From: Siniperca chuatsi
Taxonomy: Eukaryota > Chordata > Actinopteri > Centrarchiformes > Sinipercidae
Reading direction: 5' to 3'
Assembly (NCBI RefSeq): GCF_020085105.1
Contig: NC_058056.1
Location: 20,198,429-20,262,428 of the forward strand
Length of the DNA: 64,000 nt
Part shown: positions 1-64,000 of the stretch, piece after piece
Numbering within the stretch: position 1 is the stretch's first letter
Layout: each line of letters opens with the position of its first letter
Notes under the pieces: generated by a model
Seen by the model: the letters and a program-made list of their open reading frames with translations, nothing else
Databases searched by the model: none
What the model was told of the DNA's origin: nothing
Made by a program: the position numbers and the translations under genes

Positions 1-2392
1 GCTGACTGCATGTTGGCCACTGGCCAGAGTGTTTTGTAGAACAGAAAAGTCTTCAGATTTACCAGTTTTCCTCCAGTGGTTTGTGATGATAGGCACTATA
101 CTATTATATTTAATTATAGAAGTACATCGTATGTCAGTTTCAACAACTGGTTGCCATTCACAGTGCTGCTAAGCCATTGCTATGAGTCTTTCTCCCTTAA
201 TTATATTTGTGTAGCAGCTTACAGCTTGAAATGCATTAGTTTGTTTGCTTTGCTGAATTTTGTGAGCAAGAGATAAGTAAATGAATTTAATTGAAAAAAT
301 GAGTTAATTTTATACTTTACTTAATTTCAGCAAAGATTTTGTGAAGTGTAACTGTTTCAGTTTGGACTTTAAAACACAGATGTACTTGAGAAATTTGGCT
401 TATTTTGTTAAATAAAAAGAATTTGTGTAGAAAAACAAGTTTATACTCAACATAGTATTGGTATCAAAACCTGACCAGCGACAGACTAGTTAGTTAGCTT
501 GGAGTCTTTGACTGGCCCTACGCCCTGCACCTGCTCGACATGTTGCAAGGCCCCGACAACTGGAAGCTGAACTATATATCAAATACAACATTAAAACAAG
601 CTTTAAAATTCATTGGCGAGATATATCAGAATTTTGAAGGATCATAAAGAGAATAACATTGTCCCAACTTGTGTGAAGTGATATAACAGATGTTTCGCTA
701 TAATAACAATAACCCTTTTATGTGTTAAGTAACAGTGTTATAAAAACAACAGCGGTAATTATCAGTGTGAGCAGTGATAGCTGAGGAAAACTGGCTCTTC
801 CTGAATTGTTCTCCAGCTCAGAACTACACATGCAGCTGTCTGACTTGATTGCAGGCTATTTGTCATACTTTCAGCTGCTGTGATGTACTTTACAACACAG
901 ACATGAATATGTCTGGAGGGCAGTATAACAACTAACCAGGTGGTTCATACATTTACATACATTCTTATCTATTTTAATGTTTCACCCTTTTGGCATTTGT
1001 AGAAAACAGCTAATTTAGCTCTGACAGACATCATCAATCTATTTAAGGTTTTTTTTATATCAACTTTTTTATCATTTCACACTGTTTAATGCAAATTCTG
1101 CTCAAGAATAGTTTTTTCTTGTAACTCAAAAGCACAAACTTTAAACATGCATACAGTCAGAGGTGTCAAAGCACAGAATGACACATTTGCTGAGTTCTTG
1201 GTGCTTTCAGGCCGTCTGGAGGATTGACCCTCTCATTTTCCATTCACAGGATGATCCCTCAGGCCAGTAGGTCCACCAAGATTTAAGTTAATTGAATCCA
1301 TTTAAATCCAAACTAGTCCACTACCCTCAAGCATTCAGGTTTCACCCCAGATACTGCTGCATTACTCATCAGGGATAAACCACAGATGAGTGAAGAGTAG
1401 TGACAACTCACTCTTTGGCCTTACAGCATCTTAACACTGTCGTAAAGTGTGGTGGTAAAAGTATAGTGAGGACACCACAGTGTGCCAGGGAGCAGATACG
1501 CAGCATGGTTTACAGTTACAGATAACAGCTGAGGCTGATTTGGGTCAAATTCTCCACAAGCCGAAACTGTCAAGATAAATTGTTTTGAAAAAACAATGAA
1601 AGTAATAAATGGCTGTAGAGCAGAAAATGACTTCATTTGAGGTCTGTACTGGGTATGTTGCTACGGAAACCAACCGTGTAAAGACTAGTGCTTTGTAGGG
1701 GTTAGTATGCATTTGCGCAGACAGAACGTTCGATCAGTTTTTAATAATAGCCTGCCAAATTATTGCACCGACCACTTTTGAATGTAGCCACACAGAACAA
1801 GCGAAAGAGGTATAAAAGTTAATCCACTTCAGCCTGAGCTCGATGTAACATCAGCTCAGCAAGTCAGCAGCTATAATGTGTAGAGACTGGAGAGACAAAG
1901 TTAAGCAGCTTTAGCTTGTGCCAGTCAGTTAGAGCTCTGCAGAGCAGTACATTTGCTGAGCCTATGGCTGAAATATAAAGAGAGAATAATACCTTCCCAA
2001 TTTCTACTAGTAGAATTTTCTTCAGTCCGGCTCCGCTAAGCACTGTCTTGTTTTAATTATGGACTTGTCAAAAGTTCATTAAGTAATATAGTGGGTAGTT
2101 TTCTCTTAACTGGCTTTCACTCTTACCCAGCTTTTTTGTTTGCTGTAAGGACAGTGATTTTGCTTTAATACTGATTATTTGTTTGGAGTCATGATTTAGA
2201 ATCTCCCTAAATAGCTTATTTATGTCGCATTAAGTTTTCCCTTTTTCCTGTCTGTTTGAAGAGCTGAGGTGAATTTGAGGAGATAGTGAGGAAACGCAGT
2301 CCCTGTGGCATGCAGTCGTGTTGTTATCTGTGTGCGCTCTTTAGAAGAAGCTCTTTAGAGTAAAATTATTTTGCAGATATGTTGAGCAATTC

Positions 2393-2470
2393 AAAGTTCA
2401 AGTTTCTTTATTGCCCCACTAGGGGAAATTTGCAGCAAGGGAAGAAATGATGCATGGTATTGTGGTGGAA
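2393..2470. repeat. Possible retroposon 3' fragment
   Basis: The stretch reads as a 'tttctttattgccccacta' block followed by 'ggggaaatttgcagc', which resembles 3'-end fragments common in fish genomes ('tttattgtcccc...ggggaaattt'). Only this short block is recognisable and I see no flanking target duplication. This is memory-based recognition. Confidence 0.3.
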
Positions 2471-5400
2471 TGCATAAAGGGGAAATGCTTCTTAGCTGTA
2501 TGGAAGTATTTGTATTTATTTTTTTTGTACATTGTCCAAGTATACACTAACATGTAAAGTGTTACACGTCTGGGGCTTAAGATAGTCAGCACTTTCTGTA
2601 TGGGACCCAGACTGACTAAATGCAGTGTATCTCTGTGACAGTTTACTAAAACAGATAATAACACTCTTGTCATGTGGAAACCCATCAATAATTTACCTGT
2701 TATCTGCTATCTGGTATCCACTAAGACTCTTGGAGCTGCTGCAGAGGAAATTCTGTAAGACTAAATTGTTCTGAAATGGGTCATAATGAAGCCACAGATG
2801 ATCATTTTAATTATAATTATTAGCTACCTTGTTGGCTCTTGAAGCTATCAAGTCCATTCCTGACATTTGAGAGTACTCACATCTTACCCTGCTACTCTGA
2901 AGCTTGGGGTACATTTCATTTGATTTTAGGGAATTTTATTTTTAATTGAAGAAACCTAATTTTCACCAGTCTGAGCACAGACTTTATGGCACTACTTATC
3001 CAAAAAGGATATACGAAGTGAGCTGGACAGAAACAAAATGGTGTGCGAAAATAATTAGGACCACCTTCCTAATCCTGATTTATAAATTACACTTGTGCTC
3101 TTCCAGTTTCAAGTTCCTAAGTAGAATGTAGATTTTAGCATATTTTGCTGAAATGTCTTGTATATCTCTGCTAAAATGTTTATTATTTATTTGTGTTTTA
3201 CTGCATTGTGAATGAATTGTGGGAAGTCCTGTTGACAATCTGTCCTCTTGTGAGCTTGAATCTCTTTGTGCTTTCAACAGCAGCACACTCTGATGTTTTG
3301 CTTCGTGCCAGCTACCTACCTGAGGTGACACCAACACTATAAAAACAGGCTAATTGTGTATTGTAGCCTAATTAACATGACAATAAAGGCATTGACTTGC
3401 AAACAGCTGGTAACTCTTTGATAAAATACACTGAAAGCAAGCTTTCCTTTTCAGCCTTCACACACCAGCGCAGAGAATCAATCTTAGTGGACTTTACAAC
3501 GTTCTGATACATTTATCTCTGTCAGGTTGTCTTGAGTTGTTTGTATTTCCAATCTTACAATTCATTTCCATATAAATGACCAATATATTATACAAGGAAT
3601 CTATTTTTTCCCTGGGTTATTCTCCAAAATAATTCTTTCAGTTCATCTTTCCCATTATTTGTTGATTTTTTTTTTTGTCTGTTTTTCTACTTTGTTCTGT
3701 CCTAATCCCATTTTATAAATTTACATATTCCTCTCCTAGGTGGCCCCAGTGGGAAGTGTTATTACCCAGCTTTACTCACCAGTGCAGGATCACTGTCTCA
3801 TATCCTGAAATATTGACTGTAGAGACAGAAATAGTACATGAGTCTCGATTGGCTTTATTGATGGCAACACATACAAAAGGACATGTCTGGGCAACCAATC
3901 CTGTGTTTTTCTGTCTCAAACACTGCACAATTGTAGCCCACAGTATTGGGAACAGGAGCTTACTACACTCCGTCTCTAGAGATAATGGCCAATTATAGCA
4001 CATGCAGTACAGGTTATAGTTGTCAGAAGAATCAGCCAGCAGGGACCACGGCCACAGGAAGGTGTGTGTGTGTGTGTGTCTGTGTCTGAGTTTTCAGCAA
4101 AAATATTTGCAAGACCAGCTCTTTTTGCAATTATCACCTTATTGTTAAATCCTCTTTGTGGTGCTTTAAAACCTTTTAACTAATTAAAGGGAGTGATTGT
4201 ACAATACCAAGTGCAACTCAGTGTTAGAGAAGAGCTTCAAGTATTATATGTCAGGGCTGCGTATCCACCTGTTTTGTGTATACATTATCATGTCATATTT
4301 GCAATATTGAAACATTTATATAAAGGTAAAAGTGTTGAGCCTCCAAGGCTACTGGCATCCACCTTGCTGAAGTGTCACTATTGCAAGTGATGCTGAATCA
4401 TTACCAGCTGCAGTGGTACTGTAGTGTGATTGACTCTGCACTCTCTGATCTCCCTGTAGAAGGAGAGAGAGGTTTCCTTTGGGGATCAGTGAAATAAGAC
4501 ATAATGATAAGCTGTATGCTATTTTGTGACAATCTTCCTGTTGCCGTAATGGTGTTGCTGTTCTTTTAGTACAGAGCTGTCAAGAGGTGCTTAATAGTTT
4601 TGTAAAGGACTCCTCTGGTGTTAGTGAAAGTGTCATTTTGGTATATTTCCTTTTATGACATTGGTGTTGTTTTTATTTTTGCCTTGAGAGCAGTATTTTT
4701 AATGTCATATTTGTGAGGAATGATGAAGCCAGATTATTATACACTATTTTTGGCCAACATTTCACCCATTGATTGTCATAGCACTGCCGCATAACTAGCT
4801 GGATGTGTAATACATTATCAGGTTATGTCATGCATTCATTATACCCAACATAATTCTGTTTACACTCTATTATTAGCTCAGTGATATAGCCCGATGACAG
4901 AAGTTTGCCTGTGGAAATTGTTTTGCCTGCTTGAACATAAAGTGCAAATTTGTCTAGCTACAACAAAAGGAGTCTATTGCTATGCAATCATTCTATAGCC
5001 AAAGTAATCCTGTTACTACTTCTTCTTAATAGTGACACTAGTGGCAAGGGGAAACTCTGCACTGGGAATGGCTTTGCAAGATCACAGAATCCAAATTTGT
5101 GCAGTAACGATTACTGAGCCTATTTTCAACTTGCTCCATGTTGTCTGCACTATCAATAACTTTTTTCTCCTTCTGGTGGTACCTTTTGGCAGACCTATTT
5201 AGAAGTGTTCAGAAAACGGTACTACATTGAAAAACCAAAGCGCTGCGTTGATGGGGGCACTTGTTTCAGGTACTGTTGAGATGGTGTACAATCCAGGAAG
5301 GCCAGTTTGAGAAATAGATACAGTTGTTTTTCATGCTTATCAGATGCCAAAACTTTGCACAATGGTTTCTAATTGACTAGATTTTACAACTCTTTATTAT

Positions 5401-5929
5401 ACTGTTATTACAGTAACTATTATTTTAGTCTCTTGTCATCACAATCGCAAGGGAAACCTTGGGAACCTAGAAATATTTAAATGACAAATGCTGTGCTTTT
5501 CAAGATGACGCTGCATTGTGTTGTGGCAAAGTTAAGATAGGTTCAACTTTTTTACTGGGCAACCCTGTGGGGGTTTTTTCTGCCAGACCCCAGTTTTGCA
5601 GGACAACACTGCGTTTTTTTTCCTGAAGTCACCTAGCATCCTTGCTTTTATTTCACACTTTATCCATAAATCTCTCTGGACATTATTGCACCATTTTTAG
5701 GTTAAGATTTGTTGTAAAATTTTAGCAATATCATGAATGGGATTGAATGGTGTCCATAAGTAAGGAAACACCAGGCTTCATTTTAGCTAACTATGTGACG
5801 AATGTGTGTGGACATCAACAGAATTGTCTTAGGGAGAGAGAAAAATATCTGAAAAAAACTTTTTCCAACACTGGAGGAGTCCTGTAAGAGCCAGTAAGCC
5901 AGATTTCATGGAGCACTGATTGGATCTGT

Positions 5930-6150
5930 AACTGGTCCCGTTCTCTTCTGCTAGCCCCCCCCCCCACTGCGGTCCCTCCTGTCTTCACTCAGCCAATCAA
6001 ATATGCCGTCACCGCCGGGCTTATGACCCACACCAGTTGCTATAGCAACAACGGCCTGCCTCCTAGAGAACATATCATGCATGTTAAGTGATTCTCCGAT
6101 GCTCGCTCGCTGTCTCTCTGTCTAGCACTCTCTCTTAAGTAGACACACAC
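5930..6150. promoter_or_regulatory. Promoter-like island with CCAAT box and palindromic X-box-like motif
   Basis: In an AT-rich 12-kb stretch this segment is GC-richer and contains CpGs, a poly-C tract, a CCAAT element ('agccaatcaa', about 5,991-6,000) and, about 40 bp further, the perfect 14-bp palindrome GTTGCTATAGCAAC at 6,036-6,049. One half matches the RFX X-box half-site RGYAAC, while the other differs at one base from GTNRCC. A (CA)n repeat follows. It is a candidate site for the upstream noncoding STAG1 exon, but no donor can be assigned and it could serve another transcript or be an enhancer. Confidence 0.35.
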
Positions 6151-7035
6151 ACACACACACACAGAGGATGGAGTTACTCAACAGACCAGAGATAGTTATG
6201 AGGGTTTGTTTTAGTACCTCTGAAGCAGCACTTAAAACTGCATCGCCTAACCCCCAGTGTGTCTCTTTAAGCTACAGAGTGGCTACAGTTACATGCTGAA
6301 TATCTAAATGAATTTCCTACCACTTATAAACTAGATAAAGTGCTAGATAAAGTTTTTGTGTATTTTTGTGTATAAAATCGGAATAAAACTCAACTGCTTG
6401 ACATGTGTTTATGTGTAGATAACACAGCATTGTAGCAACAAAGATGTGTATGTCTCACAGCAGTATAAAAGTTTTTACTGTCCTTTAACATCCCAGCAAA
6501 ATATTCTGCTTTTCCTTCTGTTTAGTTCACTGTTTTCCAGTCAACCTAAAACTTGTAGATCTCCAATATGAAATTTGTATTACCCGGTGTTCAGTTTTTG
6601 GACCATATTTTAGAGATTTTCAGACACTCACCACCACCTCTGTGTCAAAGCAAAACAACCTGCACACAACTTTATTTGTTCCAAACAGAGAAGTCCACAT
6701 TACAGTTTATATGGCTATTAGCTTCTAATGTTCCCCATAAACCAGACAGACTTTCTGTTTGCCCGGCCTTTCTGTTCGAAGTGGCTGAATGAAGTTTTAT
6801 TATTCTAACTGGGCTGTAATTCATTTTATTTATTTAGGGAATATTAGATTCAGCCTAGGTGAAGTTTCTGGACAGCTTTGTTAGAGATCAAGCTCCCCTG
6901 GTCCTGTTTTACACCCTTTGAGATGAAATGTACAGACACAAATATAGTCTGTCACACCACCTGGAATGTCAGGGCAAATGTTTTGAAATGCTTGAAGTAG
7001 AGAGGCTGGCCCCAACCAGCTACTAGCCATACAAC

Positions 7036-7130
7036 TAGGGCTGGGTGATATGGCCAAAATCTTCTATCACGGTATATGTAATTTTATGTCACGATAACGG
7101 TATATATAACGATACAGTAATTGATCATGT
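7036..7130 (+). repeat. Fish interspersed repeat fragment ('gggctgggtgatatggcc' type)
   Basis: The segment starts with 'tagggctgggtgatatggcc' and continues with alternating 'cacggtatatg' and 'cacgataacggtatat' stretches. This matches a dispersed teleost repeat whose copies begin 'gggctgggcgatatggacc'. Recognition is from memory of fish genomes. A related shorter fragment may lie at about 39,426-39,540 in MSL2 intron 1. Confidence 0.55.
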
Positions 7131-8007
7131 GAGAATCCAGCTCTGACTTACATAGCCTGTCCCAAATATATAGCAGAGACACAAAGCAGTGTTTCACCTA
7201 GGTTGACTGCTGTGGGGCAGAGCGGGTTAGGGGGGTATAACTGTCAAGGTTCATAGACAAAACAATTGATTTTTGCTAGTCACCATTATTAGCTTAAGCC
7301 TATGGCATTTTACACTGCATAAATTAGCCCAGCGGACATCTCCTCTGATCATAGCTTAACAAATTACATTACCACCATAAATGACAGCAAAACGCAGTAA
7401 AGACTCTCACACTTAGCTGAAATGAAACAAGTGCAAAATATTTCCTACATACAACTGTCTGCACTCTTACTGCCTGAATTAAACTCCTCTGCTGGCAGGG
7501 TTGTAAGTGATTATGTGCATGTACAAGTGTTACTTAGTGAGAACATTAGCCCTGTTTTGTACTATTAAATATAATTAGTTAATAATTAATTATAGTTAAT
7601 AATTAGTTAATTAGTTAACTTTTCTTATTTTTCTTTATTCTTTAAGGCAGCAGGTTAACGCTTTTGGGATATCCATGCTATGCTATACATTGAGCAACTG
7701 TGATTAGAGCTCACAATGCAGGTACTGAACGAGTGGTTTCAATATGACAGGAAGCCATGGTAAAATGTGTGGTTTTCCTAATGACGTTTTAGAGGTTGGC
7801 GCTCTTTACCTGCTGCTCTTCATCCAACCAGCTGACTGGGGTGGCTGTCTTTTTTTACCTTTACTCCCCTTGCAATATTTAAAACTGGTCCACATGCAAA
7901 AAGAAAGTGCTGAAAAATTTACATATTGTATATAGTATTATATATACCATATAGTATAGTGGATCAGAAGATGTGAGGTAACTGCCATCTATTAGATTAA
8001 AGTAAAC

Positions 8008-8065
8008 TAGAGCTGAAACAATTTGTCTATTTTCTTGATGGTTGTTTTAGTCTTCTGTCATGTAA
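8008..8065 (+). repeat. Fragment of the 'gctgcaactaa' fish repeat family
   Basis: A decayed copy beginning 'agagctgaaacaatttgtct' and followed by 'tattttcttgatggttg'. It resembles the start of the family seen more clearly at 20,535, 26,947 and 49,810. Confidence 0.35.
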
Positions 8066-8552
8066 TACCTTTGGGTTTTGGATTGCTGGTCATACATACA
8101 AACACGTTTGAACTAGCATTTTCTCTCTAACTTGCATGACCACACATGTTGATCAGTTAACCGGGACAACACCGCTCAGTTTAAGGCACAGACGGGCACA
8201 GTTGGTGCTCCTGTACAGAACCATAATACCATGGGTCAGTTCAGTGCTCTTATTCCCATGTCACAGCGCAGCCAAAATGTTCTAAACTGAGCGAACAGGA
8301 AAGTGGCTTTACATGTATAATTTATTATTCTGCATTGGCAGTAACTGTTGTTATTTTAAAACTGGGATTTATTTATTTTGTAGAGTTTGTTTGCATTCAT
8401 ACCATTAGTAAACAGCATTGAACACAGAAAGGGCAAGAGAGGTGCAAAGTTAATGCGGTTGGCAGCTTATATTCTGTCTTCCAAAATTGAGGAACAGTTC
8501 AGGAGACTCACTGCAAATTATTCATAGCCTCCTGTTGAAGCCGCTACAATCT

Positions 8553-8555
<3 letters not shown>

Positions 8556-8607
<52 letters not shown>

Positions 8608-8716
8608 TGAGAAAGCCAGAGAGAGTGCCAGTGTATCGAGAAAATGAGGAAAGCCAATGTGCATCGAGGATTATTTAGTTGTTGGTCGATAATGGGTCAG
8701 GCAGGCTCCCAGCTTT

Positions 8717-8763
<47 letters not shown>
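8556..8763. repeat. Inverted pair of dinucleotide microsatellites, (TG)n ... (CA)n
   Basis: A (TG)n tract of about 48 bp (8,556-8,603) and a (CA)n tract of about 45 bp (8,719-8,763) lie in opposite orientation about 115 bp apart. The symmetry continues inward: GTGTGAGAAAGC at 8,605-8,616 is the reverse complement of GCTTTCTCACAC at 8,712-8,723. Transcribed or single-stranded, this could form a stem of roughly 50 bp with a loop of about 95 nt. Confidence 0.8.
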
Positions 8764-8765
<2 letters not shown>

Positions 8766-10913
8766 TCGCTGTTCCTCTCTTTCTGTGTAACTCAGGACTG
8801 GAAAAAAAAACATGTCGCAAGAATTGATTCAAATGAAGATAATCTGATGATAAAAAAGAAGAGCAAGGCACTGAGATTTAACAGTCTGTGAAGTACAGAG
8901 GGGTGGAGGTGGCAGTGGCATCTCCAGCAGTGGAGGGGAGAGTTGGCAGGTGGGACAGTGGTGAAATTACATAATAAGAGCAGTCCTGCCTCCTCTCTTT
9001 TGTGCTCTGTCAGTCATCTGAAGCTGCACGACTGTGGCTTTATCCACTTATTTTGCTACATTTTGTGATTGCTCATTATTAATTAGTTATAAAGTTATGC
9101 TAATTACCAGTCTCAAGTGTCAGTGACTGGAGGAGCAATATCATTTCACTGTGCGTATGGTGTCTTGCATCTACATTTTGATTATTTTCAGCTATAACTG
9201 TCTCTTTAAATGATGTGAAGAGTTTTAGTGGGATTAATCCGCAAAGTAAAATCACTTAAAATGATTAGACAACACTAAATGAGGTGGTAATTCATTAACA
9301 CCAGCATCTTTAGTCATTGTCCTGTTAATTACTGTCAGACTTACTGTCATTCTCTTACCACTTCTCCACAACAGGGATAATTTAGAGTTTAACGTTTTTT
9401 CCATCATAGTTGGTTTTTGACAGGAATCTGTTCAGAACCTCAAGCGTTTCGTAGGTGTTCCTGTCTCCACGTTGTTTACCTTTACTGGAAGGATTTTTGT
9501 TTGTTTGTTCAGATCACATCCCTCTGTCCCAATTCAAGTTCTCAGTTTGTTTGTACTGTATCTGTGCCCCAGGCCTTAGTGGGTAGACTTTGTAGAGAAC
9601 AAAACAGCCAGGATGAGGGAAATTAGTCTCTCCTAGGTTACCTGTATAAATATACTGTGGGCACTAACTTTGTGAAAACCCGGTACATTACAATTGTTAA
9701 ATGATTTATAGGAGGGATGTGATTTTTTTATGTGCTCTGTGTGCAGGTGGAATATCTGTTATCTAAATGAATGGTTTTATAGACTATTAAATATAGCATT
9801 TTAATTCTTACATTCAGTTTTAAAAATATTAAAATGTTTGATGAGAAATTAAAGCAGTCATGTTGTTTGTAGTGTTTTATGAAATGTTAATGGTTGTTTT
9901 ACTTTTAAATGTTTTCAATAATAAGTTAGGTCTTGTTCTTCATTCTTACTGTCATTTTAAAAAGTATTTGAAAGTCTCAAATCTATTTAAATCTAAAAAG
10001 GAGAGAAAATAGCTTTGCATGCAGCATGTACTTCAGGGCTGGAGGTGAAGGCCTTAACACAGCCTTGAAGCACATGCTGTGCACAAAGTTTTTTTCTCTT
10101 TATTCACCTATTTACATCTCTGTTGATGAAACTTGTAAGCACCCTGTGTGTGACGTCCCTAAATTTAAGGAGTTCATATTCTTTTTAATTCTAGTATTCT
10201 ATGTTACGTTTTTCTGTTTCTCATAATTTCAAGTACTGCCTTTTTTCATGTTTAAGATTACATCACTTAAAACCTAACTGACTCACAGGAAAGTTTGGGC
10301 TATGTTAGCCATTGCCTTTTATTTTTATTCAGTTTGTTTTCCTAGATGTCAGCCTTTTCACATTGCATTCCCACAAACATTTTATTACATGTCCTTCTAA
10401 TGCTGATGCAGAGCTTATATGAGCAGAAAAACATCTTCAGGTTACATTTTAAAAAGCAGGTGGATTTGTCATCTTTATTGTGGCATTGTGCAAGTTAACA
10501 TTTCTGCCTTGTCCATCCAAGTTTTCGAATGCTGTTCCACAGATAGCCAGGATTATTTCCCTCACTATTTATATGTGCTGCCATGTCAGCAGAATCAGGC
10601 CTCTCTATCCTTTTGTAGGTTTAATGTCTGTGCAGCAGGAATATCAAGTGCCAAAACTGATCAGAAGCTTATGTGCATGCAAGCAGGTCAAATCCCAGCC
10701 ATTAACACCCTTCCACCTCTGTGAGCTCTGCCTATTGAAGTTGGAGCTTAGATGTATGAAAAAGGCTAACTTCTGATTTTATTAAATATTATTAGAACCA
10801 CCTAGACACCAGGATTACAGACTTTTAAAATAGAGGCTGTAGTTGTAATGATTGAAATCCTGTAATCACCTGGAGTCTCGTTCTCACAGTCTTGCCATTG
10901 AGCGAGTGAGCAA

Positions 10914-10919
10914 GTGTGT

Positions 10920-10958
<39 letters not shown>
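10914..10958. repeat. (TG)n microsatellite
   Basis: A nearly pure TG dinucleotide tract interrupted once by 'ta'. It lies about 1.2 kb upstream of the first visible STAG1 exon. Confidence 0.85.
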
Positions 10959-10959
<1 letters not shown>

Positions 10960-12194
10960 TGAAACAGGGGGCTCTCCTGCCCATGCTATTCCTCAGTACA
11001 AACACTGTGTGGAAGACTGTATTTAAATACACACTCTCTTAGCCTGCCCCCTACTGTTGCCCAGACCTACTTTCAAACACACACGTATACACTCACACAC
11101 ACTCTGGGGAAAATACACCCTTAAAACACTTTGTAGGTGAACAGAACTGGACTGGAACCGAGCTGTGAGTTAAATGAGTGTTAAAGGATTTTTCTAAGCC
11201 TACTTTCCCCAGTTAAAACTCAATTAAGCAGTTTGGAGATAGACTTTAGGCAGAGGACTTTGTGGATCATACTGCCTCTTGTGGTTAAGTGTGGTAATGC
11301 TCCTCTTATGCTCTTTGCTCTCATTAGCATATGAACAGGTTAATAACAAATGTTATAATTAACTTAGCTGCCAGTCCAATGAGAATTTACCCTCTCTCTT
11401 TAGCTCTGGCTCCAAGGCATTTTGGGATGGATTCACTGAGTTTGCATCAATTGTGGCACCTGGGAATTTTCACAACTCAGTAAATATTTATTTCCAGCCT
11501 TTGTCTAACAAACACTATGTTTCACTTTGATTATGTCATAGCACCTCTCTGCCGTCTGTATAATTCTACTTTCACAAAGTTTAAATAGTGCAATGTCACA
11601 CTTTATCTTTGATCTTATTCTTAATTTAATAGAGGAAGCTTAATTTATGTGTTATGGTAAATTTCTAGCAGTTTTCAGGAGTTTTTCTGAAATTGTTTAA
11701 CAACAACACTTCTGTGCACAAATCCTCACTACACGTCCCACAATATTTTGCTGTTGTAGTTCTCAAAGTGGCCAGTTGGTGTCCTCCTCTCCCCATTTAC
11801 ACCTCAACAGCCTGCTCGACCAGAGTGAAAGATTGGACCGTCTCTCTCTGCTTTCAGTGACATTTTACAATTGTGACACTTTGGACACTGAGCCTTCACA
11901 CATCATATAAACGGTCAGTTGTTAACTAATGTTACAAACCATTTAGAGCAGTTATTTGTCACAGTTTTATTTAATAAATCATCAGCGATTTGAAGCGGAT
12001 CACTTCATTACTTCATTAATAACCTGACAGCGTCCGTTCATCTAAATCAGGCTTATGTGCACATGCTTAACTATCGCACAAAGTGTAGCTGCAACAGAGC
12101 ACATGTATCATTTATGGTTGTTACTGGTTGGATTTGTTTTGAAATGTATGTCTTAATAATCATTTTCTCTCTTTCTCTGTGTTTGTTGTCCAGG

Positions 12195-12384
12195 AGCTGA
12201 AGAGAGTTAAGTGCCAGCAAGTTGAGTGCAGACCGTCCTGGAGCCTCTCCTCCCTGCCCTTTCCTGAACTTTCCCCCAACCGAGCTGCTGTCTTGTACCT
12301 CCATCTTTGGACCTGAAACACACTCAGTCCTGAAGACGCACATAACCATAGTTACACACCTCACCACCATCCCCACTAAGCAGG
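12195..12384 (+). other. STAG1: STAG1 5' UTR part of the first visible exon
   Basis: A pyrimidine-rich tract ending 'gtttgttgtccag' gives an acceptor just before 12,195. The exon runs to 12,413, where the donor 'gtgagtg' starts, and carries the initiation codon at 12,385. No ATG in this leader precedes the start in frame. The acceptor implies a separate noncoding first exon farther left. Confidence 0.7.
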
Positions 12385-27508
<15,124 letters not shown>

Positions 27509-29110
27509 TCTGGGAAGAGGCAAAGATCCTGAGATCAGGATCCATGTCAGGAGTAAACACAAGGGGGGGTTTGGGACGTCTAACCCACATAACCTGCCAA
27601 TCAAACTCTTAAGAAGATGAAAAAAAACATTGTTGAAGTACTTTTCTCTTTCTATAAGACATGATGGAAGGATGTTTGTCAAGTGGGATCTATTGATGGA
27701 TCCCACATCGGCTGGATCACACCTGGAAGTGTGAGGCCAGGGTCGGCTCTGTTCTTTCAGGCAGGCCGGAGGATCCAGATTATTCTCCAGAATATAGTCC
27801 GGAATATTCAAGAGCTTCGTCTTGCTCCTAATCTTCCTCCTCCTCCTCTCCAGCTTGTTGGTTTAGCTCTTGCTAGCGGTAGCTCTGATGGCGCTCTGGC
27901 TGCCAGCCGATAAGTACTCGCAGTTTTTATGGTTCCCTGTTACACAGATGTACAGTTGTTTGGTTCCGCTCCCGATCAGCAGCCGGAGCAACGTAACACT
28001 CTGTACAGACCCCCCTTCTTTTGGTGTCGCACTTTGATCCGTCTGGTTAAATCCAACATAGAGGGGATCTCAATACTAAATGTTCTATATCTTTGCTCTT
28101 ATTACCACCCACCGACCCCTCTCCTCTCTCTGTTCGCCATCTGAGTCCATGTATGTGGTGCTGGTGTGTGATGTGTGTGTAAAGTGTTGGTGGTGGTGAT
28201 GATGATGGTTGAGTAGTCACACATGCACACAGAGGTCAACAGCTGTACACCGACCTGGAGGAAGTGATGTGTAACTGTCTTGTGTGTGATGTCAAAGCAA
28301 AATGAGTGTTGTCATTTGACGGCGAAGCCTCCCCTACCCTCCCCCAAACTGACCCCCGGACAGAAGCCCCACCCTCTCAGATCTCGGACACCTTCTGCTC
28401 ACACACCCCCACCCAAATAACAGCTTTTTGAAGTTAAAAAGTTTTAAAAAAAGACAATAAACATATTTTGAATTCTGTAGCTTTAGTACTAAAGTTTTAA
28501 ATCGAGTGTGTTTTTGTTTTTGTCTGATGTTTGTACAGCTTTTTCTTGAATATGTATCTTGTTTGTTGCCAAATTGTGGCCTACATACTTAAAGTATATT
28601 CCAGCCCCTTCCCCTACACCTGTAACTCATATCTAAAGGTTACCAAGCTCAGATTGTTGCTGTGGGATACCAGCTTTTAAGCGCTGTATGGTCTGATTGT
28701 AATCGTTTCACAGTTCAGTATTACAGCAGATTATCTGTTAGATTTGTTCATTTTACAGGTCAAATCAAGTTACGTTTTTACACCTACCTACAGTGTTAAC
28801 TGATCCAAGAAGTTTTAAGATTTGTTGTTATCATTGTTCATATCCAGTGCAGTGATGGATCTCTATGTCTGACAGATTTGTTTGAATGTGTTTTGAATGT
28901 TTCCAGCCATATCGTCGTTCACACACTGTTTATCAATCATTTACCTTTCTCCTTGGCTGGTTTGGCAGTCCTCCTGTAAATATCAGAGACAATTGGATCT
29001 TTTCTGCAGTGCAGTTGACATCAGTTGCCCTAAAATGCTCTAAAAGCCTGTTTTTTTTTTTTTTTTCTGTGAACCTAAATTCTTTTTAATAAAATAAAAT
29101 CTGTAATCGA
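27509..29110 (+). other. STAG1: STAG1 3' UTR
   Basis: Noncoding sequence after the TGA at 27,506-27,508. Candidate polyadenylation signals are AATAAA at 28,456-28,461 and overlapping AATAAA hexamers at 29,088-29,098. A poly-T run lies at about 29,050-29,066. The exact end cannot be set from sequence alone. Confidence 0.65.
29088..29098 (+). terminator. Candidate distal polyadenylation signal of STAG1
   Basis: Two overlapping AATAAA hexamers follow the poly-T run, with a GT-rich stretch ('ccagtgtttctgtgtgcctt') about 30 bp downstream. An earlier single AATAAA is at 28,456. Confidence 0.55.
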
Positions 29111-30420
29111 TTTATGGACCAGTGTTTCTGTGTGCCTTTGTTTCACAGCCCCAGTATAGTTCGAAACAGTTGCATTTTTGGTCAAAAACAGCTTTGCCAA
29201 AGTTTACATAGTGGACTATATCTGTGCATATCTGTGCTTCATATTTCGTTTTTGACATTGGAAACAGCAGTTGACAAAACAATCTCGACTCAAGGTTCAC
29301 TTTCAGGCTTGTTCTGGAACTTTTGACTGTTTCAGGTGATCCTCGTCTGCAGGTTGAGTTTGCTCAGTCGCCATGGAAACTTTCCATAATTCTGAACTCC
29401 TCTAATTCTTCTCATCCATGTTGACTTAAAAGTTGAGCTCCACAGTTGAAATGTTCAAAGGTTCCACGGCGCCTCAGCTAACTCAATCTGCTGATGAGGA
29501 CCATGTAATACAGTCAAAGGCTCCGGAACAAGCGAGTTAGTGAATCTTGAATGAAAAATATTTTCTCAACTGTAACAATGTACACTGTGGTTATAATCAT
29601 AAAAGACCCTGTAGTTTCAATTGATTTGAGATGGAGGAAATTAAGCAAATAACCAAATTTTATCACATTTATCCTCAATAGCACCTGATGTCAAACTTCT
29701 GTTTTCCCTTTAGTACCAAGGATTTTACAACTACATTCAAAGCATTAAAGTAATTGTTAAACTTATACGAAATACATTCGCTTTCTCATCGAGAGTTAGA
29801 TGAGAAAATTGATACCGCTCTCGTGTCTGTTCGGAAGACTAAAAACGATGAACTATTTCTTGGCCGGGTGCAGTCACTTCCAGGAGTTTCCAATGGATGC
29901 CTAGCGACCTCACGGTGACGGGCCTAAATCTAGAGCGCGGATTGTTTTTCACCAAGACACCTCCCGGGCTCCGTACTTCAGAGGTTCTGGTAGGTGTGTT
30001 ACCTTTGGACAGAGCCATGCTAGCTGTTTCCCCCGTTTCCGGTTTTTATGCTAAGCTAACCGGCCGCTAGCTGTAGCTTAGTTATCATACAGAAATGGGA
30101 GCTTGATATTAGCTTCTCATCTAGCGTTATCGCTCGGAAAGAAAGTGGTACACTTTTCATTCAGTATAATTCTTTGAATATTTCAGGTCTGTGAATTTCT
30201 AACAGTTTCACTGAAATTTTGGTTGTACCTTCGAATCTCACACGCCGGACAAAGCAGCCACTTAGTTCAAACCACCTGTTTTTATCTTTAACACCAATAC
30301 TTATAGGAATATAGGGATTATAGCTACATCATATTTATCTGTATATTATTTACACACACTGCGAATTGACTAGAGATAGAAAATATTGCATTGGTAAAAA
30401 TAAATGAAACACATGGCATT
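29111..30420. other. Gap between convergent STAG1 and PCCB
   Basis: No coding exon. The GC-richer part (29,775-30,150) is a composite fish repeat, described separately. The rest is unremarkable AT-rich sequence. Confidence 0.6.
29775..30150. repeat. Composite fish repeat with inverted halves
   Basis: The left half reads 'gagagttagatgagaaaatt', 'gataccgctctcgtgtctgt', then 'actatttcttggccgggtgc'. The right half reads, in opposite orientation, 'ggacagagccatgctagctg', 'atgctaagctaac' and 'gcttctcatctagcg'. These blocks belong to a known percomorph repeat ('cgagagttagatgagaagat ... gcttagcataaag ... gctctgtccaaagg'). A collinear, internally deleted copy is at 54,081-54,225. The CpG content here comes from the repeat. 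Confidence 0.65.
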
Positions 30421-30421
30421 G

Positions 30422-31213
30422 GTTCAATGATTTATTTTACAAATGGCAGGGCAGAGCCTGCCAGCGGGAAAAGGCACAGTTCCAGGTTGTAAGGATGACT
30501 AAACGGAGGACATGAAACACACGAGTGAATCTGAAAACTCAAACTTCTGTACACACCAGAAACCTCAAGAACTAATACAGTACATTAACAACTTTGGAAA
30601 CACTACATGACAACAGACTACAGCATGTGTGCATTTTCCATTAAAACTATCAAGTTGACAGTTGCATTTTATCAGCAATACTTAAATCTGCCCATTCAGA
30701 TACAATCTTGTTCTCAAAATGTCAAATCTTACCAACAATAGTGACCAATATGGCCACTACTGACATGATGATTACCTTAAAATGTGTGTGACCAATGCAT
30801 TATTCCATTCAGGTACTGTAATATGTGTTAGAATTTTCCTATCTTGCATATTAGTGGTAAAGATGTAAAGATACACGTGATGATTTTGTTTACAGAGCAT
30901 CAATATTTCCCCCAAATCTTTTCACAGCTTGAGGTTGATGTTTTAACACAGTTTTTAGTTCAAAACATAAGCAGTGAGCTGGAAGGAAATTTAGGGCTGC
31001 TATTAAGCACTTACAAAATCAGGGTGTTTATCTTTTTGTGCTGCTTTCAGTGGAGTGGTAAATGACAGTTAAATATGACAACCAACATCTGCTTGGCAGC
31101 CAAGCAAGTCGTCATCATGTGGTACCACTGCAGTTTGAATGCAAAGTCAATATCAAGAAAATCCCAGAGCGAGTGCCTTTTGATAGTGTTAATGTGGAAA
31201 CAGTTTGGGTGTT
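30422..31213 (-). other. PCCB: PCCB 3' UTR
   Basis: Sequence after the PCCB stop codon (31,214-31,216). On the minus strand AATAAA occurs at 30,436-30,431, which gives a UTR of about 790 nt. There is no competing gene between. Confidence 0.65.
30431..30436 (-). terminator. Candidate polyadenylation signal of PCCB
   Basis: AATAAA on the minus strand (TTTATT on plus), in the expected place downstream of the PCCB stop. Confidence 0.55.
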
Positions 31214-36676
<5,463 letters not shown>

Positions 36677-36850
36677 TGCCCTGCGTGTTCTCGGGTGACA
36701 GCGGGCAGGAAATGAAAGACAGAGATTTGAGCCAATAGCGAATGGGGGGCGAGCTCTCACAACCAATAAGAAAGAAGGAATTCGTAGCAATGATGAATGG
36801 GCGGGACCTGGAGGGGATCAAGTTTTCTTGTAGTTCGTCGTAGTCTGTAT
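36677..36850 (-). promoter_or_regulatory. PCCB promoter region with two CCAAT boxes and a GC box
   Basis: Upstream of the PCCB start two CCAAT motifs lie at 36,732-36,736 and 36,763-36,767 (plus strand, so inverted relative to the gene), with GGGCGGG at 36,799-36,805. There is no TATA box. This is a typical housekeeping-promoter arrangement. The transcription start cannot be fixed. Confidence 0.55.
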
Positions 36851-37525
36851 GGTCTTCGCCTGAAAGTCAAGTTAAAGGATTTGTTTGCCCTGAACTTGAC
36901 GTAAACAGACATGTCTGTATGTAGGTGAGGTTATACAAGCAGGACAGACATTGCAACCCATGAGAAAAGTTGTTCTAATACACTGTAATTAAAATAACTT
37001 GAAGCCAGTGAAATAATTTTATATAATAACTGCAATTAAATGTCTCTAGGATCACTGGGGTCCACAGGAACTATTGCCTCAACTGAATGTAACTGAATTA
37101 ACACTTATACACATTTAATACAACAAAATTCTCAATTGTGTCTGATATCATTCTGCACTGAAGAACATAGTGTCGTTTGTTTTTTGCAGTCTTTGAGACA
37201 TTTTAGAAAGTGTTTCCAGTCCTAAACAAGTCATAATATGAGCTTGAAGGTTCATTCTTGGCCTTGGAAATAGTAGTTTGAGAAAATAATATTTACTCAA
37301 AAGATGCGATTGGACATTCTGGAAAAATAGTAAGTGGGCCTTTCACCTCATATTACTAAAAGTAACACCGGAGTTATAGTTAGGCTGGTAGCCTATCAGG
37401 TTATCCTAAAACATGAATGCTGTACAAACTATTACTTTTCCAAACTTATTCTATGGTAATAAATTGATAGATGTGACAGAGACAATTCAGTATACAAAAG
37501 AAAACAAAAATGGATGTAAGCCTAT
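36851..37525. other. Divergent intergenic interval between PCCB and MSL2, left part
   Basis: AT-rich, no coding signal or recognised repeat. Confidence 0.5.
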
Positions 37526-37912
37526 TCACTTTTGATTTTCTCTATAGTAGCAACCGACACAGTCAATGGCACCATCATTTGCAACTTGATATTCAACGGT
37601 CCAATTTTTGTTCATTGGGATGTGTGGAAAGACACATCCTTTAAGGTTACACCCCTCAGCTGCGGTCTTCTGAAATGTATGATACAGTGCTGATTTATGC
37701 TTTAAAAGAGTTACGCTATATAACACAAATTGGAAATGGAACTGGTAAAAGTTGATGATATAGCTCCTTGGTTCGATCTTTATTCTTTTAATCAAGCCAG
37801 ACTTTAATCTCACACTCTTCTTGAAAGAATTGGCAAGTTGTTGTGTCGTTTCTGGCAGTAAGTGAAGAAAGTGATTGAGGGCACCAGGAAGGCGCTGTGC
37901 GGTGTGTACCAT
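37526..37912 (-). CDS. Uncharacterised 128-codon open frame, divergent from MSL2
   Basis: An uninterrupted reading frame of 128 codons in AT-rich DNA where stops should be frequent. It starts with an ATG followed by G (fair context), about 50 bp from an X-box motif and pointing away from MSL2. The product is basic, with a Lys/Arg-rich central part (KKSVRLKSGLIKRIK) and a C-terminal part holding four cysteines. I do not recognise it. A possible acceptor 'catttcag' inside the frame means a spliced structure is also conceivable. It could be a chance frame or a product of bidirectional promoter transcription. Confidence 0.22.
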   Translation of the reverse strand: MVHTAQRLPGALNHFLHLLPETTQQLANSFKKSVRLKSGLIKRIKIEPRSYIINFYQFHFQFVLYSVTLLKHKSALYHTFQKTAAEGCNLKGCVFPHIPMNKNWTVEYQVANDGAIDCVGCYYRENQK

Positions 37913-37929
37913 GGATGGATGGTGTATAC

Positions 37930-38890
37930 AGAACAGAATGCGATTCCTTCGAACACTACGGTAACCAGGGTAACTAGGCGAAGTCTCGCGTGAAGATCAT
38001 GCCTGTCGAGAGGGGTTGATGCGAGGAAAAGTGGAAAATCGAATGATTGATGATTTGTAAAACGGCTAGTTAGCTATGTTCCGGTCGCTGCTCGCCAAGT
38101 ATTATAGTAAAACGTACACAAATCGCAGGATTTCAATTTACAGCTTGCATTTCCCTCCTTCGCGTGAGGTATAAGGCGGCTCTAGGGGGTAGTGATACGG
38201 TTGAATTTTCGCTAGCTAATTTGGCTAGCCATGCTAACGCTAGCTGGTTAGCTTTGTTTACATCAAGTGCCCGCCTGGGATCTGGTAGCTAATTGCTAAC
38301 CAAACAAATTTGTGATCTTATGAGTAGTTCTTCGTTCAATTGGGCATCGATGAGGAGACAGTGTTGGATAGTAAATGGATTATATGGCTAACTTCGACCA
38401 TCTCTCGTGTAAAACGTTTGGTTGATGTCATAAGCTAACGCTAGCTCCATAATGCTAACCTTTTGATCATGGGTCGTTTGATAATTTTAGTCACTGTTAG
38501 CTGTTAGGCAGCGTTCGGGATAATGTGAGTAATTATAACCTAGGGTCTAATTGGTCCGAATTAACAGAAACTTTAATTCTGATCTGAAAGCTCTCGGTGA
38601 CTAGGAACCACTACGAATCAGTGATGCTACCTTTAGCTAGCCGCCTGCCGAGCTAACGTTGTGCGCGTTTAGTGATAACCGCTTCACCATGTTCGTTGTC
38701 TATTATTGTGTCTATTATTAATTCATATGTCTCCATTGACACACTGGGGTGGCTGATTGTTGTTCCGCCAGGCCAGTTTATATTTCCTCCATCCACACTG
38801 AGACTTGGCTATCTTTAGCTCCGTCGCAGAGTGGTTGGATATTTTTCCCGGGCCGTGTTTCCTTAAGGCTGCGGAGTAAGTTGCACCGCT
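37930..38890 (+). promoter_or_regulatory. MSL2: MSL2 promoter and 5' leader region
   Basis: The region is richer in CpG than its surroundings and runs into the MSL2 start at 38,891. At 37,961-37,974 GTAACC-AG-GGTAAC fits the RFX X-box pattern GTNRCC(N)RGYAAC exactly. From 38,205 to 38,660 the palindromic hexamer GCTAGC and its variant GCTAAC recur many times. No TATA box is evident. The transcription start is not determined, and a noncoding exon could be hidden here. Confidence 0.5.
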
Positions 38891-41800
38891 ATGAACCCCG
38901 TTAATGCAACCGCTCTGTACGTGTCCGCCAGCCGGGCAGTGCTGCAGTGTGACCCGCGGCAGCCTCGCACCTTCGCAGAGATGTACAAGCTACTGCCCCT
39001 CTTCCGACAGTCCCTCGCATGCCTCGTTTGTGGTAAGCATCCTTAAAGTATTAGGGTGTAATAGCAATACATATCATTCGCTCTAATGTTGTTTTGTGTT
39101 ACCCCATTGCAAGATGATCATTGGTTTCGTACCGTAAATTAGTTTCACTTTGCTAAAGTGAATGAGTCTTTCATAACCTTACTATTCATATTGACTGAAG
39201 TGTCCGTGGGCGTGCGTGTGCCCGCAGCAGTTGACACGATTTGTCGTGCTCACCACCGTGGTCTCCTTAGCAACCGAGGCTGAGCCCCAGTCATCTGTCC
39301 TCTTGTCAAGATAGATGACTCCTCTGTTGTTGTGTCTGCTGCAGAGCCATGTGTTTTCTATTCATGCTTTATTTGCTCACTCCGGTTAGCTAGTGGAATA
39401 TTAACACTGGCACAGCTTGCATTTAGAGATGGGCAATATTGGCAGAATGCTATATGACAGTATTTCTGACCTCTGTCAATTATGCATGGTGTTTTTGGCA
39501 GTAAAAATCAGTAATGTGAACATAATGATTACGCAGGTTGGAGCCTTTATTTTTGTTTATTTAATACTGGGACAGATAAGTTAAGAAAAAAGTCAAAGAA
39601 ACACCAGCATTTAAGGTATAGAAATGATTAAAATCTCGCATTGAATTTTGGACTTTTGTTCAGACAAAACAAGATCACCTTAGGCTCTGGGAAATTGTGA
39701 TAGACATTTTTCATTGTCTCCTAGTGTTTAGAGACCAAATGGTTAATTGGGAAAATAATTGGCAGATTAATCAATTCTAATGGTAATTAGAACTGTTTCT
39801 TTAGAGGCCTGACAGTGAATGGATATGACTTTAAATTATTCTAGTACAACTAGTTGATTGTGCCATAGTTGCTGTATATAAGTGCAAAGTGGATACACGT
39901 GGATGAACAGCTCGCTCTTGTTTTTGTCTCAGGTAAACTGCTCCAGGATCCCATTTCCCCAACACATCCAGAGTGTCAGCATTATGTCTGCTTGGGCTGT
40001 AAAGGCCAAAAGATGCAGATCAGGCCGTCGTGCAGCCGCTGTAAGGACAATTCCTGCTTCCAGGAGAACAAACAGCTCTCTTTGCTGGTGCAATGCTACA
40101 GAAAGCTCTGCCTCTATGTAACTCATTCGCCGTTGCTGCAGTCAATCAGCAGCCATGTAGGAGGGTCTCCAGAGGTTATGGCCTTGCTAGAGGAGGTGTT
40201 AATGTCACACGAAGAGGAGATAGAGACAGAGCACCCAAGCCTAGCACAGGAAGATGTGAATCCCTCTGCCCCTGAGTCCCTTACCCCCACAGAGGCACCA
40301 CCTGCTCCTGCAGAGCTCTCAGCTGTACCACAGAGCTCGTCCTCTGACCCTCCCTGTTCCAATGGACTACAGGAATGCAATGGAGAAGTGCTGGAGGACC
40401 TGGATCCCTCGTCTCCTGAGCTGGAAGTATGCGAGCTGGTAGAGGAGCAGCCACAGGCAGGCCTGTCTGTGTCCAATACTGGTTGTGGTGGTCTGGAACT
40501 CAGTCTGACCACTGGACCTTTAGCCCCAACTCCAGGCACTGTGTGCTCACTCAGGGATGGGGGATCTAGCAGCAGGGAACTGGAGGAGGGGGAGGTGTTG
40601 CTTCTCAGTGTGGAGGAGGTGTTACAAACTTTGGATCCCCTTCAGCCCGGTCGAGATTCTGCTCATACACAGGCAGAAAGAACTCACACACACATAACCA
40701 CGGACAGAGCACACACTCAAATGTACATACAGCTGGACGCAGCTCACAACTACACACAGATACGAACAGACAGGACTAACACAGTGGCAAGCCATGGTGC
40801 TTACATACACACATCCTCCTTTGATCCTCCTCCAACCTCCAAGCCCCCGCCAGTCCGCCTTAAACGTAAACGATCTCGTTCAGAGAGTGACAGGGAAAAG
40901 GTGAAACCCCTCCCTATTGCCTCTATCCTGCAGGGCTCTTCCTCACATTTACACACTCCAAATCCCTCTCAGACACTGCACACGCAACCACCCACACCCT
41001 CCTTAACTGTACCAGCACACACATACTCGTCCCTTCCTAATGGGGCTACTCCCAAGCCCAGTCGCCCTGCCCCGAACCACAATAAAGGTGCCAGGAAGCA
41101 TGTCGATCCTGGCCCTAAGAAGCCCCATGCGAAGGCCCGCAGTGGTGGAGGCTCCAAGACCAAGGATGGAAGCAAAGACCAACGGTTGATGTCAGGCTGC
41201 CTTGTGCCCCCAGCGCCTGTCAGGCCTCCATATAAGAAGCCAGTGGAGAAGAAAGGCTGTAAGTGTGGCAGGGCCACCCAGAATCCGTCTGTGCTGACCT
41301 GCAGGGGGCAACGCTGTCCCTGCTACTCAAACCGCAAGGTGAGATTATGACCATTGCATATATGGAGTGTTTGGGGGCAATTTTTCATTGATTTTTACAG
41401 ACCACAAGCTACATTTTTTTATTTAACTAGCAGTTCAGAAGTGTAATGGCATCATCGTGTGATTGGGTGTAGATTATTGTTTTAACAATTTTATGTATTG
41501 TAAATGTAACATTTGTTGATAAAACTATAATACTTTTTAAAAATTGTTATTATTATATGGACCCCTGGAAGAGTAGTTGTCGCCAATATTACAACAAATG
41601 GGAATTCAAATGAACAAACTATGAATTGTAAGACCATTAATTGGCCTGTCTCGAAGCTTTATTTTTAAGGTAAAGATGAAAGAATTTTTAAACCACATTT
41701 GTAAAGAGAAGAACATTTGTGTAGATTGCCTGTTCATAATTAAATTCATGCACTATCATGCTGTTCTTATTCACTAGATTCTCAAAGTTACTCAAGGTTG

Positions 41801-42192
41801 GTGCAGAAATAATTTTGCAGCTTTTATGTTACATTGGTGTGATGCAAATACACTAATGTTCCTTGTCTATTTTTTGTCATCTTTCTCAGGCATGCTTGGA
41901 TTGTATCTGTCGAGGTTGCCAGAACTCCTACATGGCCAACGGTGAGAAGAAGCTAGAGGCCTTTGCCGTGCCAGAGAAAGCCTTGGAGCAGACACGGCTC
42001 ACACTCGGCATCAACCTCACCAGCATCACGGCGGCCGCGGCACTCCGCAACCCAGCAACCACCAGCATCCGTGCAAACACCCTCCTCAATGTTGCCACAG
42101 CAACGGGGACCCCCGTGACCACGGCCTTCCTGTCCCCCAGCCCCCCACAAGAGCCCAACTATGAGGACAGCCTGGAGCTGCTGATTGGATGA
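38891..42192 (+). CDS. MSL2: MSL2, E3 ubiquitin ligase of the MSL complex (3 coding exons)
   Basis: MSL2 is the RING-type ligase of the male-specific-lethal complex. It pairs with MSL1 and the H4K16 acetyltransferase MOF/KAT8 and ubiquitylates H2B in the nucleus. Exons: 38891-39032, 39933-41338, 41890-42192; phases agree, giving 616 residues (human 577). The N-terminus MNPVNATALYVSASRAVL matches the family. The RING cysteines begin at the exon 1/2 border (CLVCG) and continue QHYVCLGCKG and SCSRCKD. A conserved acidic block LLLSVEEVL sits mid-protein, then the basic KRKRSRSESD. The CXC domain (KKGCKCGRATQNPSV ... CLDCICRGC) is complete and is followed by the conserved ANGEKKLEAFAVPEKALEQ. Unusual points are an intron inside the CXC domain and a Thr/His/Ala-rich insertion near residues 290-335. 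Confidence 0.96.
39426..39800. repeat. Decayed repeats in MSL2 intron 1
   Basis: About 39,426-39,540 ('gatgggcaatattggcagaa') resembles the 7,036 family. About 39,660-39,795 shares 'ggctctgggaaattgtgat' and 'gattaatcaatt' with the repeat at 26,947-27,232. Confidence 0.45.
41339..41889 (+). other. MSL2 intron 2
   Basis: A 551-bp AT-rich intron with clean borders (donor 'gtgaga', acceptor 'ctttctcag'). No repeat recognised. Confidence 0.75.
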
Positions 42193-43825
42193 GAGGCTGG
42201 GACTCAAAAAACAGACAGCTCGGTGCTGATTGAATGTGATGGCTGATCATTGTGTCTGTCCAACCTGTACCCCCCACCCCCCAGAGGGGAGGAAAATCTA
42301 AGGCAGCTATGGGGTCTGTCCTGTCCTGTAACCTGCTCTTCTTCTGTGTTGGAAAATGCTGAGTAGTAAGACTAGCATGGGTGTGCCAAAGCCTCCTGTA
42401 TTGTGCCTGTGTGCCAGTGTGTATTGTTACCTGCCTGTAGTTAAACACTTATACTCGGTTCCAAGGCTGTACTTCAGAGGTGCTTTTTGTTCATAGACCA
42501 CAGACATACTGTAAGAGGCAATAGGAACCCATACCAGGTTTTGTGTTTGTTAGTGTGTGCACACAATTATAGATTTGAGTGTGTGTGTGTATGTGTGATT
42601 ATTGGTGCGTAACGATAACTGCATCATTATATCTCAGTCACTTGTCACAGCATTTTCCATGTTTGAGTATTACTCCATGTATGTTTAAGAAATGCATAAT
42701 TGGTATTAGGACGGCCCTTACTAATCTTTAACCCTGTATGTGTTCACACCTTAATTGTGAATTAATCTTATGACTAATCTATGGAGAAGTTCTGTCTCAC
42801 ACAAGACTGTATGCCTTTTCTATCTCGTTAACTCACTCAATCCAAGTACTGTCAGCTAATAATGAATTTGTCTTAATGAACTTGACTGATGCAGGCATTG
42901 TACAGGCAGCAAAATAATGTCAAAGCACTTGGCTGGCTCCACGGTTTCTCTGTGTGTAAGTGTGTGTGTGAGTGTGTATGCGCCTGCTGAGATTTACTGT
43001 AATGTGAGTTGGGAGGCGTATGGTGGGTTGTAAGCACTTAGTCTGATTGATTGGCCAAATTACAACTAAAACCATTCTTGGTTACCATAGCAATAGGATC
43101 ACCAACAAGAAGCCTCCCATCTCTCGTGCACACGCAGTTGTTTACAGTATTGCCATTTATATAGACTATAACTGACTGTCTTCTAAAATATTACACCATT
43201 ATGTTTTGATTATGGGATTGTACATGACTGTGTGTGTTTAGATAAACTGAAGCCATAGGTTGTCATTAACAAGACAAAATATCTTCTGCGTGTGCATTTT
43301 CCCCCCTGTTGTAGTGTCCTGACTGATTAGAGACCAACTCAGAGACTATTTTTGATACCAAATGTTTGAGATTTGGTACCGCTGTCTTTTTTTTGTCTTT
43401 TGGTTAAAGCACCTTGAAGCCCTCCTATAACTCAAGAGGCTGTGTATTGTCTGTGTTTGTGTTTACTGTCTCAGCTGTAACTACAACATGTTTGTCAGTC
43501 CAGTCATGGTGACCAAAAAGAGACTGAAGGAGAGAGAGGACTCAGGCCGACCAAACAAACACCTTGGTTCTCCACTCATAGACCAGGAAGTAGCAGGTGG
43601 ATTACAGTATGATCAGAAAATCTGGTCTATCTTCCTGCGTGTGTGTATGTTTCAAAATGTATTTCTTTTGGGCATTACTTGAACCCTGATTAGTTTTTGG
43701 TATTTTTTTTTTAATGTAAAAACTCTTGTTTGAGGAGTGACTCTTGTTATTGCTGAAACATTCACTGCCATAATATGGAAACATGTAATACAACATGAAT
43801 TAAATCATAGTTTTTTACTTTTTCA
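42193..43825 (+). other. MSL2: MSL2 3' UTR
   Basis: Noncoding sequence after the TGA at 42,190-42,192. The first plausible strong end is ATTAAA at 43,799-43,804, followed by a T/GT-rich downstream element ('ttttgtgtctttttgtgt'). The 1.6-kb length is an estimate. Confidence 0.5.
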
Positions 43826-44237
43826 GTTTTGTGTCTTTTTGTGTAGAGAGATATTTGACTCAAGTTTACTTTAAAACTTGGTCCCAGATGGGTGCAGACA
43901 GGGGAGAACTGTGAACACAGCAGTGGATGAAGATTTGTAGTTGAGGCTAATAAGCTTTTTTTCCTTTCTTGCACAAACTGGGAAGAATCTGGAAAATGGA
44001 CAATTATTGTTTACCCTGATAAATGTGACTGTTTTATACCGTATTTCCCATTCAATGATGGGAGAGTTAGGAAAACCTAAAAATAATGGACCAATCCAGG
44101 TTGGTCATTTTGCTACACCTCCATTACCACATATACTGCGCAACTAAAATCTTCAAATTAGTTAAAAATATTAAGACCTTTGGAAAGTAAGTAATCTGTA
44201 CAGGAACCTTGAGTATAACAAGACTAAGTCTACAGAT
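43826..44237. other. Gap between convergent MSL2 and TNFSF10, left part
   Basis: AT-rich, no coding or repeat signal recognised. Confidence 0.5.
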
Positions 44238-44792
44238 ATGCTAGCAGCTCTGTGAGGCTGCACATAGGCACATCGGTACATTGAGTTAAATGCTAACTTC
44301 AACAAGCTCACAATGAAAATGCTAACATGCTTAGCAGGAATAATATTTACCATGTTTACCATCTTATTTTAGTGTGTTAGCATGCTAACATTTGCTAATG
44401 AGCACTAAATACAAAATACAGGTAATGGGAATGTTATTTGTAGGTATTTGGTCATCAACCAAAGTATTGGACAAAGTAAAATTTTGACCTGATGATGGCA
44501 CTTAATTAAAAGGTAAGGCAACACCAAAATTATTACAATTACCCCTGAAGGGGACATGGATGTCTGAACCAAATTTAATATAAATTCATCCAATAGTTGT
44601 TGAGACATTTCACTCTAAGCCACAAATGTCAACCCCATGGTGGCCCTTGAGGAAATGTCAGGGAATCACCAAAGTCATTAGGATTCATCGTCTGTGGACC
44701 ATGAATGTCTTCAAATTTCCACTGCAATTCATTAAATAGTTGCTGAAATATTGCCACCCATAGAGCCATGCCGCTAGCCAGCATGGCTAAGT
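44238..44792 (+). repeat. Percomorph interspersed repeat, copy 1 of 2
   Basis: Starts 'gctagcagctctgtgaggct', then a run of 'atgctaac'/'gttagcatgctaacat' blocks, and continues through 'tagttgttgagacatttcac', 'ccacaaatgtcaacccca', 'accaaagtcattaggattca' and 'agagccatgccgctagc'. A second copy in the same orientation and block order lies at 57,251-57,820. The family is familiar from perch-like fish genomes. I see no coding capacity or clear target duplication. Confidence 0.8.
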
Positions 44793-45560
44793 GATGCAAT
44801 ATGTGGATTGTTTTTTTCACTTTGCCTTATTATTATTAAGACCATTCATACTAGATCATTGATTCTCTTTAAGGCCGCAGGACATTGCGAACTGTGTCAC
44901 GCCACACATTCATTCAAGACATTGCACAAAGAGGAAATTGAACCATAAGTACTGTAAACAAAAAATACGCTGCATTCATAATATTGAGCTTTTGAGCATG
45001 TTTTGATACTTATTTTTAATAAAAAAAGACCAGTTAAGTGTCATGTGTCCAACAGCACTGTCATTTCCTGGGCATAACAAGTCAACTGTTTGACCTGCAG
45101 GCAAAACAGCTCACTCTGTTCTCAATAGAAGTCATTCACACATGAGAGCACAACATTTAATCTGTATCTATTGTACTGCTCCAAATGCCCAGTACTCCGA
45201 ATGCACCACATAGTCCATGTTTGCTCTGTCATACAGTAAATTCTGTTTACCAGCCTTAAAAACAGAGTTAAAAACCTAGGTGAGGTTTAACTGTGACTGC
45301 TGGAGTAAATACACAGCAAATGGCTCTTCTTCCTCGCCATTTTGGGTCACTGAGTCTGCCAGCAGCTCAGTTCGATCATATCCCTACAGCTCCATGGTCC
45401 TGAAGAAGTCCTTTGCACTCCTCAGAGTGCATTCTTATTCACCAATCCTGTACCCTCAGACAGCTGCTCATATTATCAAGCAAACCCCTGACATTTGGGT
45501 TACGTTCTGTTGATGTCTATATCAATGTCCTGGACATTTCTAATCCAAGGTTCCCACTCT
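44793..45560 (-). other. TNFSF10: TNFSF10 3' UTR and flank
   Basis: Noncoding sequence after the TNFSF10 stop (45,561-45,563). ATTAAA occurs on the minus strand at 45,161-45,156 and 45,020-45,015 as possible polyadenylation signals. Neither is certain. Confidence 0.4.
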
Positions 45561-48500
45561 TTAGCCCACAAGGAAGGCCCCAAAGTAGCTTGCCCTCCCG
45601 TCCATCTCCATGGTGCTGGCATTGCTAACAGTGATGAAGAGGCGGTCAGCAGGCTGTAGAAAGGCAGTTCCGGCCTGATGCAGGGAGAAGAGACCAGGCT
45701 CTGGACCCCGAGGCCAGCAGGCACTCCGGGACGATTTCATTAGCAGGATGGGCACAGTGTAGGAACTCATCTGTGGACCATATCACAAAAACAAGATCAA
45801 AACCTACATAAACAAAGCATTACATTATACATTATATTAGCATATAGCATTGATTTATAAGCATTATATCTTTCTGATACCGTCTTAAATGAATAGTTTC
45901 ATTTCTTACTTTTGGTGCATTCAAGGACACTCTGACATTTGAGGTTTGAGAGTTGGCTTGCATTCACGAGCTGTGTTATCAAATAATTATTACCCACAAT
46001 AAACTGACTGAATTTGCTTCACTTTGTGCAGCCTGACATTGTATTCTGTTGACAAGACACCTCGAACTGCAAACAAGGTCGGTTATTACTCTTTGTATTG
46101 TGCATTTTTAATCCATGGAGGTTTTATGTTTGTAAAACTTTCCCAGAGCCTAGCAAAGTGATTTTTATTTGTGTTACGTTATCCCAGTGTAAAGTCTATG
46201 GGCCGAGTGGGAAACCTGGAAGCTAGAAAACTTTTTTGGCTTATGCGCCAGGCAAGCAATTTTCATTCAAGTGAGTGATTGAAAAGGTTGCTGTTCGGCA
46301 GCCTACTCTCAACTCCAGATGCTGAAATGTCCTTGAACAGCTCGAAGATTTCAAACAGTCCTTGTTCACTATTGTATTACCACGCAATGATAACATGACG
46401 TTAACTGAATCAAATTATGGCTAAATGTTCATTGTAATGGATAATCTATCTCAAGCATGTTCCAATTCCAGGTATTATCCTTTAATAGGGTGCAGAATGC
46501 CTAACCTTCTTGTAGATATACTGGACAAGCTGTACTCCTTCCTCCTCTTTTGTTTCCCCTGTCTCCCCCTTTGCCTCCCCATCTGTCTCCCCCGTGGAGG
46601 GCAGTCTGAAATAGGTCTGTGCATAGATGTAGTAGAGGCCTGCTCTGGGCACCAGCAGCTCTCCTCCCCTCAGCTCCATGTTCTGCAGGAAGGACAAACC
46701 TCTCTGGCCCTCCCACGCTCTGATTCGCTCCCCCAGGTACCCCCTGCTGCTCCGCGAGCCTGCAACCGCACATAAAATCACACAAACAAGCAGAAACTCG
46801 CACATAAACACAACGACTAAGGCCATTCACTATGATGCAAGATCATTTGAGATTACAGGGTGGAGTGTTGACTGAGTATAAACAGTCACTGCTATTCAAA
46901 TAAGGAACAAATGTAAATAAGGTGTACAATTATACAATAATATTGACCAGCCACAGACCAGTGGCTGCCCAACAACGATTGCTTCTCTGATAGGCTAAAA
47001 TAATACTCAGCTATGTGTGCTAAAAAAACATTCATTGTTTTTCTTTCTGCAATGATACTTTGATCTGCAAAGTTCACTGACAACAACCACATGTTAGAGC
47101 ACCAGAAGGAACAGATGAGATCCAGCCACGCTGAGGGATGTGTATGTGTGTAAAGAAAGAAGGTTGACCAACCTTCTAGTTTTATGATATTCAGTAATAT
47201 ATTCCTTATGGACAACAAAATCCTTATATTTTTAACAAGTCCAATGAAAATACTCTCAATACTTTTCAACTTCTCCATTCTGTCTGTGGCTATCAGCCTC
47301 GAGCACATTTGTTCCCATTATAGACACAAATCTTTAAAAACGCGTCAAAAATATATACTTTCATTTTTTTAAAAGGGTAAATAATTTCCTAAAACAGCTG
47401 GGCACTGTAGTTTTCAGCAAACTTTGCTCAAACAGGTGTGGTGGTAAATAGTGCATCTGTTGGGGACTATTTTCCACCACGGATCAATACACATTTGGTG
47501 CTCTAGTAAGTGTTTAAGGCAGCAGGACGTGTATGTGGGATTGACTCAAAATAAACTACAGTGCCCAGGTTTATTATAATTAAGGAATATGTCACCCAAT
47601 GCAGCGGTGTGGCCCACTGATGTGTTTTTAATTGTTTTTGGACAATGATGGTGCTCTATGGCTCAGAATAATAAGATATATCAAGCTTTGGCTACATGGG
47701 CAATGCTTGTTAGTAGGATCAGTTCATTGCTGATTTTAGTCATTTCATGGAATTTATTCACAATAAATAAATAAATAATAAATAGGGAACATTACCAGAC
47801 TTATTCTTTAAAGGCAACAGTGTAGAATTACAAAAACTTTGACTTTGGCGTCCCCCAGTGGTAGTATCAAAAAAGACACTGTGGCAGATAGTAATGCATG
47901 CTGCTTCCCCACATCCCCCCTCCTTCCCACAGACCTCACTGAGGATACAGAGATGAATGGTCTGAGGGCAGCACATAGACTGCACTAATTTTCAAGATTC
48001 AAATAATTATTTGTCACTTACTCATATGAATAAGGATATTAATAACATATATTATTATCATATTACTCATTTTAATGGGGATTTTAACAAGTTTCTAGAA
48101 ACAAAAACTTAAAAACTCAGAACAATTTGAAAAATGCTATGGCTTTGAATGGAGTGAAACCAAATGTATTTGTAACTGGCTCAACTAAATGAAAATAAAA
48201 ACGAAATGAAATTAAAAAGTTTTTTTAATTGCTGAGTACCTTGCATCATTCAAAAACGAATTAAAATGGTTGAATGGTTGAACTTTAATTTAATGACTTG
48301 TGGTGGGATGCTTTTTCCTCCTTGTTAGAGATGTGTGTTTCCCAGAATTTGGTGATAAAATAAACATCTTCTGAGTAAAAGAGTTGAAAACTAGGGGTGT
48401 TTTCATGGTCAAGTGGTCTATCACACATATCGTAATCGTACAAGTTGCATGCTATCGCCTCTGTCTGCTAAATGAATGTGAAAATGCCATAAAACGAATC

Positions 48501-51477
48501 ATAAAAACATTAAAATTGTATCAGTTTAGGACTGCCACACACCTGGAATTTCTGAAGATACTGTATATGTTTGTTTAATATTGGGACACAGAGTAAGTGA
48601 GACATTGACTAGTCAAAAAGACAACTACAAGACACTTTGACAAGGATAAAGCAGCTGAACATCTGCAGGTCCTGACAAACATGCAGGTATGAAGATGTTA
48701 CTGAATCTGAGAGCAGCCTGGGAAGCCATGAAGCACATTCCTCACTCTGGAAAGGTATGGGTGAAGCAACATAGTACTCGCAGGTGTGTGAACATCGTGA
48801 TTATGTGTCAGGAAATCACGAGCCCTGTGTTCAAGAAGTCAGATATGCTTTCCAGGACTTCATTCCAAATGTAACTGACTCTACTTGGTGTTCATACTGG
48901 ATATTTTACTTCTGTACAACATTAAAGGATCCTCACCATCTGCTGTTGGAGGCTCTGTGGACGAGGTGACACCAGTCACATGGGCAGCAACTTTAGGAAG
49001 AGGGACCCCTCGGACCCCAGGGCTCAGGATAGGCATCACTCCTGTCAGCTTATCTGTGAAAACACAGGCAGATAAGAAAAACACGCAGGACATTTTTAGT
49101 GGATAAAGACATACTTACTTCAATTAGTAGTAATTGATAGTGAATGGAGGGATTGTTCTCACCTCTCATGGCAGTGGATATCTCCTTCTGGAATCTATCA
49201 GCCATCGTCTGGAAGAAAAACACCCAGAGAGACAGAAAGAAAAAGAGAGTGAATGGGTGGCAAGTTAAAGTATCTTGTCCTCTTCAGTTATTATGCCTTT
49301 TGGGTATCTTTAGATCGAAATTAACAACATTCAGTAATTCACCAGGGACCTTGTCACCCCCATGAATCAGTCCTGACTCTGGGTCATAGCAGTATTCCCC
49401 TGTGGGTGGTGTCTGAGTAACTGCATTTAATGTACAAACAAATTATAAGTCTAATTTCTGAAAATGCTGCAACATTGTGGACAGAACATGTACTGTGTGG
49501 ACAATCCTGTAAAAAATGGCCACTGGTGTCTTAAATATGATAAAAAGAAGAACCAAATTAACCCTGCACTCAAAAAACAACAGATAATGGAAGAATTTAA
49601 GTTTTATAAAAAAAAAAATCAAAAAAATCAAAAACCTTCTCTATGTGGTAGTGGAGCTGTTGCGTGACTTGCCAGCAGGGGTCGCTCTTCTTGTCCTCTG
49701 CTGAATCTTCAAAGTCAGAGCGCAGATTTGCATTAATCAGACAGGAAACGCTACTCTGGGAGAAACTCTCCTGCATCTGTCAACATAAAATTAGTAAAAC
49801 AAACAATGCAACCAACGATTATCTTCATTGTCGATTCATCTGTTAATTATTTTCTTGATTAACTGATAATACAGTGAGGAACAACAACAGCAAATATTTG
49901 GTATTTTTGCTGGAAAAATTACTGAAACAATTCATTGATTATCAAAATGGTTTAATAGATAGCAAAGCATAGTTTCATGTGGCTTTTGGCTTCGACAATA
50001 TGGTGGCAACACATCATTACAATGAAAATAATGATACTTCAATACATATTTTTAATCTTGATTAATTAAAAAACTCAAAATATTCTTTGTCAGAGTAATA
50101 GTCCCTTGGTTATTTAACAAAATATACAGAAGTTGTACAGGTGGATGCCAATTAGTGCATTAATATGCAATTAACTCTGACGTGGTCACAGGTGAGGTGG
50201 GCATTTTACTGGGACTCAGCCAATCAGAACTCAGCACCAGATCTATCAGCTTTTTCAAAAAGCTTTTTCTGCTTGTCATAATGTCTGCTCGAGCCTGAGA
50301 TGTGTTGCTTTAGGGTGTCACAACCCCTGAGTCCTGACTAGTCTCATTTCCTGCCATTGTTTTCTGTTATCTACTCTGCCAACTTTCTCCTCTCTCATTG
50401 TCCCACGTTAGAATGGTAGAAATTCTTGCATAACTGGGACTTTTAGCTCATATGACCTAATAAACTTCTCTAAAATATGAATCTTGCAGTATTTAATCCC
50501 TGAAGGAACAGAAAGTGTGTCTGCAGAAGATTATTCAAGTTGTTAACGACCACTTCATTGTTACGTATTAATGTCTGGGTCAGAGCTGGCCCTACCTTAA
50601 GCGATATAAGCAGTTGCTTAGGGGGCCCCCTAGAAAAGATTTTTTTTAATGAACATGAGATCATAACGAAACAAAAATTGACATTTCGTGCCATTTTTGC
50701 CAACAAATAGTGACAAAACAATAAGCTCAGAAACGAGCGAAATGGAAAATTTAGGTAGTAATAGTAATTTCTTTATACTTCCTCATCTGACTTCCTCCTT
50801 TGATCCCACCATAATTACTGAGGCCACTAGAGGTCGCCTCCTAATGATAAACTTAACTGTCTCTTGGCTCCCTATTACGTGGGTTATATACCAATTATAG
50901 TGCATTACATTTCATAGGTACAACTATGAAAAGTGAATGAGAACTGCCTCTGCTGCTAATAGGTCCTACTTTAGTCTTTTCATGCTTATTTGTACATTAT
51001 GTGTGCTTAAACTAATATTTACAGTATACAAGTTGGTTCAGCGCAAACACGTTACAATGAGGGGGGCCCCCAAACCAAATCCTGCCCCCAAAGGTCTATG
51101 GCCAGCCCTGTCTGGGGTACTAAATAGTGAGTTCAAGGTGGTATTTTTAATGTCCCATTCTTATAATCGTATGGAGACTCATAAAATTGTGTCCCTGTGG
51201 TACCCCTGCATAATGAATGGTACATAACTATGAAGCTCTGTGTTGTAGCTAAAGTTAATTTGTCATTGTTAAAATATGTGTCAAACCTCCCCTTTCCCCC
51301 AGTGAGACGGCAGTCACTTTGATGCTATCATTATCTGAAGGGGAAGACAAACGCATATCTTACCGTGCTCAGGACTTTGTTGAAGTACATAAAACTGACG
51401 GCAACCGCGATGGTCTGGAGGAGGATTGCTGCGAGTATGATGAGCCCCAGACACTGGAGAGAAACAGAAATGGCCAT
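45561..51477 (-). CDS. TNFSF10: TNFSF10 (TRAIL), TNF superfamily ligand (6 exons)
   Basis: TNFSF10 is a type II membrane, trimeric TNF-family ligand that engages death receptors and can be shed. Exons in transcript order: 51477-51364, 49776-49636, 49208-49163, 49053-48937, 46759-46506, 45770-45561; phases agree, giving 293 residues (human 281). Exon 1 encodes a short cytoplasmic tail and one membrane segment (residues about 9-32). The stalk has the family motif DPCWQV. The TNF homology domain starts at KVAAHVTG and runs through YYIYAQTYF, VQYIYKK, PILLMKSS, the conserved Cys (SACW) that in human TRAIL binds the trimer's zinc ion, and the ending SYFGAFLVG. The ATG at 51,477 has a good context (GATATGG); the frame is open further upstream, but only from a TTG. 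Neighbouring NCEH1 matches human synteny. One loop carries an extra acidic stretch. Confidence 0.95.
46760..48936 (-). other. TNFSF10 intron 4
   Basis: A 2,177-bp AT-rich intron. It holds a short interspersed repeat (47,806-47,915). No exon-like conserved frame is recognised elsewhere in it. Confidence 0.6.
47806..47915 (+). repeat. Short interspersed repeat, copy 2
   Basis: Reads 'ttaaaggcaacagtgtagaa', 'gtcccccagtggtagtatc', 'aaaaaagacactgtggcaga', 'tagtaatgcatgctgctt'. It shares the block order of the copy at 27,312-27,425. Confidence 0.7.
49800..49960 (+). repeat. 'gctgcaactaa' family fragment in TNFSF10 intron 1
   Basis: Reads 'accaacgattatcttcattg', 'tcgattcatctgttaatta', 'ttttcttgattaactgataa', the order typical of the family. 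It lies just upstream of TNFSF10 exon 2. Confidence 0.55.
50581..51110. mobile_element. hAT-like non-autonomous DNA transposon (MITE), about 530 bp
   Basis: The left end is CAGAGCTGGCCCTACC and the right end is ...GGCCAGCCCTG, whose reverse complement is CAGGGCTGGCC, so the ends are inverted repeats of the CAG(A/G)G type found in hAT elements. The subterminal blocks 'gggggccccc' (about 50,620-50,630) and 'ggggggccccc' (about 51,061-51,071) are also mirrored. The left flank ends gtctgggt and the right flank starts tctggggt, an 8-bp target duplication with one base lost on the left, as expected for hAT. There is no transposase frame. It is inserted in TNFSF10 intron 1, about 250 bp downstream of exon 1. 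Confidence 0.8.
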
Positions 51478-51579
51478 ATCACAGCGCGAGTGTGGCACGC
51501 AAATAAGTTCCGAGAAGCAAGACAACACTTCCAGCAATGGGGACAAGTCAGATCAAGCTCTGCTGCATTTCTGCTCCGG

Positions 51580-51588
51580 AGGGAGAGA

Positions 51589-51627
<39 letters not shown>

Positions 51628-51698
51628 AGGGAGAGAGAGAGAGAGCGAGAGAGCGCGGCAGTTTGTAGTTAGGTGGAGCAGAGAGAGAGAGAGAGAGT
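51580..51698. repeat. (GA)n/(GGGA)n purine tract upstream of TNFSF10
   Basis: Almost uninterrupted GA and GGGA units on the plus strand (CT on the TNFSF10 coding strand), about 100 bp 5' of the TNFSF10 start codon. It lies in the 5' leader or core promoter. Confidence 0.85.
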
Positions 51699-54080
51699 AG
51701 GTATGGAAGATTACAACAGCCTCAAGATGTCACTGTTAATAGATAGAAATGAGCTGGGAGCTAGATGCTGCACATGCAACTTTATGACGCCTTCAAGTGC
51801 TGTCGGAAATATGGAAACTTTGAGTTGAGAGCACATGCACATGTACAACCCAAATAAGAGGCAAATACTATTAATGAAGACAACTTGGGCTGACTGTGTG
51901 AGACATCAGATGACAGCGTATTAAAAGGCTATGACAATAACATGCTGATGCACCTCACATGTGGCCTGATATATTTTGTGAAAGAAACAATGATAATTTG
52001 GATCTTTAAATTGTTCTTTAAATTGTTGAAATATTTTACTCAGATTCCACTTTTTGATACACATACCACTGACAAGATAGTGCAGCATGTCATTGCAGCT
52101 ACAGTATACAACAGATTATTTTCTTTACTTCAAGGTCCATTTAATAACTGTTCTGGAGCATTCAATCATATCACATTATTTTCATCAGCAGATGGAGTTT
52201 CCCAGTTGTCATGTAGTTACATATGTTCAAATTTCCATTTTTTGGAGCACTTTAAGGACATTTGGTCTATGCTTGCTTCAAAAGTTGAGCTTTAAAGTTA
52301 ATTCTATTATTATATTAATATTGCATATTATGTATATATAAAAATAACATTTAAAAGAAAACCAGACATGTTTTACTTTACAGGCTTATAAAAAAGCCCT
52401 ATATCTATCAAGTCATGGTAATAAAAAAAATGTAAGTCCAAAAGTTACTAAACAAACATTCAAACTAATTGTTTTTGAGTATGTGGAGCATAAAGGAACT
52501 TTATATAGATAGAAAAAGTAGATCAGGTTTCTGTGCTGTGTAAAATCCTGTAGTTATGTGAAGCAGATGTTTGTAGAAGGCAGCAGTCTTTCAGTATTTG
52601 ACATTGTTTGCTCCTCTGTGTAGTTCAAAGTAGCTTTGTTCCCATTAAATCCCATTGTCCCAACATCAGCCACAATTTGTAACTGGGTTAATTTACTTAT
52701 TACTTCCCGCAAGAAGCACTTCATTGCATTACAATGATGTATTTTATTAAGATATCTGGCCTTTTGTCTGTATTTTAATCACTCTTTGTTGTAACTTTTC
52801 ATTCTCACAATTTTGTCTGTATAATACTTGGAAGTTCTCTGGTGTTTAAAGGTTAAACAGCTGCAGACAAAGTTAATTAAAGTACAACAAATGCTGTGCA
52901 ATAAGTTACTGTAACTCAAACTTTATTCTCACTCCACTGTTTACTGCTCTTGACTCCTGCATTGCAGATCCAAGTACCTCTGACTGGCTGTTGCTTGATT
53001 AAAAAAGATAAAACAATGTTGTAATGTCATGTTGTCACCAAAATCACTTGATGCGATGAGTTGTATGTATGACAGTCAAAGTCAGAAGTCAAAGCTTGAG
53101 TGGAGCACATGAAGGCAGCATCACTGCATGAAATTTGCAAGTAGCAGATAATCAGCATCTGAAAGTAAGATTAAAAAAGACCTTTTTCTTCTCTTTCCTG
53201 CTATTGTGAAGTGATCTGAGAGAATGCTAGCCGATTAGTGCCAAATGACCCGCCATTGTTAACGCTTCAATGTAGCTCAAAGTAGTATTTGTCACAGGGG
53301 AGTCATTCAATCTGCAGAACTTAACCTTGAATGATTCCTGGTGGTTCCTTTACTTTCATTCCTTTACCTCTAACCCCTGCTCCATTGTCAGTGTGAGGAA
53401 GTGAGAGTGGAGCTGAGAGAGTTCACAGCTCCTGGATGTGGATGACCCTCCCAACAATCAAGACCTGTGTTAAAATGTGTAACACATTCACACTGGCACA
53501 CATGCTGCTATTATGTTCACACAGTCATGCACATGCACCATACATTTCACAGCAGGTTCACAGGTTCACAGAGGTAGGTACTGTACTAGATTAAACTGAA
53601 AATGTTGGAAGTGTAAGAGAGGACAACATCTGAGGAAAATAAGTATTTAGTTTATTAACTTTACTGATTAAAATCTCAAAATGCGGAAGTTAAAGTGATA
53701 AGAGATTCCTGTATTCCCTGAAGTGAGTCAATTCCCAGGCTTGTCAGAGAGAAGTAGAAGAGAAGGTGAGTGGTATTTGAAGACGACTGTCTGGCCTCAG
53801 GCAGGCAAGATGACACCCTGAGAGACATGCCTGTTTACAGTCCCATGGCAAACAGACACACAGAGAGAAGGTATGTGTATGGAATTATTGCAGAAATTAC
53901 AGCCATTTACAACTATGTTCAACTATGTTTTAACATTTTCATCAACGTCCTTTCCTATCATGTTGTATGTTATTTCTTCCTCTTAGGTCCAATCAGCCGG
54001 TGACCATTGACCTCTGTCAGACATGTCCACATGCAACAGGCCCTGACTGGCTTTAATCCCCTGGTGTTTTAAAGTTTAAA

Positions 54081-54225
54081 GGAATAGATTGACATTTTGG
54101 GAAATATGATTATTTGCCTTCTTGCCAAGAGTTAAATGAGAATGTTATGTCTCGTTTGTCTAATCCTTACAAAGTGTAAAAGTAACAAGTTGTGGTTTTA
54201 TGTGGGGTTATGTGACTATTTCTGT
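54081..54225 (+). repeat. Internally deleted copy of the 'gagttagatgagaa' fish repeat
   Basis: Reads 'ggaatagattgacattttgg', 'cttgccaagagttaaatgag', then jumps to 'tctcgtttgtctaatcctta' and 'caagttgtggttttatgtgg'. The middle of the family is missing. It is the same family as the composite at 29,775-30,150. Confidence 0.7.
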
Positions 54226-55169
54226 TATATTTTTAATTTTCGGCTGTGGGGAGAGTGAACAGTAAACAATGAAGCTAATATCAATTAGTTAAAATTACAA
54301 ACAATATCGCTAGATTACACACATGCATAGTTTCCTTTGAATCCCTCCTGTGTGTGAAGGCAATTTGACTTCAGTGCTGGAATGGCGGTCTCCGCCACTA
54401 ACCATAAAAACTAATATATAGAAAAGTAAATACAAAATGTAAATACATTGAATTGTTATTGCTGAAAAATGCAGACCACAAATAGGATCAAAATTAGGGT
54501 TTCATTTCATGAAAATTTGAAATGTTTAAAACCCTGAAACTGGAACGTAACTTTGGTTAACACCAAAATCATCAAAAACTTCTGTCTCTCTGTGAGGAAC
54601 ACACAGTCCTGCTGTGAAACTGTTCGACTTAGTGACTCAGAAAAACTATTTTCCAAACCCTGAATCTGAAATCAGTTACAAGAACAATGGGAAACAGGAA
54701 AACAAAAGGAGAGCTGCTGCTTCTCTGGAAATGAAAGCAGTTTTCCCCTGAAGCGAAGAGCTTGAATAATACCCAGAAGACATATAATAGATTTAAAAGA
54801 CAGATCACGCTCCATCCACCCTGCTCTGTCCTCCACTCCCCTTTTCACTCCCCTGAGGCTTCTCCTCCCAATGCTTGTCTTGGTAAAGTCATGGAATCTC
54901 CCTAAATTCCCGTCTGAGCACTACAGCTGCTCATTGTCTCATTTATAAAAGAGAGAGTAATGCTGAAAAATGCTACAGCAGCACAATGCACGCAGCTGCC
55001 AATGAGTTAGTTACTGTGTCAGTGGAAGGGTGTTTCCCTGATAGGAAATTACTGTATATGTGAATGTGGGACCTTAGAAACAGAGCCAGGTCATTCATTT
55101 CTATCATCTATCATTTTTAATGTTAGTATGTTGTTGTTAAATTTAGGGTTAGACTAAGGATTATATTTA

Positions 55170-55410
55170 CACAGTGGTGCAGGTAGAGTTCAGACCCTTT
55201 ACTTAAGTAGAAATAGCAATGCAACAATGTATAAATGCTTCATTACAAGTAACAGTCCTGCATTCAAAAACTTTAATTTACAGAAGGGTTATCAGCTAAA
55301 TGTACCTAAAGTATCAAAGGTATTTAACATGCAGTAAAATGGCCCCGGTGAGTGTTTTATTACTGTATGTTTTATTATTGGATTATTGTTTACAATGCAT
55401 TCATGTGTAA
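55170..55410 (+). repeat. Percomorph 'acttaagtaaaagta' repeat
   Basis: Reads 'acagtggtgcaggtagagtt', 'cagaccctttacttaagtag', 'cattacaagtaacagtcctg', 'cattcaaaaactttaa', then 'aaagtatcaaagg' and 'catgcagtaaaatggcccc'. This order is characteristic of a very common element in spiny-rayed fishes. Confidence 0.75.
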
Positions 55411-57250
55411 TTACCAAATGTGTGTTAGATTAAGACCATAAAAGGTTCATGTTGTTCTCCCCCACTAGAGGGAGGTGTTGCATTGATTATTGGTGCTGCT
55501 GGATTTAATGACCCAGAAATACACTTTCTCTGTAAGTAAGAAACAGCCCATGGGGTCTTTGCAGTCTCTAATAATAGCAATGTAGAGTACATATGCAACA
55601 TTAATTATCTATTCAGCAGCCACACTGTTATTCATGTCTTTCTGGTATATTAAAACATCTATTTTAAGTGGTTCTGTTTAATTTAAGGAATTTTTCTTTC
55701 TCTGTGTTGGCTTCCTATTGGTTAATATATTTGTGACCAACTTACGACTTTTTCAAACTTTTAATTACTTTTTTTTAATAACTGGAAAGCATATCCACAG
55801 AATAGTTGAAAAACATTACACATATTTTTATGCATTTATACATAAGCATCCAAATTTGGAGGAGCTAAAGGTGACATATAATAACTATGTTGGTTGGATG
55901 ATACATTTAATGAATGCATGGAGACCCTAGAAACAATCAGTAGTAAAAAAAAAAGTGATGTGTTTAATTAATTAATTATTTTCAGTCTATTTAAAGTCTT
56001 TTAACTATTGCACTTAGTTAAAAGTGCAAAAGTTAAAATACAAGTTGTACTAAATAGATAGCAAATAAACAGATAGCAGCTGCAGATTAAGTAATGAACA
56101 ACAGGCATTGTCCAATGCATTAATTGAAGCATAATCTTTATGCATGACGAGCATTTTCTCCTGTTGACTCACTGCAGCTGAATGTTACTCAATGTTAATC
56201 AACACAAGAAATATGCAGTTTTTCTACTTTTACAAGGTGCATGTTGCCATCTTATATGACCAAAAGCACCTGAATATGCAACACGGCAACAACAAGTCAT
56301 GTACAACAGTCAAAGTGAACATTGCTTCAGTCACATACAGCCTCCAGGTACAGTGAAGCTGCAACATTCACACTTTTACTATCAGGGTTGTTAAAAGGCA
56401 TTCTGGGAAACGTGAATGTCACTAATGAGGGAGGTTGAGCAAAAAGCAGTTTTACTGAAAACTAAAACATAAAAAATCCACCTAGTTACAAAATAACATT
56501 TGACACATTGAACATCACAGGCTGATGATGCATAGCAGTGTCTCTGGAAGTGGATTTAGTTTTTTTAAGTAGCAAACAAACACAACAATTTGTGCTTCAT
56601 GAGCATGACTTCATGTTTTTTATTGACACCCTTTACCAGTTCCTTCATAAGTCACAACAGTGGACAGAGCAGAGGACATTTGTGTCCCATATGAAATGCT
56701 TCAAAGCTGTGAAAATTAAATTTAGAAATAAAATGACATTATTTGAAGCCCTTGCAGATTCTCAGTTTGAAAACTCTTTAGCCAGTGCTGACCCAGCAGA
56801 GCGGATATTGGGATGAATGATTTACTACTAATTTTGACAAGTGAATGCAACTTGCAACTTCAGTGATTCATTCATGTCCCATGTATCCCTATTCAGGCAT
56901 TTAAATCATTTAAATGTTCAGATACATAGAATGTCCTGTAAGTAGAACACAATGTGAATAATAAATGGAAGGAAACTTAAGGAAATAGTGCATTTTGTTA
57001 GTGATTTTCAAGTGTCAACATCATCTGTCAGGGTAGATGGGTGTTACTACAGCTAGATGAGTTGTCAAAAAGTTCAATACTGTCCACAAGAAAGGTAATG
57101 ATTAATGGATTCCCCAATTTAAAAAAAAGTACCTTAACAAAGCAGTGTGCCTTGATTTTTTTGTGAGGAGAGACACAATATGATTTACAAATGTTATCTG
57201 TCCCATGTGTGATGTGAACATTGTTCTTTCTTACTACAAGAAGAGTCAAC

Positions 57251-57820
57251 AGCCATGCAAGCAGCTCTGTGAGGTTGTTCTTAAGCACAGCTGTGTTTTG
57301 AGCTAAATGCTAATGTCAGCATGCTAACATGCTCTCAATGACAATGCTAACATGCTGATGTTAGCATAGTATAATGTTTACCATATTCACTTTCTTACAT
57401 GCTAACATTTGCCAATTAGCATTAAACAAAGTACAGATGAGGCAATGTCATTAGTTTTGCAGGTGTTTGGTCATGAAGCAAAGTTTTGCACAAATTAAAA
57501 CTTTCAACTGATTATGACACTGGATGGAAAGTTAAGGGATCACCAAAGTTATTACAAATTATTCTGAGGGGGACATGAATGTGTGTGACAAATTTCATGA
57601 CAATCCATCTGATAGTTGTAGAGACATTTCACTCAAAACCACAAATGTCAACCTCATTGTGGTCCTAGAGGAAAAGTGGATAACATGACAGTCTGTACAA
57701 AACTATGGCAATAAATCAAATAGTCGTTGAGATATTTCAGTCTGGACCAAAGTGGTGGACTGACAAACAGACTAACATTGCCATCCCTAGAGCCATCTGC
57801 TTTTAGCATGGCTAAAAACA
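57251..57820 (+). repeat. Percomorph interspersed repeat, copy 2 of 2
   Basis: Same family and orientation as 44,238-44,792: 'agcagctctgtgaggttgtt', tandem 'atgctaac' blocks, 'tgagggggacatgaatgtgt', 'gacatttcactcaaaaccac', 'ggaccaaagtggtggactga', 'ccctagagccatctgctttt'. This copy keeps a tail with 'tctggaccaaagtggtgg' that copy 1 lacks. Confidence 0.8.
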
Positions 57821-58430
57821 CTGAAATACTGAACACTGTTGAAATAGCCTGGATTGCATCAAACCTGGTTTCATATTATTTCAACACTGGTAACACAACA
57901 TTTGTGAGGCGTTATGACAAAACATAACTTGCTGGCTCAAAGTTTTTTTTTTAAACCACTGCCACTGCTAACATGAACTTTTGATCGGTGGCTTCCAACT
58001 TATAATACTTTTTCCAATTACAACCCTGGTGACATATACTGCTCGTGTGTTTGTGGTGTGGATAAGAATCAGTGTAGTGATGTGGTTCCTCCCAGTGGAA
58101 GCAGCTGATTAATTTATCCATTAGTGGAAAGCTTGTGGCTGTAGTATTTTTATGCATCTATTAAGTATTGTTGTTCGCTGGTCACTGTGTCAGCCATGTT
58201 AATGTTAACTATTTGCCTTTCTCCAATGCAGACCTTAAAGAATCTTCTAAATATCATATAAACTTTTTATGTACCAAGGTGATGCGTGTGTATCTGCAGG
58301 TACATAAAGGCCCTGAGCTTAGATCTTATATTCTTATGCAAAGAGCAGATGTACAAGCCCTTAGCAAGTCTGTGATTCATAAAGCAAGGATTAGTGCATT
58401 TTTATCAGTGAAACACAAACACACATGCTC

Positions 58431-61400
58431 TTACAAGTTGTTCTTGAGCCAGTTGAGGTAACCCCTGAGTGCTCTCTTCCCTACATCAAATTCCAATGGC
58501 CAGGTTATAAAGCTGAAACATCCGTGGAAGCCGTCCTCATAGTGGTCGTTGGTAACTGTGACACCTGCATCCTGTAAGCGCCGTGCGTACATCAGGCCAT
58601 CATCTCTCAACACGTCATGCTCGCATGTTAGGATGTACGCCCGAGGGCATTTAGCCAAAACCTCTGGTCCTGCTAACAGTGGTGCTGCCCTCACATCCAG
58701 CAGCCCCTGCAACTCCTTCACTGCCCCCTGTGTACCTTTTTCCACAATCAGAGGCTTGTAGTTCTTCTTGTATTTCGGGGGACAGGAGGACGGTCCAGTC
58801 TAGCCGTGCCCTCAGCTCTGGGGTGATGTTTGAGTGGTGTAAGGAGCTGTGGTTGTTTGCCATCAACTGGGACTGCAGGGAGAGGTCAGCACCGAGGTAC
58901 TGCAGCCAGAAGCGGACCATGAGGGGCCGGTAGAGGATGGGTATGTATTGGTTCTGCAAGTAGGAGGGCGTGTTGAAGTCCAGAGCCTGGAGCACTGGGT
59001 AGATCAACGTCTGGACGCTGAATTTCACACTCATAGTGTCATCTATGGAAATCTGGGGAAATATAAAAACATATAAGGCCTTAATCTCTTGATTTATTTC
59101 TACAGTGCATTGTTACACACAATGCTACAGGAGATGGCTTCTGTATGTACCTCCTGAGCGACCGCAGCAGCCAGGTTTCCTCCAGCACTGTCACCTGACA
59201 CAGCCACACGCTCTGGGTCGATTGCATACCTGGCCAAAACCTCTGGGGACAAGAAGTGCTTGGCAGCAGCGAGGCAGTCTAAATACGGCACCGGGAAGTG
59301 CACCTCTGGATACAGACGATACCTACACAGACATTGATTGACAAATGATAATTTACTGGAGGTTTAGAAAGCTTTGGAAAATGTGATTGTAAGCACTCAG
59401 TTCACTTGACGTGAGGAGTCAACCTGTAAAAACAGTTGTATAATATCATCTGTGGCTCTGAAGGGAGCTTTCCAAAGTCTGAGTTAACTTACAAATAAGC
59501 TTTTTATGTTTCTTAAAGTATAGATCTGTATCAGCAACAGTAGATTAATGCTGCAGGAGGAGACACACTTACTCAACAGAGACCACAACGGTGTTGAGCT
59601 CGTCAGACAACATCCGGTTGATAGCATCATATGACCCCTTCTCTGAGGATGGGCGAGAGAAATGGAGGAGTACTGAATTATCCATTTACTTGAAAGTTTA
59701 GTTACTACTCCTCTTGTGGAATCTGGACAAATCAATCTCCTTAAAGGCAGACAATGTAACATATCACATTCAATAAAACAACTGAAAATACTATCAATCT
59801 GCAGGTTTCTTAAGGCCAAATTTAAGATATTAATGTTGCGTTTATGGTTTGCATTTATTTTTAATAATATTTAAAATACAAAATAAAGAAACAAAGCTCA
59901 CAAAACAAGCCTTTTTCCAACTGAATACAGGGCTAAGAGCAAAAACTATAGAGAGAAATAATATGCACATTGTGCTACTAACACTGGGTGCACTATTTGC
60001 ACCTGTAAAGCAAAAACATTTCTGATTATGTGATATTAATATTACTAAGACAGAAAGAATGTCCGTACTCACTGGCACTGCCGAGGGCCCAGCCTCCTCC
60101 GTGGAAATACATCAACCCCCTCCTCAGGTGCCCCTCCCCTCCAGCCGGGGGCTCATAAACACGAACTGGGATGCCGACGAAAGTGATGTCGCTGACTTTC
60201 ACTCCAGGCATGACCCCCCCGCCGGACTCAGAATTGTGCAGCCCCTTCATCATGCCCTCGAAGCCCTCTGTGGACTGCCTGATTGACTTGATGTAATGGT
60301 CAAAACCCAGCCAAGCCTTCAAAGAGGCCTGAAGACAGCGAAGGGAGGGAAGAGTAAATAAAACTACACCTTGAGTGTAGCTTCATAGCAGACAAATGAA
60401 AGATTCAAGACATATTCAAGCAACTAGTGTAAACAGCAGGTGGGAGAAAGGAATTTGGGAAAAGACAATCTCTTGGCAGAGACTTGAGACACAAGTGTCT
60501 CACCCAGTCACCTCTGTCCTTCTGCACTGTATCTTACTGATGTTTCTCAGCATGTCTGCCCTCCTCCACACAAACATCTCATACTGTCTTAATAGTTGGG
60601 TTCAACCAAGGCCAGCAGACACAGCTGCTTGGCACAGTGGGGGCTCAGAACCAGCTAGCTACACCGAGACATGTTGGCCTTAATAAATATCGGTTTTATC
60701 AATTTATTAGACTTTTGAATGTCACTTGAAATGTCAGTTGGATGAAAAGAATTTGGGGGTGTTGAGTTAGTTCTACTGTATCAATTTTGCTCCCTTTCTT
60801 TTTAAACTGTCCATCGTGAGTCTGACAGTGTTAGTGCAATGCTAAATCAGTGGAGTACTCTTTTAATAAAATCAGTATCTTCCACGCATGAGATCAGTGC
60901 ATCCCTTCTTTGGATGTATTTTAATAAACTTCCTTAGCTAACTGCACCCGGAATAAAAGAAAAGAAATATTTCATTCTAAGTGCAATCAGCATTTTAAAC
61001 CCAAAAAACAAAGTCACAAATCTTGCCTCACAGTATTTCATTTGATGTTTTAATGCTTTTTAATGCTTTGTTTTATGTACTTTTTCTGAATTCTTTCAGT
61101 TATCACATTTATTCTGTGTGTTCTTGTGCTGCTTTTATGTTTTATGTGAGCTGCAATTTTCAACAACAATAAAGTTGTATTCTATTCCATTCTATTATCA
61201 AAAACCTATTTTTTCACTAGTGAGTTTTTAAAACAACTTTGTTATATTTATAATACGTGAACACACTCTTGCACATAATGTCAGCTGCAGAAAAGATAAA
61301 AAGAGCAATTTATCTCAGTGCAGTTTAAAGCCTTTTAAGCCTCTTCTTCTACAGTACATCATACTCAAACTAGATGCTGTGGACTGTTTTAAATGTTAAA

Positions 61401-62845
61401 AGAACACATTTAAACCAAAATGACAATGGCAGACCAGTCCACTAGTAGGACCTAACTTAATCTTATCTCAGTGGCTTCTTTCACACTTCATTATCTGGAA
61501 AAGAAAGATACAATAAAATGTAAAATGTTGTATAAAGAGTTTTATCTGCTTTGGAGCAAACAAGACCTCATAAGCAGCACATTAATCTGCAAACTCCCTC
61601 AGCCAGTGTGGCAATAACTGATAACATTACTCTTCACCTACCGTGTCGATGTAGAACAAAGGTGAGGGTAAAGACACAGGCCCAGAATAAACTCCCTGGT
61701 GACAGCTTTGCAATAGATTAGCATTATGACAGCCAGCGTGACAGTTTTAAATATCAACCTGTTAATCTACTGAAAAAGCTCGGTAACACTTTATTTGAAG
61801 ATGTGAAGACACCTGACATGAAAATGAAGTCTTTATTAAGGTTTATGACTTTGTCATTAAGTGTCATTCGGTCAATTATGTCACTTTTAATGCAAAGCTG
61901 ACATTGTTTGAGATGTCTTTGTTATGACAACTTGACATTAAACAAGAAAACATAACCATAAACATGCCATAGCAGGCTTAATTATCAAACGATTTAGCTT
62001 TATGTGTTAAAATTACATTATACTGTCATATGTGCTTGGTTTTGACAATGACTGTCATGAGACCATTATAATTGTGTCATGAATAATTCCCTTGACCTCA
62101 AGTGAAGTGAAACCATTTGGACTTGTCATAAAGATGTCAGTAATGTTATAATGCCAGTTTGCCAGATTTATGGAGTTTCCAGATGGACAGAAAGCTTTAC
62201 TTGTTGCTAAAGCAACGTTAGCTAACTTAACCACATTGGTGGTGGTTGAGGTGAGTTTCCCCCCTTCACTGTGAAGCACTTTGGGTATCAAGATAAAACG
62301 CTAACGTTATAGAAATGTAATCCATTATTATTATTAATATAACTGCTAACTGCTGCTAATTGTAACTTCAAATAAATACACATTGTAAGACAACGATTTT
62401 GCAACTATGCAGACGCTAAAGTTGGGCATTTCAGGGTTAATGTTATTGAACACATGGCATAAGTAGGGAGGGTCAAAGTCCTTGTCTGCACAGGTGTGTT
62501 ACTGTGTTGGAGGTTAAGAGGTGGGTCTTTTATTTATAACAACTGCTATATTTGATCTTATTTAGCTGAAACAGTGCGCAGATAAGGGTGAAGATTTTGT
62601 GCAGATTAGATCACAGATGAAGTTGCTGCACCTGCTGTATCCAGCTGTCCACTTACAGCACATATACCAGAATTTATTCCCAGTGAATACATCTCCTCTC
62701 TTACCAGGTGCATCGTTGTCCGGAATCCAGCATCCAGCATCATCAACTTCCACGGCTCCTGGATGGCATCAGGCAGCGGGATGTAAACGTAATAAGCCAC
62801 CGCCACCGTTAATAACACTGTAACAACACCTGGCAGCAGCCTCAT
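58431..62845 (-). CDS. NCEH1: NCEH1, neutral cholesterol ester hydrolase 1 (5 exons, frameshifted in the last)
   Basis: NCEH1 is an ER-membrane serine hydrolase of the hormone-sensitive-lipase/arylacetamide deacetylase family that cleaves cholesteryl esters and 2-acetyl monoalkylglycerol ether. Exons in transcript order: 62845-62705, 60328-60073, 59642-59573, 59322-59151, 59052-58431. Residues about 5-21 form the N-terminal membrane anchor. The oxyanion-hole motif HGGGWA begins at residue 123, and the nucleophile elbow GDSAGG puts Ser at 201. The catalytic Asp (HDVLRDDG) and His (DGFHG) lie in the last exon, but in a different frame: an extra base in the G run at 58,777-58,781 shifts the frame after about residue 305 (LLSP). 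As given, the frame ends at 58,651 after 346 residues and lacks Asp and His. Allowing for one extra base the total is 419 residues (human 408). It may be a sequence error, a polymorphism or true loss. Confidence 0.92.
61040..61198 (+). repeat. Retroposon 3'-tail-like fragment
   Basis: Ends 'caacaataaagttgtattc' followed by 'tattccattctattatc'. The AATAAAGTT plus short TATTC repeats is typical of LINE 3' tails in fish. The upstream body is not identifiable. Confidence 0.35.
61781..62170 (+). repeat. Fish repeat starting 'ggtaacactttatttgaag'
   Basis: The opening 'cggtaacactttatttgaag' and repeated 'tgtcat'/'tgacat' words (tgtcattaagtgtcatt, gacttgtcataaagatgtca) match a dispersed fish element built of such words. 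It lies in NCEH1 intron 1. Confidence 0.6.
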
Positions 62846-64000
62846 CTTGTATCTGACAGCTTCAGTGGCCTATCTTCAGTGACTCCTGGGCGAGCTGACA
62901 GATGACAGGATCCAGGCTGACTCTGCTGGCTGCAGCTGATACTCTCTGATTTGTCACTGGAGGGACTGGGAGGGCCAACCGGGCTCCACAGTCCGCACTA
63001 GAAATGACTCTGAGGGACCGATAAGCACGGAATTAAACACTTCCGTTCAAAGAATCTTCAAAATAAAACCTTTATTGACGTCCCTTTTACTCTGTCTTCT
63101 GGAAACTAAATTGATTAAATTAATTGATTGAAAGGCAACACTTGGACTAAATCTATTAAGATTTGATCTGTTTAAAGATAATGTATCGTTATGAATGAAG
63201 CCAGTAATATAACTTTGCAGTCACTGCATATGGTTGCTATTCTTAATTTTAAAAAATAGTAATGAAATACGAAATATCTATGGTTACAGTTACACGTTTG
63301 TAAAGTACTCTTTCATAAATATTACGAATGCCACGTAATATTTATAAGCCTACAAATTTGTTTTTGTTGTAGTATTTTTTATTGCTAGATTTTAATCTAA
63401 TAAAAAAATCCATAGTATTTTGGTATGGTTGCATGGTAAACTTAAGACGTTTCTTCTTTAGAAACTTGGCAAGGCTCACGCTTTTATTCTGAAGGCAGAG
63501 GGACAACAACGAATGGACATCTAGGAAATGAAGTTTCTTGTGACAGCTGTTGGTGGGTACCACATTGTGTTACATACATGTGACCGCGGAGAGGCACAAT
63601 AGAGCTGCAGACTGCAGCCAGGACAGTGAAAATGTAGTTACTGCAATAACAAAGTTGGCTAGGAGAACTGGGCTACTTTAACAATTGAAAATCTTTTGTT
63701 ACCTGTTTTGAAAATGCAGATGGAATCAATGTTCAGTTTTCTGTTAATGCAAAACATCATTAAGACCATAACAATATGCTCCTACCAATAATAATGTAAT
63801 AATCCTACCAACATGTATCTCCCATTAATGTGAGAAAAGAAAAAACTGTTAATAAAGTTTAAACACAGCATATTGGTTAATAAAATAAATCAGAATGTGA
63901 TATATGTGTATTAACTTTTGACTATTAGTTAATTATCAATTCAGCTGTTACATTTTATAATAGTAAAAATGCATAATCCCTGTTAATGCTGTAAAGGTCA
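62846..64000. other. Region upstream of NCEH1 to the window edge
   Basis: The NCEH1 5' leader and promoter must lie in the first few hundred bases (about 62,846-63,060, moderately GC-rich). The rest is AT-rich with no recognisable exon. By human gene order ECT2 would be the next gene, beyond the window. Confidence 0.5.

Follow-up and report, generated by a model that had tools for sequence, protein, structure and literature searches.

The last exon of an NCEH1-like gene of Siniperca chuatsi goes out of frame by one base, probably through an assembly indel error in an otherwise intact locus

Gene content of the window

The window analyzed here is a 64,000-base stretch of Siniperca chuatsi contig NC_058056.1. 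Within positions 12385-62845 of this 64-kb window lie STAG1, PCCB, MSL2, a TNF-family gene and NCEH1, in that order. The four neighbors of NCEH1 were located as follows:

12385-26900: STAG1, found with a working copy of the human sequence by tblastn and spliced alignment
36514-31217: PCCB, found with a working copy of the human sequence by tblastn and spliced alignment
39869-42192: open reading frames of MSL2, with Pfam RING and CXC matches
near 46.5-46.8 kb: TNF-family gene, by Pfam

The human counterparts of the STAG1-to-NCEH1 set are split between 3q22 and 3q26. An apparent intron at 41339-41889 (gtgaga...ctcag) falls within the CXC domain of MSL2, after CPCYSNRK and before ACLDCICRGC; in human MSL2, the CXC domain lies in one exon. 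A search of positions 50000-64000 for repeats of at least 25 bases returned no direct families and no inverted pairs, and no Rfam match reached the gathering score in the window. Eleven tandem repeats were found in the window, the last at 52003-52027, and none falls in the NCEH1 gene.

A five-exon NCEH1-like esterase gene

We modeled a five-exon NCEH1-like esterase gene, with GT-AG introns throughout, between 62845 and 58431 of the minus strand:

62705-62845, minus strand: exon 1 (141 bases), ATG start and donor gtaaga, encoding a hydrophobic N terminus, MRLLPGVVTVLLTVAVAYYVYIPLP; boundary set by hand
60073-60328, minus strand: exon 2 (256 bases), with HGGGW, the motif of the oxyanion hole, at 60103; hand-set AG/GT boundaries
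59573-59642, minus strand: exon 3 (70 bases), AG/GT boundaries, identical in the hand model and the spliced aligner
59151-59322, minus strand: exon 4 (172 bases), with GDSAGG and the catalytic Ser codon from 59189; its open reading frame matches Abhydrolase_3 at 2.1e-16
58431-59052, minus strand: exon 5, the last (622 bases), with its frame broken within; placed by hand model, spliced alignment and removal scan

In this model, the introns measure 2376, 430, 250 and 98 bases and all four keep phase. The spliced alignment, which starts at human residue 7, agrees with the hand model for exons 3-5 and gives the identical 60073 end of exon 2. For exons 1 and 2, it instead carried exon 1 to 62653, placed a 20-base exon at 61830-61811 and began exon 2 at 60226; we retained the hand-set GT-AG model over this split, and the model is at its least certain where exon 1 joins exon 2. 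Joined, the exons give 1261 coding bases, a multiple of three plus one.

By spliced alignment, the product is 51.5 percent identical to human NCEH1 over 400 aligned residues, the human sequence being a working copy, like the STAG1 and PCCB queries. In tblastn with the same working copy, the piece in the downstream frame of the last exon scored 56.3 percent identity and the other four pieces of the locus 47.3-55.8 percent. Pfam Abhydrolase_3 is found on both sides of the break, in the exon 4 open reading frame (above) and in the downstream open reading frame (2.3e-13), which covers profile positions 148-209 of 210; searched singly, neither the exon 2 open reading frame nor the one that contains the start of exon 5 matched any Pfam family. 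Against solved esterases, the downstream open reading frame reached a best E-value of 3.4e-10, with 45 distinct sequences at E <= 0.01.

NCEH1 is a putative name, given on similarity to the human sequence. The locus shares with known NCEH1 (KIAA1363, an AADAC-family serine hydrolase of the Abhydrolase_3 family) the HGGG motif, the GDSAG Ser, the HDVLRDDG Asp and the DGFHG His. The murine triad is given in PMC9229287 as Ser191, Asp348 and His378, and the working human sequence places the three residues at the same numbers. The identity to human NCEH1 and the TNF-family gene nearby are only leads toward orthology. In the part of PMC4797157 that concerns the TNFSF10 and GHSR neighborhoods, NCEH1 appears as a flanking gene for one marsupial.

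The last exon changes frame and loses two catalytic residues

Unlike known NCEH1, the locus as written carries a net one extra base in its last exon, and the catalytic Asp and His are out of frame. The positions concerned are as follows:

58767-58794, minus strand: possible interval of the one-base break, from the removal scan; includes the C5 run at 58777-58781
58651-58653, minus strand: premature TAA in frame 0 of the last NCEH1 exon, codon located
58614-58616, minus strand: codon of the catalytic Asp (HDVLRDDG), outside the written frame; the motif aligns with solved esterases
58524-58526, minus strand: codon of the catalytic His (DGFHG), outside the written frame; the motif aligns with solved esterases

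In frame 0, LDWTVLLSP ends at residue 305 and is followed by EIQEELQ..., a run of 41 unrelated residues, and then the TAA. The homologous continuation, KYKKNYKPLIVEK... (KYKKNYKP...), lies in the next frame and runs to a TAA ending at 58431, this frame being open for the last 114 codons of the gene, up to the natural stop. A sequence-only reading of this DNA had described the same switch, with homology after LDWTVLLSP only in the next frame, and the readings of both frames bear it out. It had also put the length of the written protein at 346 residues with a stop at 58,651, which agrees with the TAA at 58653-58651 and with a product of about 305 native and 41 out-of-frame residues. The loss of the DVLRDDG Asp and DGFHG His that it reported holds as well, both codons lying past the premature stop. 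The HGGG oxyanion hole and the Ser/Asp/His triad motifs are thus all encoded at the locus, but for Asp and His this holds in the shifted frame alone, and the protein as written does not hold the complete triad in one reading frame.

Frameshift-tolerant spliced alignment needed one 1-base skip for NCEH1, which it placed at 58782. Forbidding frameshifts brought the score of the exon 4-5 stretch down from 715, to 659 with a minimum intron of 20 and to 585 with one of 40. GC content by codon position is 0.56/0.37/0.59 downstream of the break vs 0.57/0.40/0.70 upstream; the order of the positions is kept and the third position is lower. Neither the hand model nor the spliced alignment contains a second stop, frame break or splice-site loss.

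To place the break, we took bases out of the last exon one at a time, at 56 positions (58750-58805), using single-base removals only. The score rose from 365 with none removed to as much as 514, in keeping with the earlier claim that taking out one base restores continuity. The same reading had put the switch in a run of five identical bases. That run exists, as GGGGG on the plus strand at 58777-58781 (C5 on the minus strand), and a break there fits; it is, however, one of several placements, and two positions next to it score higher. The top score of 514 was reached at 58782 and 58783, which adjoin the run, while the five run positions scored 506 each. The C5 run is a plausible, natural suspect for the break site, but the break is not pinned to it, because 27 of the 56 removals (58767-58771 and 58773-58794) came to within 12 points of the top score.

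Coding sequence elsewhere in the window is unbroken

PCCB showed no frame breaks and no gaps over 15 exons and 1518 bases, at 88.5 percent identity; the alignment covered residues 34-539 and left out the first 33. STAG1 likewise showed none over 31 modeled exons and 3771 bases at 88.1 percent identity, with 9 inserted and 8 missing residues in the alignment. The MSL2 coding sequence, about 1751 bases with approximate boundaries, is covered by two open frames. Five runs of at least five identical bases occur in the 5274 bases of PCCB and STAG1 (a count that leaves out a doubtful, 15-base last STAG1 exon at 27485-27499) and 10 in MSL2, with no visible slip. NCEH1 itself has five further such runs, all in open frame. 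In its exon 2, G7, C5 and G5 runs lie in open frame at 60116-60220. Along the plus strand of the window, C runs of at least five bases are about twice as frequent as G runs (43 vs 20); 33 of the C runs have length five, vs 14.8 expected under a first-order model, as do 16 of the G runs, vs 11.9 expected.

The assembly around NCEH1 is not grossly error-prone, since no other break was seen in the coding sequence of PCCB, STAG1 or MSL2. Some assembly errors could nevertheless escape the aligner, because it recovered 24 of 30 single-base indels planted in PCCB. One break in about 8 kb of coding sequence is compatible with a moderately polished assembly and also with a single real variant.

Origin of the frame break

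Removal of a very short intron within the last exon, of 25 nt (58791-58767) or 46 nt (58735-58690), would restore the frame; both candidates are GT..AG, and with frameshifts forbidden the aligner chooses the 25-nt intron at a minimum of 20 and the 46-nt one at a minimum of 40. Their scores of 659 and 585, however, lie below the 715 of the one-base skip, and on these scores we rejected them. Both are shorter than the other introns of the gene (98-2376 nt), and 25 nt is below the usual vertebrate minimum. The 25-nt intron would drop about eight residues, and the 46-nt one would leave about 15 wrong-frame codons and drop further residues. We regard a mini-intron as highly improbable. A programmed +1 shift of the ribosome at the run of C, which would yield the full-length enzyme, is improbable in the extreme. 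The run does contain a CCC codon, and a stem there folds modestly better than shuffled sequences (z -1.45), but 15 of 200 shuffles did as well, the shift site has no stop codon, and human NCEH1 is single-frame across the corresponding stretch. This candidate was rejected on the nonsignificant fold. The frame break itself is what would be expected of an old pseudogene or decayed duplicate, yet the gene retains its exons, splice sites and catalytic motifs, has introns and sits among STAG1, PCCB, MSL2 and the TNF-family gene. Within the window, tblastn revealed no second NCEH1 copy, the sole off-locus match being an 11-residue, chance-level one at 2105-2137 (E 2.7). An old pseudogene is very unlikely indeed, because a second lesion was not found, downstream identity is not degraded and the codon-position GC order is kept. 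An old unitary pseudogene was rejected on its one frame break, where several independent lesions would be expected, and a processed pseudogene on its four GT-AG introns. These results support the sequence-only reading in its choice of an assembly error or a very recent mutation over an old pseudogene.

Between those two origins, we judge a consensus or assembly indel error, in a locus that is otherwise an intact NCEH1, to be the probable one. An indel error, possibly in the C5 run, would have shifted the frame of the last exon, and the product of the true sequence would be a full-length neutral cholesterol ester hydrolase of some 419 residues, with nothing unusual about it. We infer this technical origin from the break and the open, conserved downstream frame observed here: one 1-base skip suffices, the four introns are GT-AG and in phase, and the 114 open codons carry their Abhydrolase_3 match at an identity no lower than elsewhere in the gene. 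Technical indels are known to occur at homopolymers. In a bird genome, PMC7263694 describes homopolymer indel errors that led to frameshifts in an unpolished mitochondrial assembly. The NCEH1 break resembles such errors in its net single-base change, in the homopolymer within its interval and in the conserved frames on either side. It differs from clear cases, and the evidence weighs against an error to that extent, in that the scan does not favor the homopolymer over its neighbors and PCCB, STAG1 and MSL2 are without breaks.

That unbroken coding sequence, which gives no evidence of a high local error rate, speaks for a real, recent frameshift allele in the individual or population, and a homopolymer is also a natural site of mutation. 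Such an allele would encode the 346-residue protein without catalytic Asp and His, predicted to be an inactive esterase; we consider it possible, although on the doubtful side. The absence of a second lesion cuts both ways: together with the lack of a clear sign of relaxed constraint it counts against a real allele, and it would fit a young one. Under neutral decay, with indel fractions of 0.10-0.15 and a bias toward transitions both assumed, some 165-215 disabling changes accrue per unit divergence; the probability that a second lesion is still absent is then 0.5 at K 0.003-0.004 and only 0.05 by K 0.014-0.018. A real mutation would thus be young, roughly K < 0.014-0.018 under these assumptions, because NCEH1 shows no second lesion. 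Nonsense-mediated decay is not expected for a stop in the last exon, and translation would therefore yield a dead or unstable protein. The literature searched on nceh1 in fishes gave no pointer to this allele, which does not show that none exists.

Whichever its origin, technical or a recent mutation, the frame break is an ordinary thing. If the assembly error that we favor is the cause, the finding is an annotation warning only, as automatic annotation could report a truncated NCEH1. Tentatively, and with somewhat less confidence than in a real allele as such, the lineage may instead carry a recent NCEH1 null allele, translated as a catalytically dead 346-residue protein and amounting to a natural knock-out; if so, the break would be a case of naturally lost function in a lipid-ester hydrolase, and its interest would be modest.
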